From Candidatus Scybalomonas excrementigallinarum (GTDB lineage Bacteria; Bacillota; Clostridia; Lachnospirales; Lachnospiraceae), in contig DVIZ01000059.1 of assembly GCA_018710905.1 (NCBI GenBank), positions 1 through 64,000 of the forward strand: DNA of 64,000 bases. The letters are read 5' to 3'. The position numbers and the translations under genes are program-made. This document shows positions 1 through 64,000 of this stretch, one piece after another; position 1 is the stretch's first letter; every line of letters starts with the position of its first letter. The notes under the pieces are model-generated. The model searched no databases. It was not told the DNA's origin and saw only the letters and a program-made list of their open reading frames with translations.

Positions 1-64
1 GCAACGTACACTTTGCCGCGCGCGAGCAGTTTGCGAAGCAAAATTATCTTCTTTGCTCGCTGCG

Positions 65-137
65 CATCGTTTGCACGTAGTGCTTTTTTATTCTATAGGA
101 TGACTCGCTTGCGAGGAATTTCCTATAGAATAAAAAA
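65..137. repeat. Dispersed intergenic hairpin repeat, copy 1
   Basis: The block begins CATCGTTT and continues CGTAGTGCTTTTTTATT. It then forms a long stem, TTTTTTATTCTATAGGA (84-100) with TCCTATAGAATAAAAAA (121-137), with an inner CTCGC/GCGAG pair in the loop. The first 34 bases match a block at 35333 at about 30 positions. Both copies are intergenic. The family is unknown to me. It could be a MITE-like or REP-like element or a structured RNA. Confidence 0.6.
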
Positions 138-211
138 AGGCGGTATTCTTTTACTGCCTAACACAGCACCAAGCATACCACTACTGAACTTTTTATATGT
201 AGACATTGAGC

Positions 212-236
212 CAATAAAATAGTAACTATTTTATTG
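212..236. repeat. Perfect AT-rich palindrome
   Basis: CAATAAAATAGT and ACTATTTTATTG are perfect 12-base arms around one base. There is no GC-rich stem or T-run, so it is not a typical terminator. It could be an operator or a recombination scar. Confidence 0.5.
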
Positions 237-382
237 ACTCGTCTACTAACTTAAAACCCTGCAAAATAATAAGAAACACATTTTGTGAGCTTATTTTTTT
301 AATTAGCTTGAAGTATAGCAGAAAGCTCCTATAAAAACAAGTTAAGAAAGTGTCAAGTTTTTTTATTTCTTATCCCAATTTT

Positions 383-1099
383 TTATTCCATAATAGAAGC
401 TAAAAGTAATTTCGTATATTCATGTTTTGGATACGAAAATACATCCTCTACTTGCCCTTCTTCTACAATCTCTCCATTCTTCATTACAAGCACTCGATCA
501 CACATTTGATAGATAACATTCAAATCATGAGAAATAAAGAGGTAAGAGAGCTTTTTTTCCTCTTGTAATCCAATCATCAGCTCCATAATCTGCTTTTGAA
601 TCGTTACATCTAAGGCGGAAACTGGTTCATCCGCAATAATAAATTTTGCTTCTTGAATTAAACTAATGGCAATGCTGACTCTTTGTCTTTGCCCTCCACT
701 TAATTCTCTTGGATAATGATTGGCATATTCCTTATTTAATCCAACCTTCTCTAACATTTCAGCGACTCTTTTCTTTCGTTCCTCCTTTGGCACTTTTCTT
801 ACGCGCAAAGGCTCTTCTAAAATCCATCCAATTTTTTTGGAAGGATTTAAAGAAGAAAACGGATCTTGAAAAATCATCTGAGGATTTGTTGTATTATGAA
901 TAATCTCTCCCGATTTTACTGGGAGAAAACCAAGTATTGTTTTGGATAACGTGGATTTTCCACAACCACTCTCTCCAACAAGCCCTACAATTTCCCCTTC
1001 TTCTATTTGAAAACTAATATCTTTTAATACATCGCTTTTTTCTTTATAGGAAGCACTCACATGATTCACTTCTAAGACTGGTTTCTTCAATTTTCTCAT
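383..1099 (-). CDS. Peptide/nickel ABC importer ATPase, OppF/DppF type
   Basis: This is the second cytoplasmic ATPase of an OppABCDF-type importer, powering uptake of peptides or nickel chelates. Walker A (GESGCGKST) is at residues 42-50, the Q-loop near 78, the signature LSGGQRQR at 133-140, Walker B IIADEP at 154-159 and the switch histidine near 191. The protein has 238 residues against about 310-330 for typical OppF, and lacks the usual C-terminal oligopeptide domain. The ATG overlaps the stop of the upstream ATPase gene (ATGA), so translation is probably coupled. The AAGGAG directly abuts this ATG, so a TTG at codon 4 with normal spacing is an alternative start. It is the last gene of a five-gene operon. 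Substrate is not decided by sequence. Confidence 0.9.
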
Positions 1100-1905
1100 C
1101 TCCTTCTTCTTCGTAACGATACTTGCCTATTAGGAATCGCTTCTAATAATTTTTTTGTATATTCTTGTTTTGGAGATTTAAAAATTTCTTCTACCTTTCC
1201 TTCTTCCACCTTTTTCCCATCATTCATTACGATGACTCGATCGCACAGCCTATGAATCACCCCTAAGTCATGGGAAATAAATAAAATAGAAGTTTTCTTT
1301 ACACGATTGATTTTTTTTAATAATTCAATGATCTGCGCTTGAACCGTTACATCTAAAGCAGTTGTTGGTTCATCTGCAATTAATAACTTAGGCTCCATAC
1401 AAAGAGCCGATGCGATCATAACTCGTTGTCTCATCCCTCCAGACAATTGATGTGGATATTTTCCATACAACTCTTCTGGATTTGGAAGTTCTACCAATCG
1501 CATCACTTCTAAGGCTCTTTTTCTTCTCTCCTCTTTTGTTATTTTTAAATGTAATTTCATACTCTCTTCTATCTGTTTTCCAATTGGATGAACAGGATTT
1601 AATGCAGTCATTGGCTCTTGAAAAATAATTCCTATCTCTTTTCCACGAAGGATCTGCATTTCTTTTTCTGTATATTTTGAAATCTCATTTCCACAAAAGA
1701 AAATGCTTCCTCCTACAATTTTGGCATTTTCTCTTAATAACTGTAAGATGGATAAGGCAGTTTGTGTCTTTCCAGAACCAGACTCTCCTACAATGCCAAC
1801 AATCTCTCCTTCGGAAATCGAAAACGAAAGTTCTTTCACTACATGTTTCGTAACTTCTCCTTGAAAAAAAGCAATTTGAAGATCTTTTATTTCTAATAAT
1901 GACAT
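1096..1905 (-). CDS. Peptide/nickel ABC importer ATPase, OppD/DppD type
   Basis: This is the first ATPase of the importer, partner of the OppF-like protein downstream. It has Walker [10 protein letters not shown], signature LSGGMRQRV, Walker B LLIADEP and the switch sequence FISHD. I chose the ATG at 1905 (MSLLEIKDL) because GGGAGG sits at correct spacing before it; an in-frame ATG at 1938 would overlap the permease gene by 32 bases and has no such site. The protein ends in five arginines because the ribosome binding site of the next gene (AGAAGAAGGAGA) is read in frame. Like its partner it is shorter than typical family members and lacks most of the C-terminal oligopeptide/nickel domain. Confidence 0.9.
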
Positions 1906-1906
1906 C

Positions 1907-2707
1907 TTATGCCTCCCTTTGTTCGTTAATTCCCTCACTAATTAAGGAAAAACTAAGTGCTAATAACACGATAGCTAGTCCTGGAAAAATAGCAACCCAT
2001 GGAGCTCTTACTAAGTAAATCTGTGATTCTGAAAGCATTCGTCCAAGACTTGCCTGTGGAGGTTGTACCCCAATTCCTAAATAACTCATTCCTGCCTCAG
2101 CTAAAATTGCATTATTAAAACCGATCGCCATCATAGAAAAAAGAGTCGGTACAGCATTTGGTAAAATATGAACCAATATAATTCGAAGATGAGAAACTCC
2201 CATAAGCCGGGCACTTTTTACATAATCCATATCCCGATTGGCTAAAAACTCACTTCTTGTCATGCGTGAGAAACTTGGAATAAAAGCAACTGCTAACGCA
2301 AAAATAATATTGTTTTGTCCAGGCCCTAATATACTGATAAAAATAAGTGCTAATAAAACACTAGGAAATGCCACAATGGCATCATTTACTCTCATCAATA
2401 TTTCATCCAACCAACCACCAAAATATCCTGTTAAAGCCCCTAGAAATATGCCTATCATACTGCCCAATAATACGGTAGAAATAGCAATGAAAAAAGTAGT
2501 TCCTATTCCTTTCATAACACGGCTAAACACATCTCTACCGAACTGATCGGTGCCAAAAAAATGCTTAATAGAAGGTGCTAAAAGTTTTTCACTTCCACTC
2601 ATAGCATCTGGATCATAAGGGGTATAAAAAATCCCTATTAAAAATAATAAAAATAAAATACTAACAATTCCAATCCCAAAAATTAAATTATAATTTTTCT
2701 TCTTCAT
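1907..2707 (-). CDS. ABC importer permease, OppC/DppC type
   Basis: Integral membrane permease of the same importer. It has an N-terminal membrane helix (residues about 9-29), the GTDQFGRDVFSR segment typical of DppC proteins just after it, and about five more helices. The EAA loop reads near SARLMGVSHLRIILVHILPN, which contacts an ATPase subunit. Its 266 residues are normal for the family. The stop lies one base before the downstream ATPase start, so the genes are tightly coupled. Substrate unknown. Confidence 0.92.
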   Translation of the reverse strand: MKKKNYNLIFGIGIVSILFLLFLIGIFYTPYDPDAMSGSEKLLAPSIKHFFGTDQFGRDVFSRVMKGIGTTFFIAISTVLLGSMIGIFLGALTGYFGGWLDEILMRVNDAIVAFPSVLLALIFISILGPGQNNIIFALAVAFIPSFSRMTRSEFLANRDMDYVKSARLMGVSHLRIILVHILPNAVPTLFSMMAIGFNNAILAEAGMSYLGIGVQPPQASLGRMLSESQIYLVRAPWVAIFPGLAIVLLALSFSLISEGINEQREA

Positions 2708-2720
2708 ATTCGTTTCCTTT

Positions 2721-3665
2721 CTATTTCCTTATGTGAACTCTTGGATCAATTTTTCCATACAATAAATCCACTAGAAAATTAACGAAGATAACGATCGTTG
2801 CAATAAAAACAATAATAAATTGTACAACCGGATAATCCCGATTGGAAATAGAAGTAATTAAAATACTTCCCATCCCTGGAATTGAAAAAACTTGTTCAAT
2901 AATAATGCTACTTGCTACTAAATCAACTAATGTCATTGCCCAAAATGTCACCGTTGGTATCATAGCATTTCGAAAAATATGTCTATATAAAACCTGCTTC
3001 TTTGTATTTCCTCTACTATAAGCGGTTCTCACATAATCCATACCTGCCTGAGATAAAATGGCAGAACGGAGAATTTTAATTGCCATGGCACTTTTGGGAA
3101 GTGCCATAGCAATACTTGGTGCAATCAAATATCCAAGGAAACCGATAAAATTCTCTTCGATTGGAATATAGCTTCCCGGTGTAAACCATTTCAACAAAAG
3201 TCCAAAGATTAATGTAATTATCATTCCAATAAAAAAACTTGGAATTGACATTAACACTTGATTTCCAACTCGAATGACATAATCAAACCATCGATTGGAA
3301 TGTTGCGCTAAGAAAATTCCAACTGGTATGGAAATGACCAAAATCCAAAGAAAAGATAAGAGAACTAACGCTACCATAATCGGTATTTTATTCAATACAA
3401 TTTCCTTAACCGGAACGGAATAACTATAAGACTCTCCAAAATCTCCTTGAAGAAATCCTACCACCCATCTTCCATATCGTATGAGTAATGGATCGTTAAG
3501 CCCCATCTCTTCTTGTAGTGCTTTTACTTGTTCTTCGCTTGCTTCTGTACCTAATTTTGATTGTGCTGCATCTCCTGGAATTACAGAAAACGCGAGGAAA
3601 GACAAAAAAGAGACAATAAACAATGTAATAATGAGAGTTCCTATTTTCTTCCATAAATATTTCAT
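2721..3665 (-). CDS. ABC importer permease, OppB/DppB type
   Basis: Second permease of the importer, 314 residues with six predicted membrane helices. Family features visible are the N-terminal helix ending in FSVIPGDAA, the segment LGLNDP-like EEMGLNDPLLIRYGRW, and an EAA loop around TAYSRGNTKKQVLYRHIFRNA. It pairs with the OppC-like protein to form the channel. It lies 25 bases after the binding-protein gene and 13 bases before oppC, consistent with one operon. Confidence 0.92.
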   Translation of the reverse strand: MKYLWKKIGTLIITLFIVSFLSFLAFSVIPGDAAQSKLGTEASEEQVKALQEEMGLNDPLLIRYGRWVVGFLQGDFGESYSYSVPVKEIVLNKIPIMVALVLLSFLWILVISIPVGIFLAQHSNRWFDYVIRVGNQVLMSIPSFFIGMIITLIFGLLLKWFTPGSYIPIEENFIGFLGYLIAPSIAMALPKSAMAIKILRSAILSQAGMDYVRTAYSRGNTKKQVLYRHIFRNAMIPTVTFWAMTLVDLVASSIIIEQVFSIPGMGSILITSISNRDYPVVQFIIVFIATIVIFVNFLVDLLYGKIDPRVHIRK

Positions 3666-3690
3666 TTTGTCTTTTCCTTTTCTATACTTC

Positions 3691-5265
3691 TTATTGTGCT
3701 ACTTTATAAATTTTGGCCATATCTTGAACATAAAGAGGATAGAATTCATATCCGCTATATTCTCGATTTAAAGCCACTTGATTATTCATATCCTGAATAT
3801 AAACATTGGCAGCATCTTCCGTTAAGAGCGTTTCCATCTCTTTATATAACTTTACTTGCTCTTCATCGGAAGTGCTTTTTTGCACCTGTTCATATAACTC
3901 ATCATACTTTGGATTTGAATAATTAATAAAGTTTCTAGAATAATCAGAAGTAAAGCGTTCAAGCAACGCTCTAGCACTTAAATATGCCGCATCAACACCC
4001 ACAACCGTAGCTTCATAGTTACGATTTACATAAGTGTCACTAAGCCAACTATCCCATTCTACTAATTCAATTTTCGCATTCACGCCGACTTGTTTTAACT
4101 GCTCCACTAATACTTGTGCTACATCGATATGTTTTTGATAATTAGAAGGAACTGTCATTGTGAACGTAAATCCATTTGGATATCCTGCTTCTTTTAATAA
4201 CTCTTTTGCCTTTTGAATATCTTGTTTATAATAATCGGCAAGTTCTGGCATATAGTACTTTTTAAAAGCTGGGAACATACTGCTTCCAATTACCGTTCCC
4301 TTTCCATCGGAAACCATATCCACAATTTCTTGTCGATTCACGGCATAACAAAGAGCTTGTCGAACCCGAATATCATTAAATGGTTCTTTGGCATTATTTA
4401 AATAGAGTGCTTGAACTAAATTCGAACCTCCTTCATAGATTGTAAATGCATTTGGATCAAGACTAGCCGTTTCATCGATACTAATTCTTGCCGCCATGTG
4501 AATGGCTCCACTCTTTAACCCATTCACAAGGGCACTGCTGTCTGATACTACTTTAAACGTAACTTCATCCAAATAAGCTTGATGATCTTGATCCCAATAT
4601 TCATCAAACTTTTTCAATTTGACATAATCTTGAGGAGAACGGGAGTCATACATAAAAGGACCTGTTCCAATCGGATTTTTATTATAATCCTCCACATTTT
4701 TTGGAACAATTCCTACAATTAAATACGCTAGGAACTCCGTATCCGCTTGCTTAAGATGGATCTCTATTGTCTTTTCATCTGGTATTTCTACGCTTTTGAC
4801 ATTAGAAAAAGCCGCTATCAATGGAGTACCTCCCTCCGTGATACCGGCGCATCGTTCAATCGAATACTTGACATCTTCCGCAGTAACTTCCGCCCCATTG
4901 TGGAACTTCACTCCGTCTCGCAATTGAAACGTATAAGTCTTCCCATCTTCTGAAATCGTATGCGACTTTGCTACTGCGTCTATATAATTTCCTGAACTAT
5001 CAGGTTTTACTAGACCTTCATAAACATTAAACAGAACTTCTTTCGTTCCTGCCGCAACTGACTTGTGTGGGTCAAGACTATCCAAATCTTGTGAAATTCC
5101 GACTACAATGGAACCTCCCATGGTTGGTTCCGCATTTGTTTCTTGAGAACTTGTACTATTTAAAGTCGACTCTTTACCCTCTTCCTTCTCGCCACGGCAA
5201 CCGCCGAGTACAAGTATCAGGGTAAGTGCAAAGAGAAGTAAACATATGTTTTTTACTCTTTTCAT
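3691..5265 (-). CDS. Peptide/nickel ABC importer substrate-binding lipoprotein (SBP family 5)
   Basis: Extracellular solute receptor that delivers peptides or metal chelates to the permease pair. The ATG at 5265 (MKRVKN) is preceded by AAGGAG at good spacing; an upstream in-frame ATG at 5295 has no such site and would spoil the signal peptide. The signal sequence ends in a lipobox L-G-G-C with lipidated Cys23. The mature protein has SBP family 5 features: the GTGPF segment, SDSSALVNGLKSGAI, and the conserved DIRVRQALCYAVNR stretch. First gene of the five-gene operon. Confidence 0.92.
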   Translation of the reverse strand: MKRVKNICLLLFALTLILVLGGCRGEKEEGKESTLNSTSSQETNAEPTMGGSIVVGISQDLDSLDPHKSVAAGTKEVLFNVYEGLVKPDSSGNYIDAVAKSHTISEDGKTYTFQLRDGVKFHNGAEVTAEDVKYSIERCAGITEGGTPLIAAFSNVKSVEIPDEKTIEIHLKQADTEFLAYLIVGIVPKNVEDYNKNPIGTGPFMYDSRSPQDYVKLKKFDEYWDQDHQAYLDEVTFKVVSDSSALVNGLKSGAIHMAARISIDETASLDPNAFTIYEGGSNLVQALYLNNAKEPFNDIRVRQALCYAVNRQEIVDMVSDGKGTVIGSSMFPAFKKYYMPELADYYKQDIQKAKELLKEAGYPNGFTFTMTVPSNYQKHIDVAQVLVEQLKQVGVNAKIELVEWDSWLSDTYVNRNYEATVVGVDAAYLSARALLERFTSDYSRNFINYSNPKYDELYEQVQKSTSDEEQVKLYKEMETLLTEDAANVYIQDMNNQVALNREYSGYEFYPLYVQDMAKIYKVAQ

Positions 5266-5320
5266 AATATCTCCTTTTCTTCTCAGTTCTCTCATTATAC
5301 AATTGTCAAGGTCATTGTAC
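5264..5320 (-). promoter_or_regulatory. Probable promoter of the peptide importer operon
   Basis: On the minus strand TATAAT (5294-5299) is preceded 16 bases upstream by TGTACA, a 4/6 match to the -35 consensus. The start site would lie about 20 bases before the AAGGAG of the binding-protein gene. The -35 match is weak. Confidence 0.45.
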
Positions 5321-5474
5321 AGAAATTATTCAAAAAATTCAAGTTTATTTTTTAATGCATAAGTTAATTTTCTTGTTTCTGAAAATGAATATTGACTTTA
5401 TATGGTAAAAAAACATATCGTATTGCCAATTTTTTCGCAAAATTTTCTACAATAAACAAAGTATGCTATAACAT

Positions 5475-5520
5475 AAAAAAGTCTTCGGAACTAAGGTTTT
5501 CCTAATTCCAAAGACTTTTT
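5475..5520. terminator. Bidirectional terminator between ferredoxin and importer operon
   Basis: AAAAAAGTCTT and AAGACTTTTT flank an inner stem CTAAGG/CCTAA. A- and T-runs on both sides allow termination in either direction. It would end the minus-strand ferredoxin transcript. Confidence 0.8.
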
Positions 5521-5535
5521 AACTATTTTATAATA

Positions 5536-5727
5536 TTAATCTTCCTCAATATCAATCGCAGAAACTGGACATTCATCTCTTGCTTCTATGGCTTGGCTCT
5601 CTGAACCATTTGGCACTTCGCTTCCGATTGCTCTTGCCACTCCATCATCTGTCATCTCAAATACTTCTGGCCCGATACTTGCGCACATTCCACAACCGAT
5701 ACAATTGTCATTTACATTTGCTTTCAT
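5536..5727 (-). CDS. Small ferredoxin with one 4Fe-4S cluster
   Basis: Cytoplasmic electron carrier of 63 residues. Cluster ligands are CIGCGMC (Cys9, 12, 15 from my start) and Cys53 in DECPVSAID. The two further cysteines that form a disulfide or second cluster in related single-cluster and two-cluster ferredoxins are absent: the positions read ASIGPEVF and EARDECP. I chose the ATG at 5727 because GGAGG is one base from the upstream ATG at 5733 but correctly spaced for this one. It stands alone between terminators. Redox partner not shown by context. Confidence 0.9.
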   Translation of the reverse strand: MKANVNDNCIGCGMCASIGPEVFEMTDDGVARAIGSEVPNGSESQAIEARDECPVSAIDIEED

Positions 5728-5893
5728 TTTCATACCTCCATTGAATAAAAATCTTTTCGTTTTGATACAAACTTAGTCTTTCCATTTTGGAGGATTTCAA
5801 ACATAAATTTAAAATGAACTTATCTAAAAATTTTATCTTATTTCGAAAACTTATCTACTTTCTATTTCTATCTTTAAATCCATAGAGAGGATT

Positions 5894-5930
5894 AAAAAAC
5901 GCACCCGTTCCATAACAGGTGCGTAAAAAA
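5894..5930 (-). terminator. Terminator after the ABC ATPase/permease fusion
   Basis: Perfect 7-base stem ACGCACC/GGTGCGT around a 12-base loop. On the minus strand it is followed by GTTTTTTAAT, directly downstream of the large ABC gene. Confidence 0.85.
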
Positions 5931-5956
5931 ATATATTAAGTTTACAAAATCATTTA

Positions 5957-8900
5957 TTATTCGGACCTCAGTGCTGTTACTGGATCGCTTTTTGCTGCCT
6001 TTTTGGATGGAATTAAACCACCAATCAATGTTAGAACTACACTAAGTGCAATCAATATCACACCATAAACAACAGGCAGAGAAGCATGAACATCTGTTGT
6101 TCCAGCCAAAGAATGAATCAGAGCATTGCCTGGAATCAAAAGAATCAATGTCAGTCCAATCCCAATGAATCCAGCACACAGACCAATAATAAAAGTCTCT
6201 GCGTTGAAGACCTGAGAAATATTGTGTTTCGATGCCCCAATAGCACGAAGAATACCAATCTCTTTTTTTCGTTCTAATACGCTGATATAGGTAATAACTC
6301 CAATCATAATAGACGATACAACTAGAGAGATGGCAACAAACGCTACTAATACATAGCTAATGGTATCCACAATCTCGGTCACAGAAGACATCAGTGTTCC
6401 AACCATATCCGTATAGCTGATTACCTTGCTGTCATTCCCTTCGACTTCCATGCGGTTATTATATTCATCCAATATTTCAAGAATAGATGCTTTACTATCA
6501 AAATCATGAGGATAAATCGATATTTTACTTGGATTATTCAAATCTGCATATCCAAATTTTTTTAGATTGTTATCATAGGATGCATCCTCACCTAACATAA
6601 GGGAACGAAGCAGTTCCATCAACTCATCTTCATTCATATTCATTTCTATGACATTAGAAAAAGCATCGGTATCAATACGAAATGCATCCTTCATATTTGT
6701 TCCGATTTCTCCCATAGTCTGCTGCATAGCAGTTTCCATATTCGCTCCCATCTGGCTTACTACCTGTTGCATTATGGCAGTAATCTGGTTCTTCATAGCC
6801 TGAGTAATTTCCCCAGTATAAGAGGATACATTTGTTTTCATATAACTGCTCAATGCATCCAAAACCTGCGACTGCAATGACTCTATATTTAAAATATCAG
6901 CCATACCGTCTGTTAGTTGCTTTTGCACTTTTGGAGTTTGTAAATAATCGGCAAAATACTCACCCATTTTACTCGGATCTGGAAGATTATTTGAGACAGC
7001 ATATTTCTGATATCCTGTTACAAGATTACTCACCATTGACTCCATCTGTTCAGGAGAAATCGTAATTCCACCACTTATATTTAAAACATTTTTCATTCCA
7101 TCTGTAATTTTTTTCTGAACTTCCGATGTCTGCAAATACATCATAAGATACTCATCAAATTTTTCGGATTCTGTCAGTCCGTTTTCTGCTATGTACTCTT
7201 GAAATCCAGACATAACATCCTTCACTAACGCCTGTAATTGCTCAGGAGAGGTCGTTACTTCCAAATTCGACTGGATAATCTGTTGGATTCCATCCTCCAA
7301 ATACTTTCTGGCCTCCGATGTTTGTAAATATTCCATGAAAGATTCATTTAATTTTGAATAATCGGCCTCTGGATGTTTTACCACATAAGCACTATATCCT
7401 TCTAATAGTTCTTTGGCAAGTTGCTGGAAACTTTCGCGAGAAACAGATAGCTTCAAGTCTCCCAAAATGTCACCTAGATTAAAATCTGGAAGTTCTGGAA
7501 GATCCAATGAAAGATTATTAACATCAATAATATCCGACAAATCAAAAGAACTACTGTCCATACTGAAATAGTCTGACATATCAATATTGAGCGCATTTTG
7601 ATCAAACTGAAATACCTCTTGTAACGCATCCTTATTGATCGTAAACAGAGACTCCATATTAAATTGACTTTTGCTCTTATCTTCTCCAAAGGATTTCCCT
7701 GTTAATACGTTGATTTCCTTATTTTTTCTCTGCTCTTTGACGATCGGGCTGTTGACCGCCTGCTTTATTACATATTCTGTCAAAGATGCTGGATATGCAA
7801 TCCCCGAACTGAGCATAAAAGCGGAGGCATCCTCTGAAGGCTGTACCACGCCAACGACTGTAATATTCTCACCATTTTTAACGAGCTTTCGCATATAATC
7901 TTCATTATCAGACTTATCTTTCCACACATCATAGGAGTCGTCATATTCATAATAATCCGCCCCATTTATCAGCTGAAAGGTAATTCCAAGAAAGTCCTCG
8001 TATTGATAAGAACCAATGTTTTCAGGCAACTCTACTTCTTCCTCCGCAAGAAATTCTTGAATCATTTCATCCAATTCAAGAGAATCTCTAAGTCCTAATG
8101 TATACAACATAAAATCGCTAATACTTCCATTTGAAGTAAGAACCACGACACACTCATTATACTTCTCTGGCCAGCGCCCTGCTTTTACATCATATTGTCC
8201 TTGAAACAACTCTGTATTTTTTGGCATCTGATAAAAGACATTGGTATTCATAAAAGATGACAAAAAACTATTGGAATCCGAGCCAATCCCCAAGGCAGAA
8301 AAAGAACGATCGGGATTTACTTGTCGGATATTGTTTTTTTCTAACCGATAAATCTGGGGAACGACATCATAAGAATATTCAATGGCATTGGCATACTCCT
8401 CAACACCACTTTTCCCGCTATCAAAATAGGATTTCAAAGATTCTAAATCATTTGGACTCACCTTAGAAAACATATTGCCTAACATCTGTGAAACGTTCAC
8501 TTCTCCAGATCCACCGTTCTCTTTATTTCCAGCTCCACTGGACATCATAGAAGTCAGATCCATCGTCGTATTTTGTATTTGAAGAGGATATTCAGAAAGA
8601 GTCTCTTCTTCCAATGTTTTGATGTAGGCATTAACACCGTTCGAAATAGCTAAAATCAGCGCAATACCGATAATACCAATAGAACCCGCGAAAGAAGTTA
8701 AAAATGTTCTAGCTTTCTTTGTCCGCAAGTTATGAAAGCTAAGAGAAAGGGCTGTCAAGAAAGAAATGGACGATTTCCCCATGTTTTTATGAATTGGCGA
8801 ATTTTTTTCTACTTCATCAATCTCATAAGCATCGGAATCCGAGTAAATATTTCCATCCTTTACTTTGACAATTCTGGTGGCATATTGCTCCGCCAACTCT

Positions 8901-9499
8901 GGGTTATGAGTGACCATTACTACAAGACGATCTTTTGCTACCTCTTTTAATAATTCCATCACTTGAACGCTTGTTTCACTATCCAATGCACCGGTAGGCT
9001 CATCTGCCAAAAGAATATCTGGATCGTTAACTAATGCCCTTGCAATAGCCACACGTTGCATCTGGCCACCAGACATTTGATTCGGTTTTTTGTGAAGCTG
9101 TTGTCCAAGACCAACCTGCTCTAATGCCTTCTTAGCTCGCTTTCTTCTTTCTGTTTTTGAAATACCAGATATCGTTAAAGCCAGTTCTACATTGGATAGC
9201 ACCGTCTGATGTGGAATCAGGTTATAACTTTGAAAGACAAAACCGATCGTGTGATTTCGATAAGAATCCCAATCCCGATCTTTATATTTTTTTGTGGATA
9301 TTCCGTTAATAATCAAATCACCACTGTCATATCGATCAAGTCCGCCGATAATATTAAGCAGCGTTGTTTTTCCAGAACCACTGGGACCGAGAATTGCCAC
9401 AAATTCATTCTCACGGAGGTTTAGGCTAACACCATCGAGTGCTTTCTGCACTAAGCCTCCAGTTTTATACTGTTTACATATGTTCTTAATTTGAAGCAT
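5957..9499 (-). CDS. ABC transporter, ATPase fused to FtsX/MacB-like permease with large repeat-bearing extracellular domain
   Basis: An ABC protein of about 1180 residues from the ATG at 9499, which has AGGAG at good spacing (an in-frame ATG at 9532 lacks one). The N-terminal ATPase (about 1-230) has GPSGSGKTT, MSGGQMQRV and ILLADEP, closest in type to the MacB/LolD group. A first membrane helix follows near residue 275, then about 740 extracellular residues, then three C-terminal helices with the FtsX signature ERKKEIGILRAIGASK. Within the extracellular part, about residues 685-873 hold three tandem repeats of about 64 residues, each with a YLQTSE-like motif. It is followed by a terminator and lies downstream of a two-component system. 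MacB-type proteins export or act mechanically; a role in peptide antibiotic resistance is inference. Confidence 0.88.
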   Translation of the reverse strand: MLQIKNICKQYKTGGLVQKALDGVSLNLRENEFVAILGPSGSGKTTLLNIIGGLDRYDSGDLIINGISTKKYKDRDWDSYRNHTIGFVFQSYNLIPHQTVLSNVELALTISGISKTERRKRAKKALEQVGLGQQLHKKPNQMSGGQMQRVAIARALVNDPDILLADEPTGALDSETSVQVMELLKEVAKDRLVVMVTHNPELAEQYATRIVKVKDGNIYSDSDAYEIDEVEKNSPIHKNMGKSSISFLTALSLSFHNLRTKKARTFLTSFAGSIGIIGIALILAISNGVNAYIKTLEEETLSEYPLQIQNTTMDLTSMMSSGAGNKENGGSGEVNVSQMLGNMFSKVSPNDLESLKSYFDSGKSGVEEYANAIEYSYDVVPQIYRLEKNNIRQVNPDRSFSALGIGSDSNSFLSSFMNTNVFYQMPKNTELFQGQYDVKAGRWPEKYNECVVVLTSNGSISDFMLYTLGLRDSLELDEMIQEFLAEEEVELPENIGSYQYEDFLGITFQLINGADYYEYDDSYDVWKDKSDNEDYMRKLVKNGENITVVGVVQPSEDASAFMLSSGIAYPASLTEYVIKQAVNSPIVKEQRKNKEINVLTGKSFGEDKSKSQFNMESLFTINKDALQEVFQFDQNALNIDMSDYFSMDSSSFDLSDIIDVNNLSLDLPELPDFNLGDILGDLKLSVSRESFQQLAKELLEGYSAYVVKHPEADYSKLNESFMEYLQTSEARKYLEDGIQQIIQSNLEVTTSPEQLQALVKDVMSGFQEYIAENGLTESEKFDEYLMMYLQTSEVQKKITDGMKNVLNISGGITISPEQMESMVSNLVTGYQKYAVSNNLPDPSKMGEYFADYLQTPKVQKQLTDGMADILNIESLQSQVLDALSSYMKTNVSSYTGEITQAMKNQITAIMQQVVSQMGANMETAMQQTMGEIGTNMKDAFRIDTDAFSNVIEMNMNEDELMELLRSLMLGEDASYDNNLKKFGYADLNNPSKISIYPHDFDSKASILEILDEYNNRMEVEGNDSKVISYTDMVGTLMSSVTEIVDTISYVLVAFVAISLVVSSIMIGVITYISVLERKKEIGILRAIGASKHNISQVFNAETFIIGLCAGFIGIGLTLILLIPGNALIHSLAGTTDVHASLPVVYGVILIALSVVLTLIGGLIPSKKAAKSDPVTALRSE
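6885..7450 (-). repeat. Three tandem ~64-residue repeats inside the ABC transporter
   Basis: Three consecutive protein units share a pattern: S-x-E-x(2)-L/M, an aromatic-rich helix (EGYSAY, SGFQEY, TGYQKY), then YLQTSEARK, YLQTSEVQK, YLQTPKVQK, then DG(I/M). The units have diverged at DNA level. They are predicted extracellular and helical. Confidence 0.8.
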
Positions 9500-9870
9500 A
9501 AATGTTTTCTCCTTTTTTGAAATTACTACCATTTATCTATCTTATTTTCAACGACTAAAAATAAACCTCCATGGCAAACACGGAGGATACAGAGTCTTTA
9601 AGACAGGCAATGGAATGGAATCTCTTAAGCTTATTGACATCCAACAAATGAATCTAAAAAATCTTTACTTGACCCCTATATTATACAGTTAATTGATTTA
9701 TAAATCTAGTTGAAAAAGGAGACCTCATTTCTTCAAAAAAACATAAAAAACAGACATTGACTTACCTAAAAAGGCAGCAATGTCTGTTTTTTATTAAAGT
9801 TACTGTATTCGCTTTGAAGCTCTTTTTTCATAATTATTTCTTATGCTAGTTTATAAGAAATCAATTGGAT
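9500..9870. other. Intergenic region with possible leader hairpin and terminator
   Basis: On the minus strand a TATAAT lies at 9680-9685 without a good -35. Between it and the ABC gene start is CCTCC/GGAGG (9566-9586) followed by a T-rich run on the minus strand, which could be an attenuator or could mask a ribosome binding site. A strong terminator lies at 9745-9792. No gene seen. Confidence 0.4.
9745..9792. terminator. Bidirectional terminator after the small membrane protein
   Basis: AAAAAACAGACATTG and CAATGTCTGTTTTTT form a perfect 15-base stem around an 18-base loop. It would end the minus-strand two-component/membrane-protein transcript before the ABC gene. Confidence 0.88.
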
Positions 9871-10206
9871 TTAAATTAAATAAAACAATCTTAAAATTCC
9901 TATCACTACAGAACAAGAAACAAGAATATAGGAGATATAATATTGTCTCTCTGTCTTAGCTGTCAAATAAACAAGCAAAGCGATAATACTCACGAATCCG
10001 ATAGCCCATGCTAACACTTGTTGCATAATAAAATTTGTTGGTAAACTTCTTGCACTTAAAAAAGCAATGAACATTCCCCATACTACAAGAAAATAGAAAA
10101 CAGGTTTTCTTTTTTTACGATCCTTCATTAAAAACAGAAATAAAATTCCTAACCCACTCACTACACTCATTCCAATAAATAATAATAATAATAATCCTAA
10201 TGCCAT
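9871..10206 (-). CDS. Small four-helix membrane protein, unknown function
   Basis: I do not recognise a family. From the ATG at 10206 (MALGLLLL), which has GAGAGG eight bases upstream, the protein has 111 residues. Four hydrophobic segments are visible: the N-terminal 25 residues, PVFYFLVVWGMFIAFLSA, a segment around AWAIGFVSIIALLVYL, and YYISYILVSCSVVIGILR. A basic loop (KDRKKRKP) follows helix 1. It begins 81 bases after the histidine kinase gene with no terminator between, so it is probably co-transcribed with the two-component system. An accessory sensory or immunity role is speculation. Confidence 0.7.
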   Translation of the reverse strand: MALGLLLLLFIGMSVVSGLGILFLFLMKDRKKRKPVFYFLVVWGMFIAFLSARSLPTNFIMQQVLAWAIGFVSIIALLVYLTAKTERQYYISYILVSCSVVIGILRLFYLI

Positions 10207-10287
10207 ATTTTTTTCCTCTCTTTCTTTGTTATGACATAATGATACCATAACTTTATAAAGAAATTTCTATAACAATTCTAAAGAATT

Positions 10288-11343
10288 CTAAAGAACCTTC
10301 TTTATCGGAATGATCATTTGTATTCGAAACTCTTTCTCACTCTTTGTAACTTCTACTTCTCCATCATACATTCCGACTATCTGTTGAATGTTATTTAACC
10401 CTATTTTATTGCTCTCTACTTCTAACTCTCCTTCTGTTCTCACTCCATTTTCTTGGATCAATACTAACTTATCTTCCCCTGTTATTACTTGTAATTTCAC
10501 ACTTTGTTTTGGATCTCCATATTTTTCTACATTCGAACTGAGATTATCAAAAATTCTTCTAAGTTCTGAAATATCAAAAATCCCTGAAAAATTATTACAT
10601 TCGTTCCAAATCACTTCACATGGAAACCGATCTTCTAACAGTTCTTCCCACTCCATCACTAATTGCTCTATCAAAATTTTCCCGTTGTCAATGAATTCTA
10701 ACTTTCGTTCTTTTTTCCCGATCAGCTGATTTGTCAAACTTTTTATTTGCTCTGCTTTTCCTTGCATTAACTCCATATAACTTTTAATCTCTTCTTTACT
10801 CCAATCCTCTTTCTTTTGCATATATTCGGAATAGGATAAAATTGACGTTAGAGGAGTTCGAATATCATGAGAAATCGAGCGAATCATCTCTTCTCTTTCC
10901 TTCTTTAGATTCTCTTCTTTCTCTTTCAATAACTTTTGAGAGAGTGCTAAATAATTGATACTCTCTGCTAACTGGGTAAATTCGTCATTTCCTTCTAAAG
11001 GAATTTCAAAATCCATTTGTCTTTCTTCTAATGCTTTGACTCCATGAATAATAGAAATTAGGTAAGATACTTTTTGTCCAAATAAAAATAGAAACAATAA
11101 CACAAAAACAACAACAGAAGCTAAAAGACAACTACTTCTTATCCAAAGCACCAATACCATTTTTTTCTCCTCATCCAAAATGACTCCTTTCCCATCTAAA
11201 TAGGTCATAGCAATGGAACAAGATGTAAAATATAAAAAGCCAAAAGCAAACAAAGCAACAATAAAAGAAATGAATAAAAATTCTAACATTTCCAATCCAA
11301 TTTTTCTTTGATCTTCTATTTTTTTCTTTTTCTTAATCCACAT
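10288..11343 (-). CDS. Sensor histidine kinase, VanS-like, short
   Basis: Membrane sensor kinase of 351 residues with two N-terminal membrane helices separated by a very short external loop (about 20 residues), a HAMP-like linker, and the phosphorylation box SHDIRTPLTSIL. Short external loops are typical of kinases sensing within the membrane or through a partner. The ATPase domain has an N-box (FDNLSSNVEKYG) but no clear D-x-G-x-G motif; the matching place reads QENGVRTEG. A GLNNI segment may serve as the second glycine box. The gene overlaps the regulator gene by 11 bases. Catalytic competence needs care, but the layout is that of a normal pair. Confidence 0.88.
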   Translation of the reverse strand: MWIKKKKKIEDQRKIGLEMLEFLFISFIVALFAFGFLYFTSCSIAMTYLDGKGVILDEEKKMVLVLWIRSSCLLASVVVFVLLFLFLFGQKVSYLISIIHGVKALEERQMDFEIPLEGNDEFTQLAESINYLALSQKLLKEKEENLKKEREEMIRSISHDIRTPLTSILSYSEYMQKKEDWSKEEIKSYMELMQGKAEQIKSLTNQLIGKKERKLEFIDNGKILIEQLVMEWEELLEDRFPCEVIWNECNNFSGIFDISELRRIFDNLSSNVEKYGDPKQSVKLQVITGEDKLVLIQENGVRTEGELEVESNKIGLNNIQQIVGMYDGEVEVTKSEKEFRIQMIIPIKKVL

Positions 11344-12046
11344 AATAGCCCTTTCCCCATGCTGTTTTTATGTAAATTGGATTTCTCGAATTGTCCCCAA
11401 TCTTTTTTCGTATGTTTTTAATATGAACCATAATGGTACTATCTCCAACAGCTTCTTCTTCCCATATACTTTGATAAATATTTTCTAAAGAATATATTTT
11501 TTTTGGATGAGTGATAAATAATTCTAGTATTTTAAATTCTGTATAAGTAAGAACAATCACTTCTCCATTCTTTCGAATCGATTGATTATCTAAATCTAAA
11601 ATTAAGTCTTTAAATTGAATTTCGGAAGGATTCTTCTCCTCTACTTGATCTTCTTCTACTTTTTTTCTACTGCGCCCTTCCATTCGTCGAAAAAGAGCTC
11701 TTACTCGAAGTAATAACTCCAAATTGGAAAACGGTTTCACGATGTAGTCGTCGGCTCCAATGGAAAATCCCATCACTTTATCAGATTCTCCTGAATAGGC
11801 AGTTAAAAAGATAATCGGGGCATCGTATTTCTTTCTAAGTTCCGCTCCTGCTACAAATCCTGTCATAACTGGCATATTCACATCTAAAATATACAAATCA
11901 ATCGTATCATCTGCTTGCTCTAAAACTTCTTGTCCATTTTGAGCCGTTATGACCTCATACCCTTCTCCTGTTAATAACAGCCTTAAAATCTCCAAAATCT
12001 CTTTTTCATCATCTGCTACTAAAATCTTATTTTTACTCATATCCAT
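11333..12046 (-). CDS. OmpR/PhoB-family response regulator, VanR-like
   Basis: DNA-binding regulator of 237 residues. The receiver domain shows the acidic pair D12-D13, phosphoacceptor D55 (YILDVNMP), Thr/Ser switch in FLTAYS and Lys in IVKPF. A linker rich in charged residues leads to a winged-helix DNA-binding domain ending in IYIKTAWGKGYYVD. It is first in the pair and overlaps the kinase gene. Targets are not known; the adjacent membrane protein and the large ABC transporter downstream are the obvious candidates by position. Confidence 0.92.
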   Translation of the reverse strand: MDMSKNKILVADDEKEILEILRLLLTGEGYEVITAQNGQEVLEQADDTIDLYILDVNMPVMTGFVAGAELRKKYDAPIIFLTAYSGESDKVMGFSIGADDYIVKPFSNLELLLRVRALFRRMEGRSRKKVEEDQVEEKNPSEIQFKDLILDLDNQSIRKNGEVIVLTYTEFKILELFITHPKKIYSLENIYQSIWEEEAVGDSTIMVHIKNIRKKIGDNSRNPIYIKTAWGKGYYVD

Positions 12047-12069
12047 TTCCCTTATCCTCTTCTATCCTT

Positions 12070-12531
12070 TTACCCTTTTATTGTTTTTATGTATATTTGA
12101 CATGGATTCCATTCATCCCATAAAGTAGGAAGACATTCTAATTCTCGAAATCCCATCTTCTCATAAAAGGCATTTGTCTGATCATACTCTTTATAATGTC
12201 CTTTTTGTACGGTCTTCACTTGAAGAAATTCATATCCTTTTTGTTTTGAATAAGCACATAGCGCCTCAAACAATTGCGTTCCAATTCCTTTTCGATGCTC
12301 ATCTTTTAATACCCCCATTACATAGAGCTCAGCCATATAAGGACTTGTTTCTTTTAAGGTGATAAATCCTTTTTCTTCTTTCTCTTCTTTATAAACCCAG
12401 AATGGCATTTTCTTACTGCATGTTATATATTCTTTTGTACTTTCAGGCAAACCAAACCAGTCTGGCAGCTGAGCTAATATATTTTTTGCTACTCTTTCTT
12501 TTTCTGTTTCCTCTTCAACAAAATATACCAT
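12070..12531 (-). CDS. GNAT-family N-acetyltransferase
   Basis: Predicted acetyl-CoA-dependent acetyltransferase of 153 residues. The acetyl-CoA binding motif is visible as VLKDEHRKGIGTQLFEAL, and the C-terminal NAFYEKMGF segment is typical of the GNAT fold. It ends 23 bases before the response regulator gene and may be co-transcribed with it. The substrate cannot be told from the sequence. Confidence 0.85.
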   Translation of the reverse strand: MVYFVEEETEKERVAKNILAQLPDWFGLPESTKEYITCSKKMPFWVYKEEKEEKGFITLKETSPYMAELYVMGVLKDEHRKGIGTQLFEALCAYSKQKGYEFLQVKTVQKGHYKEYDQTNAFYEKMGFRELECLPTLWDEWNPCQIYIKTIKG

Positions 12532-12639
12532 TGTTATCTCTCCATTTTTTGTATCAACTTTAATTTCAGCTAAAATGGTTACATCCTCTGATACTTTTTA
12601 TCATTTCACCATTTCATCATTTGCTCTAAATTTAAGGGA

Positions 12640-13170
12640 TTAATCAATATAATATACCCAATCTTCTTTTCTTGCTAAAGGCTTTGGATATTCACCATCT
12701 ACATAACCAAGAATACAATGACCGATTCCCTCATAGTCTCCTTCGATTCCGAGTGATTTTAAAATCTCTAATCCTTCTGGTCGTTCAAACTCTTCTTTTG
12801 CTCTATGAATCCAACAGCTTCCAATTCCAAGAGAATGGGCAGCAAGCATTAAATTTTCCATAACGAGGCTTCCATCATAAATATAAGTTCCACTGTTTTT
12901 ATTTGCTAAAACAATAAGAATAACAGGTGCGCCATAAAATGGATCATTTTTTGTTCCTGAAATTTCAGCATTTAATTTTGATAGCTGATCTCGAACCTCT
13001 TTGTTTGTTACAGCAATGATAATTGGAGATTGTCTATTCATACCAGTTGGTGCATAGCTTCCCGCAGTTACAATCTGCTCAATGATTTCTTTTGGAACCA
13101 TATCTGGTTTAAATTTTCGAATACTTCTTCTTGTCTGCATTAAAGTTAATAAATCGTTATGTTCACTCAT
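12640..13170 (-). CDS. Nitroreductase-family FMN oxidoreductase
   Basis: Cytoplasmic flavoprotein of 176 residues. The N-terminal TRRSIRKFKPD is the FMN phosphate-binding segment of the nitroreductase superfamily; GSCWIHRA and a final GHCILGYVDGEYPKP follow the family pattern. Likely NAD(P)H-dependent reduction of quinones, flavins or nitro compounds. It sits just beyond the terminator that originally ended rlmD, so it was rlmD's original downstream neighbour. Exact substrate unknown. Confidence 0.88.
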   Translation of the reverse strand: MSEHNDLLTLMQTRRSIRKFKPDMVPKEIIEQIVTAGSYAPTGMNRQSPIIIAVTNKEVRDQLSKLNAEISGTKNDPFYGAPVILIVLANKNSGTYIYDGSLVMENLMLAAHSLGIGSCWIHRAKEEFERPEGLEILKSLGIEGDYEGIGHCILGYVDGEYPKPLARKEDWVYYID

Positions 13171-13293
13171 GTTTCATAACCTCCATTTCATTTTTTTCAG
13201 TATTTATTGTATCACTAGGCTAACAAAAGAGCAATCGCCTGACTTTATAATCCGAACCACTCTTTTATCGGCTGATAAAATTCTATATTTATA

Positions 13294-13334
13294 AAAAAAC
13301 CATCTGTATTTCAAAACGAAAACAGATGGTTTTT
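13294..13334 (-). terminator. rlmD: Terminator, originally that of rlmD
   Basis: Perfect stem AAAAAACCATCTGT/ACAGATGGTTTTT. On the minus strand it follows the orphaned rlmD stop codon by 45 bases, and so was presumably the native rlmD terminator before the insertion. Confidence 0.85.
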
Positions 13335-13378
13335 CCTATCTTTTCTCTCTTATAAGTTTCCTTTCATCAATTATCTGA

Positions 13379-13414
13379 TCAAAGTTTGGATAAAAGAACA
13401 ACCGTCTCCACATG
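13379..13414 (-). pseudogene. rlmD: Orphaned 3' end of rlmD
   Basis: The minus strand reads HVETVVLLSKL then TGA. This is the C-terminal signature of RlmD/RumA methyltransferases, and HVETVVLLSK occurs identically inside the intact rlmD at 31.65 kb. I read it as the part of the native gene cut off when mobile DNA inserted, not as a functional gene. Confidence 0.88.
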
Positions 13415-13500
13415 GCACGAGAGGACAGAAAGTACGTCATTTGCCGGGCGGTTCGTCCAACTTGATCCACCACTGTTTTTGTCCTCTTGGTCGTATGTGG
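13404..13500. other. Left attachment site (attL-like) of the inserted DNA
   Basis: The core on the minus strand is GTGGAGACGGTTGTTCTT, matching the sites at 18.41 and 31.65 kb over GAGAC-N-GT-N-GT. Inward of it lies an imperfect inverted repeat: TTCCACATACGACCAAGAGG and CCTCTCGTGCCATGTGGAG, separated by about 50 bases. Near 13485-13508 the frame reads VDMFPHTT, the sequence RlmD normally carries just before HVET. Confidence 0.75.
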
Positions 13501-13524
13501 AAACATATCGACTAAAAAACTATC

Positions 13525-14130
13525 CTAACTTTTCTTCGGCAATTTCAAATTAACGCTTCCTCCAAGTGCTGCCACACCAACCCCAACAGCTATGAGTACT
13601 ACAGCACCTGCACCACTGATTAATTTCCAATTAAATGCACGCTTTTCAGAATCCTTTTTATCAACCATGTGAGCAATTTCCTTTTCATGCTCCCGTATCT
13701 CAGAATCCTTTGCAGCCATGATACGAAAAATTTCCATTTCTTGTTCTCGAATTTCTCTCTGTTCCTCTGCTGTCATATCAGGTTGATTCAAGCATTTGCT
13801 TAAATCCGAATGGACCATATTGGCAAACTCAATAATTTCCTTTCTACTATTACTTGCTTCATCAAGTTCTTTATTAAAAATTTCGTAGATCTGACTTATA
13901 CTGTTATCATCACTAGCAATGACATTATCCAAAATCCCCTTATATTCCACCATTGCGGATTTAATCATATCTGCCAATTCTGGGAATTGCGCTATGGCCT
14001 GTCGTACTACTTCCGGTCGTAACTCATTCAATTTCGATGTGTAAATAAGTACATCATTTTTCGATAAGTTTTTAAAGTTTACTCTCTCCATAAGCGGAAG
14101 AATTTGTTTTTCCGCATCTGTATATTCCAC
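13525..14130 (-). CDS. Unknown protein with C-terminal membrane anchor, cargo operon
   Basis: I do not recognise a family. The 201-residue protein starts at GTG (14130) with GGAGG seven to eight bases upstream. Residues 1-100 look helical and soluble; residues 110-165 are highly charged and probably a coiled coil; residues about 173-192 (LISGAGAVVLIAVGVGVAAL) form a single membrane helix followed by a short basic tail. Its position as last gene after an OLD-like ATPase and a TIGR02391 gene suggests a membrane-acting effector of a defence system. That is inference from context and architecture only. Confidence 0.65.
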   Translation of the reverse strand: MEYTDAEKQILPLMERVNFKNLSKNDVLIYTSKLNELRPEVVRQAIAQFPELADMIKSAMVEYKGILDNVIASDDNSISQIYEIFNKELDEASNSRKEIIEFANMVHSDLSKCLNQPDMTAEEQREIREQEMEIFRIMAAKDSEIREHEKEIAHMVDKKDSEKRAFNWKLISGAGAVVLIAVGVGVAALGGSVNLKLPKKS

Positions 14131-14218
14131 CTCAAAACCTCCACTAACAGCAATTTCTTTATTTTATAAAATCATTTCATTGATAAACATAAGAATTGTA
14201 ATACCAATTATTATTTAT

Positions 14219-15067
14219 TCAAAGCTTACCTGGCATCTTATGACACTCATCTAAATATTTGTGCGCAAAAGAAATGAGAGTTAAAACATCTAACGCTTTT
14301 GCCTCATCAACTTTCCAATTTATCTTAGGAGTATGGGCTGCTGGATTTCTTACTAAATGAAAAATTGCTTCCATAAGTTCTTTTAAGCCTGTAAATTCAC
14401 TTTTCTCACTGTCCGTCTGCATACTATTAAAAAATAAATAAGGATCATTTTTCGCAAAAGCAGTTTGAAATAATGTGCCTCCATCGGAGGTCAGCCCAGT
14501 AATTTGTCTTACTCTTTCCGCCAGGCCCTTTGCCGCCTCAAACACAGCATCATAATAATCTTTTTGCAAATAATCCTTAATACAGTATTTCTGAACTTCG
14601 CTATGTATTGCTCTGTTGTATAATTGACGTTGTAAACTATTTACCCTCCTGTCAACCTCATCGAGTGTTTTTGCTTGAACAACTTCAATCAGCTTTCCTT
14701 CCTTTGTTACCTCTAGCCCTGCTAATAAAAGAACCTTATTTACTCCCTCGAGCAAATAACTATATTTATCTCTACTTTTTTCATCGGTAAAAGCGACTGG
14801 GTTTAACGCTTTTTCCAAAAAAGTATATATACGGACAAAAGAATGACTATTGTTTATTTCCGCTGCCAGGCAGTTATATAGCCAATCTCTTTTATTTAAT
14901 CCCAGTTGATAAGTGTATCCATTACTTACTTTCCCATCTGAAAGAACTGTTATTTTACTCTGCTGAAGTAAACGAGTCAATTCTGTCTTTGTATATCCTA
15001 AAGAAGTTTCGGCCAAGACGTCACACATTGCCTTTAACTGCTGTTCATCTAAATATTTCATAGTCAT
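14219..15067 (-). CDS. TIGR02391-family protein (Hypoth_ymh C-terminal domain)
   Basis: About 282 residues from the ATG at 15067 (MTMKYLDEQ), which has GAGG four bases upstream and lies 17 bases after the previous stop. The C-terminal third matches the TIGR02391 pattern: AVFEAAKGLAERVRQITGL, GGTLFQTAFA, GLKELMEAIFHLVRNPAAHTP. This family is often found in mobile DNA and abortive-infection-like neighbourhoods, and its RNPxAH segment resembles a HEPN-like motif (R-x(4)-H: RNPAAH). Residues 1-70 look like a separate helical domain (TELTRLLQQSKI). Function is not established. Confidence 0.78.
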   Translation of the reverse strand: MTMKYLDEQQLKAMCDVLAETSLGYTKTELTRLLQQSKITVLSDGKVSNGYTYQLGLNKRDWLYNCLAAEINNSHSFVRIYTFLEKALNPVAFTDEKSRDKYSYLLEGVNKVLLLAGLEVTKEGKLIEVVQAKTLDEVDRRVNSLQRQLYNRAIHSEVQKYCIKDYLQKDYYDAVFEAAKGLAERVRQITGLTSDGGTLFQTAFAKNDPYLFFNSMQTDSEKSEFTGLKELMEAIFHLVRNPAAHTPKINWKVDEAKALDVLTLISFAHKYLDECHKMPGKL

Positions 15068-15083
15068 ATATCCTCTAAATCTA

Positions 15084-15383
15084 TTATTTCTGTTCCTTAT
15101 TATCAGGAATTGGATCGCCCAATTTGATTTTGAATCTTCTACAATCCCCAACATACTTCAGGCCTTCTACCGACCATGGATCTAATCCCATGTTAATGAG
15201 TACTTCCTTTTCCCGCACTGAAAGAACTGAATGATAATATTTTCTAAACTGTGCTAATTTCATTTTTTCTGGAACCATTATCGCTTTTAGCCTATTATAG
15301 GCATTTTTATTCTTTTTTAAATTAGCTGAACGCATATGTTTACGCTCTTTTTCAATTGCAGACGGCAATTTTATTATTTCCAT
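15084..15383 (-). CDS. Small basic protein of unknown function, cargo operon
   Basis: I do not recognise it. From the ATG at 15383 (MEIIKLPSAIEKER; AGGGAT six bases upstream) it has 99 residues, many of them Lys and Arg (KERKHMRSANLKKNKNAYNRLK), and a central YHSVLSVREKEVLINMGLDPWSVEGLKYV. An upstream TTG at 15401 in frame would overlap the ATPase gene. It lies between the ATPase and the TIGR02391 gene with tiny gaps, so it is part of the same operon. Possibly a nucleic-acid binder or a regulator of the ATPase. Confidence 0.65.
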   Translation of the reverse strand: MEIIKLPSAIEKERKHMRSANLKKNKNAYNRLKAIMVPEKMKLAQFRKYYHSVLSVREKEVLINMGLDPWSVEGLKYVGDCRRFKIKLGDPIPDNKEQK

Positions 15384-15390
15384 AATATCC

Positions 15391-17049
15391 CTATCTTTCA
15401 ATTATGCTTTTCAACATTGCCAAAATATATTGGTAATCAGTATTCTTTTGCTTTATAAACCAATAAATTAGCTGGTACTCCAGCGCACCTATTTCTTGTC
15501 CCATTATGTCTGAAATTTTTTTTAATTTCTTTTTTGAATCTTTCTCTTGACTAACATCGGGAAAATCCTCCTCTCCTAAAAACTGTTTTAATCGCATCTC
15601 ATTGTAAATGATATCCTCAGGAATAGATTGTGGTAAAAAGGATACATGATTTTTAAAGTATTCAAGATATGATAAAAGCAATTTCTTTTCCTGCTCCTCA
15701 TTAACTCTTCCAGCTTTTCTATTGGCATCAACTCCCCAGTCAATTTTGTCAGCACTGATGCCTACAGCTTTTTTAAATATATCTTTTAAATATTTGTCCG
15801 TTTTATCAACTTCTGGTATTCTCAAGAAATCAGGAATCTCCTCTTTCTTTTGATCACCATCTAAAATAATATATCTATTAGTCACGTTCGTTTTAGAATA
15901 TGTTAGGATGGTGTATTTTTTTATATTTGATGCCCCTCCAGGATAAAACTCAACTTGCAATAATCCACTTAATCCCTCTGTTTTTAAGATTTGCTCAATG
16001 ATTTTCTTTGCTAAATTATCTTCCACAATTACATGTCTTTTATCGATTATGTCAGACTCTAACTCTAAAAAAGCATTTTGAAACAAAACTTGTTCTTCAA
16101 TTACAATAAGATCATTTTCAATTTTTCTAAAACACTTAATAGCTTCTTTAGGCAATTTTTCTACCATAGTAGTAGAATGTGTGGTAATGATAACCTGTAT
16201 CTTCTTTTTTTTGATAATTTCAAGGATATAACAAATTAACCTTTTTTGAGCGCCCGGGTGCAAAGATACTTCTGGTTCATCTAATAAAAGAATACTTTCA
16301 GATGGTACTCTTTCTATCTGATCAACCATGCTAGCTATAACAAATTCGCCACTTCCAGCATTGTATTCCGAATACTGATTACCATCATTAAAAATAACAC
16401 TCGTTCCCCAGGTTCCGCTATAGTATTTATGTCTAACCATCTCAATCAATTTAATATTTCCTTGCAGAATATAATTCACAATTTCAATTGCATTGGCACT
16501 TAAAAAATGTCGTTGTTTTCTCTCGCTGTTACTCCTTGGATTCTGTTTAAGCTTTTTGGATTGTTTTATGACATACTCAACCTTTTGAGTTCGAGCAGTA
16601 TTTTTCCCTATATTATCATATAGAAAGCTTTTATCAATTGCCCCTACCATTGTCTTTGTCTGAATATATGTGATACTTAACTTTTCAGGCACTTCACCTT
16701 CTTTACCCCATTCATTTTGGCGTATTCTTTTATAATGAAGAATCTGATCATCCAAGGTATATGATATATCCGCATTCTGAAATCCTCCATCATCAATTAC
16801 TGTCTCAAAAAATTCGTTTTGTGGTATCTGCCTTTTCGACAGCAGTTTTATAGCTTTCATTACAGTTGTTTTTCCGCTGCCATTTTTTCCAACAATCACA
16901 GTAAGGGGATACACAAAGTTTATTTCCGATTCTTCCGCAAATTTTCTAAAACTGTGTATCACTATTTTTGAAAGTCTGTTTTTAATAATTCCCTTATCAA
17001 ACATTCTTCCGACATCATTGACCTGCTTTTCTATATTATTATCAATCAT
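15391..17049 (-). CDS. OLD-family-like ATPase with TOPRIM-like nuclease region
   Basis: A 552-residue protein with an SMC/ABC-type ATPase: Walker A GKNGSGKTT (54-62), signature region YNAGSGEF, Walker B ILLLDEPEVSLHPG near 252 and the D/H-loop TTHSTTMVE. After it, near residues 338-345, VIVEDNLAKK gives the glutamate of a TOPRIM domain, and RYIILDGDQ near 393-398 gives the D-x-D motif. This order is that of OLD nucleases and GajA. Known relatives act in anti-phage defence (OLD of phage P2, Gabija GajA). No UvrD-like GajB partner is adjacent, so it is not a standard Gabija locus. AAGGAAATT precedes the start. Confidence 0.82.
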   Translation of the reverse strand: MIDNNIEKQVNDVGRMFDKGIIKNRLSKIVIHSFRKFAEESEINFVYPLTVIVGKNGSGKTTVMKAIKLLSKRQIPQNEFFETVIDDGGFQNADISYTLDDQILHYKRIRQNEWGKEGEVPEKLSITYIQTKTMVGAIDKSFLYDNIGKNTARTQKVEYVIKQSKKLKQNPRSNSERKQRHFLSANAIEIVNYILQGNIKLIEMVRHKYYSGTWGTSVIFNDGNQYSEYNAGSGEFVIASMVDQIERVPSESILLLDEPEVSLHPGAQKRLICYILEIIKKKKIQVIITTHSTTMVEKLPKEAIKCFRKIENDLIVIEEQVLFQNAFLELESDIIDKRHVIVEDNLAKKIIEQILKTEGLSGLLQVEFYPGGASNIKKYTILTYSKTNVTNRYIILDGDQKKEEIPDFLRIPEVDKTDKYLKDIFKKAVGISADKIDWGVDANRKAGRVNEEQEKKLLLSYLEYFKNHVSFLPQSIPEDIIYNEMRLKQFLGEEDFPDVSQEKDSKKKLKKISDIMGQEIGALEYQLIYWFIKQKNTDYQYILAMLKSIIER

Positions 17050-17060
17050 AGTAATTTCCT

Positions 17061-17282
17061 TTATCTTCTAATTCCTATTTTTTCTCCATCCGGTAACACA
17101 AATACCTGCTCATATCCAATATTTAACACCTTTGCAATTTGCACTATTTCTTCAGAAGAAACGGTACCACGCTGCAACTTCTTATTAAAATTCTGCGGAG
17201 TCTGTCCAATCCGTCTACAAAGTTCCGCAAGACTGATATCCATTCTGTCACACAATTCTCTGATCATATCCGATATTGTCAT
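17061..17282 (-). CDS. Cro/CI-type HTH regulator of the cargo operon
   Basis: DNA-binding protein of 73 residues with a helix-turn-helix at about residues 17-45 (SLAELCRRIGQTPQNFNKKL) and a short tail. GGAGGTGG precedes the ATG. It is the first gene of the cargo operon and ends 11 bases before the OLD-like ATPase gene, so it probably controls the cassette. Small upstream HTH genes are common in defence operons. Confidence 0.82.
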   Translation of the reverse strand: MTISDMIRELCDRMDISLAELCRRIGQTPQNFNKKLQRGTVSSEEIVQIAKVLNIGYEQVFVLPDGEKIGIRR

Positions 17283-17365
17283 TTTCCACCTCCATCAGCA
17301 TAGTACAATTATAAACCTTCTGGTTGATAAACACAAGCTGCCTTCTTCAAAATTAACAGCCTATT

Positions 17366-17405
17366 AAAAAAGCACCTTGCAGCCATTTCAAAAGCCACAA
17401 GGCAC
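17366..17405 (-). terminator. Terminator after the deleted recombinase
   Basis: GCACCTTG and CAAGGTGC arms around GCAGCC/GGC pairs; the minus strand ends in TGCTTTTTTAATAG. It separates the recombinase remnant from the cargo operon. Base composition changes here from GC-richer to AT-rich going toward lower coordinates. Confidence 0.8.
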
Positions 17406-17422
17406 CGCATTCATTCTGTTAT

Positions 17423-17947
17423 TTACCTCTCCACATCCACCTTCGCCCCAGATTTGAACTTCACCTCAAACCTCGTATCATAAACTGTAACCTTCTCAAT
17501 CAGCTGCTGCACCAGCAACTCATCATACTCCGTGACCTCTGTGGACTGCTGTTCCAGAAATTCCCGGATATATTTCAGACAATCCAGAGTGTTTCTGGCA
17601 AACCGGCTGATGGACTTGGTAATGATCATGTCAATGTTCCCGTCCATGCAGTCCTGGATCATGCGGTTAAATTCCTCCCTCTTTTTCGTATTCATCCCGG
17701 TGATTCCGTCATCGGTATAAATCCCGGCCAGTTCCCATTCCGGATTCTTCTGGATAAATTGCGTATAATGCGCCACCTGTACCTCGTAGCTGGATGCCTG
17801 CTCCTCACTGTCCGTAGAAACCCGGCAGTAAGCGGCAACTTTCAGCTTTGGCCGCTGCCCCACTGCGGCTGTATTACCCACGCGCTTTCTGGCTGGGATC
17901 ACGGTGATATTCCTACTCAGTTCCACCCACATCCACCTCGCTCTCAA
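17423..17947 (-). pseudogene. Internally deleted large serine recombinase
   Basis: The 174-residue frame has a resolvase-type catalytic start ([13 protein letters not shown], catalytic Ser44; [38 protein letters not shown]) that stops at about residue 126. It then jumps directly to sequence typical of the far C-terminus of such recombinases ([27 protein letters not shown]). Full family members have about 500 residues, so the recombinase and zinc-ribbon domains are missing by an in-frame deletion. It is GC-richer than the cargo operon beside it. It may be inactive, or could make a dominant catalytic-domain fragment. Confidence 0.8.
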
Positions 17948-17948
17948 T

Positions 17949-17977
17949 AAAAAAAGCCCCTGCCAACATCAGGAGCA
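17949..17977 (-). terminator. Orphan terminator upstream of the deleted recombinase
   Basis: The minus strand reads GCTCCTG, a six-base loop, CAGGGGC, then TTTTTTT. No gene now ends just before it, which suggests a lost neighbour. Confidence 0.65.
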
Positions 17978-18005
17978 AGACCATGGATTTTATATGTAAA
18001 TTTAA

Positions 18006-18036
18006 AATGCACCCATTCACGCAATTTGGGTGCATT
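18006..18036. repeat. Perfect 10-base inverted repeat
   Basis: AATGCACCCA and TGGGTGCATT flank 11 bases. No long T-run follows, so it is an operator or recombinase-binding candidate as much as a terminator. Confidence 0.5.
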
Positions 18037-18292
18037 GTATCAATTTGTGGTACACAAGCCAGTAAGAGAGTATGCAATGACTACCTATACATTTCTTAAA
18101 ATCATCTTCGCACAAACAGTGCCTCATATCCATACAAGATGCCGTTTCCCTTATTTTTCTTCAAATGTCAATCTTATCAACTCAACATACCATTTATCCA
18201 ACCTGTCAACTCAACACCCTCAATATCAAAATCAACCACTCAACTCTCCGCCGTTTTTTACAGTAGACCAGTTCCCCCTTACCTATAAAATG

Positions 18293-18342
18293 AAAAAATC
18301 CGGGAACCGGAACCTGTTCTCTGCCAAGCTCCGACTCCCGGA
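18293..18342 (-). terminator. Terminator after the serine recombinase / segment B right end
   Basis: TCCGGGA/TCCCGGA outer arms with an inner CCGGA/TCCG stem; the minus strand ends GGATTTTTTC. By the nested-insertion model it belongs to segment B and would have terminated rlmD before segment A arrived. Confidence 0.82.
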
Positions 18343-18373
18343 AATCCCTTGTTTTCTACACTTTTTCACTATT

Positions 18374-20068
18374 CTATTCTTTAACTTTTGACATCAATAC
18401 TACTGTCTCGACGGTTGTTTCAGTTTCCAAGGGAAGTTCTTTCACTTCCTCGCCATCAACAGGCACAGGGAAGTTGAACACAATCTTCCTTATCCAGCTA
18501 CCGTCTTTCCTCTTTTCCGGGAACATCTCAATTCGCTCGATAAAGGCTTTCATAAACTCTTTCTGTTCCACTTCCGTTGCGGAATGGTAGACTTCATCAA
18601 ATGCCAGTAAGAGCCTGTAAATGTTATCGCCAGAGATTTTCTCCTGCTGGATGCTGCGTATTTGACTTTGCAATTCGCCAATCTGAACCTCGATTTCCTC
18701 TATGATATCATACTGCTCATCATAGCGTCGCTGCAAGTCCAAAATCTTTCTGTCATAGTGGGCATCATTGATGTCCAGAGTATCCATCTGACGCTCCAAG
18801 CGGTTTTTCGTGCCAAAGGCTTGCTTTAGCTGCCCTTGTAGGACGGCAATCTGCTTTTCCATATCTTCTGTATCAACCGCTGTTCCGATTTTCGCTTGAA
18901 TTGCTTCTACAAATCGGGGATTGTTGACCATAGCGGAAATGACCTTCGCCACAAATTTGTTGATCTCTGCCTGCTCGATATTCAGCCGGAAGCTGCACTC
19001 ATGTCCTGTCGGTGTAACCGTATTTTTGCAGTAGTAATAATACCGTGTTTTCTTGTCCTTGCTGTGTGCCTTGGCGATATTGCCGTACATACTCTTTCCG
19101 CAGCAAGGGCATTTCAAGATACCGGACAGGATGTGGGCGTGATCTGGATTGTTGACCTTTTCCCGCTTAAAGGAATTGATCTTGCGCTTCTCCTGTGCCA
19201 GATACCAATCTTCTTCGGAAATAATGGCTTCGTGCTGCCCATCGTAAACAGGGAACTCCGACTGCTCAACCACGTGCATCTCATTTCTTGTACCCTGTTT
19301 CTTTTCGGTTCTCCGTCTGCCATAAGCAATTTTACCCATATAAACGGGATTGTCCAGTACGTCCTGCACGAAGTTTCTTGAAAATCCGGGGATGGTGTTA
19401 TTCTGCCGCAGTTTCTTGATAAAACCGTTGCGGTTCAGATATTTGGCTACTCCGGCAACGCCCTCGTTGGTATGGATGTAGCGGTCATAAATAACACGGA
19501 TTACTTCTACTTCATCCTCCGCAATGACAAGATTTCCGTTTTCCAGTTTATATCCATAGGGAGCAAAACCGCCGTTCCACTTGCCCTCACGAGCCTTTTG
19601 TTCCCGTCCCGCCATTGTCTGTGTGCGGATATTCTCTCGCTCGATTTCTGCCACCGCAGACAGCACGGAGATCATCAGCTTTCCGGCATCCTTGGAGCTG
19701 TCAATGCCATCCTCCACGCAGATCAGGTTGACACCAAAATCCTGCATGAGCTGCAAAGAGTTCAGAACATCGGCTGCATTTCTGCCAAATCGGGAGAGCT
19801 TAAAGACAAGCACATAGGAAATGCCGTCTTTGCCGTCCTGGATATCGTTCAACATCCGTTGGAACTCCTGCCGCCCTTGGATGTTCTTGCCGGAAAATCC
19901 CTCGTCAGAATACTCCCCGACAACGATCATATCTTCGTATGCCGCATACTTCCGCAGCTTGTCACGTTGGGCATCCAAGCTGTACCCGTCTACCTGCATG
20001 GAGGTGGACACTCTCGTATATAGATAACATTTAAGTTTCTTCTTTTTCAGAATCGCCACCTCCATCAT
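18374..20068 (-). CDS. Large serine recombinase (integrase) of segment A
   Basis: Site-specific integrase/excisionase of about 564 residues. The resolvase domain (about 10-150) has catalytic Ser21 in YTRVSTSMQ and FKLSRFGRNAADVL; a Recombinase domain (about 165-290) follows; a zinc ribbon (CPCCGKSMYG ... YYYCKN ... HECSF) lies near 317-365; then a coiled coil to about 470. The last residues, TTVETVVLMSKVKE, match the C-terminal signature of RlmD, so the gene's 3' end is itself the attachment core and its last codons come from the neighbouring DNA. It overlaps the upstream HTH gene by 38 bases. Very likely responsible for integration at rlmD. Confidence 0.92.
   Translation of the reverse strand: MMEVAILKKKKLKCYLYTRVSTSMQVDGYSLDAQRDKLRKYAAYEDMIVVGEYSDEGFSGKNIQGRQEFQRMLNDIQDGKDGISYVLVFKLSRFGRNAADVLNSLQLMQDFGVNLICVEDGIDSSKDAGKLMISVLSAVAEIERENIRTQTMAGREQKAREGKWNGGFAPYGYKLENGNLVIAEDEVEVIRVIYDRYIHTNEGVAGVAKYLNRNGFIKKLRQNNTIPGFSRNFVQDVLDNPVYMGKIAYGRRRTEKKQGTRNEMHVVEQSEFPVYDGQHEAIISEEDWYLAQEKRKINSFKREKVNNPDHAHILSGILKCPCCGKSMYGNIAKAHSKDKKTRYYYYCKNTVTPTGHECSFRLNIEQAEINKFVAKVISAMVNNPRFVEAIQAKIGTAVDTEDMEKQIAVLQGQLKQAFGTKNRLERQMDTLDINDAHYDRKILDLQRRYDEQYDIIEEIEVQIGELQSQIRSIQQEKISGDNIYRLLLAFDEVYHSATEVEQKEFMKAFIERIEMFPEKRKDGSWIRKIVFNFPVPVDGEEVKELPLETETTVETVVLMSKVKE
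18380..18425. other. Middle attachment site inside the recombinase 3' end
   Basis: On the minus strand the core reads GTCGAGACAGTAGTATTG, coding V-E-T-V-V-L. It matches the rlmD site at 31.65 kb and the left site at 13.41 kb over GAGAC-N-GT-N-GT, in the same reading frame. It marks the junction between segments A and B. Confidence 0.75.
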
Positions 20069-20261
20069 TCATTTCTTTTACTATCAATCCCTCGTTGCGG
20101 ATATAATACTCCAAAAGTCTAAGCACATAATCCGGTGCATGGCGGTTGTCCAGTTCCCACTCGGTCATTGTCCGGTATGGGATATTGACAAGCTTGCAAA
20201 AGTCCTTCCGGTTTAGCCCTGTGCTTTCCCGCAACTTTATAATTCTGTTTTTACAATCCAT
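20031..20261 (-). CDS. Small HTH regulator upstream of the recombinase
   Basis: DNA-binding protein of 76 residues with a helix-turn-helix around residues 14-40 (LNRKDFCKLVNIPYRTMTEWE) and an acidic tail. Its 3' end overlaps the recombinase gene by 38 bases. AGGGAG lies ten bases before the ATG. A promoter embedded in a perfect 12-base inverted repeat sits just upstream, so it probably represses itself and the recombinase and so controls excision. An accessory directionality role is possible. Confidence 0.82.
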   Translation of the reverse strand: MDCKNRIIKLRESTGLNRKDFCKLVNIPYRTMTEWELDNRHAPDYVLRLLEYYIRNEGLIVKEMNDGGGDSEKEET

Positions 20262-20287
20262 CTGCCTATCTCCCTAAAAACAAAAAT

Positions 20288-20336
20288 ACACGTTGCGTAA
20301 TCATTATAGCACAGCTACATCGAATACGCAACGTGT
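20288..20336 (-). promoter_or_regulatory. Recombinase operon promoter embedded in a 12-base inverted repeat
   Basis: ACACGTTGCGTA (20288-20299) and TACGCAACGTGT (20325-20336) are perfect arms. On the minus strand the -35 TTGCGT lies inside one arm, 17 bases precede TATAAT (20303-20308), and the other arm covers the expected start site. A regulator bound to both arms would shut the promoter. Confidence 0.82.
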
Positions 20337-20349
20337 AAATCGTAAATTT

Positions 20350-20535
20350 TTACGCAGCCTTATCCGCTAATGGCTGCGCTTGCTTATCATCCTTGGAGCA
20401 ATCCGCCGTTTGCGGAGCATCCTGCTCTAATTTATCTAAAACCTGATGCCCGTATTTCTGGAGCAACTGAGTCATAACATCCACACAGCGGTCAAATGCC
20501 GCATTATATTTTGCTTCCTCATAGTATTTCATCAA
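20350..20535 (-). CDS. Small conserved-looking protein after the relaxase gene, unknown
   Basis: A 61-residue protein (60 if the second ATG is used) starting MMKYYEEAKYNAAFDRCVD, helical and acidic-to-neutral, ending in a polar tail. GGAGGG lies 11-14 bases upstream. It follows the relaxase gene by 15 bases and is presumably co-transcribed. I do not know a function. Proteins of this kind sit beside MobV relaxases in related elements, which is recollection, not proof. Confidence 0.6.
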   Translation of the reverse strand: MMKYYEEAKYNAAFDRCVDVMTQLLQKYGHQVLDKLEQDAPQTADCSKDDKQAQPLADKAA

Positions 20536-20550
20536 TAGGCAATCCCTCCA

Positions 20551-21840
20551 TCAAATTTCCATATCCTGTCCACGCTTGCGGGCAGGTGTTTTAAGTTCCC
20601 TTGTTTCCTTTCCTCTGGCGAGGACGGCAGAAATAAAAGCCCTGACCCTTTCCGATGCAATCTCCAACGCATCCAGATAGGGTTGGGCTTTCTGTTTGAG
20701 TTCCATATATTTTTCGTTCAGCGCATCGTACCGTTGCTTCCAGATGGAAGCCGTCTTTTCAGCGGAAGCCAATTTTTCCTTCAAGCGCTTGTTGTCGGCG
20801 TTGGCAATAATGCCGTTGACTGCATAGCGTTTCAGGGTCTCGCACTGATCCTGTGTCAGAGAGACATTTCCGGTGAGGGCATTTTTCTTACCCATTGCTT
20901 CAATGTCCTGCACCGTCAGCGCAATAGTCTTTGCTGCCTTGGTTTCCTTTTGCAGAGCTTCCAGTTTCTTTTTCTGCTTTGCTGTGGCAACCTTGGTATC
21001 CTCCAAACTCTGCTCGGCCTGTGCCACCTGTCCGGTCACAGTTTCCAGACGCTGCTGTTCAGCCTGTACCTTGAACTGTGTCACCGTCAGATGTTCCTCG
21101 GTGCTGCCACGCTCTCCACGCTCCACATCGGTGTAACCGACATTTCGCATAAAATTGAAAAAGTCATCCTGCAACACACTGTAGGACGACTTCAATATCT
21201 TTTTCCCTTTTGCGTTCAACATCGGATTGCCGTCCTCGTCAAGAACGGGCTTGGAATCCCATTTCTTGCTGCGGCTGACCTGTGTGATGATCTCCTTGAC
21301 GGTTCCCCGGAGAGCTTCATCCTTACACCGCTTCGACCAGAGGATCTGCTTTTCCACCACCGGGATATAAACCACATGAAGGTGGTAGTGGTACACATCC
21401 TCGCCCAGAGCTTCGGACATTGCCCGGTTGCGCTCGTCGGCGTGCATCACAGCGGAGAGGATATACTGCTCACCGCCCACAATCTCCACGGCGGCTTTGT
21501 AAGCATCAGCATAAAACTGTTTTGCAAATTCATAGCCGCCGTGGTTGTAGAAATAAGCGGAGTTTACATCGAATACCAACTCACCATATTTGATGGCATC
21601 CGGTTTCAAACCTCTGGTGGAGATTACGCCGTCCTGTTCCATCTGCTCAAACATTTTTACATAATCGTCCGTGGGTGCTTTGAAATGAACGTTCAGAGAA
21701 GTGCGTTCCGGCACGATGTCCTGATTGCTGTAGCTGTCCTTTTCACGCTCATTGTGTTCCTGTACCTTAGCCACATCTGCCGGGGTTTCCAAGTCCTGAT
21801 TTCTGGCTACGGTACGGTCTATTCCATCATTTCTTGCCAT
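20551..21840 (-). CDS. MobV-family relaxase (plasmid mobilization/recombination protein)
   Basis: DNA-nicking relaxase of 429 residues that would start conjugal transfer of the excised element. N-terminal motif I appears as HNEREKDSYSN followed by ERTSLNVHF; the metal-binding histidines appear near residues 150-156 as DVYHYHLHVVYIPV after MHADE. The C-terminal half (about 255-400) is a long coiled coil. A matching oriT lies 60-90 bases upstream of the start. No coupling protein or secretion genes are present, so transfer needs a helper element. Confidence 0.92.
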   Translation of the reverse strand: MARNDGIDRTVARNQDLETPADVAKVQEHNEREKDSYSNQDIVPERTSLNVHFKAPTDDYVKMFEQMEQDGVISTRGLKPDAIKYGELVFDVNSAYFYNHGGYEFAKQFYADAYKAAVEIVGGEQYILSAVMHADERNRAMSEALGEDVYHYHLHVVYIPVVEKQILWSKRCKDEALRGTVKEIITQVSRSKKWDSKPVLDEDGNPMLNAKGKKILKSSYSVLQDDFFNFMRNVGYTDVERGERGSTEEHLTVTQFKVQAEQQRLETVTGQVAQAEQSLEDTKVATAKQKKKLEALQKETKAAKTIALTVQDIEAMGKKNALTGNVSLTQDQCETLKRYAVNGIIANADNKRLKEKLASAEKTASIWKQRYDALNEKYMELKQKAQPYLDALEIASERVRAFISAVLARGKETRELKTPARKRGQDMEI

Positions 21841-22177
21841 AGAATTTTTGTCCTTTCTTTGGGATTTGCAGACAGCGGGGAGCTACGGAGAGGCACTTTT
21901 TCAAAGTGTAATAACCCACTATTACACTTTCATCCATACTGGCTGCAAAGTGCCGTGGGCTCTCCCGAGGGGGAATGCGGTCACTGCGGTGACCTCTGCT
22001 GACCAAGGCGAAAATGTCTGCGCCTTTTCCCATGGTCAGACCGTCTGCATGAAGCTGTTCTGCGGAACATTTCTTGCAGACGGCGGCAGTGAAAACCGTA
22101 TCTTTCACTGCCTGTCCATAGGCAGCACTGCGGTGCGCCTATGGGGACGGGAGATGCGAGGGGCTGTTGCCGGGGCA
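21841..22177. other. Intergenic region with oriT and further inverted repeats
   Basis: No gene seen. It contains the oriT hairpin (21892-21954) and then several GC-rich repeats such as GCGGTCACTGCGGTGACC near 21975 and GCCTGTCCATAGGC near 22110. All lie between the relaxase gene and the HTH gene. Confidence 0.55.
21892..21954 (-). other. oriT of the MobV type
   Basis: Perfect inverted repeat AAAGTGTAATA (21903-21913) / TATTACACTTT (21920-21930), flanked by a second pair GGCACTTT (21892-21899) / AAAGTGCC (21947-21954). On the minus strand the loop reads TAGTGGG/TTA, nearly identical to the nick region TAGTGTG/TTA of plasmid pMV158, the MobV prototype. The predicted nick is between 21915 and 21914 on the minus strand. 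Confidence 0.8.
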
Positions 22178-22393
22178 TCACTTCTCCCGTTTTTTCTGCC
22201 ATACGATGTCGTAGCCAAGCACAGCGGCAAGCTCCAATACTTCCTTGTATCGGATGCTTTCCCGCTGCAATTTTGCGGACAGGTTGGAAACGCTGTCGCT
22301 CCATCCGTACTCGTCCGAGAGCAGGTCAACAACTTCCTGCATGGTCATCCCGGCACGGATGATCTGTGCCTTTATTTCGTTGCGTACATTCAT
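22178..22393 (-). CDS. Small HTH-type protein, replication module
   Basis: A 71-residue protein from the ATG at 22393 (MNVRNEIKAQIIRAG), which has GGAGG nine bases upstream. TMQEVVDLLSDEYGWSDSVSNLSAKL looks like a Cro/CI-type helix-turn-helix. The frame stays open further upstream without a start signal. It lies between the helicase and oriT/relaxase, so it may regulate copy number or mobilization. Confidence 0.72.
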   Translation of the reverse strand: MNVRNEIKAQIIRAGMTMQEVVDLLSDEYGWSDSVSNLSAKLQRESIRYKEVLELAAVLGYDIVWQKKREK

Positions 22394-22792
22394 ATTGAAA
22401 AATCCTCCATAATTCTGTTTGTGGTTCGGTGCAACCTCTGCACTCCAAAGCGGAGCAGATACGCCGAACAGCGAAAAATCTGCAATCTCCAAAATCCGTT
22501 CAGAATTTCGCTTGTGATGTCCTGTCCGTATATGACCATATCCCGCTTTACTGTTTCGTGCGGTTTGGTCTGGAACAGTGAAAACACCCATTGTTCCGTG
22601 TACAGGGTACACGGTTCAGAGAAGCACGATTTCGTGAAATAGTTTTGTCCTGCGGTCAAAAACTTTGCTGTTTCCATTACCACTGATTTTCAATGCCCGA
22701 AAACAGGTCTGTTCTGAAAGTTCCTGTTTCCTATAACGGGAGAAAACAGGGGTAAATGCTGCGTACATACGTACAGAGCATGGCTGGCAAAA
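22394..22792. other. Gene-poor region with GTAC palindromes and AAAACAGG repeats; candidate replication origin
   Basis: No gene supported; a 97-codon frame here has no ribosome binding site. It holds CCGTGTAC/GTACACGG (22596-22614, perfect arms), CGTACATACGTAC (22762-22774) and, just inside the helicase gene end, GTACGTACGTAC followed by ACGG (22813-22828). GAAAACAGG occurs at 22699 and 22742 and in reverse at 22723. The position beside an SF3 helicase fits an origin or a regulatory iteron cluster. Confidence 0.5.
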
Positions 22793-24166
22793 TCATTCCC
22801 GCCAGTCCTCCGGTACGTACGTACACGGCGAATCTCCGTAAAACCCATTTATATGAGGTCTTGCCACTGCTTCCACACCCATAAAGCCCCACACCCGCCG
22901 TCCGGCAGAGTTGGTGATGTTGTTGCAATGTTCCAGATTGAATCTCCCGGCATTGGCAATCATAGCGTCGCTGAAGCTGCGGGCTTTCAGCGGTGCAAGG
23001 GAGTTTTCCTCGCACCACATTCGGTAGATTTCATAGAAATCCTTGGAGCTGATGGACGCATCCGCTTTACGCCGGATGTATCCCTCTGATTCCATGAAAT
23101 CAAAGATATTGTTGTTGTCACGCTTGACCGCTTCCCGGTTTTCACGGATACGGTCACTCTCTGTAAACTTAAAGTTGTTGGCAACGAGCCGCTGTAAACC
23201 TTCAAAAGCCCAGAGAAAAACGCCCTCGGCTTCGGCTTTCATCTTTTCTGCAAGGTCAGGATCGTCAGCTCTGTCAGCAGGCTTTTCCTTGGTGGTCAGC
23301 ACAAGCTGTCTGCGGTAAAATCCGTCACTGCGGTCATACAGGGCTTGCAGATCACCGTTGCTGAACGCAAGTAGCCGGGCAAACATCCAGCCCTGATAAC
23401 TCTGCTTACCTTTGCGTTCCAAGTCCATCTTGCCCTGTGCTGTTACGATGGATTTTACATAGTTGGTCTGGCGCAGGGCTTCCATCCGCATATCATCATC
23501 CACGCACAGCAGGATGTGTTCCAGATCGGCACGGGCAAAGCGGTTTTCAGAAATCTTGCCTATGCTGCCGTCTTTCATATTCGTGCCAAAGATAGCAGAA
23601 AGCACAACTCCGATTTGGGATTTGCCCTCGCCGCCGTTCCCCTTAATGACTATCATACGCTGTCCCTTGTTGGATGGAATCAGGCAGTAGCCGATGAACT
23701 CTTGCAAGGTGGGGATATCCTCCGCATGGAGCAGCCCATCCAGAAAGTTCAGCCAGATCACAGGTGCGGGTGCATCGGGATTGTAAGCAACAGGCAGACG
23801 GCTCCGCACAATAGCCGGTCTGCCCTCGGTGAATGCGCCGTTCAACAGCAACGTACCGTTGGACACATGGATACGATCCTGCTCCGGTGGGAAGTCAGGC
23901 ACTTGCGCTTCCAGTTTCAGCACTTCCAGAATGTTGGTGATCTTCCGGGGGATATTGTTCACGGCACAGAATTTCAGCTTGTCGTAAATCTCTCCACGCA
24001 GAGGGAGATCGTCAGTCACTCGACCATCAGGCGTGAAAAAAGCTCCGTTTGCAAAGATGATCCTGCGCTCTTGCAGAAATTCTTCACAAAACAGAGCTTC
24101 GTTGATGTTCTGCCCATCAAACCAGATCGGCAGATTCATATCCGGTGTTTTACCTTTCTTCCCCAC
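22793..24166 (-). CDS. SF3/D5-type replicative helicase-primase (phage/plasmid primase family)
   Basis: ATP-dependent DNA helicase of about 457 residues in the D5/P4 group that starts replication of plasmids, phages and integrative elements. Walker A is GNGGEGKSQ (176-184), Walker B ILLCVDDDM near 220, and sensor sequence ARLLAFSNGD near 260. The preceding D5_N region includes FIGYCLIP. I placed the start at GTG 24166, nine bases after AAGGAGG, overlapping the CHC2 gene by 17 bases; an ATG at 24139 is the alternative. Together with the CHC2 protein it should let the excised circle replicate. Confidence 0.88.
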   Translation of the reverse strand: MGKKGKTPDMNLPIWFDGQNINEALFCEEFLQERRIIFANGAFFTPDGRVTDDLPLRGEIYDKLKFCAVNNIPRKITNILEVLKLEAQVPDFPPEQDRIHVSNGTLLLNGAFTEGRPAIVRSRLPVAYNPDAPAPVIWLNFLDGLLHAEDIPTLQEFIGYCLIPSNKGQRMIVIKGNGGEGKSQIGVVLSAIFGTNMKDGSIGKISENRFARADLEHILLCVDDDMRMEALRQTNYVKSIVTAQGKMDLERKGKQSYQGWMFARLLAFSNGDLQALYDRSDGFYRRQLVLTTKEKPADRADDPDLAEKMKAEAEGVFLWAFEGLQRLVANNFKFTESDRIRENREAVKRDNNNIFDFMESEGYIRRKADASISSKDFYEIYRMWCEENSLAPLKARSFSDAMIANAGRFNLEHCNNITNSAGRRVWGFMGVEAVARPHINGFYGDSPCTYVPEDWRE

Positions 24167-24761
24167 GGGACACCCCCTCCTTTCGTTTCCGTGCCTCATA
24201 GTCCCCAAGGAAAGCAATCTTACCCTCCTTCATCAGCTCGTCCACCATGGCAACACGTTCTTCTAAATCACCGACTATCAAAATATCTGCCAGATATTCG
24301 ATATAATCGAGCATCTGGCAGGCTTCCACAAAACGGTCATCCAGAGCATCGTCCGGTGTCTTGGGTGCATACCGCACTTTCCAATCTTCAAGAAGATGCA
24401 GATAGTCGGTCAATGCCCGGAAGCACAGCATTTCGTCCTCCCGGAACTGACGGATACAGGGATGCTTCGGCTTGGGCAAGGCGGTAGCAGTAGGCGGTTT
24501 CGGGTCAAGCCCAAAATCCGCAGCCAGCTTTTGCGCCGCTTCAAAGCTGCTCAGATTGAACAACCTTGCCACGAAGTCAATCACATCCCCCTTAGCTCCG
24601 CAGCCAAAGCAGAAGAAATATTCCTCGTTCAGCTTCAAGCTCGGATGCCTGTCGTTGTGGAACGGGCAGCAAGCCATGCCGTTGCGGCCTGCTTTCAGCC
24701 CGTAGTGTTCGGCAGCTTGCTTTACGCTGATTGCCGCCTTGATGGTTTCATAGATTGTCAT
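24150..24761 (-). CDS. CHC2 zinc-finger primase-like protein
   Basis: About 203 residues from the ATG at 24761 (GGAGG seven bases upstream). The N-terminus is a DnaG-type CHC2 zinc finger: C32-x2-H35 and C51-x2-C54 in CCPFHNDRHPSL and YFFCFGCGAKGD. No TOPRIM domain follows; residues 90-203 are helical and charged. It probably serves as the template-recognition part of a split primase that works with the helicase encoded next to it. Confidence 0.88.
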   Translation of the reverse strand: MTIYETIKAAISVKQAAEHYGLKAGRNGMACCPFHNDRHPSLKLNEEYFFCFGCGAKGDVIDFVARLFNLSSFEAAQKLAADFGLDPKPPTATALPKPKHPCIRQFREDEMLCFRALTDYLHLLEDWKVRYAPKTPDDALDDRFVEACQMLDYIEYLADILIVGDLEERVAMVDELMKEGKIAFLGDYEARKRKEGVSRGEER

Positions 24762-24982
24762 AGAAAAACCTCCGTTCATAGTATTCAGAAAGCATGAAAC
24801 ACCCGCCGTGATTGGCAGGTGCTTTGCTCTTTCTACTATGGTTATGCCGGATTTTTCGAAAAACAGGCTAATCGGAGGACAACCTCATTTCAAAAAACAG
24901 GACAACTTTCCGGGGGATGTAGATTTCTTCACGTTTGCATGGTATAATGAAAGAAATAAAAAAACAGGACAGGAGGGCAAGC
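24762..24982. promoter_or_regulatory. Divergent control region between primase and DUF6076 genes
   Basis: On the plus strand TATAAT (24943-24948) lies 35 bases before the DUF6076 start, with only a weak -35 (TAGATT at 17 bases). Toward the primase a hairpin CACCTGCC/GGCGGGTG (about 24801-24822) could attenuate its transcript. The motif AAAACAGG occurs at about 24859, 24894 and 24961, as it does near the helicase. Confidence 0.5.
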
Positions 24983-26092
24983 ATGAATCAAGAAATGATG
25001 TCATTGGATTTTTGGCAGGATACGGTCATATATGAGGGCAAAGCATTTCCTATCGGCACTCTTGCCTGTGATGCGCTGAATGTTCCTGCGGATACCATTG
25101 CTAAAATGAACGAGCACTGCGAGAAAATCAATCTGCTGCTTGGTCTGCTGAACGCTGGACAGGATGCTTCCGCACTCTTTCCTATGGCAAGGGAAGCTGC
25201 TCTGACAATGTTGAGTATTCTCAGTAAAACGCCGCCGTTCTCCTATATGAACATATCACAGCATCGGGAACGAATAGAAAAGGTCTTTACTACCGACAAT
25301 GCGCTGAAATATGTGGAGTTTGCTATAAAAGCCGCAACCAACTCCTTGCAGTTTGAAGAAGTTCTGAAATATGAGGATGCGATAATGCTCCAACGCTATA
25401 CCGCTGTATTCGGTCATCTGGCATACTCCCTTGGGGAATACCAAACCGCAATGCTTGATTTTGCGGAAAAATCAGATGGCAACGAAGCAGACCGTACCGC
25501 AGAGGGCTTTGCAAAAATGTTCGGCAGCTATTTCCCGCCGAAGTTCTCTATTACAGATGGCAATGCCTGGATGTCTACCCTGAACAACTCCGTTCAGTAT
25601 GTGTCTGTCATCCGTCCCGGCGAGGATGTGGCAAAGTTGGTCAAGCGGATGCACTATGTATCCTTTGTAGGGATGTTCCGGTCTGATCTCTTTGAGGGCT
25701 TGTGTGTCGGTCACGCTCCAAAGAAATGCCGGATCTGCGGCAAGTGGTTTCTGACCACCAACGCAAGGCACACCAAATATTGCGGCGGTTATGCGCCGGG
25801 GGACAAGCTGCACCGTACCTGTCGGCAGATCGGCAATCTGAAAGGGCGAGAACAGCGGGAGCTTGCGGACGATCATCCGCTGAAACAGATTTATGAGAAG
25901 CGGCTGAATACCATAAACCGCTATGTGAAGCGTGGCACACTGGACGCTGATCTTGCAGAAGTTATGAAAAAACTGGCAAAAGATAAGATGCTCCGGGCAT
26001 TGAGCAATATTGCTTATGCTAAAGGCGATTATGAAAAAGAAATGGGACAGGCTGCTTTGCTAAATGAGAGTTTGAATTATAGGAACACTTAA
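24983..26092 (+). CDS. DUF6076-like zinc-binding protein of the element backbone
   Basis: About 369 residues from the ATG at 24983 (MNQEMMSLDF), preceded by AGGAGGG. The N-terminal two-thirds is helical with no motif I can name. Near residues 248-285 a zinc-binding cluster reads CRICGKWFL, ARHTKYCGG and then HRTCRQIG, resembling the C-terminal finger seen in CGNR-type and DUF6076 proteins. A basic helical tail follows. First gene of a plus-strand operon ending with a sigma-like factor. Function unknown; a DNA-binding regulator is plausible. The family name is from memory. Confidence 0.7.
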   Translation: MNQEMMSLDFWQDTVIYEGKAFPIGTLACDALNVPADTIAKMNEHCEKINLLLGLLNAGQDASALFPMAREAALTMLSILSKTPPFSYMNISQHRERIEKVFTTDNALKYVEFAIKAATNSLQFEEVLKYEDAIMLQRYTAVFGHLAYSLGEYQTAMLDFAEKSDGNEADRTAEGFAKMFGSYFPPKFSITDGNAWMSTLNNSVQYVSVIRPGEDVAKLVKRMHYVSFVGMFRSDLFEGLCVGHAPKKCRICGKWFLTTNARHTKYCGGYAPGDKLHRTCRQIGNLKGREQRELADDHPLKQIYEKRLNTINRYVKRGTLDADLAEVMKKLAKDKMLRALSNIAYAKGDYEKEMGQAALLNESLNYRNT

Positions 26093-26110
26093 ACTCGGAG
26101 GGTTATACGA

Positions 26111-26809
26111 ATGTTAGAATTAACGAAAGAACAAATGGATGCTATTCAAAAAGCTATTTCAAAGAAGGCTGAAGAAAGCGTACAGGAATTTGACAAAGAA
26201 TTAGATGTTGTTGTGAGCAAGCTATCAACAGAAGGGTGGACTTTACCCGCAGAATTAAATATTTACGCAGTCAAAACAATAGCAAAAACGAACAAATTGG
26301 ATGATATCAATGCATTTTTGAAATGGTTTTTTACAATAGAAGATTTTCAGAAAACCAAAGATATGGTGAACGGAATCAAAGCATCACCCATTAAAGAAGG
26401 ACTGAAAAATCTCACAGACCAGTGCTGGCAAGCATTTCAAAATAAATTGTATGCTGTTTGCGCAACATCGCTTCTCTCGGTTATTGAGGGTATTCTGTCA
26501 GAATTTAGCGATGACAAACAAGATGTAAGGATGATGAAGGTTTGTCAAAAGAAGGTCGATACCTTCCCGTCAACAGGAAGTACAATTCAAAAACATATAT
26601 GGCTTTCTTATAACAACTTCATCCGAAATCTGTATCAAAAAAGCGATTTCTCTGCCGATGAACCTGAAACGATAAATAGGCATTGGCTATTACATGGAAG
26701 ATCGGATTTTGAAATTGACGAGATGGATTGTATCCGTCTCTTTAATGCGGTTCAAAGCCTGTGTATGATTGTAAAAGTAGAAGCAAAAGAAACACAATCT
26801 GAGAATTAA
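26111..26809 (+). CDS. Unknown protein with HEPN-type R-x4-H motif; low-GC cargo
   Basis: I do not recognise a named family. The 232-residue protein starts 19 bases after the previous gene with GGAGGG before the ATG. The first 80 residues are helical; the second part (about 115-225) reads like a HEPN fold and ends with ETINRHWLLHGRSDFE, where R190 and H195 form the R-x4-H motif of HEPN ribonucleases. The gene is clearly more AT-rich than both neighbours, so it looks like later cargo set into the backbone. A role in RNA cleavage or anti-phage defence is inference. Confidence 0.7.
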   Translation: MLELTKEQMDAIQKAISKKAEESVQEFDKELDVVVSKLSTEGWTLPAELNIYAVKTIAKTNKLDDINAFLKWFFTIEDFQKTKDMVNGIKASPIKEGLKNLTDQCWQAFQNKLYAVCATSLLSVIEGILSEFSDDKQDVRMMKVCQKKVDTFPSTGSTIQKHIWLSYNNFIRNLYQKSDFSADEPETINRHWLLHGRSDFEIDEMDCIRLFNAVQSLCMIVKVEAKETQSEN

Positions 26810-26855
26810 TATCAGGCTACTATTCAGAAGGCATTTGTTAGAGGGGAGGTGCGCT

Positions 26856-28031
26856 ATGCTGAATGATTTTACATGGAATATGACCGGATACATATCGAAA
26901 TACCCTGTCAATCCGCACAGTGATGGTATCATTCCCTATGTGGCAGAGCGCATCTTCCAACTGGAACCGGAGCCGCCAGCAGTGGACAGTCTGAATGAAT
27001 ATATCCTGTCTGCATTGCAGGAAAAGAATTTGCTATATTTTTCGTTCTTCTTGCACCACTACGAGCCGCAGCTTAACAAGCGTATCAAAAGCTTTCTTGG
27101 TGTAGATGGCGGCGATCTGTATGACACAGACCGTTTTATAGATATAAAGCTCTCCTGCCGGGAACAAATGCTCCAAAAACTGATGGACTATGATCCTGCC
27201 AAGGGTGCGGAGTACGCTACATACATTTTTCCGTTCATACGGGATGCTATGCTCCGTTTCCGTATGGGCGAAGAAAAATGGTCGGTATCCTCTCTGACCA
27301 ATTACAAAATGGTGCGGTCAATGGCATGGCTGTATCATAACACCAAGGATGCAGTCAGCGAATTTTCCAAAAAGTACAACTGCGACCTTGCTCTTGCAGA
27401 AGAATATCTGAAAGTTGTCCGTGGCATCCGCAATCAGCAGCCATTCTATGTGACGGACGAGGACGGCGAGGAAACAGGCGAGGATGTTGCCCTTGATGAT
27501 ACTTGGAACTATACCGACATCCTCTGGAACGGCATACAGGCAGAAAAGGTGCAGCGGGCATTTGAGAAGATGAACTTCCGGGAACAGACCTTACTTGAAA
27601 AACGGTTGGCAATCTGTATGACCTGCGGGCGAGTTGGCTCATGGAAGAACCGCCCCACTTTTGAAGAACTGGCGGTTATGTTTGAGGGCAGCACAGCCAG
27701 CGGTGCGGAGAGAGCCTACCGGAAAGCGGTGGACAAGCTGACGGAACTTCTGGTTGCCGAAGGTGCGCTCCATGCTGTCCGGCTGAAACAGAAATCCAAA
27801 ACCAAGCGAAAAAAGAAAATCGCCACCGCAATCTACGAATACCAAGCAGACTGCGACGGCGAATGGGGTGAGATTTCATTTGACTTTGAGAACGGCACAG
27901 CGGAGATCATCCGTCTTGCCGACTGGGATACTATGAAAACAAACCGCTTTGCAAATAAAGCGATAGCCTATCTTCTGAACTGTGAGAATGAGAAGCTGCC
28001 AAAGGAAACAATGGTCGCATTTGAACTCTAA
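26856..28031 (+). CDS. Sigma-70-like regulator of the element
   Basis: About 391 residues from the ATG at 26856 (MLNDFTWN), preceded by GGGGAGG. The middle region (DPAKGAEYATYIFPFIRDAMLRFR, then SSLTNYKMVRSMAWLYH) resembles sigma regions 2-3, and RPTFEELAVMFEGSTASGAERAYRKAVDKL resembles the region 4 helix-turn-helix. An acidic insert (TDEDGEETGEDVALDD) lies between. It may direct RNA polymerase to element promoters such as those for excision and transfer. It ends 93 bases before the convergent sensor gene. Confidence 0.68.
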   Translation: MLNDFTWNMTGYISKYPVNPHSDGIIPYVAERIFQLEPEPPAVDSLNEYILSALQEKNLLYFSFFLHHYEPQLNKRIKSFLGVDGGDLYDTDRFIDIKLSCREQMLQKLMDYDPAKGAEYATYIFPFIRDAMLRFRMGEEKWSVSSLTNYKMVRSMAWLYHNTKDAVSEFSKKYNCDLALAEEYLKVVRGIRNQQPFYVTDEDGEETGEDVALDDTWNYTDILWNGIQAEKVQRAFEKMNFREQTLLEKRLAICMTCGRVGSWKNRPTFEELAVMFEGSTASGAERAYRKAVDKLTELLVAEGALHAVRLKQKSKTKRKKKIATAIYEYQADCDGEWGEISFDFENGTAEIIRLADWDTMKTNRFANKAIAYLLNCENEKLPKETMVAFEL

Positions 28032-28034
28032 AAA

Positions 28035-28070
28035 TAACCGCTGCAATTTCCGTAAAAATTGCAGCGGTTT
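28035..28070. terminator. Bidirectional terminator between convergent genes
   Basis: AACCGCTGCAATTT and AAATTGCAGCGGTT form a near-perfect 14-base stem. The minus strand continues TTATTTTT and the plus strand TTTCATT. Confidence 0.75.
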
Positions 28071-28123
28071 CATTGGTTACGGTTTTCTCAACTTATTTTT
28101 AAGTATATTACGAGAATCAATAA

Positions 28124-30571
28124 TCATCGTGTCCTGTTGATAATCACAGCTTCGGCAGGATCGAAGTAGTCTGCGGTATCGCCACTCAGTCCGCTGGCCT
28201 TCCAAGCCTGTTCAAATGTAATATTCTCAATGTTGCTCAAAATAACATAGGTTGTATCCTCAACGGCGTTATTCAACCGTCCGGTAACTTCCATCCTGTA
28301 CTTGTAAGTATAGCAAGTCGCAGTTCCTTCCATTCCATTTATGGACGCAAAACTTGCACTGTAAGTGCCAGCATCCCACAGTTCATCCCTAAAGATATGT
28401 CCATACGTTTCAGCTTCGACTTCATAGACGTGGCCACCAATTTCTACTGTAATATTGTTAGATCCTTCATTGTTTATGAAAATGCACCAATACGGTGCAT
28501 CCTCAGTCAGTACCATCTTATGTTGCAAAGATGTGTTTCCATCAAAATTGAGTTCAAATCCGTTTAGTCTACCCTTTTCTGCTGCAACTTTGATGCTATA
28601 AACATCCGCAATTCGTGCAGGATAAGTTTCAAGGATTTCACCGGAGTATTCAATTTCGATCACATCTCCGACTTCTGGTTCAGGTGACGGATGAGCATTT
28701 CTAATTGGCACTTCAATTCGGTCTGTGCTACTCAGTTCCCAACTGCCCTCAACAGGTTTCACAAGATAATAGCCATCATAGATTTCCAGAATTTCAGCTT
28801 GGAACACCTGATGTGTTTCGTTGGAAAAGCCTTCAATCTGAATACAATTATTCTTGAAAACCAATCGGCCAGTTTCTACCAGTTCATTAGAATTATACTT
28901 TGTTTTATCTACATACAGACGACCATCTTGCTCATCCTGTCTAAGAGTGAAATCGAAATTTCCTCGATCAGATAGCTCGTAGCTTGCTCCGTTTACATAG
29001 TCGCAGACGACAATGCGACTGTCGATAATACCGGAACCCCAAGTATATGTAGCACAGATTTCCGGAAAACCATCACCGGTTAAATCTGTAAAATAAGCGT
29101 TCCAAATTGGCATACCGGCAATCAAAATTGTTTGACTGGTAAGTTCCGAAGTGTCAAAGGGTTTTGACGCAATTATTTGTGTCTGGTTGTAGCTGAAAGT
29201 AACATCTGGATATATCGGAAGCTTTATAGTTGATTCATCATCCATAGCAGAGGGGTTCTCTGTGTAGTCAAACCACTCTATGACGGAATTTATCTCATCT
29301 GAAATGCGTACCTCTACACCTTCTACTTCAACATAAACAATTATGTCTTCATCGGTAGGGTTTTGAACATTCACACCTACTTTGAACCAGGCACCTTTTT
29401 CAACATCCATTTCAACTGGCATACCTGGGGTAAGATATGTTGGTTCGTATGCATTCTCTTCTTTTACTTGAATTGGTTTCAATACAACCTCGGTATCCCC
29501 TAATCCCTCACCAGATGAAATTGTAATCTTATTGCCAAGCGGGGATATTTCTTCATCAGAATAAGCAAAATCCTCTTGATACACAATTTCTTCTGTGCTG
29601 CCTGCCGGAACAACAATCCGTATCGTAAAGCTGTCTTGTTTGGGATTGGTCAAGAAGCACGCCGCAACAACTACACAAGACATGACCGCTAAAACAACAA
29701 TCCAGAACGCAGGCTTCTTATAGTTCATCACAGACTTCACACGCTCCTTAACACCGACCTCACCAAAAGCGAGAGGGCAAGCGGCAATCATACGGCGATT
29801 TACGCTGCAGGCCACAAGTGCCTGAGTGTAATCGGCTCTCTGTTCGTTGCCAAGTTTCTTGATTACCTTTTCATCACAGGCAAGCTCAATGTCACGGCAC
29901 AACAGAACATAAGCCAGCCACATGAGAGGATTGAACCAATGGATCGTCAGCAGGAGAAAACCAAGGGGCTTCCACAAATGGTCTTTACGGCGAATGTGTG
30001 CCTGCTCATGGGCAACAACGTGTTCCAGATTTTGACCGTTCATGTTGAACGGGAGATAGATTCTCGGTTTGATGATACCAAGCACAAACGGAGAGTTTAC
30101 ATTCTCGCTCTGGAAAATGTTGTCCTTGTAGCGAACGGCAGTATCAACTTTGCGGCTCAGACGCCAATAGCTAATAGCTGTATATAGCGCAAGTGCAATC
30201 ATGCCGAAAATCCAGATGTATTCATAGATACCGATGGTGATTTGCAGAGGATTTACGCTGGCACCAGCCATTGGAGTATTGGACTGACTGATGATAGGAT
30301 TAACTGCGTTGTTTATTGCATTTATCCCGCTATTGATGGTAGGGGTGGTATCCATGCCTATGTTCAACGGAATGGTTTCAGCGCTTGGAATCAGGCTCAA
30401 TACGCTCTCGAAAGAAAACGGGCAGATCAATCTGACTGCAACGATACCCCAAAGCAGAACATTGACCCATTTGGGAGCTTTCTTCAAAACAAGTCTGAGA
30501 ATCAGCACAGCCAGGACAAGCCAGCTTGCCGATATGCTCATATTGATGATTTTCAAAAAGAGTTCGTTCAT
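28124..30571 (-). CDS. BlaR1/MecR1-like M56 membrane metalloprotease with non-PBP sensor region
   Basis: Membrane signal transducer of 815 residues. Three or four N-terminal helices surround a cytoplasmic zinc protease with HEQAH (about 187-191) and the ELACDE glutamate. A further helix (WIVVLAVMSCVVVAACFL, about 290-310) is followed by some 500 external residues. Unlike true BlaR1, that region has no penicillin-binding S-x-x-K serine domain; it includes DLTGDGFPEICATY and a DVIEIEYSGEI unit of DUF3221 type. The protease should cleave the BlaI-type repressor encoded just upstream (4-base overlap). The signal is unknown. No beta-lactamase gene lies nearby. Confidence 0.87.
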   Translation of the reverse strand: MNELFLKIINMSISASWLVLAVLILRLVLKKAPKWVNVLLWGIVAVRLICPFSFESVLSLIPSAETIPLNIGMDTTPTINSGINAINNAVNPIISQSNTPMAGASVNPLQITIGIYEYIWIFGMIALALYTAISYWRLSRKVDTAVRYKDNIFQSENVNSPFVLGIIKPRIYLPFNMNGQNLEHVVAHEQAHIRRKDHLWKPLGFLLLTIHWFNPLMWLAYVLLCRDIELACDEKVIKKLGNEQRADYTQALVACSVNRRMIAACPLAFGEVGVKERVKSVMNYKKPAFWIVVLAVMSCVVVAACFLTNPKQDSFTIRIVVPAGSTEEIVYQEDFAYSDEEISPLGNKITISSGEGLGDTEVVLKPIQVKEENAYEPTYLTPGMPVEMDVEKGAWFKVGVNVQNPTDEDIIVYVEVEGVEVRISDEINSVIEWFDYTENPSAMDDESTIKLPIYPDVTFSYNQTQIIASKPFDTSELTSQTILIAGMPIWNAYFTDLTGDGFPEICATYTWGSGIIDSRIVVCDYVNGASYELSDRGNFDFTLRQDEQDGRLYVDKTKYNSNELVETGRLVFKNNCIQIEGFSNETHQVFQAEILEIYDGYYLVKPVEGSWELSSTDRIEVPIRNAHPSPEPEVGDVIEIEYSGEILETYPARIADVYSIKVAAEKGRLNGFELNFDGNTSLQHKMVLTEDAPYWCIFINNEGSNNITVEIGGHVYEVEAETYGHIFRDELWDAGTYSASFASINGMEGTATCYTYKYRMEVTGRLNNAVEDTTYVILSNIENITFEQAWKASGLSGDTADYFDPAEAVIINRTR

Positions 30572-30939
30572 TGCGAACCTCCTTTCCTGATACGGTCAAT
30601 CATACGCTGTACCTCATCAAGATCACCTTCGGACATATCCTGATGCTTTGTAAAAGCAGCGATAAAGGCAGGCAGAGAACCTTCAAATTTCTTCTCAACC
30701 AATTCGTCAATCTCACACGCCTGCGCTTCATCTTTAGAAACAAGAGAAGTGATGGTGCCGTTGTCGTTCGTCAGTACACCACGATCTCTAAGACGCTTGA
30801 TGACGGTATAGGTGGTAGTTCTTTTCCAGCCAAGCTGCTCTTGGCACAGCTTTACAAGCCGGACAGCAGTAACCGGCTCATGCTCCCACATAATCAAACA
30901 AAAACGATATTCACTTTCGTGAATCTTCGGAAAATCCAT
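30568..30939 (-). CDS. BlaI/MecI-family transcriptional repressor
   Basis: About 123 residues from the ATG at 30939 (MDFPKIHESE), preceded by AAGGAGGG; an in-frame ATG at 30975 lacks a site. The winged helix is typical: ITESEYRFCLIMWE-like start, then WKRTTTYTVIKRLRDRGVL as recognition helix and wing, then a dimerization part. It overlaps the M56 sensor gene by four bases. A GTCTA-N6-TAGAC operator lies in its own promoter, so the pair is autoregulated. Confidence 0.9.
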   Translation of the reverse strand: MDFPKIHESEYRFCLIMWEHEPVTAVRLVKLCQEQLGWKRTTTYTVIKRLRDRGVLTNDNGTITSLVSKDEAQACEIDELVEKKFEGSLPAFIAAFTKHQDMSEGDLDEVQRMIDRIRKGGSQ

Positions 30940-30964
30940 ATTCACGCCCTCCTTGTCTACGCTA

Positions 30965-31002
30965 TTAGACTTCAAATATAGTCTACCACATTAGACAATC
31001 AA
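30965..31002 (-). promoter_or_regulatory. BlaI-type operator within the blaI-like promoter
   Basis: On the minus strand -35 TTGATT (30997-31002) and -10 TATATT (30975-30980) are 16 bases apart, and the spacer is exactly the inverted repeat GTCTAATGTGGTAGAC (30981-30996). A further TTAGAC at 30965-30970 gives a second half site. The layout is that of a repressor-blocked promoter. Confidence 0.78.
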
Positions 31003-31029
31003 AATCAATAGAGTTCACAGAAAAGATAC

Positions 31030-31063
31030 AAAAAATTGCCCGAAGGATTTCTCCCACGGGCAA
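31030..31063 (-). terminator. Terminator after rlmD and the DUF6061-like gene
   Basis: TTGCCCG/CGGGCAA stem around a 14-base loop; the minus strand continues GGGCAATTTTTTG. It ends the transcript that starts at the rlmD promoter. Confidence 0.85.
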
Positions 31064-31071
31064 TGAGGTGT

Positions 31072-31320
31072 TCAACTGTCTAAAGGTTTATACTCTGTGA
31101 CGGTTTTCAAATAGGCTTCCGGATTACCATTCAGAATAAGGTCAGCATATTCCAGCGGCGCATTGTAGATCAGATAGTCAAGCTCTGACCGCTGATACAT
31201 ATTGTCGGCGACCTCATTCTCTACCGCAATCGTATCAATGGCAATCATGCTGCCATCAAAAAATTTTAGTTCCACACAGGCATTGTCCATATTAAACTCA
31301 CAAGAAATCAATCTATCCAT
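31072..31320 (-). CDS. DUF6061-like small protein, element right end
   Basis: An 82-residue acidic protein starting MDRLISCEFNMDNACVELKF, preceded by GGAGG. The central ENEVADNMYQRSELDYLIY and final PEAYLKTVTEYKPLD are features I associate with DUF6061 proteins of mobile elements; the name is from memory. It follows rlmD by 24 bases with no terminator, so in the integrated state it is probably expressed from the chromosomal rlmD promoter. Function unknown. Confidence 0.68.
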   Translation of the reverse strand: MDRLISCEFNMDNACVELKFFDGSMIAIDTIAVENEVADNMYQRSELDYLIYNAPLEYADLILNGNPEAYLKTVTEYKPLDS

Positions 31321-31344
31321 AAGAAACCTCCATTTTTCGGGATG

Positions 31345-32991
31345 TTAGATCATCCCAAAATATTTGAATGCTTCTCGGATTGCTTTCTCTTTTTCCGGCG
31401 GACACTGGGGCTGTCTGGAATCCTCGGATTTCGGCAGATTGTAGTTTTTGCCTACCTCAATCCCACATTTCCGTTTAATTTGTGAGATATAGAGGTTGGA
31501 CACCTTTAACCCGGTATGCTCCAAAACATACTCCTTGATCTGCGGATAGGTAGCTCCATCTTGGAACTCCGACATATCCATATCTTCCAAAGAGAACTCA
31601 ACCCGAATCTTTTTCGAGTCGACCTCACCCTTGGAAAGCAAGACAACAGTCTCCACATGTGCCGTATGTGGAAACTGATCCACTACCTGCACCTTGTTTA
31701 ACTCATATCCATTCTCACATAAGATCTTCAAATCTCTTGCTAATGTAGCAGGATCACAACTTACATAGACAATTCTCTTTGGTGCCATTGTAATCATTGT
31801 ATTTAATAAAGTTTCATCACACCCTTTTCTCGGTGGATCCACAACAATGACATCGGCATAAACTTTATTTTTCTCATATTGCTCTGGCAACACATCTTCT
31901 GCTTTTCCAACAAAAAATTCTACATTTTCCATACCATTTAATTTTGCATTTTTTCTTGCATCCTCAATGGCTTCTGGAATGATTTCCACTCCATACACTT
32001 TTTTTGCCTTCTGTGCTAAGAAAAGAGAGATCGTTCCAATTCCACAATACAGATCCCAAACCGTTTCTTCTCCTTTTAAATCCGCATATTCTAACGCTTT
32101 TCCATAGAGCACTTTTGTCTGAACTGGATTGACTTGATAAAAAGACAATGGAGAGATTTGATATTTTACATCTCCAATATAATCCGTAATCGTATCTTTT
32201 CCCCAGAGAGTAATGACTTCTTTTCCTAAAATTTTATTGGTTTTCTCGGTATTAACATTAATGCTAATACTTGTCATTCCTTCTATCTCAACTAATTTTT
32301 CAATGAGCTTGTCCGCATTTTTTAGCTTTTTGCCATTTAAAATAAGACAGACCATAATCTCTCCTGTTACAAATCCAACTCTTGTAAGCACATGGCGTAC
32401 AAGCCCTGTATGACTTTCTTCTTGATAAGGAGGAATCTGATTTTCTTCTAAAAACTGTTTTACAATTTCTAAAATCTTTTCATTCACTTGTGCTTGAATA
32501 TAACAATGGGTATTGTCAATAATCGCATGGGTTCTTCCTGCATAAAATCCTGTAATAACGGCACCATCTTTTCCTAATCCAACTGGAAACTGGGCTTTAT
32601 TTCGGTAATACCAAGGCTCTTCCATTCCAAGAATTGGAGCCATCTTTTCTTCTATCTTTTCTAAATGTCCAATTCGTTCTAAGCAATTTTTCACTTTCTT
32701 TTGTTTATAATCCAACTGTTTTTCATAAGATAAATGCTGAATACTACAGCCACCACACTGACGAGCTACTGGACATTTTGGAGCTACGCGATCGTTTGAA
32801 GGAGTTAAAACTTTCTCAACTCTTGCATATCCATAGTTTTTCTTTACTTTTATCAATTTTGCCTCAATTACATCTCCAATGGTAGCATCTTTTATAAAAA
32901 GTGGAAATCCATCTACTTTTCCAATTCCCTCTCCCTCACTTCCAATATCTTCGATGGTAACTGTCACAATATCATTCTTCTTTAATTCCAT
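31345..32991 (-). CDS. rlmD: 23S rRNA (uracil-5) methyltransferase RlmD/RumA with element-supplied C-terminus
   Basis: S-adenosylmethionine-dependent enzyme that methylates a uracil of 23S rRNA. It has an N-terminal TRAM domain (1-60), Fe-S cysteines (C73, C79, C82 in KCPVARQCGGCSIQH and a fourth in THCYIQ), the SAM motif DLYCGIGTISL near 315 and the catalytic loop VSCDPATLARDL near 410. The usual protein ends shortly after HVETVV (H445). Here about 100 residues follow, encoded in higher-GC DNA of the inserted element, with TYPQIKEYVLEHTGLKVSNL and a C-terminal KYFGMI. The native end (HVETVVLLSKL) lies at 13.4 kb. Activity is probably retained because all catalytic motifs precede the junction. 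Confidence 0.92.
   Translation of the reverse strand: MELKKNDIVTVTIEDIGSEGEGIGKVDGFPLFIKDATIGDVIEAKLIKVKKNYGYARVEKVLTPSNDRVAPKCPVARQCGGCSIQHLSYEKQLDYKQKKVKNCLERIGHLEKIEEKMAPILGMEEPWYYRNKAQFPVGLGKDGAVITGFYAGRTHAIIDNTHCYIQAQVNEKILEIVKQFLEENQIPPYQEESHTGLVRHVLTRVGFVTGEIMVCLILNGKKLKNADKLIEKLVEIEGMTSISINVNTEKTNKILGKEVITLWGKDTITDYIGDVKYQISPLSFYQVNPVQTKVLYGKALEYADLKGEETVWDLYCGIGTISLFLAQKAKKVYGVEIIPEAIEDARKNAKLNGMENVEFFVGKAEDVLPEQYEKNKVYADVIVVDPPRKGCDETLLNTMITMAPKRIVYVSCDPATLARDLKILCENGYELNKVQVVDQFPHTAHVETVVLLSKGEVDSKKIRVEFSLEDMDMSEFQDGATYPQIKEYVLEHTGLKVSNLYISQIKRKCGIEVGKNYNLPKSEDSRQPQCPPEKEKAIREAFKYFGMI
31640..31672. other. Right attachment site (attR-like) inside rlmD
   Basis: On the minus strand the core is GTGGAGACTGTTGTCTTG, in frame as V-E-T-V-V-L. 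Immediately upstream CCACATACGGCACATGTGG forms a short inverted repeat. GC content and codon use change here from chromosome-like to element-like. Confidence 0.8.
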
Positions 32992-33125
32992 TCTAACTCT
33001 CCTATTTTCTTCTTAACTCATTGAACGTTCCACTTAAAGAGCCACTCTTAAGGTGGGAGGTTCTTTTTATATCGACTTATCTATCTTATTTTATTTCATC
33101 TATTTTCCTAGATCGAGTCTTTCTC

Positions 33126-33635
33126 TTACTTCTCTCTTTCCGTATAGAATAGGATACCTCGATCATCATAGAGAAAAAACACCTTATCATTTTTATTATC
33201 CACAACAAATACACTTTCCGCAAGAGACAATTTTCCTCCAATATCCGATAAAATAATTTCCCTTGCTAACTTCTCCATATCGATTTCATCTGTTTTCCAA
33301 ACATACCGCCGTCCTACTAGATTTTCCTCTTCGAAATCTTCTACCACAAAAGAGTACATGGAATATCCCAACTTTTTAATACAGCTTTCTAAAAAGGAGT
33401 GTTCCTTTCCTTTATGATCCTCATAACCTTTCTCATAGACTAAACTTAGGTCGTTTGAAAATCCACAGCTTTCCCATAGTTTTTTACATTTATCCACACT
33501 TTTCTTAACATATTCTTCCCGATAGTGGAATTTTCTCTTCCCTATAATAACATACACAATCCTCTTTGACACTAGCTTATTTCCAATCTCCCTATGAGAG
33601 TATAAATGCTCCCACATGGCTCGTTGTTTTCGCAT
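33126..33635 (-). CDS. DUF3885-type protein, possibly N-terminally shortened
   Basis: Up to 169 residues. The C-terminal half (LAREIILSDIGG, LAESVFVVDNKNDKVFFLYDDRG) follows the DUF3885 pattern. The N-terminus is basic and unlike a typical start, and I see no ribosome binding site before either candidate ATG (33635 or 33614). It begins just after the terminator of the symporter gene. It may be a truncated or poorly expressed gene. Function unknown. Confidence 0.6.
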   Translation of the reverse strand: MRKQRAMWEHLYSHREIGNKLVSKRIVYVIIGKRKFHYREEYVKKSVDKCKKLWESCGFSNDLSLVYEKGYEDHKGKEHSFLESCIKKLGYSMYSFVVEDFEEENLVGRRYVWKTDEIDMEKLAREIILSDIGGKLSLAESVFVVDNKNDKVFFLYDDRGILFYTEREK

Positions 33636-33642
33636 AAATACA

Positions 33643-33686
33643 AAAAATGCCCGTATCCCTTAGCAAATAAGGGAATACGGACATTT
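33643..33686 (-). terminator. Terminator after the symporter gene
   Basis: AAATGCCCGTATCCCTTA pairs with TAAGGGAATACGGACATTT around a five-base loop; the minus strand ends CATTTTTTG. Confidence 0.88.
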
Positions 33687-33735
33687 AAAAAACGATAGAA
33701 ACGGTGAGAAATACGCTTTGAGAATTTTTTCGTTC

Positions 33736-35172
33736 TTATACTTCTTCCACAAAAGCAGGTGGTGCTGGTGGTTTCCCCATCTTTCTTTCAATTACCGTAG
33801 TTAAGATGAAAGAAATACAACCTAAAACCGCTCCAAACACGATAGCTAATATACCAAATGGTTCTCCAAGCACCTGCCACACAACGGCCGCTACCGAACC
33901 TACTATAACACTTACAATTCCTGAATTTTTTGTAGCATTCGGCATGGCAAGCCCAAGCCCATATGCCGCAAACGGTCCAGCGGAACGCATAGCAAACGCA
34001 AATAGGTTTAAAGTCACAATACTAATATTCATCATAGCAATAAGCATCGCACAAATTCCAATCATAATATTGCAAGTACGAGTCATAATTAATGTTTGTC
34101 GGTCGGTAAGATTTGGATTCTTATACTTTTGATAAATATCTTTCACAAAAATTGTGGAAGAACAAAGCAGATTCGAATCACTACTGGACATGGTTGCTGC
34201 TACAATGGCGGCAGCAATTAACCCTGTAATCACTGGTGGCGCATAACTTTTTGTAGCAAACATCAGCGCACTGGTTCCTGCCCCTCCATCTAAATTTGGA
34301 TTTTCTGCTAAAGCTACAAGCCCAATCACAGCTGGAATAAACGCCATAAGTGCCATCATCAGTGCAGAAAGCCATGCTGCCTTTCGAGCAGTTGCTTCAT
34401 CTTCAGAAGAAGCAAAACGGCTTACAATTTCTGGTCCAGATAAAAATGTACAAAAATAATTTAAAATCAAACTAATAATGGTAAACCAACCTACTTTTGT
34501 AGCATCTAATTCACCTGCTGGAAGAGCACTTGTAACCGCTTCCCAACCTCCTGCTCCTTTTACAATAAAAGGAAGAGAAATTAAAAGCCCTCCAAAAATA
34601 ATAATCCACTGGAATAAATCCGCAATGGAATCGGCAATTAACCCTCCCATACTCGTATAAAATAATACGAGCGCAGTGGCTAATACAATACAGAGCTTAA
34701 GATTTAACCCTGTTAACGCGCTGACAACGGAACCAGCTGCCAATATTTGAGATGCTGTTAAGCAAAACAACGATAAAATGTTTAACACAGCGGATATTGT
34801 TCCAACTTCATTTCCAAACCGACGGCTAATGACTTCTGGTATTGTATAAGCCATTGCCTTTCGAATCTTTGGTGCAAAATAGGCTAACGGTATCATAGCA
34901 ACCGAAGCGGCTAACACATACCATCCTGCGGATAGCCCCCAACCATTAAAAGCTTTTGCTGCAACTCCTGTTGTACTTCCGCCCCCCACATTATTAGCAG
35001 AAAGAGAAGCCGCTACAAAAAGAAGTCCCATACGCCTTCCACCAATTAGATAGTCATTACTATCTTTGATGAGAAACTTATTTGATAGAAAACCAATCAA
35101 AAGCATCCCTACTAAATATACAAGAAGAAGAATAATAGGTAATAGTTCAAACTTCATTTGAACAGTTTCCAT
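33736..35172 (-). CDS. Sodium:solute symporter (SSS family)
   Basis: Membrane transporter of 478 residues with about 13 hydrophobic segments, coupling solute uptake to sodium. Family features include DYLIGGRRMG in the first loop, NNVGGGSTTG in helix 2 and the SDSNLLCSSTIFVKDIYQK segment after helix 8. GGAGGAGG precedes the ATG. It stands alone between terminator and a repeat-bearing upstream region. The solute cannot be told from the sequence; proline, pantothenate-like and other organic acids are all carried by this family. Confidence 0.9.
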   Translation of the reverse strand: METVQMKFELLPIILLLVYLVGMLLIGFLSNKFLIKDSNDYLIGGRRMGLLFVAASLSANNVGGGSTTGVAAKAFNGWGLSAGWYVLAASVAMIPLAYFAPKIRKAMAYTIPEVISRRFGNEVGTISAVLNILSLFCLTASQILAAGSVVSALTGLNLKLCIVLATALVLFYTSMGGLIADSIADLFQWIIIFGGLLISLPFIVKGAGGWEAVTSALPAGELDATKVGWFTIISLILNYFCTFLSGPEIVSRFASSEDEATARKAAWLSALMMALMAFIPAVIGLVALAENPNLDGGAGTSALMFATKSYAPPVITGLIAAAIVAATMSSSDSNLLCSSTIFVKDIYQKYKNPNLTDRQTLIMTRTCNIMIGICAMLIAMMNISIVTLNLFAFAMRSAGPFAAYGLGLAMPNATKNSGIVSVIVGSVAAVVWQVLGEPFGILAIVFGAVLGCISFILTTVIERKMGKPPAPPAFVEEV

Positions 35173-35332
35173 ATCGAAACACCTCCTCCTCTAAATATAA
35201 ATTTTTTATAAATTTTGTAAAATTATTATATCAAATCCATTATTAAATTACAATAGTTATTTTATGTCCTATTTTTAAATCTAATTGTATTAATATAGTA
35301 TATTTTCTGATAAATTTTTCTTAAGTTCAACA

Positions 35333-35420
35333 CATCGTTTCGGCGTAGTGCTTTTTTATTTTATAGAAAAACACTACTTTCACAAATTAATACGACAAGG
35401 TATTTCCTATGAAAAAAAAT
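35333..35420. repeat. Dispersed intergenic hairpin repeat, copy 2
   Basis: Begins CATCGTTT then CGTAGTGCTTTTTTATT and TATAG, matching copy 1 at 65 in about 30 of 34 positions. The second arm (ATTTCCTAT followed by an A-run) is also kept, but the stem is degraded and the middle differs. Confidence 0.6.
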
Positions 35421-35450
35421 CAAGTGAAAATACTTGATTTCCACTTGATT
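35411..35450 (-). terminator. Terminator after yhaM-like gene
   Basis: ATCAAGTG/CACTTGAT stem with an A-run at 35412-35419, which is a run of eight T on the minus strand directly after the stem. Confidence 0.8.
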
Positions 35451-35474
35451 TTTCACTACTTTATTCTAGTTTTC

Positions 35475-36440
35475 TTACTTTATATTCGGTTTTGAAGTTG
35501 CTCTTACGTTGGACTCAAAGAAACGATTATATCCTAACCATTCTCCTCGATCCGCTTTTTCCTTCTCACGTTCTAATTCTTCTAAAAATGTCTCAATTTT
35601 CGCATCGGTATTATCGGCATAAGTAAGAGCCAATGCTTCAATTAACGCTGGTTTTTTTGGAGAACCATATTCAAGTTCCCCATGATGCGCTAAAATACAA
35701 TGAAGCAATTCTCGCTCTAACTGCACTGGGAAATTTGGAATTGTTCGGATTTTCTCTTCTAACTTCATTGTTCCAATAACGATATGCCCAATGAGTTGTC
35801 CTTCATCCGTATAGTCGTTTTCTGGTAATGGAGACAATTCTACTAATTTACCAATATCATGGAATAACGCCGCTGTCACTAATAAATCACGATTTAAGAT
35901 CGGATATTGGGTTGCATAAAACTCACAAAGATTTGCAACACCTCTTGTATGCTCTAAAAGTCCTCCAACGTATCCATGATGAACTGTCTTTGCAGCCGAA
36001 TGTTTTTTAAAAGCATTTTTAAACTCCACATCTTTTACGAAAAAGCTTTCTAACAACGCTTTCAAATAAATATCTTTTGTTCGTTTAATCATTTCCAATA
36101 CATCATCATACATCTTATCAATATCTTTTGATGATGTCTTTACATAGTCACTTGGAAAATATTCTCCCTCTTGTGCTTTTCTAATCCGTTCGATATTCAA
36201 TTGATTGGAACCTTGAAAGCTTGTTACACGTCCAGTTACAAAAATATAATCCATGGATTCAAAGTTTTCAATTCCTCTTGAATTTAAATCCCATACCTTT
36301 CCATCAAGCACACCAGTTTTGTCTTGCAAAATAAGGGAGTAATAGCTTTTCCCTGCTTTTGTTTTGGAGGTCTGTTTCGTTTTACAAAGGTAAATCTCTG
36401 ACACCATTTCCCCTTCGCGTAACTCATTAATATATCTCAT
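35475..36440 (-). CDS. yhaM: 3'-5' exoribonuclease YhaM family (OB-fold plus HD domain)
   Basis: Cytoplasmic nuclease of 321 residues that trims RNA (and DNA) from the 3' end. An N-terminal OB-fold nucleic-acid binding domain (about 10-95: SYYSLILQDKTGVLDGKVWD) is followed by an HD phosphohydrolase domain with H-x-GYVGGLLEHT, HDIGKL near 195 and LHCILAHHGELEYG. Length and order match YhaM of Bacillus. It starts 11 bases after the Fe-S/FrhB gene and is co-transcribed with it. Confidence 0.92.
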   Translation of the reverse strand: MRYINELREGEMVSEIYLCKTKQTSKTKAGKSYYSLILQDKTGVLDGKVWDLNSRGIENFESMDYIFVTGRVTSFQGSNQLNIERIRKAQEGEYFPSDYVKTSSKDIDKMYDDVLEMIKRTKDIYLKALLESFFVKDVEFKNAFKKHSAAKTVHHGYVGGLLEHTRGVANLCEFYATQYPILNRDLLVTAALFHDIGKLVELSPLPENDYTDEGQLIGHIVIGTMKLEEKIRTIPNFPVQLERELLHCILAHHGELEYGSPKKPALIEALALTYADNTDAKIETFLEELEREKEKADRGEWLGYNRFFESNVRATSKPNIK

Positions 36441-36450
36441 TTTTTTCCTC

Positions 36451-38571
36451 TTACTTTCTTAAATCATTATAACTTTGTAATAATGGATTGATCTCTTCTT
36501 GATCCATACGATTTAAAAGTTCTGTTCGTTCATTTCGATATTGAATTGGCTTAATACGATTTCTCTTAAATGCCGTATCCATATCCACTTCATATAGATC
36601 CAGTCGATCTTTTATTTTCTCAAAGAAACGTTTCCCTTTTTCATTATTGAGCATAATAAAACTCATACCCTTATTGTCATCTTTTTCCCCTAGCCATTCT
36701 TTCACACTTAAAAAATCTCCAACCGTAATATCCCCTGCTCGGTAGTCTTTTACGAACTGACAGTTAGTACAACTTGGACGTGCCAAATAAGAATTATTAT
36801 AAGCGCGTATATAGTTATTCCTTCTTCCAATGAAAACACGTTCTTGTCCGTCATCGGTCTGAACACACACTTTATAATCCATGAATCCCCAACCATCTCG
36901 TTTATCTTTGCAAACAAAGTTTACAACCGGAGATTTTAAAGCCGTACTTAAATGCTTCATATATTTATCAAACACTTTTGGAGAGGCTGCGGAATGACAG
37001 ACTATTTCTTGAATAATTAAATTCTCATAATCTTCTCCTAGGTAGGATCGAAGTCCTGCACATTCACATGGAAGTCCACTATATAATACTTTCTTTCCAC
37101 TTGTTACAAGGCGCTTCACTTGTGGGAAAATTCCCTCCATATCGCTTTTTGCATACTTGGCTCCATAGAACTTTTCTGCTTCTTCCATTGTATCAGCAAT
37201 ATCAGAAATTACACGCATTTTTTTATCGTATCGTACTCCAACAACGGCTCCATTTTCCTTCTCGATCATCTCTTTACAAAGTTCTGGAAAAATTCCGCCA
37301 GAAGTACTCTTCATTCTGACATCCATATTTTTATTTTTTCCTGCATAAATAACTGGATAGGATTCTTCTTTGATTTGATTGTTATCTTTTAAGCGAATAC
37401 AAACCGCTTCACATTTTCCACAATTGGTACATTTTCTGCTGTCAACACGAGGATAACGGAAGCCTTCTTTATCCACTACCATCTCAATACAATGCTCAGG
37501 ACAAATTTCTTGGCAGGCATAACACCCATAGCACTCTCCTCGTTTAATTGGCACTGGGCACTCAACCATCACTTCATTTTTCGTAATTCCAAGTGTTTCT
37601 TCTAAATCTTTTAATGACTGCACACGAAGTGCCACCATTCTGCGATTTAATACCCCTTTTTTCTCATGAACCGAAAATTTCTTTTCCACAGGCTCTCCTG
37701 TCCAATCCTCTTGGATATGGTAAGAGAACTTCATATCTTTTATAAAATTTCTGACTCTCTTTTTCTCTTTATCCGTCTCTAAATACACAAATGGCTTTTC
37801 ATAAAGAGTTGCCACGAGAACCCCTATCATAGAATCCGTTATGATTCGCTCTGCCTGTGAGGCAACGGCTAAATAATAAGTGACATCATTTCTTTCTTTT
37901 CCAATCACTTTTAATTGCAAATCGTGTTTTTTCGCACTCTTATTAGCAAAACTCTCCACATCGTTATCACTTCTTTGTACATCCACAAATAAGTAAGGTT
38001 GTTCTTTTGGTATTTTATCTTTAATCTCTTCGATATCGCTTTGCTTAATCCATAAAAGAGGATCGTTTACAATCGGAACTTCTTTTCCAAATGTATTGGC
38101 TCCTTCTCTTTGTACCGTTAGCACCTCAAATCCACTAAAATCTTCTTTTGCTTGCTCTCCATTTAGATTCCAGCCATAGGCGATTTTTTTTGCATTTTTC
38201 TCTGCAAATTTTAAAAGATATGCCTCATTTTCCATTCCATATGCATTATATTCACGATCGAGAACAGAAATGTATGCATCCATCCCAAAGTGCTCGTCCA
38301 TCAATTCCTTTATCGTTTCATCATTTCCCAATAGATTCACATGAGTGTTAATAAAAGAAGATGGTTGCTGAATTTTATGTGTTACTTCTGATTTTTTTCG
38401 AAAAATTCCTTTCTTTTCCACTGTTTCATCAGCATTACTTCCGTTCCATGGATGATAATGGATCATATATGGTGCCGTACCATACGCGTCTAGAGTTTTA
38501 TGAATTGCCCATGTTTGCAGATCTGATTCTAAAGTTCTGTCCGCATGGTTCGTTATAATTCCGATCTTCAT
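36451..38571 (-). CDS. Fusion of pyruvyltransferase-like domain, two 4Fe-4S clusters and FrhB-type domain
   Basis: A 706-residue protein. Residues 1-300 resemble polysaccharide pyruvyl transferase folds (IGIITNHADRTLE, ITDSMIGVLVATLYEKPFV). Residues about 340-395 hold two 4Fe-4S motifs (CYGCYACQEICP and CTNCGKCEAVC). The remainder resembles the F420 hydrogenase/dehydrogenase beta subunit (STSGGIFPEL, SGLPCECAGLRSYLG, and CTNCQFVKDYRAGDITVGD). Such proteins occur in surface polysaccharide loci of gut bacteria. Here it sits alone with yhaM, and no glycan genes are nearby. Reaction unknown; redox chemistry with pyruvyl transfer is possible. AGGAGG precedes the start. Confidence 0.8.
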   Translation of the reverse strand: MKIGIITNHADRTLESDLQTWAIHKTLDAYGTAPYMIHYHPWNGSNADETVEKKGIFRKKSEVTHKIQQPSSFINTHVNLLGNDETIKELMDEHFGMDAYISVLDREYNAYGMENEAYLLKFAEKNAKKIAYGWNLNGEQAKEDFSGFEVLTVQREGANTFGKEVPIVNDPLLWIKQSDIEEIKDKIPKEQPYLFVDVQRSDNDVESFANKSAKKHDLQLKVIGKERNDVTYYLAVASQAERIITDSMIGVLVATLYEKPFVYLETDKEKKRVRNFIKDMKFSYHIQEDWTGEPVEKKFSVHEKKGVLNRRMVALRVQSLKDLEETLGITKNEVMVECPVPIKRGECYGCYACQEICPEHCIEMVVDKEGFRYPRVDSRKCTNCGKCEAVCIRLKDNNQIKEESYPVIYAGKNKNMDVRMKSTSGGIFPELCKEMIEKENGAVVGVRYDKKMRVISDIADTMEEAEKFYGAKYAKSDMEGIFPQVKRLVTSGKKVLYSGLPCECAGLRSYLGEDYENLIIQEIVCHSAASPKVFDKYMKHLSTALKSPVVNFVCKDKRDGWGFMDYKVCVQTDDGQERVFIGRRNNYIRAYNNSYLARPSCTNCQFVKDYRAGDITVGDFLSVKEWLGEKDDNKGMSFIMLNNEKGKRFFEKIKDRLDLYEVDMDTAFKRNRIKPIQYRNERTELLNRMDQEEINPLLQSYNDLRK

Positions 38572-39058
38572 CCTTTTTCCTCCTGTTCTTTATTAAACTT
38601 CATATTATCACAGATCAAATAAGGATTCAACCTTATACATTCAAGACTCGCTCGCGAGTCTTGGCGCGGGATTCGGGTCAGCTTTAGCTAACATAATACA
38701 GCTCCGAATCCCTGCTCATCCTCGCGGAGCGTATATCAGATTGGGGATTGACACCCGCCTCTGATACTGATTTGCTGTTCGCCACCTATAGAGGCGGGAG
38801 TCATCCCACATCTGATATATGGCTATTTTTCCTCTTTTCCTCTCCCATACTGCCATTCGCTTGTTAGGTTATTTTCCTCTATCCTCTTGCATAAAGTGAA
38901 TTTGCCACTTATAATTACATGGAACGATACAAAATATCAAATAATAATGATAGAGAACGTGAACAATCCTCAAATATCAAATGTAGAAAAACTTCCTTTT
39001 TCTATTCGATACTTGACTCATTACTTTCACGCAAATAAAACAGACAAGGGTGTATAAA
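38572..39058. other. Divergent intergenic region with three stacked inverted repeats
   Basis: No gene seen. The unusual, GC-richer block 38643-38820 holds three hairpins (described separately). The part beside mutS2 is AT-rich and should contain its promoter. Since neighbouring genes point away from it, the hairpins are not ordinary terminators. Confidence 0.6.
38643..38820. repeat. Triple hairpin block
   Basis: Hairpin 1: AAGACTCGC/GCGAGTCTT (38643-38662). Hairpin 2: GGGATTCGG/CCGAATCCC (about 38669-38712). Hairpin 3: ATATCAGAT (near 38732) pairs with ATCTGATAT (near 38812), and inside it GGGGAT, GAC and CCCGCCTC pair with GAGGCGGG, GTC and ATCCC. Hairpin 3 has about 28 paired bases. The block may be a MITE/REP-like element or a structured RNA. 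Confidence 0.65.
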
Positions 39059-41437
39059 ATGAACGAAAAAGCATTACGAATTTTAGAATATAATAAAATT
39101 ATCGATCGTCTTGTGGAATGTGCTGGTTCTTCTATGGGAAAACAACTTTGTAAGACTTTAATGCCTTCCACCGATCGGATGGAAATTACAACAAAACAAC
39201 AAGAAACAGCAGATGCTTTAAGTCGCCTTTATAAGCATGGTAGCCTTTCTTTTTCTGGCCTTGTTGATATTACTCCATCTTTAAAACGACTCATCGTAGG
39301 CGCATCTTTAGGTGCAGGAGAACTTCTTGAAATCGCCAAACTACTTTCTATTGCACAAACAGCAAAACAATATTCTCATACTTCTGATGATATGAATGAC
39401 AACGATAGCTTGACTTTTCTATTCGAAGACTTAGCTCCACTTACTCCATTGATGTTAGAAATCAAACGCTGTATCCTCGCTGAAGATGAAATCAGTGACG
39501 ATGCTTCCCCAACACTTCGTGACATTCGCCGTCAGATAAAACAGACAAACATCAGGCTTCACAATCAACTAACATCCATTGTAAGCTCCAATAACAATAA
39601 AAATATGTTACAGGATAACATTATTACAATGAGAAATGGTCGTTACTGTATTCCTGTAAAACAAGAATATCGCGGAAGTTTCCCAGGAATGATTCACGAT
39701 CAATCCCAAACAGGTTCTACCTTATTCGTAGAGCCAATGGCTGTTGTGAACTTAAATAACGAATTAAAAGAATTGGCAGGAAAAGAGCAGACAGAAATCG
39801 AACGCATTTTAGCTGGTCTTAGCGAACAAGTAGCTTTTGAACGAGAAGAAATCGAAAATAACCTTCGCCTTTTAACACAACTTGATTTTATTTTTGCAAG
39901 AGCAAAACTGGCGAAATCTTATAACGGAACAGAACCAGTCTTTAATGATGAAAAGAGAATCAACATTAAACAAGGTCGCCATCCTCTCCTTGATAGCCAT
40001 AAAGTCGTACCGATCAATCTCTATCTTGGAAAAGATTTCTCCATGCTTATCGTAACCGGACCAAATACGGGTGGTAAAACCGTATCTTTAAAAACAGTAG
40101 GGCTTTTTACTTTAATGGGGCAAGCAGGGCTTCATATTCCTGCTCTTAGCAATTCGGAATTAGCTGTTTTTGATCAAGTGTATGCGGATATTGGAGATGA
40201 GCAAAGTATTGAACAAAATTTAAGTACCTTCTCTTCTCATATGACAAATATTATTTCTATCTTAAATGATACAACAGAAAACTCTCTCGTATTATTAGAT
40301 GAGCTTTGTGGTGGTACGGATCCAATGGAAGGTGCTGCTCTTGCCATCGCTATTTTAAGCCAATTGCACGGAAAACAAGTGACAACAATGGCAACCACTC
40401 ACTACAGTGAATTAAAATCCTTTGCCCTTTCCACAGCTGGTATCGAAAATGCTTGTTGTGAATTTGATCTTGCCACATTAAGTCCAACGTATCGCTTATT
40501 AATCGGCGTACCAGGAAAAAGTAATGCTTTTGCCATTAGCCAAAAATTAGGACTTGATCCATTTGTAATTGAAGATGCAAAATCACAAATTGATGCATCT
40601 GCCCGCGATTTTGAAACGATGATCGCTGAGTTAGAAACAAGAAAAATTGCGGTTGAAAAAGAGCAAGAAGAAATTTATAAAAAGACTGCAGAAGTGGAAG
40701 AACTTCGTCGTTCTTTACAGCAAAAAGATGCTGAAATCAAACAAAAACGTCAAGAAATTTTAACAAATGCCCGTCAACAAGCACGAGATATTTTAACCGA
40801 TGCGAAAGAAACTGCCGATGAAGCGATCCGAAAATATAACGGTTGGAGCAAACATACTTCTCAAAATAATACAAAGAAAATGGAAGCAGAACGAAGCAAG
40901 CTCCGTGGCAAAATGGGCGAATTAGACAAACAATTAGCTTATAAATCTCAAGCAAAAACGAAGAAACGCCATAAGGCAGAAGATTTCAAAATCGGTGATA
41001 GCGTCTTTGTTACAACCTTAAACTTAAAAGGAACTGTCACTTCTCTTCCAAATGCCAAAGGTGATCTCTATGTTCAAATGGGAATTTTAAAATCCGTTGT
41101 CAACATTAAAAACTTAGAGATTTTAGAAGAAGAAAAACCAAAACAAAAACAACAGCAATCCTCTGGTTATAAAGCCAACTTTATGAAATCAGCAACGATT
41201 TCACCAGAAATCAACTTACTTGGAAAAACAGTGGATGAAGCTATCAACGAATTGGATAAATATTTAGATGACGCTTATTTATCCAAATTAACACAAGTAA
41301 CGATTATCCATGGAAAAGGAACCGGCGCTTTACGAAGTGCTGTACAAGCTTATTTAAGAAAACAAAAGCATATTAAATCATTCCGAAGCGGAGTCTATGG
41401 AGAAGGTGAAGCTGGTGTTACTATCGTAGAATTTTAA
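39059..41437 (+). CDS. mutS2: Endonuclease MutS2
   Basis: ATPase with a C-terminal Smr nuclease domain, implicated in suppressing recombination and in rescuing collided ribosomes. From the ATG at 39059 (AGGGTG upstream) it has about 792 residues, normal for the family. Walker A is GPNTGGKTVSLK near 333-341, Walker B LLDELCGGTDP near 415, followed by a long coiled coil (510-640), a KOW-like segment and the Smr domain (about 710-792; INLLGKTVDEA, IIHGKGTGALR). An alternative GTG lies three codons upstream. Confidence 0.95.
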   Translation: MNEKALRILEYNKIIDRLVECAGSSMGKQLCKTLMPSTDRMEITTKQQETADALSRLYKHGSLSFSGLVDITPSLKRLIVGASLGAGELLEIAKLLSIAQTAKQYSHTSDDMNDNDSLTFLFEDLAPLTPLMLEIKRCILAEDEISDDASPTLRDIRRQIKQTNIRLHNQLTSIVSSNNNKNMLQDNIITMRNGRYCIPVKQEYRGSFPGMIHDQSQTGSTLFVEPMAVVNLNNELKELAGKEQTEIERILAGLSEQVAFEREEIENNLRLLTQLDFIFARAKLAKSYNGTEPVFNDEKRINIKQGRHPLLDSHKVVPINLYLGKDFSMLIVTGPNTGGKTVSLKTVGLFTLMGQAGLHIPALSNSELAVFDQVYADIGDEQSIEQNLSTFSSHMTNIISILNDTTENSLVLLDELCGGTDPMEGAALAIAILSQLHGKQVTTMATTHYSELKSFALSTAGIENACCEFDLATLSPTYRLLIGVPGKSNAFAISQKLGLDPFVIEDAKSQIDASARDFETMIAELETRKIAVEKEQEEIYKKTAEVEELRRSLQQKDAEIKQKRQEILTNARQQARDILTDAKETADEAIRKYNGWSKHTSQNNTKKMEAERSKLRGKMGELDKQLAYKSQAKTKKRHKAEDFKIGDSVFVTTLNLKGTVTSLPNAKGDLYVQMGILKSVVNIKNLEILEEEKPKQKQQQSSGYKANFMKSATISPEINLLGKTVDEAINELDKYLDDAYLSKLTQVTIIHGKGTGALRSAVQAYLRKQKHIKSFRSGVYGEGEAGVTIVEF

Positions 41438-41442
41438 TATCC

Positions 41443-41485
41443 TAGTCGCATTATGACTGTCCTGTTATAATGCGACTATTTTTGT
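41443..41485 (+). terminator. Terminator of mutS2
   Basis: Perfect 12-base stem TAGTCGCATTAT/ATAATGCGACTA around 12 bases, followed by TTTTTG on the plus strand. Confidence 0.92.
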
Positions 41486-41630
41486 CTCCTTCGCTCTCTC
41501 TTGTACTTCTTAAACGATAATGATAAAATGAACCTATAAAAACTTTGAAATATTCGTATCACCTTCAAAAATATAGCATTATAAACATCATATTATTTAT
41601 ATCGTATTATTTATATAGAAAGGATTTACT

Positions 41631-42347
41631 ATGGTTACAAAACAAAAAATTATGATCGTCGATGATGATAGCAATATTGCAGAACTCATCTCCCTTTATT
41701 TAATCAAAGAATGTTTTGATACATTAATCGTCTCCGATGGGGAGGAGGCACTCTCAAAGCTTACCGTCTATGAACCAGATTTAATTTTATTAGATATTAT
41801 GCTCCCTGGTATCGATGGATATGAAGTATGCACTGAAATTCGTAAAACCAATCAAGTTCCTATTATTATGCTTTCTGCCAAAACAGAAGTGTTTGATAAA
41901 GTGTTGGGATTAAAAATTGGGGCAGATGACTATATGATTAAACCATTTGATTCCAAAGAATTGGTTGCTCGTGTCAAGGCGGTATTGCGTCGCTATCATC
42001 CAACCCCAGTACAAGTTCCTACAAAACCGTTAACTCCATCACAGACAGGCTCTTATGTGGAGTATGAAGATCTCGTTATTAACATTACTAATTACTCTGT
42101 TACTTATAAAGGAAATAACATAGAAATGCCTCCAAAAGAATTGGAACTCTTCTATTTCTTAGCCTCCCAGCCAAACCAAGTATTTACAAGAGAACAGCTT
42201 CTCGATCGCTTATGGGGCTATGAATATATTGGAGATACAAGAACCGTCGATGTCCATGTAAAACGTCTTCGCGAAAAACTTGGTACTCATCCTGCTTGGT
42301 CCATCGCCACCGTTTGGGGAATTGGTTATAAATTCGAGGTAAAATAG
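41631..42347 (+). CDS. OmpR/PhoB-family response regulator
   Basis: DNA-binding regulator of 238 residues. Receiver domain with D11-D13 (IVDDDSN), phosphoacceptor D55 (ILLDIMLPG), switch MLSAKTEV and Lys in MIKPFDS; then a winged-helix domain ending WGIGYKFEV. The insert PTPVQVPTKPLTPSQTG forms a proline-rich linker. GAAAGGA precedes the ATG. The kinase gene begins one base after its stop, so they form an operon and a pair. Confidence 0.93.
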   Translation: MVTKQKIMIVDDDSNIAELISLYLIKECFDTLIVSDGEEALSKLTVYEPDLILLDIMLPGIDGYEVCTEIRKTNQVPIIMLSAKTEVFDKVLGLKIGADDYMIKPFDSKELVARVKAVLRRYHPTPVQVPTKPLTPSQTGSYVEYEDLVINITNYSVTYKGNNIEMPPKELELFYFLASQPNQVFTREQLLDRLWGYEYIGDTRTVDVHVKRLREKLGTHPAWSIATVWGIGYKFEVK

Positions 42348-42348
42348 T

Positions 42349-43773
42349 ATGAAACGAAAAATTCTCCCTAAATTTTTCTTGTTCTATATGAGTATTATTT
42401 GTTTGAGTATTCTACTTGTCCTCTCCTTTGCGAACCAATCTTTCCGCTCTGTTTTAATTACCGAAAAACAAAGTTCTATGCAAAAAGAGGCCAAGTTAAT
42501 TTCTAGGCAATACGCAAGAGACTATTTCTCTGGAGATGTTTCCACCCAAAGACTCTCTCAATATTTTAGCGAACTGGACAGCCTCCTGAATTCAGAAGTA
42601 TGGCTCTGTGATAAAGACGGTACGATCGTCACAACTTCTTCGGAAGAAGAAGAGCAGTTTTTAAATAAAAAGTTGACTACTATTATGCCTAGCATTGATC
42701 TTGAACGAACTTTTCGGACCACAGGAACATTTGGCCACTCCTTTGAAGAAGAAATGATTAGCACAGGACGGCCTATTAGCTTATCTGGAGAGTTAGTTGG
42801 ATATATCGTATTACACTCTCCTATCTCCACTCTCTCCACAACACAGGCTGGTATTACAAAGGCAACTTACTTAGCTCTTGGAATTTTAGTGATTGTTCTC
42901 ATTATTTTACTTTCCTATTTTTCCCGTAAGATTTTAGTTCCTATTGGAGAGATCAACCAAGCGGCACGCCAGTACGCCAAAGGAAACTTTGATACTCTCA
43001 TTCCGATTGAACGAAATGACGAAATCGGTGAACTTGTTTCTTCCCTAAACTTCATGGCAGCCGAGCTTAGCAAAACAGAACAATATCGAAAAGACTTCAT
43101 ATCAAACGTGTCCCACGACTTTCGCTCTCCTTTAACTTCCATTAAAGGATATTTGGAGGCAATGCTCGATGGAACGATTCCACCAGAACTTTATGAAAAA
43201 TATTTAGGTGTACTTCTGGATGAGACGAAGAGACTTACAAAGCTAACAGAAGGGCTGATTGCTTTAAAAACATTAAATGGATACGGACCTCTTTTAAATC
43301 TCTCTAATTTTGATATTGTTCAAACCGTTCATTCCACTATAAATACATTTGAAGGACAATGTAATTCTAAAAATATTACAATTACTATGTCCTCCTCTTC
43401 TCCTTCTTGTATTATAAGAGCGGATAAAACAAAGATTGAGCAAGTAATTTATAATTTGACCGACAATGCCATTAAATTCAGCAAAGCAGGTGGCGATATT
43501 AAAATTACGATTACGGAGTTAGCCCATAATAAAGTATCCATATCGATCAAGGACAAAGGAATCGGTATTCCTCGTTCCGAACAAACCCACATATGGGAAC
43601 GCTTTTATAAAGTGGATAACTCCCGTGGAAAAGACAAAAAAAGTCACGGGATCGGTCTTGCGATTACAAAAGAGATCATTCATGCTCATAATGAACAGAT
43701 CAATTTAATTAGCACAGAAAATGTTGGAAGTGAATTCGTATTCACTCTTTCAAAACCAACAGCGAAACACTAA
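42349..43773 (+). CDS. Sensor histidine kinase with HAMP domain
   Basis: Membrane kinase of 474 residues. Two membrane helices (about 8-28 and 176-196) enclose an external sensor of about 145 residues with a PAS-like look (VWLCDKDGTIV, SGELVGYIVLHSPI). A HAMP domain follows, then the phosphorylation box SHDFRSPLTS with His256, the N-box DNAIKFS, G1 DKGIGIP, F-box WERFYK and G2 KSHGIGLAI. All catalytic motifs are intact, unlike the kinase at 10.3 kb. Signal and targets unknown. Confidence 0.93.
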   Translation: MKRKILPKFFLFYMSIICLSILLVLSFANQSFRSVLITEKQSSMQKEAKLISRQYARDYFSGDVSTQRLSQYFSELDSLLNSEVWLCDKDGTIVTTSSEEEEQFLNKKLTTIMPSIDLERTFRTTGTFGHSFEEEMISTGRPISLSGELVGYIVLHSPISTLSTTQAGITKATYLALGILVIVLIILLSYFSRKILVPIGEINQAARQYAKGNFDTLIPIERNDEIGELVSSLNFMAAELSKTEQYRKDFISNVSHDFRSPLTSIKGYLEAMLDGTIPPELYEKYLGVLLDETKRLTKLTEGLIALKTLNGYGPLLNLSNFDIVQTVHSTINTFEGQCNSKNITITMSSSSPSCIIRADKTKIEQVIYNLTDNAIKFSKAGGDIKITITELAHNKVSISIKDKGIGIPRSEQTHIWERFYKVDNSRGKDKKSHGIGLAITKEIIHAHNEQINLISTENVGSEFVFTLSKPTAKH

Positions 43774-43819
43774 ACGAGGCGAAACACAGTTTACAAGTTT
43801 TTCACTCTCATAGATAACA

Positions 43820-43875
43820 AAAAGGCATAGTGCGAATAGAAATCATCTTATTCTTACTATGCCTTTCCTTTTTTA
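43820..43875 (+). terminator. Terminator between convergent kinase and DUF368 genes
   Basis: AAAGGCATAGT/ACTATGCCTTT outer stem with inner GAATA/TATTC; followed by CCTTTTTT on the plus strand and by a T-run on the minus strand. Confidence 0.85.
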
Positions 43876-43913
43876 TATCATCTTTTTCTCTCTTTTTTGC
43901 TTATACTTTTCCC

Positions 43914-44786
43914 TTATGCTTCCTTTTTCTCTCTTACTACTTGTAACAGTATAATTAATCCGACTCCAATCAAACAAGCAATAAAATGAAAACTTTCAAA
44001 ATTCATTGCTGGCTGTGAAACTTCTAACGTAGTTGGTCCCATAACAATAGCATAGAGAGAACCGATCATCATGCCAAGAATCGCATACACCATCTGGGAA
44101 CGAAACTTATCTAAACACACTTTAATTCCCTTTACAACCGTTAACGCTCCTGTCACAATACCGATCCCAAATACAATAATCGCTGGTAAATAAGTAAAGT
44201 TAAAATGTAGCAATTCTTTAATAGCATGAATGACAGGAACATAGAGTCCAAAAATTAAAAGTAGAGTCGAACCTGAAATGCCTGGTAAAAACATAGCAGA
44301 GATCGCAATCATCCCAACGACAAACAAATAAATTCCGCTTCCGATTGTCAAGTGACTTAAATCTGAGGCAACCGTTTGATTACTAGAATTAAAATAAGTA
44401 ATCAATGCAACAACTGCTGCTCCAATCACTAAGAAAATAATATTCTTATAATGTCCTACGATACATTCTTTTTCCTCCTGTATAATAACAGGAATGGCAC
44501 ATACAATAAATCCGATAAATAAAGAACTGATAACATAAATATGGGATTCAAATACTGCCGAAAGAACGAGAACTGCCGAAATCATGCCTATAATCCAGCC
44601 AATTCCTAATTTCACTAAATAGAAAAATGCTCGTTTTTTCTCCTCCATTCCCCGAAATGCTAAGTCATGGATAGAACCAATAAATTGATCATAAAATCCC
44701 ATAATGAAAGCAATTGTTCCTCCTGATACCCCTGGAACACTATCGGCTAACGCCATACAAAATCCATTGATAATTGATCGTATCAT
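43914..44786 (-). CDS. DUF368 membrane protein (PopT-type polyprenyl-phosphate transporter)
   Basis: Membrane protein of 290 residues with eight to nine helices. The signature MALADSVPGVSGGTIAFIMGFYDQ at the N-terminus and MFLPGISGSTLLLIFGLY in the second half are the two repeated G-S-G loops of DUF368. Members of this family (PopT) are reported to return undecaprenyl phosphate across the membrane for cell-wall synthesis. The gene stands alone between terminators. Confidence 0.9.
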   Translation of the reverse strand: MIRSIINGFCMALADSVPGVSGGTIAFIMGFYDQFIGSIHDLAFRGMEEKKRAFFYLVKLGIGWIIGMISAVLVLSAVFESHIYVISSLFIGFIVCAIPVIIQEEKECIVGHYKNIIFLVIGAAVVALITYFNSSNQTVASDLSHLTIGSGIYLFVVGMIAISAMFLPGISGSTLLLIFGLYVPVIHAIKELLHFNFTYLPAIIVFGIGIVTGALTVVKGIKVCLDKFRSQMVYAILGMMIGSLYAIVMGPTTLEVSQPAMNFESFHFIACLIGVGLIILLQVVREKKEA

Positions 44787-44908
44787 GTTACGCCTCCTAA
44801 GTCATATTCTTTCTTTTTATCACTAAGTTCTCAAATCCATTTTATATCATTTTTTTATTTTGTATAGGATATCTTGTTTTAATTTACAAAAATTTTACAA
44901 AAAGATAG

Positions 44909-44949
44909 AAAAAAGGCATGACCTCTTTTCCATGAGATCACGCCTTTTT
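44909..44949 (-). terminator. Terminator of the long trmL operon
   Basis: AAAAAGGC-TGA-CTC pairs with GAG-TCA-GCCTTTTT around a short loop. The minus strand carries a T-run of five after the stem. It directly follows the trmL stop. Confidence 0.85.
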
Positions 44950-44950
44950 C

Positions 44951-45442
44951 TTACCATTCATAATGATGAAGTTGTCCTTCTAATTGAAGATGATCAAATC
45001 CTTGTTGACGCATCGCTTCATAGGCAACAATAGCAACGGAATTTGATAAGTTTAACGAACGAATATGTGGAATCATAGGAATTCTCACACAGTCTTCTTT
45101 ATGTTCTAATAAAATTTCTTCTGGAATTCCAGCACTTTCTTTTCCAAACATAATATAACAACCATCTTCATAGTTCACATCAACATAAGTCTGTTTTGAC
45201 TTTGTCGTTGCCATATAAATATGGGCATTTGGATTTTTTTCTAAAAATTCTTCGAAATTAACATAAGTTCTTACATCTAATTTCTCCCAATAATCAAGTC
45301 CTGCTCGTTTTACGGACTTATCATCAATTTTAAATCCCAGTGGTTCAATTAAATGTAATACCGCACCAAGCGCCACACAAGTTCTTCCGATATTTCCTGT
45401 GTTTGCTGGCATTTCTGGTTCATGTAATACAATATGGATCAT
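44951..45442 (-). CDS. trmL: tRNA (cytidine(34)-2'-O)-methyltransferase TrmL
   Basis: SPOUT-family enzyme of 163 residues that methylates the wobble base of certain leucine tRNAs. Features are EPEMPANTGNIGRTC at the start, FGKESAGIPEEIL in the middle and the knot motif RIPMIPHIRSLNLSNSVAIVAYEA. Length is normal. AAGGAAG precedes the ATG, and the gene follows the aminotransferase by 14 bases, making it last in the operon. Confidence 0.95.
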   Translation of the reverse strand: MIHIVLHEPEMPANTGNIGRTCVALGAVLHLIEPLGFKIDDKSVKRAGLDYWEKLDVRTYVNFEEFLEKNPNAHIYMATTKSKQTYVDVNYEDGCYIMFGKESAGIPEEILLEHKEDCVRIPMIPHIRSLNLSNSVAIVAYEAMRQQGFDHLQLEGQLHHYEW

Positions 45443-45456
45443 TTTCTTCTTCCTTT

Positions 45457-46635
45457 TTATTTCTTCTTATTCTCTTCTCTTAATGTTGTGATAAAATGCT
45501 CTACTCGCTCCAATGCTCGTTTTAATTCCTCAATGGAGTAAGCATAAGAAATACGAATAAATCCTTCTCCACATGCACCAAAAGCAGATCCTGGAACAAC
45601 AGCTACTTTTTCTTGCTCCAATAATTTCGTTGCAAACTCTTCGGAAGTCATTCCAAATTCTTTAATACAAGGGAAAATATAAAAAGCACCATATGGTTCA
45701 AAACACTGTAGCTTCATTCTTTTCATAGCATTCATCAAATAATTTCTTCTCAAATTATAAGACTTTCTCATTTCTTCTACATCGTTATCCCCATTTCTCA
45801 ATGCGCTTATTGCTGCATACTGGCTTGTTGTTGGAGCTGCCATAATACAAAATTGATGAATTTTTGTCATCTGTTCTAAAATAACTTTTGGTCCCATGGC
45901 ATATCCAAGTCTCCAACCGGTCATAGCAAATGCTTTAGAAAAACCATTGATTACAATCGTTCGTTCTTTCATTCCTGGGAAAGATGCAATGCTTGTATGC
46001 TCCATACCATAAGTGAGAGCTGCATAGATCTCATCAGAAATGACAAAAAGATCCTTTTCTACCACAACTTCTGCGATGGCTTTTAAATCTTCCTTTGTCA
46101 TAATGGCCCCAGTTGGGTTATTTGGATAAGATAAAATAAGAACTTTTGTCTTATCGGTAATCGCATTTAAAAGCTGTTCTTTTTGAAGACGAAACTCATA
46201 TTTTTCTTCTAATTCTACAGAAACTGGCACTCCATTTGCTAACTTAATACAAGGAAGATAAGATACATAGCAAGGTTCTGGCATAATAACCTCATCCCCT
46301 GGATTTAACATGGCGCGAAGAGCAATATCAATGGCTTCACTTCCGCCTACTGTTACAAGCACTTCATCTTTTGCGTGATAGCGAATCCCTAACGTGCGCT
46401 CTGTATACTCTACGATTGCCTCACGAAGATCCATAAGACCAGCGTTCGAAGTATAATAGGTTCTTCCTTTTTCAAGAGAGTAAATTCCTTCTTCTCTTAT
46501 GTGCCAAGGAGTGTCAAAATCAGGCTCCCCAACCCCTAAAGAAATAGCGTCTGGCATTTCATTTACAATATCAAAAAATTTACGGATTCCAGAAGGTTGG
46601 ATTTCTACAATTCTATCGGATAAAGGATTTCTCAT
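45457..46635 (-). CDS. Class I/II pyridoxal-phosphate aminotransferase
   Basis: Cytoplasmic aminotransferase of 392 residues, aspartate/aromatic type. LGVGEPDFDTP near residue 35, SYPNNPTGA near 170, DEIYAAL, and the PLP-binding lysine in INGFSKAFAMTGWRLGY (near 233) are all present. Its ATG overlaps the stop of the Lrp/AsnC gene (ATGA), so translation is coupled. That pairing suggests the regulator responds to the amino acid handled by the enzyme. Preferred substrate is not decided. Confidence 0.92.
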   Translation of the reverse strand: MRNPLSDRIVEIQPSGIRKFFDIVNEMPDAISLGVGEPDFDTPWHIREEGIYSLEKGRTYYTSNAGLMDLREAIVEYTERTLGIRYHAKDEVLVTVGGSEAIDIALRAMLNPGDEVIMPEPCYVSYLPCIKLANGVPVSVELEEKYEFRLQKEQLLNAITDKTKVLILSYPNNPTGAIMTKEDLKAIAEVVVEKDLFVISDEIYAALTYGMEHTSIASFPGMKERTIVINGFSKAFAMTGWRLGYAMGPKVILEQMTKIHQFCIMAAPTTSQYAAISALRNGDNDVEEMRKSYNLRRNYLMNAMKRMKLQCFEPYGAFYIFPCIKEFGMTSEEFATKLLEQEKVAVVPGSAFGACGEGFIRISYAYSIEELKRALERVEHFITTLREENKKK

Positions 46636-47114
46636 GGAAGGATCGCCATCCTTTCTGGCTTTGTCACGGCTTCCATAACAGTTCCATGATCTTTATATTT
46701 CTTTAAAATAAAGTGTGTTGCTGTACTTAACACTGGTTCTAATGGTGCTAGTTTTTCTGATACAAACATGGCAACTTCTTTCATTGTTTTTCCTTCAATT
46801 ACGACTGTTAAATCAAAACTTCCAGACATTAAATAAACAGATTTTACTTCTGGAAAATTGTAGATACGTTCTGCGATCTGATCAAATCCTCTTCCACGCT
46901 GTGGTGTTACTTTTACTTCGATTAAGGCAGTTACACTTTCCTTATCTGTTTTATCCCAATTAATTAAAGTATGATAGCCACAGATCACTTTTTCTTCTTC
47001 CATTTTCGCGATCTCATTAATAATCGTTACTTCATCTACCCCAAACATATCCGCTAAATCTTTTGTGGATAGTTTGTTATTCTTTTCTATCATTGTTAAA
47101 ATTTCTTCTCTCAT
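46632..47114 (-). CDS. Lrp/AsnC-family transcriptional regulator
   Basis: A 160-residue regulator with an N-terminal helix-turn-helix (LSTKDLADMFGVDEVTIINEIAKM) and a C-terminal RAM/ligand-binding domain (TALIEVKVTPQRGRGFDQIA, VYLMSGSFDLTVVIEG). It lies six bases after the AIR-synthase-like gene and overlaps the aminotransferase gene by four bases. Likely an amino-acid-responsive local regulator of this operon. Confidence 0.92.
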   Translation of the reverse strand: MREEILTMIEKNNKLSTKDLADMFGVDEVTIINEIAKMEEEKVICGYHTLINWDKTDKESVTALIEVKVTPQRGRGFDQIAERIYNFPEVKSVYLMSGSFDLTVVIEGKTMKEVAMFVSEKLAPLEPVLSTATHFILKKYKDHGTVMEAVTKPERMAILP

Positions 47115-47120
47115 TTTAGC

Positions 47121-48113
47121 TCACTCCATTATAAATAGTTTATTGATTTCGTCCGATTTTGGTGGTTCTAGATAGCGTTCTTCTTCTCCATTTCTTATAA
47201 TTCTATCATTTCCTGCCACTGTCTTCCCAATAATAACAGCAGGAATCCCTGAGCGATTCAAGGCTTCTACCACATCATTTCCTCGCTCTGTAGCGATTAA
47301 AAGACTGCCGACAGAATTTAATCGATATGGATTTAAATCAAAGAACTCGCAGATCTCAACCGTTTCTTGTTTCATTGGAATTTTCATAAGATCTACTTCT
47401 AGCCCCACCTTACCCGCGGCTGCGAAATCCCATAACGCACCAAACACCCCACTTTTTGAAACTTGGTGAATGGCACTGATATGACAAGCCTTTAATACTT
47501 CCATCTCATCTTTAATTGGTAAAAACTGTTTTAATGCCTTCGCTCCATCTAAAAAGTCATTCGGATAACGAGTTTGTAGCTCCTGTTCCATTCGCTCTGC
47601 TAATCGAGCAGTTTCACTAAAACCACACCATTTAGTCATGACAATCTCCATTTCTTCTTTTAAAGAAGAGGAATGGAAATATTCCTTCTCATTTAAAACT
47701 CCTACAGCAGTTACCGTTAAAATTGGTTCTAAAACAGAAGGTGTCACTTCTGTATGTCCTCCTATAACATCAATGTTTAATCGCTGGCACTGGATTCTTA
47801 AGTCTTCCATAATTCTTTTTAGCCCTTTTTCCTCCATTTTCGCAGGAAGAAGGATGCTGACAAGAACGGAGATCACTTCCGCTCCTGTCATTGCTACATC
47901 ATTGACTGCTTCATAAAGCCCATACTCTCCGACTTCTTTCTTCGTTCCAATGAAAGGATTTGTAGAAAGCACCACGGTTTGTTGTTCGGAAATATCCATG
48001 ATTCCCGCTTGTTCTCCAATGGCTGGCCCTTGAATCACTTCGGTTCTTTTTTTCTTTAATTGTTTTAAAACGCTTCGAACCAATACGTTTTCTGGTGCTT
48101 TTCCATTCTTCAT
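47121..48113 (-). CDS. AIR-synthase-family protein (HypE/ThiL/PurM-like)
   Basis: A 330-residue ATP-binding protein of the PurM/HypE superfamily. VVLSTNPFIGTKKEVGEYGLYEAVNDVAMTGA-type N-terminal sequence (shown here in part) and VIGGHTEVTP belong to the AIRS N-terminal domain; GSLLIATERG in the C-terminal domain is typical. It is not next to hydrogenase or thiamine genes, so its exact reaction is unknown. It sits between vanW-like and Lrp genes with short gaps. Confidence 0.8.
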   Translation of the reverse strand: MKNGKAPENVLVRSVLKQLKKKRTEVIQGPAIGEQAGIMDISEQQTVVLSTNPFIGTKKEVGEYGLYEAVNDVAMTGAEVISVLVSILLPAKMEEKGLKRIMEDLRIQCQRLNIDVIGGHTEVTPSVLEPILTVTAVGVLNEKEYFHSSSLKEEMEIVMTKWCGFSETARLAERMEQELQTRYPNDFLDGAKALKQFLPIKDEMEVLKACHISAIHQVSKSGVFGALWDFAAAGKVGLEVDLMKIPMKQETVEICEFFDLNPYRLNSVGSLLIATERGNDVVEALNRSGIPAVIIGKTVAGNDRIIRNGEEERYLEPPKSDEINKLFIME

Positions 48114-48136
48114 GGCAATTCCTTTCTCTTTTTCCT

Positions 48137-49666
48137 TTACTCCTCTGAATTCACCTGCTGTTCTGTACTTGCATTTGTCGCTGTGCTTTCAGAAGAACTA
48201 CTTGTTGTTTCTTCTTTTTCTTCAGAAGATTCTGTTTTCGTCGTTTCCTCTTTTGTTGTTTCTTCTTTTGTTGTCTCTTCTTCCTTTGTTTCCTCTTCTT
48301 TTGGCTGTTCTGGCTGTTTTGTTCCAACCGTCACTCTTCTTGGAGAAGATTGATAGGTACTCGTATTCACAAGAATGGAATCCGTTTTCTCACCATCGAT
48401 ATAAATGTCCTTCCAAAGCTGTGCCCGATATCCAATATGTGGGGACTGGGTAACAATACTTTGCCCTACTGGCATCGTTGGATCTTCTTTTTCAATATCC
48501 GCTCCTGGTTGGTAAGTTTCTAATGTTTCACTACGAAATTCTATTTTTCGGTTGCTTGCTCTTGTTTCTTTTCCATAAATGGTAAAAGTAACATTTCGAT
48601 TATATGTAGTTCCTTCAATATAAATTGGAGAATCGGTATTGTTTTTAAACTTTAAATTTTTATAAGTGCCTGCCATAGCAGCATCTGCCGCTAATGGTAC
48701 ATATCCTACAATCATAGAATGAGGATAACGTTCTGTTATTTCTAACTCAGAACGAATTACCGCATTATAAAGAGTTGTAGATACTTGGCAAATACCTCCA
48801 CCAATACTATCGATCACTTCTCCATTTGAGTAAGCTTTTCCTGTGCGATATCCATTTTCATAAGTATAAGGTGCCACTTTTTCATAAGTTGAAAATTCTT
48901 CTCCTGGATACAGTACAGTTCCGTTAATATGAGCTGCGCCTGTTGCCACATTTTGTGCACGATCTGATGTGGAAGATGAGTAATTGGTTGTAAAAGTTCC
49001 AAGAACATCTTTTACTTCTTGTAAATCAGCACTTTTATATTCTGGCTCATCTTTTTTTGTCTCCACAAGGAAAGAATCCTCTTGTCCATCCCATGTTTCA
49101 CTAACATAAGACTTAAATTCCTTTGCTGTCTTATCATAATCGATGGTAAGCCCTTCTTTTTCTGGAATCACTTGAAACGCACCATTTTCTCTCTTAATAG
49201 AAGCGTTTTGTGCCTTTTCTACTAAAGACTCCTCAGAATTTTTTATCACTTGCTTTAACTTCTTCGTGCTAATTGTTTTATCAAGTGTTAATTGTAAAGG
49301 ATTTTCCTCAATATCTTTTTTCTCTTTATAACGTTTAATAATATTTCCTTCTTTTCCATAAGAAAATGCCTCTTCTACAACTTCTTTATTTGTGTAAGTG
49401 AGTCCAACTTCATCCATGGATACGGAAACTTTATCTAAATCCGTCTTAAATTCAATTGGCGTCTCCTTTAACCCATTCATATAGGTATCAATTTTCTTTT
49501 GTGCCTCTTCTTTTGTATCACCACTAATATCAATTCCATCGATAGAAATTCCATTATAAATATAATTATCTTCCGTTTTTGCATAGACCGCTTCTGTAGA
49601 ATTTCCGATTATCCCCATCGTTATGAGACTAGTGAGTGCGAAAGCCACTATCCATTGTTTTTTCAT
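48137..49666 (-). CDS. VanW-family cell-wall protein with peptidoglycan-binding repeats
   Basis: Exported protein of about 509 residues from the ATG at 49666 (MKKQWIVAFALTSL), preceded by GGAAGGGG. A signal peptide ends near AVYA. Residues about 40-220 hold YoaR-like peptidoglycan-binding units; the VanW domain follows (NVATGAAHINGTVLYPGEEFS, GGGICQVSTTLYNAV); then a G5-like region. The last 60 residues are a low-complexity E/T/S/K tail with EETTK repeats, probably a flexible wall spacer. No LPXTG motif. VanW function is unresolved. Confidence 0.88.
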   Translation of the reverse strand: MKKQWIVAFALTSLITMGIIGNSTEAVYAKTEDNYIYNGISIDGIDISGDTKEEAQKKIDTYMNGLKETPIEFKTDLDKVSVSMDEVGLTYTNKEVVEEAFSYGKEGNIIKRYKEKKDIEENPLQLTLDKTISTKKLKQVIKNSEESLVEKAQNASIKRENGAFQVIPEKEGLTIDYDKTAKEFKSYVSETWDGQEDSFLVETKKDEPEYKSADLQEVKDVLGTFTTNYSSSTSDRAQNVATGAAHINGTVLYPGEEFSTYEKVAPYTYENGYRTGKAYSNGEVIDSIGGGICQVSTTLYNAVIRSELEITERYPHSMIVGYVPLAADAAMAGTYKNLKFKNNTDSPIYIEGTTYNRNVTFTIYGKETRASNRKIEFRSETLETYQPGADIEKEDPTMPVGQSIVTQSPHIGYRAQLWKDIYIDGEKTDSILVNTSTYQSSPRRVTVGTKQPEQPKEEETKEEETTKEETTKEETTKTESSEEKEETTSSSSESTATNASTEQQVNSEE

Positions 49667-49755
49667 GCAAAATCCCCTTCCTTTTTTCATGAACGAAAAA
49701 CTCGCTCCTTTTGCTTCTACTTCCAAACGAATCCCTATTTTTATTTAGAGACTCT

Positions 49756-49848
49756 TTACATAAAAATAGCTGCGATTGTAGGAACTATCATAGCTAATAT
49801 GATGAGCACTACAATAATTGTTGAAATAATTCTTTTTCGTTTATTCAT
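49756..49848 (-). CDS. 30-residue membrane peptide
   Basis: The minus strand encodes MNKRKRIISTIIVVLIILAM and ten further residues ending AAIFM. AAGGAG lies nine bases before the ATG at 49848. A basic head and one hydrophobic helix give the layout of DUF4044-type small membrane proteins. It sits between the exonuclease and vanW-like genes in the same direction, with small gaps, so it is probably translated from the operon. Role unknown. Confidence 0.68.
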   Translation of the reverse strand: MNKRKRIISTIIVVLIILAMIVPTIAAIFM

Positions 49849-49862
49849 TTCCTTTATCTCCT

Positions 49863-50579
49863 TTATCGATTCATCATACCATGTTTTAATATAATGGAAT
49901 CAATGAGTTTTGATGCTTCACTCTTTGATAATTGTTCCATATCTGTTGTGTTCTCTATTTTATGATATTTTAAGAGATCATTCAAGTATCTCTTTTGACG
50001 AATTGTAGCAGGCTCCCATTTTTTCGGACGATAAAAAAGAGGATTTCCATGAAAAGCATCTGGATTTTCCCTCCCGAACTGACGAATCATTTGTTCGTAA
50101 CAATATGCAGTTGCCTTTGCATCATAAACAGCACGATGAGCTTTTTCATTTCGATATTGGTAATGCTCACATAGACTCCCTAACTTTTTATTTGGAAGCT
50201 CTGGAAGAAATTTTCTCGCAAGATCCAATGTATCAATTCCATTTTTTTCAAAAGGAAGCCCATAAAAACTTGCCGCTGTCTTCATAAATTTATAATCAAA
50301 CATCAAGTTGTGACCGAGCAAATCATATCCATCACAAAACTTTACAAATTCCTCAATAACCGCCTGTTTTTCATAGCCTTCTCTTTGTAGCATAGCATCT
50401 GAAATTCCTGTTAAATCAGAAATAAAAGGGCTAAGTGGCTTATGTATATTGACAAAGCAAGTAAACTGCTCTGTCAATCTTCCTTCTACGACTTTCACTG
50501 CACCGACTTCTATAATTTCATCGGATTCTACATTTAGCCCTGTCGTCTCTAAATCAAAACAAATATAAGTGCGAATCAT
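49863..50579 (-). CDS. DnaQ-like 3'-5' exonuclease
   Basis: A 238-residue DEDDh exonuclease. Motif I is CFDLETTGLNVESDEIIEVGAV-type (DLETTG), motif II GHNLMFDYKFM, motif III HRAVYDAKATAYC. The C-terminal part contains WEPATIRQKRYLNDLLKYH and a helical DNA-binding-like tail. It resembles free-standing PolC-type proofreading domains. It begins two bases after the nth stop, so the two DNA-maintenance genes are coupled. Confidence 0.9.
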   Translation of the reverse strand: MIRTYICFDLETTGLNVESDEIIEVGAVKVVEGRLTEQFTCFVNIHKPLSPFISDLTGISDAMLQREGYEKQAVIEEFVKFCDGYDLLGHNLMFDYKFMKTAASFYGLPFEKNGIDTLDLARKFLPELPNKKLGSLCEHYQYRNEKAHRAVYDAKATAYCYEQMIRQFGRENPDAFHGNPLFYRPKKWEPATIRQKRYLNDLLKYHKIENTTDMEQLSKSEASKLIDSIILKHGMMNR

Positions 50580-50581
50580 AG

Positions 50582-51238
50582 CTACACCTCACAAGATGGA
50601 CATACATGGCGCAATGCACAAATCTCACATTTTGGACTTCTTGCGGTACACACCGTTCTTCCTAGTGTAATGATCTGAATATTATAAAGAATCCATTGTT
50701 CTTTTGGAAGAATTTTCATTAAGTCCTGCTCGATTTTATCGGGATCGTCATTGGTTGTGAACCCAAATTTTCTTGAAATTCTTTTTACATGGGTATCCAC
50801 AACGATGCTTGGCTCATGATAAATATTTCCACGGATTACATTAGCAGTTTTTCTTCCAACCCCTGGAAGAGCTGTCAGTTCTTTGATATCTCTTGGAACG
50901 ACTCCATGATATTCTCTTAAAAGAATCCCTGCACAATGAATAATATTTTTCGCTTTATTTTTATAAAAACCTGTGGAATAAATATCTCTTTCCATTTCCG
51001 CTAAGTCCGCATTGGCAAACGCTTCTAATGTTGGGTACTTGACAAATAGATCTTTTGTCACTTGATTTACCCTCTCATCGGTGCATTGGGCACTTAAAAT
51101 CGTAGCGAACAACAACTGCCATGGTGTTTCATGATTTAAATAGCAAACATATTCTTTTCCAAATGTTTCATTTAATAAATCAATAATTTCTAATACTTGT
51201 TTTTTTGTTGCCTTTTTCACTATCTTCTTTTGTGACAC
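50582..51238 (-). CDS. nth: Endonuclease III
   Basis: Base-excision repair glycosylase/AP lyase of 218 residues that removes oxidised pyrimidines. Catalytic Lys lies before the helix-hairpin-helix LPGVGRKTANVI, catalytic Asp in VDTHVKRISRKFG, and a C-terminal 4Fe-4S cluster reads C-x6-C-x2-C-x5-C (CTARSPKCEICALRHVC). Length and motifs are standard. Confidence 0.95.
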   Translation of the reverse strand: MSQKKIVKKATKKQVLEIIDLLNETFGKEYVCYLNHETPWQLLFATILSAQCTDERVNQVTKDLFVKYPTLEAFANADLAEMERDIYSTGFYKNKAKNIIHCAGILLREYHGVVPRDIKELTALPGVGRKTANVIRGNIYHEPSIVVDTHVKRISRKFGFTTNDDPDKIEQDLMKILPKEQWILYNIQIITLGRTVCTARSPKCEICALRHVCPSCEV

Positions 51239-51262
51239 TTGAAACCTCCATTTTCCTTTCTT

Positions 51263-52975
51263 TTATTCTTCTATCAAAAGATTGCTTACTGTTGCCTCAT
51301 AAGTCAAAGGATTTCTCATTTCATAATTAAAAAGAATATGTTGCTCTTCTCCTACTCTTTCCCCTTTTTTTGCTGTCTCTACGGGACTTAATGTGAATTG
51401 TTCGATATGAGCCGTTTTATTCTTTTTATAATATGGTTGATAAAGCTTTTTAAATTCACTTGGATCCTTTGCCCATGATGGACGTTTTTTGACATTTTCT
51501 CTTAAATAGAGATCATAGAGCATAATCTCCTCTAAGAGCTCTATTTGAAGCCCTTTCTTCTCCAACACATCCTGTTCTTGTTTTATGAAGTCCATTAAAA
51601 TCTCATAACGGGCAAGACGATTGTGTTTTAAAAGATGGTATTCTTTTTCCTCATAATACTTGGATAATCCATAATAGAAATCATAAGGACTTTCAAAAAA
51701 ATGAAGCAAATAACGAATCGTATTCACATATTGATTGCTGTTATAATACACTTCCGTCATTTCTTCAACACCTTTTAATTTTAACACATCATCATAGGTA
51801 ATCCAATTGGTAGAAAGCACTTCATATGGTGGTTTATTCCAATACTGAATTCCATATTCGTTTCGATTACGGTACATTTTTGAACCTTTTAATACTTTTA
51901 AAAACCCAAGCTGTAACTGATTTGGATTCATAGCATGAACATCGTTATAAGACGTAATAAAGCGATCATAGTTTTCATAAGGAAGTCCTACAATAAGGTC
52001 TAAATGCTGATGAATATTTCCATAACTATTAATCTTGGCTACAATCTCTTTTAAACGCTCTAAATCCATCGTTCGATCGATTTCTTCAATGGTTGGTTCG
52101 TAAGTGGACTGAACCCCTATTTCTAACTGAATTAGCCCCGGACGCATTTTCTGAAAAAGTTCTAAATCTTCTTCTTTTAAAATATCCGCAGACACTTCAA
52201 AATGAAAATTTGTAATCCCATTATCATGTTCTGTAATATACTTCCAAATCATATGCGCGTGTTTTCGATCACAGTTAAAAGTACGGTCAACAAACTTCAC
52301 CTGTTTTACTTTATGATCTAAGAAAAATTGTAATTCTTGTTCCACCAATTCCTTTTTGCGGAAACGAACATTTCGATCTACAGAGGAAAGGCAATAACTG
52401 CAAGAAAATGGGCAACCACGGCTTGACTCATAATAAATAATTTTATTTTCAAACTTCTTCATATCATCATCATGATAGACAAAAGGCAATGTATTCATAT
52501 CTAGAATCTCTCTTTGTGGATTGCTATAAATCTTACCATCTTCCCCACGATATACGATTCCTTGGATCTCTGATAAAGAGCGATTATGATCCAGTTTCAT
52601 CTCAATTAACTGTTTAAAGGTCTCTTCTCCTTCTCCCGTCATAATGAGATCCACTTCTTCATGTTCCTCTAACACTTTTCTTGCATGATAAGAAACTTCT
52701 GGTCCTCCAAGCCAAATAGGAACTTCTGGTCTTATTTTCTTTAATTCTTTTATAATTGTATAGACCATATCCACATTCCAAATATAACAAGAAAAGCAAA
52801 AAAGATCGCCACCTTGTTTATAAATATCTTGTAAAATATCCTCTTCATAATTATTAATCGTATATTCTAATAATTGAATATTCGCGTCTGGGCGATTGGC
52901 ATATACCTTTAGACTATAAATGGCTAAGTTGGAATGAATGTATTTCGCATTAATAGCCGTCAATAAAACTTTCAT
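51263..52975 (-). CDS. B12-binding-domain radical SAM protein with DUF4080
   Basis: A 570-residue protein. Residues 1-130 form a B12-binding-like domain (LLTAINAKYIHSNLAI, WLGGPEVSY). The radical SAM cluster motif is CPFSCSYC near residue 190. The C-terminal half matches DUF4080 (HFFESPYDFYYGLSKYYEEK). Genes of this type are common in Clostridia and their substrate is unknown. It follows the Fe-S protein gene by 20 bases and precedes nth in the same run. Confidence 0.9.
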   Translation of the reverse strand: MKVLLTAINAKYIHSNLAIYSLKVYANRPDANIQLLEYTINNYEEDILQDIYKQGGDLFCFSCYIWNVDMVYTIIKELKKIRPEVPIWLGGPEVSYHARKVLEEHEEVDLIMTGEGEETFKQLIEMKLDHNRSLSEIQGIVYRGEDGKIYSNPQREILDMNTLPFVYHDDDMKKFENKIIYYESSRGCPFSCSYCLSSVDRNVRFRKKELVEQELQFFLDHKVKQVKFVDRTFNCDRKHAHMIWKYITEHDNGITNFHFEVSADILKEEDLELFQKMRPGLIQLEIGVQSTYEPTIEEIDRTMDLERLKEIVAKINSYGNIHQHLDLIVGLPYENYDRFITSYNDVHAMNPNQLQLGFLKVLKGSKMYRNRNEYGIQYWNKPPYEVLSTNWITYDDVLKLKGVEEMTEVYYNSNQYVNTIRYLLHFFESPYDFYYGLSKYYEEKEYHLLKHNRLARYEILMDFIKQEQDVLEKKGLQIELLEEIMLYDLYLRENVKKRPSWAKDPSEFKKLYQPYYKKNKTAHIEQFTLSPVETAKKGERVGEEQHILFNYEMRNPLTYEATVSNLLIEE

Positions 52976-52995
52976 GTTTGTTCTCCTGTTCTCTT

Positions 52996-53754
52996 TTATA
53001 AACTTTCTACAATTTCACCTTGTGGAGAAATAATTGTCAAATGCCATGGAATGATTTTTCCACTCTCTTTTAACGCTTGTTTTACGGCGTTTTCCATGCC
53101 ACCACAGCAAGGAACTGTCATTCTCACAATGTGGACACTCTTAATATTATTTTGTCGAATAATCTCTGTTAACTTCTCAGAATAATCGACACTATCTAAT
53201 TTTGGACAGCCGACAAGTGTTACATGATCTTTCATAAACTTTCTATGAAAATCTCCATAGGCATACGCTGTACAATCGGCTGCGATTAGAAGTTTTGCCC
53301 CATCAAAGTAAGGTGCATTCACTGGCGCTAATTTAATCTGTACTGGCCATTGACCCAATTCACTTTCTACCATTTCTGTACCATCGACCGCCTGTTTTTG
53401 TTTCCCAAAAGATTCTTCTTTCTTTTTCTCTTCTTTTTTATGTTCCATTGTCATGGCTTTACTTCCTGGACAGCCTGTTGGTGCTAGTTTCTTTGCTTGC
53501 TCCGCTTCTTTTTTCCGTCTTTCTAAATGAACTTTTACCGCTCCTTCATCATAAGGCACAGCTTCTCTTTCTTCAAAAGAAATGGCATCCATTGGACAGG
53601 CTGGTAAACAATCTCCTAATCCATCACAATAATCTTCACGTAATAATTTTGCCTTACCATCTTCAATAATAATCGCTCCTTCATGACAGGCATTTGCACA
53701 AAGCCCACAACCATTACACTGTTCCTCATCAATCGTAATAATTCTTCTAATCAT
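52996..53754 (-). CDS. 4Fe-4S ferredoxin-domain protein
   Basis: About 252 residues from the ATG at 53754 (MIRRIITIDEE), preceded by AGGAGG. The N-terminal domain carries two 4Fe-4S motifs (CNGCGLCANACHEGA and CDGLGDCLPACPMDA). A charged linker follows (about 85-130) and then a globular domain with LLIAADCTAYAYGDFH, VGCPKLD and a CCGG pair (VPCCGGMENAV). This type is often next to Crp/Fnr regulators and hydroxylamine reductase genes in Clostridia; a Crp/Fnr gene lies 1 kb away here. Likely an electron-transfer or redox-sensing role. Confidence 0.85.
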   Translation of the reverse strand: MIRRIITIDEEQCNGCGLCANACHEGAIIIEDGKAKLLREDYCDGLGDCLPACPMDAISFEEREAVPYDEGAVKVHLERRKKEAEQAKKLAPTGCPGSKAMTMEHKKEEKKKEESFGKQKQAVDGTEMVESELGQWPVQIKLAPVNAPYFDGAKLLIAADCTAYAYGDFHRKFMKDHVTLVGCPKLDSVDYSEKLTEIIRQNNIKSVHIVRMTVPCCGGMENAVKQALKESGKIIPWHLTIISPQGEIVESL

Positions 53755-54247
53755 TCTTTTCCTCCTATTCACTGTCTTTGTTGTCCTATTTATCTCCATG
53801 CTTTAAAACATTCTCTCTTTTGACAAAACAGCGCTTTTCCTTTTATTATATACCAACTCTCTATAGTTTCACAAATGAATTATCCTTGTATAATCTTTTT
53901 CTTTCTTGTCCATACTAATTTTAGAAAAAAGTTTTAAAACCTGACATAGGTTATCCACACCTTGTTACGGACAAGCAGTTTCTCTAATGAAAATTCATGT
54001 TGTAAAAACAACACTACTTACAAAAATACAACTTATGTGACTTCGTCACAGTCATAGGTATTTGAGTCTGCTATAATCACACCATACAAAACAAACACAT
54101 TACAAACACACACACAATATTAAAATATTTTTATTCACTCACATTACAAACAGAAATTAGCGTATGCAAAACAATTAAGAAATACGTTTAGCAACATTTT
54201 ATAATAAGAAACCAATGGGTTTCATTGATTTGAAGGAGGATATAACC
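53755..54247. other. AT-rich divergent region upstream of trxA
   Basis: No gene seen. It holds a single perfect DnaA-box sequence TTATCCACA (53951-53959), a TGTGA-N5-TCACA palindrome (54036-54050), the trxA promoter and a 5' leader of about 164 bases. The leader contains short repeats of CATTACAAACA. Confidence 0.6.
54036..54084 (+). promoter_or_regulatory. trxA promoter with Crp/Fnr-type palindrome centred at -41
   Basis: TGTGA-CTTCG-TCACA (54036-54050) is a perfect palindrome like Crp/Fnr-family half sites but with a 5-base spacer. The -10 TATAAT is at 54072-54077 and no good -35 exists. With a start near 54084, the palindrome centre is at about -41, the position of class II activator sites. 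Confidence 0.7.
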
Positions 54248-54556
54248 ATGAAAGAATTAACAATTACAACTGAATCTTTTCAGAAAGATGTTTTAGAAGC
54301 TGATAAACCAGTTTTAGTAGACTTTTGGGCAGACTGGTGTGGACCTTGCCGTATGTTAGGACCAGTCGTAGAAGGAATTGCAGATAAATACTCTGATAAA
54401 ATTGTTGTAGGTAAAGTTAACGTTGATGAACAACCTGAATTAGCTGCAAAATTTAGCATTATGACAATTCCTACATTGATTGTTTTCAAAAATGGTCAAC
54501 CAGTTAACACATCTGTTGGTGTGAAAACAGAAGAAGAAATCCTCGCACTCTTATAA
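54248..54556 (+). CDS. trxA: Thioredoxin
   Basis: Cytoplasmic disulfide reductase of 102 residues with active site WCGPC in FWADWCGPCRML, the cis-proline in MTIPTLIVF, and normal length. The ATG at 54248 has a perfect GGAGG (GAAGGAGGATATAACC); an in-frame ATG at 54215 does not. It is a single-gene unit with a long leader and a Crp/Fnr-type site at its promoter, so expression is probably tied to redox state or the neighbouring regulator. Confidence 0.95.
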   Translation: MKELTITTESFQKDVLEADKPVLVDFWADWCGPCRMLGPVVEGIADKYSDKIVVGKVNVDEQPELAAKFSIMTIPTLIVFKNGQPVNTSVGVKTEEEILALL

Positions 54557-54587
54557 TTACTTTTTATAAATATTATATTACAAAAGG

Positions 54588-54622
54588 GAATCAATGGGTT
54601 TTTTACGTTTCACCCATATTCA
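54588..54622 (+). terminator. Weak hairpin after trxA
   Basis: AATGGGT/ACCCATATT arms around a T-rich loop. No T-run follows, so termination is more likely at 54665-54700. Confidence 0.35.
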
Positions 54623-54664
54623 TAAAACCAATACAAAGTAAACGTACTCCCTATATACTCTATG

Positions 54665-54700
54665 AAAAAGACTGTGGTATAACCTCCCACAGTCTTTTTT
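54665..54700. terminator. Bidirectional terminator between trxA and the Crp/Fnr gene
   Basis: AAAAAGACTGTGG/CCACAGTCTTTTTT perfect stem with short loop, suitable for both convergent genes. Confidence 0.9.
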
Positions 54701-54706
54701 GATCTT

Positions 54707-55375
54707 TTATCGTAAGCTATCCTTTGCCCATTCATATAGCTTATCCATATTTACAATCTTTATGACACCTCGAGAAAGTTCCACTGCTTTTTCTCGTTGA
54801 AAATATTTCAACATTCTTGTTACAACTTCTCTAGCAGTGCCTAGATTTCTTGCAATCTGATCATGTGTCATCTGAATTTCTAAACTATCTTCCACTTCAC
54901 TCGTTTCAATAAGAAAAGCAGACAATCTTGCATCAAAACTTTTATATAAAATCTGATCGAGCAGCCACATAACATCAGAAAAATTAGCTGCCATAACTTG
55001 ATTTGTATAATTGGCCATTGGAAGAGATTCTTCCATCAAACTTTTATATAAACGCACAGGAATAACAAAAGCTGTACAGTCAGTCTGTGCCTCAATTGTA
55101 ATATCAAAATCAATATTATTCATCATACAAGAAGCTGTAAACAAACAAACATCTCTTTCAAACAGACGATATAGCGTAATTTCTTTTCCTTCTTCTGAAA
55201 TGATATAGGCTCTTAAACACCCTTCTTCCACAAGGAGTAAACCAAGGCAATCATCCTCACCATTGTGAATGATCTCTCCTTTTTTATACTCTTTCTTTGT
55301 AACGCCTACTTCTAATCGTTCCTGCTCCTCCCTTGTTAATTGTTTCCATATTGGAAATACTTCTTTAAATTCCAT
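54707..55375 (-). CDS. Crp/Fnr-family transcriptional regulator
   Basis: A 222-residue regulator. The N-terminal cyclic-nucleotide-binding-like barrel (about 15-130) carries cysteines in FERDVCLFTASCMMNN, which could respond to redox state but do not form the classic Fnr cluster motif. The C-terminal winged helix has MTHDQIARNLGTAREVVTRMLK. Length is normal. It is convergent with trxA, whose promoter has a matching palindrome, so trxA is a candidate target. The effector is unknown. Confidence 0.92.
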   Translation of the reverse strand: MEFKEVFPIWKQLTREEQERLEVGVTKKEYKKGEIIHNGEDDCLGLLLVEEGCLRAYIISEEGKEITLYRLFERDVCLFTASCMMNNIDFDITIEAQTDCTAFVIPVRLYKSLMEESLPMANYTNQVMAANFSDVMWLLDQILYKSFDARLSAFLIETSEVEDSLEIQMTHDQIARNLGTAREVVTRMLKYFQREKAVELSRGVIKIVNMDKLYEWAKDSLR

Positions 55376-55459
55376 TTCTTAACCTCTTTTTCTTTCTATT
55401 GTCATGGATATGCTATCGAGACTTATACACAATCCATCGACATTCCTTTTACTCCCTAC

Positions 55460-55575
55460 CTATCCTCTTTTATAAATGAATTGCGGTATTAAGTGCAACT
55501 TCCATCATATTTCGGAATCCAGTCTGACGCTCCTCCGTAGATAATTCAATGTGATGAATTAACTGTTCTATTTTC
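55460..55575 (-). pseudogene. Short open frame without start, possible gene remnant
   Basis: Directly after the amidohydrolase stop (ATGA overlap) a minus-strand frame reads KIEQLIHHIELSTEERQTGF, then RNMMEVALNTAIHL and a stop. It has protein-like composition but no start codon or ribosome binding site apart from two internal ATGs. It could be the tail of a lost small gene. Confidence 0.3.
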
Positions 55576-56901
55576 TTATTCTTCGCCTTTCATTAGCTCC
55601 TTTACAATTGTAAAATATACTTTTACTCCTGTAAATAAAGAATTCTCATCAAAGTCAAATGCAATATTATGATGAGGTGCTGTAATATTAGAACCAATTC
55701 CTAAATACAGAGCTTGTCCACCATGCTTTTGAATTTCCTTCATAAAATAACTAGCATCTTCGGATCCTTGAAAAGGTTTCTCCTCATAAAGGGTATGGAT
55801 CAAGCCCTGTTCTTTGCCTATTAATTCTTCCTCCATTAAAGCAGTCTTTGCCCGCTGAATCAACGCTTTATCGCTTTTTGCTTCGGGCGCTCCTCCCTGT
55901 GTCTTTAATTGACAGCGACATCCATACATAGCGGCTGCACCTTTCACACAGGCAACCGCTTTTGCATGAAGTTCTTCCTCAATTTCTGTCGTTTCCCCTC
56001 TCGTTTCTAAGCGAATTAACGCATGGTCCGCAATTACATTTCTTCCACTACCAGCTTCCATTGTTCCTACATTAATTCGACTGACACCTCGACTATCTTG
56101 ACAAAGTGTTTCTAAAGCTAGAACGGCACTACAAGCGGCAAGTAAAGCATTTTTTCCTCTTTCTGGAGACGCTCCTGCATGAGCAGATACTCCAATAAAT
56201 TCCACATCTAATTTAGTCGTTGCTAAAAATCCATAAGTTCCAAGCACCAACTCTCCTGTTTGATTGCCCATTCCCAAATGACCGGATAGGAAATAATCCG
56301 CACCTTTTAAGGCTCCTCCTGTTGCAAATGCTTTCCCCGCTCGCACTCCTTCTTCTGCTGGTTGAAAGACTATGCGTACAGTACCGCATAATTTTTCTCT
56401 ATTTTCCCATAAAATTTTTGAAAGAACAAGCCCTATGGCCATATGCCCGTCATGTCCGCATGCGTGCATACATCCCATATGTTCAGAACAAAAGTTTTCT
56501 TTATTTGGAATTCGCTCTTCTCGACTGGATTCCTCTTCTGGCAATCCATCCATATCAAACCGCAACACAACAACAGGGCCTTCTTTTTTGCCTTCAATAA
56601 TAGCCGCTAACCCTGTCACATGCTCCATCTTTTTTATTCTCTCTGCATCCATGCCCCGCTGTACTGCCACTTGTTCTGCTTCTTTAATGGCTGTCTCATT
56701 TCTTCCCCAACAAAATCCTCGGTTAATAATGTCTTTCCCATACAAAAAAGGGATTCCTATTCTTTCTAAATATTCCATAATTTTCCCTGTTGTATAAAAT
56801 TCTTGCCAACCGAGCTCTGGGAATTTATGAAACTCCCTTCTAAGAGCAATTAACTCCTCTTTTAACTGACTTTCAACGATATTTGAAAAGAAATCTTCCA
56901 T
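55576..56901 (-). CDS. M20-family amidohydrolase, AbgA-like
   Basis: Metal-dependent amidohydrolase of 441 residues. RREFHKFPELGWQEF at the start, VLRFDMDGLP, the signature HACGHDGHMAIGL near 150 and QPAEEGVRAG near 185 provide metal ligands; DASYFM and the final APHHNIAFDFDE complete the pattern. The long N-terminal insert with RGFCWGRNE and the GGALKGADYFLSGHLG segment resemble AbgA, which cleaves p-aminobenzoyl-glutamate. No AbgB or AbgT partner is adjacent, so the substrate is open. AGGAGG precedes the ATG. Confidence 0.85.
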   Translation of the reverse strand: MEDFFSNIVESQLKEELIALRREFHKFPELGWQEFYTTGKIMEYLERIGIPFLYGKDIINRGFCWGRNETAIKEAEQVAVQRGMDAERIKKMEHVTGLAAIIEGKKEGPVVVLRFDMDGLPEEESSREERIPNKENFCSEHMGCMHACGHDGHMAIGLVLSKILWENREKLCGTVRIVFQPAEEGVRAGKAFATGGALKGADYFLSGHLGMGNQTGELVLGTYGFLATTKLDVEFIGVSAHAGASPERGKNALLAACSAVLALETLCQDSRGVSRINVGTMEAGSGRNVIADHALIRLETRGETTEIEEELHAKAVACVKGAAAMYGCRCQLKTQGGAPEAKSDKALIQRAKTALMEEELIGKEQGLIHTLYEEKPFQGSEDASYFMKEIQKHGGQALYLGIGSNITAPHHNIAFDFDENSLFTGVKVYFTIVKELMKGEE

Positions 56902-57004
56902 TCTATTTCCTCCTACTGTTCTTCCCCTTTAATTCCTTTTATTAGGATTTCTAAAATTACTATGATAAATAGATTACTACTACTTCTATCTATCTTTTTC
57001 CCTC

Positions 57005-58450
57005 TTATAAATATTCTTTTCCAATCAATTCCTTTCCAGAAATTCCTGGCTCTGTCATATTCATCGGATCTAAAATCTTATTTAATTGTTCTTCATTCAA
57101 AATTCCTTTTTCTAATATTAAATCACGAATAGAACGACTGCTTGTAATGGCTTCTTTTGCTAGATCAGCCGCCTCTTGATATCCAATATGAGGGCAAAGA
57201 GCCGTAATCGTTCCAACACTATTTTCCACAAGCTCTCGACACCGTTTTTCATTGGCTGTAATTCCAGATACACAATTATCGATAAAGGTTTCCACAGCAT
57301 AAGTTAACGTATCGATGGATTGGAATAAGCAATAAAAAACAATCGGCTCAAATGCGTTTAACTCAAGCTGACCTGCTTCCGCAGCCATTGTAATTGTCAT
57401 ATCATTTCCAATAATATTAAAGGCGACTTGGTTCACAACTTCTGGAATCACAGGGTTTACTTTTCCAGGCATAATAGACGAACCATTTTGTTTGGCAGGT
57501 AAATTAATTTCTCCAAATCCAGCTCTTGGACCAGAAGACATTAAACGCAAGTCATTGGCAATTTTTGATAATGTTACAGCACAAGCTTTTACCGCTCCAG
57601 ATACTGCTACAAAGGAATCTAAGTTTTGCGTACCATCAATTAAATCAAACGCCTGTACAAAATCCATTCCAGAAATTTCCGATAAATTTGGAACAACCCT
57701 TCTTAAATATTTCTCATCGGCATTTAACCCTGTTCCTATTGCCGTTCCCCCTAAGTTAATATTTCGCATCTCATCCATCGCCTTGTCCATACGATGAATA
57801 TCTCGCATAATAGCAACGGAATAAGCCTTAAATTCCTGTCCTAAACGAATAGGCACTGCATCTTGCATCTGTGTTCGCCCCATTTTAATAATATGGTTAA
57901 ATTCCTCAGCCTTCTCACAAAGGGTTTTATAAAGACGACGAAGCTCTCTTCCTGCATGCTCTAAAAGTCGAAGAGAAGTCATTTTTCCTGCCGTTGGAAT
58001 CACATCGTTGGTAGACTGACCACAGTTGACATGATCATTTGGATTGATAATGGAATAGTCCCCTTTTTCCCCTCCAAGAATTTCTATGGCACGGTTTGCA
58101 ATTACTTCATTGGCATTCATATTAAGAGATGTCCCCGCTCCCCCTTGAATCGGATCGACAATAAAAAACTCATGAAGTTTTCCACTTATAATCTCATCAC
58201 AAGTCTTTACAATGGCATTGGCAATCTTTTTATCTAAAAGACCGACTTCACAGTTTGTAATCGCCGCCGCTTTTTTAATATAAGCTAAACTATTGATAAT
58301 CTCTGGATGCATATAAAGCCCTGTAATTCGAAAATTTTCCGCTGCACGGAGAGACTGTACCCCATAATACACATCCTTTGGTACCTGTTTGCTTCCAATA
58401 GAGTCCTTCTCTTGACGATAATTGATTTCTCTCTTTTCTTTTTCCATCAT
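57005..58450 (-). CDS. aspA: Aspartate ammonia-lyase
   Basis: Enzyme that converts aspartate to fumarate and ammonia. From the ATG at 58450 (GGGAGG five bases upstream) it has about 481 residues. Family features: GQSTNDVIPT near 130, the catalytic loop GSSIMPGKVNPVIPEV near 325, and GGTAIGTGLNA. The N-terminus carries about 15 extra charged residues before SIGSKQVPKDVYYG. The frame is open further upstream, but without a start signal. It is divergent from the asparaginase gene, giving an asparagine-aspartate-fumarate pathway. Confidence 0.94.
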   Translation of the reverse strand: MMEKEKREINYRQEKDSIGSKQVPKDVYYGVQSLRAAENFRITGLYMHPEIINSLAYIKKAAAITNCEVGLLDKKIANAIVKTCDEIISGKLHEFFIVDPIQGGAGTSLNMNANEVIANRAIEILGGEKGDYSIINPNDHVNCGQSTNDVIPTAGKMTSLRLLEHAGRELRRLYKTLCEKAEEFNHIIKMGRTQMQDAVPIRLGQEFKAYSVAIMRDIHRMDKAMDEMRNINLGGTAIGTGLNADEKYLRRVVPNLSEISGMDFVQAFDLIDGTQNLDSFVAVSGAVKACAVTLSKIANDLRLMSSGPRAGFGEINLPAKQNGSSIMPGKVNPVIPEVVNQVAFNIIGNDMTITMAAEAGQLELNAFEPIVFYCLFQSIDTLTYAVETFIDNCVSGITANEKRCRELVENSVGTITALCPHIGYQEAADLAKEAITSSRSIRDLILEKGILNEEQLNKILDPMNMTEPGISGKELIGKEYL

Positions 58451-58799
58451 AGTCGCCTCCCATAAATTTACCATTTCTTTTTCTTCTTCCTGTAATCCCT
58501 TATCACAATATTTCTTTCTATCCCTTCTTTTCTTATCAGGCTCTCCTTTTCTAATGAGGAAAATTCCATTTATATATTGCACTTAATTTGTGCTTTTATA
58601 GCAATGATTTCTTACTTCCATTATAGGAAAATATAAGAGAAGAATCAAATATAAATATTATGAATTCCTGTTTTGGTCATAATAAATGATTGAGAAGAGA
58701 ATCCTATCGTTACAAACAACATTTTATTTGATTCTATAGTCCATTTCTCTTATAATAGGCTTTGGGTTCTATATACCTTAAAAAGAAAGGACAGTTATT
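58451..58799. other. Divergent control region of aspA and asparaginase gene
   Basis: No gene seen. It contains the asparaginase promoter (58728-58756) and the aspA leader. No shared operator is obvious. Confidence 0.5.
58728..58756 (+). promoter_or_regulatory. Promoter of the asparaginase gene
   Basis: TTGATT (58728-58733), 17-base spacer, TATAAT (58751-58756). The start codon is about 37 bases after the expected start site, behind AAAGAAAGGA. Confidence 0.75.
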
Positions 58800-59795
58800 A
58801 TGAAAAAAATACTTCTTTTAGCGACGGGTGGCACTATCGCCTCTGTACAAACAGAACAAGGTCTTGCTCCTGCTACAACAGCCGAAGAAATTTTATCTTA
58901 TATTCCAGAAGCAAAGAACCTTTGTGATTTAAGCGTACAACAAATATTTAATATTGATAGCACAAATATACAACCTGAGCATTGGGTGAAAATCGCTACC
59001 GAAATTCAAAAACAATATGAGCGCTATGATGGTTTTGTCATCACTCATGGCACCGATACGATGGCATATACGTCTGCCGCTCTTTCTTATTTAATTCAAA
59101 ATTCTGAAAAACCAATTATTATTACAGGTTCTCAAAGACCAATTAGCGCCTCTATTACGGATGCCACCAAAAATTTAATGGATAGTATTCGTTTTGCCAT
59201 CAAAAAAAATGTCCATGGTGTCTTTCTCGTTTTTGATGGGAAAGCGATCGTGGGCACTCGTGCTAGAAAAATCCGTTCCAAAAGTTATAGCGCTTTTGAA
59301 AGCATTAATTATCCAGTGGCAGCTTTCATTGATGAAAACCGTATTTTACAATATGTGGAGACAGAGTCGGAACCTCATGCCCCTATTTTTTATAATCGAC
59401 TCGTTCCAAAAGTATTTGTACTAAAATTAATTCCCGGAGTCGAACCAGATATTTTACAATATATTAGCAAACATTATGATGCGATTATCATTGAAAGCTA
59501 TGGTGTTGGTGGAATTCCATTCCATGATATGAGAAATTTCTTTAATGAATTAGAAGAGATGACAAAGCAGGGAAAAATTATCGTTATTGCCACACAAGTA
59601 ATGTTAGAGGGAAGTGATGCTGAAGTATATGAAGTTGGTTTTAAAGCCATTAATCAATATAACGTATTACAAGCCTATGATATGACCGTAGAAGCTGCTG
59701 CGGTAAAACTCATGTGGATTTTAGGAAAAACGAAGAACTTCGCAGAAGTAAAAGAACGTTTTTATAAGAGAATTAATTATGATATTTTAACGTAA
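58800..59795 (+). CDS. ansA: Asparaginase, cytoplasmic type I-like
   Basis: Hydrolyses asparagine to aspartate and ammonia. The 331-residue protein has no signal peptide. The first catalytic threonine is Thr12 in ATGGTIAS, and the second motif THGTDTMAYT holds Thr85 and Asp86. QRPISASITDATKNL and the C-terminal domain (ESYGVGGIPF, IIVIATQVMLEGSD) fit the family. Its product is the substrate of the divergently encoded AspA. Confidence 0.93.
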   Translation: MKKILLLATGGTIASVQTEQGLAPATTAEEILSYIPEAKNLCDLSVQQIFNIDSTNIQPEHWVKIATEIQKQYERYDGFVITHGTDTMAYTSAALSYLIQNSEKPIIITGSQRPISASITDATKNLMDSIRFAIKKNVHGVFLVFDGKAIVGTRARKIRSKSYSAFESINYPVAAFIDENRILQYVETESEPHAPIFYNRLVPKVFVLKLIPGVEPDILQYISKHYDAIIIESYGVGGIPFHDMRNFFNELEEMTKQGKIIVIATQVMLEGSDAEVYEVGFKAINQYNVLQAYDMTVEAAAVKLMWILGKTKNFAEVKERFYKRINYDILT

Positions 59796-59803
59796 TAAAT
59801 TTT

Positions 59804-59855
59804 AAGCTGTCTTAGGGAAAAAAACTTATTTCTTTTTTCCCTAAGACAGCCATTT
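59804..59855. terminator. Terminator of the asparaginase gene
   Basis: GCTGTCTTAGGGAAAAAA pairs with TTTTTTCCCTAAGACAGC around a nine-base loop, a perfect 18-base stem. The A/T part makes it usable on the plus strand; a run CATTTTA follows. Confidence 0.82.
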
Positions 59856-59945
59856 TACGCGAAGGCAACGAGTCAAAAATCCATACCAACTTAAGAAGTG
59901 CCTAAAGCGTGCTTTTCATCATTTTTTTATAGAAAGAAATTATCC

Positions 59946-60809
59946 TTAATCAATCTTATATCGCCCACCGATAATCAAGCATTTGGAATCCGTTCCATGC
60001 CCAATTTCTCTTGTTTTTACGATAGTTAAATTTGGATTATCCACAACATCTCTTACAATATCTTCCACTGGTGGTTGTAATCTTCTTCGTTCCATTTCTG
60101 TAAAAGTCCCTAATAAAATTCCTTTCACTTGATCAAAGATTCCCATCATTTTCATCTGAATCAAATAGCTTGTCAAGGATTCCACATTGCCACTATTGCT
60201 TTCTAAAAATAAAATCTTATCTTTTACATCTGGAAAATATGGTGTTCCTGCCAGTTTTAAAAAGCAACGGATATTTCCTCCAATGACTTCTCCTTCGATA
60301 TGTTTTCCTTGAATAAAGTAAGTCGTAATTCCAAAGAGATCGATGGCATCTTCCATAAGAGATTTCACAAATCTTTCTTTTTGCGCAGTTCCTCTTTCCC
60401 AAATCAAGTTATTGATCTGGTAAAGAAATGCCATTTGTCCAGTTTGGGATAAAATACTATTTAATACAACCGTTAAATCACTATATCCAAAAAATGGTTT
60501 CGGATTTGCTTTTATTTTTTCAAAATCTAACCATGGAAGGACTTCATTTCCAAGATCTCCTCCAGAAACATCGAAAATTGCTTTTACTTCTTTATTTTCA
60601 TAAAAGCTCATTAAAATTTCTGCTTTTTGCTTTCCTGTTCCACTAGAAGCACTTCCCTCTTTGGCAAAGATATAAGGACTATCGATCACTTTTAATCCCA
60701 TTCCTTTTAATACTTCATGAAGTTCTTGCATTTGATTACGATATTCCACTTGTTTTCCATTGGAACAAACAGTAAGTGCAACTGTATCACCTTTTTTTAA
60801 TAATGGCAT
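59946..60809 (-). CDS. LD-carboxypeptidase, peptidase family S66
   Basis: Serine peptidase of about 287 residues from the ATG at 60809 (MPLLKKGDTVAL). Family S66 residues are visible: the nucleophile serine in FFGYSDLTVVLN near 111, glutamate in LFLESNSGNVE near 205 and histidine in REIGHGTDSKCLI near 275. Such enzymes release the terminal D-amino acid of murein tetrapeptides or process microcin-like amides. It has no signal peptide, consistent with a cytoplasmic recycling enzyme. It follows the dehydrogenase gene by 44 bases. Confidence 0.9.
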   Translation of the reverse strand: MPLLKKGDTVALTVCSNGKQVEYRNQMQELHEVLKGMGLKVIDSPYIFAKEGSASSGTGKQKAEILMSFYENKEVKAIFDVSGGDLGNEVLPWLDFEKIKANPKPFFGYSDLTVVLNSILSQTGQMAFLYQINNLIWERGTAQKERFVKSLMEDAIDLFGITTYFIQGKHIEGEVIGGNIRCFLKLAGTPYFPDVKDKILFLESNSGNVESLTSYLIQMKMMGIFDQVKGILLGTFTEMERRRLQPPVEDIVRDVVDNPNLTIVKTREIGHGTDSKCLIIGGRYKID

Positions 60810-60853
60810 ATTTGTCTTCCTCTCTTTTCTTTCCAATATTTTTTCTACAACAG

Positions 60854-61801
60854 TTATAAAATAATATTTTTTTGTTCCCCTTTGATAAAGCTATGTAAAT
60901 TGTCAAAAATAATATCTGCACGTTTTATCATAGACTCTTTTGTAGCAAAAGCAACATGTGGTGTTACGATAATATTTTTTGCATTTAATAGCGGATGATC
61001 GTTTGGAATTGGTGGCTCCATCTCAAATACATCCACAGCCGCTCCTGCAATTTTTCCGGCATTTAATGCATCCGCTAACGCCTTAGAATCCACAACTGGA
61101 CCTCTTGCCTCATTGATCAAATATGCAGTTGGCTTCATATAACTTAATGTTTCTTCATTAATAATTCCCTTTGACTGTTCTGTCACTGGACAATGGAGTG
61201 CCACAATATCCGCTTGTTCCATCATTTCTTTCATCGGAAGATAGGTCATTTCTTCTGTACTTTCTTTATGAGAAAATCCATTATAAGCAATGGTTTTACA
61301 ACCAAAAGCACGACATAACTTGGCAACCGAAGATCCAATAGCACCTGCACCGATGATTCCTACTGTCTTACCGTTTAATTCTCCACCGATAAGTCCATCT
61401 TTTGTACCGCCTTCACGGCATCTTGTTTCAACAGCAGGAAAGTTTCTAAGAAGAGATAACATCATACAAATCGTAAGCTCCGCTACTGCATCATTGGAAT
61501 ATCCACTGGCATTGCTCACTTTTACATTACATTCTTTTGCAGCTTGTAAATCTACATGATCAACCCCTGTAAATGCCACATTGATGTATTTTAAGTGTTT
61601 ACAACTTCGAATTACCTCTCCTTTTAATGGCATATTCGCAATGACTAAAATATCCGCATCTTTTGCTTCTTCTATTTGTACTGCTACATCATCATTTCTC
61701 TCATAGACAGCTACTTCATGTCCTTCTTCTCTTAAAGGTGTAAGATAGCTTTCTAATTTCTCATCTGTAATCCCAAGTCCTTCTAGTAATACAATCTTCA
61801 T
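60854..61801 (-). CDS. D-2-hydroxyacid dehydrogenase (NAD-dependent)
   Basis: Cytoplasmic oxidoreductase of 315 residues. The Rossmann motif is VGIIGAGAIGSSVAKLC near 145-160. The catalytic set follows: Arg in INEARGPVVDSKAL, Glu in VFEMEPPIP, and His in TPHVAFAT near 285. It belongs with phosphoglycerate/lactate/hydroxypyruvate dehydrogenases; which acid is used is not decided. AAGGAAG precedes the ATG; it lies 21 bases after the M32 peptidase gene. Confidence 0.9.
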   Translation of the reverse strand: MKIVLLEGLGITDEKLESYLTPLREEGHEVAVYERNDDVAVQIEEAKDADILVIANMPLKGEVIRSCKHLKYINVAFTGVDHVDLQAAKECNVKVSNASGYSNDAVAELTICMMLSLLRNFPAVETRCREGGTKDGLIGGELNGKTVGIIGAGAIGSSVAKLCRAFGCKTIAYNGFSHKESTEEMTYLPMKEMMEQADIVALHCPVTEQSKGIINEETLSYMKPTAYLINEARGPVVDSKALADALNAGKIAGAAVDVFEMEPPIPNDHPLLNAKNIIVTPHVAFATKESMIKRADIIFDNLHSFIKGEQKNIIL

Positions 61802-61822
61802 GTGCCGATTCTTCCTTTCTTT

Positions 61823-63331
61823 TTATAAATTTTCATAAATAGCCGTATACTTTTCTTTTAGATAAGTGGTGTAATAATCTGGATTAAATCCTTCTCCTGT
61901 CATGGCTACTAAAATTTGTTGCATATTTTTTGTCTTTCCGAACCGATGAACATGCTCTTTTAAGTATTCAATAATTGGAGCCATTGTTCCCTTTCTTAAA
62001 TATTCTTCCACTGGCATCACCTTTTGTAAATGGGCATAAATTTGAGCAGCAACCGCATTGCCGATGGCATAAGAAGGGAAATATCCAATACTTCCTTGAG
62101 ACCAATGGACATCTTGTAAGACACCTTCTGCATCATTTTCAGGACGAATTCCTAAATATTCTTCATATTTTTGATTCCAAATTTCTTTGATCTCTTCTGT
62201 TTTTAGATCATGATTCATAAACATTTTTTCAATTTCATAACGAACCATAATATGTAAACAGTAAGTGAGTTCATCGGCTTCTGTGCGAATTAAAGATGGT
62301 TCTGCTTTATTAATTCCAATGAAGAATGTATCCAAATCTACATCTTCTAACTGCTCTTGAAAGCACTCTTTTAGCTTTGGAAAAATTGGTTCCCAAAAAG
62401 CACGACTTCTTCCAATATTGTTTTCATAAAGTCTTGACTGACTTTCATGCATACCCATAGAAGTTCCGCCTCCTACCATAGAAAATGTATACTGATCGTC
62501 TACGTCCATTTCATATACGGCATGACCACTTTCATGAATGGTAGAAAAAATAGCACTTTCCATAAGATCTTCCATATAAGCGGTTGTAATGCGCACATCT
62601 TTATTATGAAGCTCTGTTGTAAATGGATGAGCACTTTCTGCCATCACACCACGGTCAAAATCAAACCCTACATAACGAGCGATCCATTCATTGAATTCTC
62701 TTTGTTTTTCAATAGGATAAGAACGAGAGGCATATTCTTTCTTAATTTTATCCTTCTTTTCGGAAACCATTTTCACGAGAGGAACGATTGTTTCTTTTAA
62801 CTTTCCAAAGAAATCATCCAGCTCTTTTGTTGTAAAGCCTTCCTCATAGTCATTTAATAATTTATCATAACGAGTTTCAAACGTTCCTTTTGCCTTTAAT
62901 GCATAATCCGCGAATTTCTTTTGATAAAAAATAATTTTATCAAGCATTGGAGCAAACATTGAAAAATCGTTCTTTTCCTTTGCTTCTTGCCAAACGTGTT
63001 GGGATGCAGAAGTTAACTCAGAAAATGCTTGATATTCCTCGGCTGGAATTAATTCTAAATCTTCATATGTCTTTTTTAACTCTTTTAATACTGCTTGTTC
63101 AAACTCATCAAGATCATTTTCTTTTTCTAACTGGTGCATCAGATCTTTTACGTTATCATTAATAAGGGCATGATAAAGTTCTCCTGATAAGATTCCCATC
63201 GCTTTGGCTGTTGTTTCAATTCCCTGTTTTGGCGCACAAGTGGCATTGTCCCAATGAAATAAAGTCATTGCCATGCTCATCGCTTGTACCCGATCTAATT
63301 GTTTTTTTAATTGTTCAAAAACTGGATTCAT
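61823..63331 (-). CDS. Metallocarboxypeptidase, peptidase family M32
   Basis: Zinc carboxypeptidase of 502 residues, normal length for the Taq carboxypeptidase family. The zinc site HESGHAVYE is near residues 265-273 with the third ligand region GMHESQSRLYEN following; DVRITTAY, RTEADELTYCLHI and VHWSQGSIGYFPSY are further family motifs. The start codon has no adjacent ribosome binding site: GGAGGAGG lies about 50 bases upstream, on the far side of a hairpin. Cytoplasmic peptide breakdown is the likely role. Confidence 0.92.
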   Translation of the reverse strand: MNPVFEQLKKQLDRVQAMSMAMTLFHWDNATCAPKQGIETTAKAMGILSGELYHALINDNVKDLMHQLEKENDLDEFEQAVLKELKKTYEDLELIPAEEYQAFSELTSASQHVWQEAKEKNDFSMFAPMLDKIIFYQKKFADYALKAKGTFETRYDKLLNDYEEGFTTKELDDFFGKLKETIVPLVKMVSEKKDKIKKEYASRSYPIEKQREFNEWIARYVGFDFDRGVMAESAHPFTTELHNKDVRITTAYMEDLMESAIFSTIHESGHAVYEMDVDDQYTFSMVGGGTSMGMHESQSRLYENNIGRSRAFWEPIFPKLKECFQEQLEDVDLDTFFIGINKAEPSLIRTEADELTYCLHIMVRYEIEKMFMNHDLKTEEIKEIWNQKYEEYLGIRPENDAEGVLQDVHWSQGSIGYFPSYAIGNAVAAQIYAHLQKVMPVEEYLRKGTMAPIIEYLKEHVHRFGKTKNMQQILVAMTGEGFNPDYYTTYLKEKYTAIYENL

Positions 63332-63517
63332 CTGTTACTAGAGCTGTCTAAAAATACAAGCGCTTATTTTATAACAGCCCCTCCTCCTTCCTTTTTTTAA
63401 TTTAAAAATACGTGAACGTAAATGATTAAGGACACCGTATCATAACGAAGGGTGTCCATATCATCTTCTAATCAATCTGTAATAATTAAAGTCTAAAAAT
63501 TACTATTTATTTTATAC
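63332..63517. other. Intergenic region with two hairpins
   Basis: A hairpin at about 63350-63386 (GCTGTTATAAAATAAGCG with CGCTTGTATTTTTAGACAGC, minus strand) lies between GGAGGAGG and the M32 start. A second, GGACACC/GGTGTCC, lies at 63431-63457 after the aminopeptidase gene and lacks a T-run. Confidence 0.6.
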
Positions 63518-64000
63518 TTACAATACCCAATTTCCTTTATCAAAAACTGGTACTTCTTCTCCGTTTTCTTTAATACCTGTGATAGATAAATCAGAAGTTC
63601 CCACCATGAAATCCACATGATTAATGGAATGGTTTCCTCCTGCTTCAAAAAGCTCTTCCTCTGTCATAGATTCTCCATTTTGAATCGTTGTTGGATAACA
63701 TTCTCCAAAGGCAAAATGACAAGAAGCATTTTCATCAAATAGTGTATTGTAAAATAAAATTCCCATATTAGAAACTGGAGAATCAAATGGAACTAACGCC
63801 ACTTCTCCTAAATGTCTGCTTCCTTCATCGGAATTTAAAAGGCGATCTAATGCCTCTTCTCCTTCTTCTGCAGAAAATTCTTCCACTCTTCCGTTTTTAA
63901 ATGTAAGACGGAAGTTTTTAATTAATGTTCCTTCAAAAGAAAGTGGTAATGCGGATACAACCGTTCCTTCTCCGATACGACGATCTGGCATCGTAAAGAT
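63518..64000 (-). CDS. Aminopeptidase family M29, C-terminal part
   Basis: The frame runs off the right edge; 161 codons are visible, reading IFTMPDRRIGEGTVV at the edge. LSFEGTLIKNFRLTFKNGRV, LGEVALVPFDSPVSNMGILFYNTLFDENASCHFAFG and INHVDFMVGTSDLSI-type sequences are characteristic of AmpS/AmpT-like M29 metallo-aminopeptidases, which end this way. The visible ATG (63991) is internal, since the family continues upstream of it. It joins the peptidase group of this end of the window. Confidence 0.9.
   Translation of the reverse strand: MFTMPDRRIGEGTVVSALPLSFEGTLIKNFRLTFKNGRVEEFSAEEGEEALDRLLNSDEGSRHLGEVALVPFDSPVSNMGILFYNTLFDENASCHFAFGECYPTTIQNGESMTEEELFEAGGNHSINHVDFMVGTSDLSITGIKENGEEVPVFDKGNWVL

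Follow-up and report, generated by a model that had tools for sequence, protein, structure and literature searches.

A gene-free, horizontally mobile palindromic element in the gap between an FrhB-type gene and mutS2 of a Lachnospiraceae genome

Intergenic repeats of Firmicutes such as BOX and bcr1 are modular, structured and mobile without a gene of their own. REP elements are dispersed extragenic palindromes, thought to be moved in trans by a Y1 enzyme, RAYT (PMC8266576). Insertion sequences of the IS200/IS605 type, including IS608, insert into one strand, on the 3' side of a specific short target, and carry hairpins near their ends (PMC5934647); no target duplication accompanies their insertion (PMC7290912). 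The target of IS608 is chosen by pairing with a guide contained in the element, and IS608 has been retargeted by changing this guide (PMC5934647). The palindrome-associated transposable elements (PATEs) of Haloquadratum are short and gene-free, have palindromes close to their ends and a targeting sequence of 4-5 nt, show neither terminal inverted repeats nor target duplication, and have shorter derivatives that may move too (PMC3119063).

The window is the whole stretch of 64,000 nucleotides that was analysed, from a contig of Candidatus Scybalomonas excrementigallinarum. Its gap at 38572-39058 is flanked by an FrhB/4Fe-4S gene on the minus strand and mutS2 on the plus strand, both of which were recognised, so that the divergent gap between an FrhB-fusion gene and mutS2 given in a preliminary description of this DNA is correct. 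No intrinsic terminator was found in 38560-39070, in line with the earlier remark that no transcript ends in the gap. The three stacked inverted repeats reported there are present at 38642-38663, 38664-38717 and 38732-38819. The hairpins do lie in the span of 38643-38820 that was first proposed, but the element proper extends from 38640 to 38814 and the last five bases of stem 3 are taken as host target; the right boundary was shifted 5 nt inward on the evidence of empty sites of sister copies. The higher GC content of the gap was likewise borne out, being 54-55% in the 100-base windows covering 38650-38799 as against 27-43% in element-free windows. The plus strand of the element is a convention, and the top strand in the IS200/IS605 sense would be the minus strand. 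The features are listed below.

38601-38635, no strand assigned: host segment of 35 nt next to the insertion, kept in the two same-genus genomes (G001, G002), which lack the element
38640-38814, plus strand: gene-free mobile element of 175 bp, TTCAAG...CATCTG, delimited by the common ends of sister copies
38642-38663, plus strand: hairpin 1 (CAAGACTCGCTCGCGAGTCTTG), 10 pairs
38664-38717, plus strand: hairpin 2 with an inner stem, from pairing over 28 copies
38720-38731, plus strand: conserved linker CCTCGCGGAGCG, which by its complementarity could pair with the apex of hairpin 1, as an alternative or as a pseudoknot
38732-38736, plus strand: guide-like pentanucleotide TATAT, complement of the target ATATA, from the guide-target match across copies
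38737-38814, plus strand: hairpin 3 domain within the element, with left, middle and right arms and an inner hairpin
38737-38741, plus strand: left arm of domain 3, CAGAT
38761-38766, plus strand: middle arm of domain 3, CTGATA
about 38779-38800, plus strand: inner hairpin of domain 3, which covaries
38810-38814, plus strand: right arm of domain 3, ATCTG
38815-38819, plus strand: probable host target ATATA adjoining the right end, from empty sites of sister copies

No open reading frame of at least 60 aa overlaps the 175-bp element. The target at the window locus is assigned from sister copies, because the flanks of the relatives are too diverged for direct comparison. The conserved segment at 38601-38635 could belong to the upstream control region of the FrhB-type gene; a sigma-70-like site was not called in it. 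Domain 3 also exists in forms that have no middle arm (loci L102, L103 and L126), and at L076 (2349-2576) its module from the middle arm to the right arm is tandemly duplicated. The copy at L049 (2621-2852) carries, between hairpin 2 and the linker, a 52-bp insertion with an inverted repeat of its own.

The preliminary description had suggested a search for further copies in the same genome, which gave the window copy alone. A covariance model of the left half, however, detected it in 119 of the 397 genomes sampled from the family, the element's own included, and 19 of the 119 held ten copies or more; as at most 10 candidates were scored per genome in these surveys, the copy numbers are lower bounds. 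When the same model was applied to an order-level sample, 44 of 392 genomes matched, 43 of them in the same family. A search of genome contigs with one 19-nt piece returned 65 stretches, mostly from Mediterraneibacter and other Lachnospiraceae-type assemblies. The alignment to the element extends further in 64 of these; the remaining stretch, L094 from Myxococcota, had no further match. Full-length copies share the left end TTCAAG and, in the window's branch and with few exceptions, the right end CTGATATA, and their flanks are unrelated to each other. The copies are intergenic (two of 107 rows, both partial, were flagged inside an open reading frame of at least 80 aa), and full copies occur in all four arrangements of the neighboring genes (17, 11, 8 and 8). 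Thirteen loci that were re-fetched at greater length are excluded from the later counts.

Near-identical copies occupy unrelated sites in G429 and, as left halves, in G397 and G165, and point to recent activity. A form with an internal deletion is found at three different loci (L090, L043 and L092) and therefore may itself have moved. Plasmids gave no match to the element, phages gave one weak match (MT836069, 75% over half of the element), and an exact match to either end pattern was not found in viral contigs. Among the partial copies listed, none had a gene enclosed by the element ends, as an autonomous copy would. In at least one draft genome the element breaks contigs. The literature on palindromic, MITE and dispersed repeats of Lachnospiraceae and on RAYTs of Clostridia was searched, and nothing on this element family was found; the claim goes no wider than that search. 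An odd intergenic gap thus becomes a member of a large mobile family that is not in Rfam.

Six exact pairs of occupied and empty sites (L089/L258, L096/L259, L060/L266, L046/L263, L166/L152 and L222/L343) demonstrate that the terminal pentanucleotide pre-exists in the host. It reads ATATA, except for ACATA in L263 and ATAAA in L343. The element proper therefore ends at CTG, position 38814 in the window. There is no target duplication at any of the six sites. A pre-existing target is demonstrated in this way for the TATAT and TTTAT classes only, and the empty site of the TTTAT class (L222/L343) is a paralog within G429. These two loci contain a repeat of about 200 nt ending in GACACCCGAATCCTATGAA, which has about ten matches in G429; one copy of it is the landing site of an element. 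The pair L091/L262, with a deletion at its junction, is not among the six. Of the 38 joined flanks that were made, those of G380 and the last four were left out of the search. For the copies of G429, G397 and G165, no junction was spanned in G060, G010, G456 and four more species, which are too distant.

The boundary was examined statistically in 83 copies, after exclusion of those with no recognised end or with a flank shorter than 60 nt; three of the 83 were left out of the boundary test itself. In the remaining 80 copies, matches between the flanks at the true boundary show a small excess at 1-2 nt (2 nt in 8 copies compared to 3.75 expected, p 0.006), and those of 3-6 nt are not significant. 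The excess is attributed to base composition. Immediately before the left end, 51 of the 83 copies have an A. A MITE with terminal inverted repeats is ruled out, as there are no such repeats and no duplication at the empty sites. Read on the minus strand, the junction is TATAT^[CAGATG...CTTGAA], which is the insertion geometry described for IS200/IS605, 3' of a short target (PMC5934647).

The element has crossed genera. The two sampled genomes of the same genus, G001 and G002 (75% complete), lack it in the orthologous gap. Its identity is 91-93% with full Mediterraneibacter copies and 88% with the best copy of G069, whereas the adjacent mutS2 aligns to the Mediterraneibacter and G069 genomes only in pieces, at 66-69% (for Mediterraneibacter, 68% over 565 and 66% over 228 of 2379 bases). 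The disparity between 91-93% for the element and 66-69% for mutS2 implies horizontal spread. Of the explanations offered at the outset, a mobile palindromic element is the one upheld by multi-copy relatives with common ends, by empty sites and by horizontal spread. The element is thus a real, horizontally mobile, gene-free palindromic element. Most likely the copy in the window is a neutral passenger, for which no host function need be assumed.

The window copy is best explained, with a probability of roughly 0.65, as a small gene-free mobile element that behaves as a non-autonomous, PATE-like element of the IS200/IS605 type. The element would fold as single-stranded DNA, and an HUH (Y1) transposase supplied in trans would bind the hairpins and cut both ends. 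An internal guide would base-pair with the target pentanucleotide and so choose the insertion site; in the window, the insertion landed between the FrhB-type gene and mutS2.

Of six features of PATEs that were tested, the element shows five. At 175 bp it is too short for a transposase gene, its ends TTCAAG and CATCTG are not mutual inverted repeats, hairpins 1 and 3 reach the element ends, and the 5' end of the top strand adjoins a targeting sequence that is TATAT, TTTAT or TTTAA by class. The short gene-free unit with near-terminal palindromes, the lack of terminal inverted repeats and of target duplication, the targeting sequence of 4-5 nt and the possible movement of shorter derivatives are common to both (PMC3119063). 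Unlike PATEs, the element is bacterial, has three conserved hairpins and a linker complementary to hairpin 1, and has a target complementary to an internal segment, and its tie to resident IS605 elements is only suggestive. Like IS200/IS605 and IS608, it inserts on one strand, 3' of a specific short target, and has hairpins near its ends, and its guide-like segment resembles the IS608 guide that pairs with the target (PMC5934647); the absence of target duplication is common to IS200/IS605 and the element (PMC7290912). Unlike IS608, it has neither tnpA nor tnpB, and its guide-like segment is a plain 5-nt complement that is not at the 5' foot of a subterminal hairpin. The likeness to REP elements lies in the dispersed extragenic palindromes and the presumed Y1 enzyme acting in trans (PMC8266576). 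The differences are a much larger unit, the lack of GTAG and the lack of a regular RAYT beside the copies. With BOX and bcr1, the element also shares a modular, structured, intergenic nature and mobility without a gene.

The unusual part of the element is the complementarity between guide and target and its diversification. Five bases separate the linker from the left arm of domain 3, and these are the complement of the target pentanucleotide; in the window they lie at 38732-38736, about 80 nt inside the element end. The match is perfect in 88 of 111 extractions, which include several chance hits scored as misses, compared to a shuffle mean of 27 and a maximum of 44, although the shuffle overstates independence because the copies are related. 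The 88 matches comprise the classes TTTAT/ATAAA (35), TATAT/ATATA (29), TTTAA/TTAAA (23) and one other. Guide and target differ together between branches, and two classes coexist in one genome in G069 and likewise in G029.

In the diverged A-tract branch, 32 of 40 copies were analysed; five copies of G006 without a third domain and loci L378, L395 and L396, which have another form, were left out. Four of the 32 could not be parsed. The left arm starts with TTTTT in 26 of the 28 parsed copies, with AAAAA opposite in 22; sixteen of the arm pairs are perfect and five have one mismatch. A terminator-like hairpin lies directly past the right end in 18 of the 28 copies, as against 5 of 28 left-flank controls. 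Such a preference is found in the A-tract branch only and is not general: among 83 copies from the window-like branches, right flanks did not exceed left flanks in structure (p 0.42). No exact empty site of the A-tract class was found with 10 of the 11 flanks made (the last was left out of the search); the relatives share the A-tract and the terminator but not the left flank, and locus L404 may be a remnant. In G721, the left flanks of L373 and L374 show copies next to apparent relics of older ones at one and the same terminator.

It is tentatively proposed that an internal DNA guide sets the site by plain complementarity throughout a widespread gene-free family of at least four classes (TATAT/ATATA, TTTAT/ATAAA, TTTAA/TTAAA and TTTTT/AAAAA), the last at transcription terminators, and that the enzyme may differ from the classical Y1 TnpA. 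If the coupling of guide and target is causal, the family offers a set of natural examples in which single-strand transposition has been retargeted.

The same complementarity would arise if the guide did not choose the target at all and template switching at replication perfected the hairpin after insertion, rewriting the internal arm to match the A/T-rich flank (quasi-palindrome correction). The mostly perfect arm pairs of the A-tract copies fit such a process. So do the G721 copies, in which the stem beside the T-tract varies (ATTGA, ATATC, CTTGA, ATTT) and the other arm follows, a variation that would equally result from template-switch correction. However, the targets pre-exist at the empty sites, and nearly all copies within a branch have one guide and one target class (the 35, 29 and 23 copies above), whereas free rewriting should yield many guides. 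Correction instead of targeting is therefore considered unlikely.

A non-autonomous element of the IS200/IS605 type should depend on an enzyme made elsewhere, and the family makes it testable which enzyme moves gene-free palindromic elements. The Y1_Tnp domain (PF01797) was found in 15 of the 17 genomes of a first set, with 12 matches in the element's own genome, and in 20 of the 30 genomes of a second set (18 carriers and 12 genomes without a model match). It was not found in the copy-rich genomes G069 and G013 of the first set or in the copy-rich carriers G429, G366, G389 and G456 of the second. These six assemblies are 98, 86, 94, 81, 97 and 94% complete, respectively, but their lack of Y1_Tnp is weakened as evidence because they are drafts, from which multi-copy IS genes are easily lost. 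Two carriers, G380 and G252, are single contigs; the first has Y1 frames of IS200 length only and the second only longer ones of RAYT length. Thus no mobilising enzyme is common to all carriers, neither length class of Y1 is universal, and the genome and locus scans do not support a Y1 transposase as an obligatory partner. The IS605-type elements in these genomes start after TTTAAC. A model of the inner hairpin of domain 3, built from only four segments, scored at least 8 bits at 3 of 17 IS ends and at none of 1700 shuffles, and this resemblance of the IS605 end hairpins is a suggestive link.

The longer Y1 frames, of about 210-310 aa and present in several carrier genomes, raise the question whether the element is of the REP type and is moved by a RAYT (TnpA_REP). 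This is improbable. Neither GTAG nor CTAC occurs in 38640-38814, the unit is far larger than a REP, and the single-contig carrier G380 has no long Y1 frame. Among the loci with a long Y1 frame that were scanned, the element was found only at L174 of the copy-rich genome G012, about 410 bp from the gene. The same locus contains, at 5443-5630, tandem 38-bp repeats with a weak resemblance to hairpin 1.

The folding of the element is strong on both strands. The RNA fold of 38630-38840 has an energy of -83.4 kcal/mol on the plus strand and -89.9 kcal/mol on the minus strand (z of -6.9 and -7.1), and none of 200 shuffles was as low on either strand. Over 28 copies, 95.4% of the cells of hairpins 1 and 2 are paired, and both sides have changed in 14 of 29 pairs, compared to a shuffle mean of 5.7. 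The values are 93.9% and 4 of 10 pairs for hairpin 1, 97.0% and 9 of 13 for the main stem of hairpin 2, and 94.6% and 1 of 6 for its inner stem. The pairing of the linker with the apex of hairpin 1 (91.8% of cells, 3 of 10 pairs changed on both sides) is weaker evidence because both sides are near-palindromic; at L117 the linker and hairpin 1 are altered together. A covariance analysis in relatives had been proposed as a check, and compensatory changes proved to be abundant: the helices of the element are maintained by compensatory change. Counts of G-U over A-C lean to the plus strand and so away from the presumed top strand (31 compared to 12 cells, with the linker helix left out), which is too weak for a strand assignment. 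No Rfam family matched in the window at the gathering score, and the best E value in 38560-39070 was 0.43, to an unrelated family.

The strong fold, the covariation, the alternative pairings and the slight G-U excess would also be expected of a structured RNA, either a small RNA or a cis-regulatory leader, that was kept for a function in the host and copied incidentally. This explanation is highly improbable, as the element is missing from the locus in both same-genus genomes sampled, its full copies occur in all four gene arrangements, and copies with exact ends are found at unrelated loci with a patchy distribution and without a match in Rfam. As a further property of the mobile element, a structured RNA is possible. 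Locus L117 also has a match to the Clostridiales-1 RNA (RF01699) at 201-368 on the minus strand, with 150.7 bits.

Group II introns are characterized by a GUGYG start, an AY end and domain V, and their exon-binding sites can be likened to the internal pairing of the element with its flank. A group IIC-intron-like or other retroelement targeting terminator hairpins would account for the hairpins past the right end in the A-tract branch, but is barely credible because the window copy has no GUGYG start, AY end or domain V and the right flanks in the window-like branches are not preferentially structured.

Another dispersed repeat, AAGCGGACATTCGCAATCCGCTTCGCTACTTGCTCATGAACC, was noticed at L226, L320 and L344 and at other loci of G429, G458, G060 and G456, with about two dozen matches in G429 among the matches listed.
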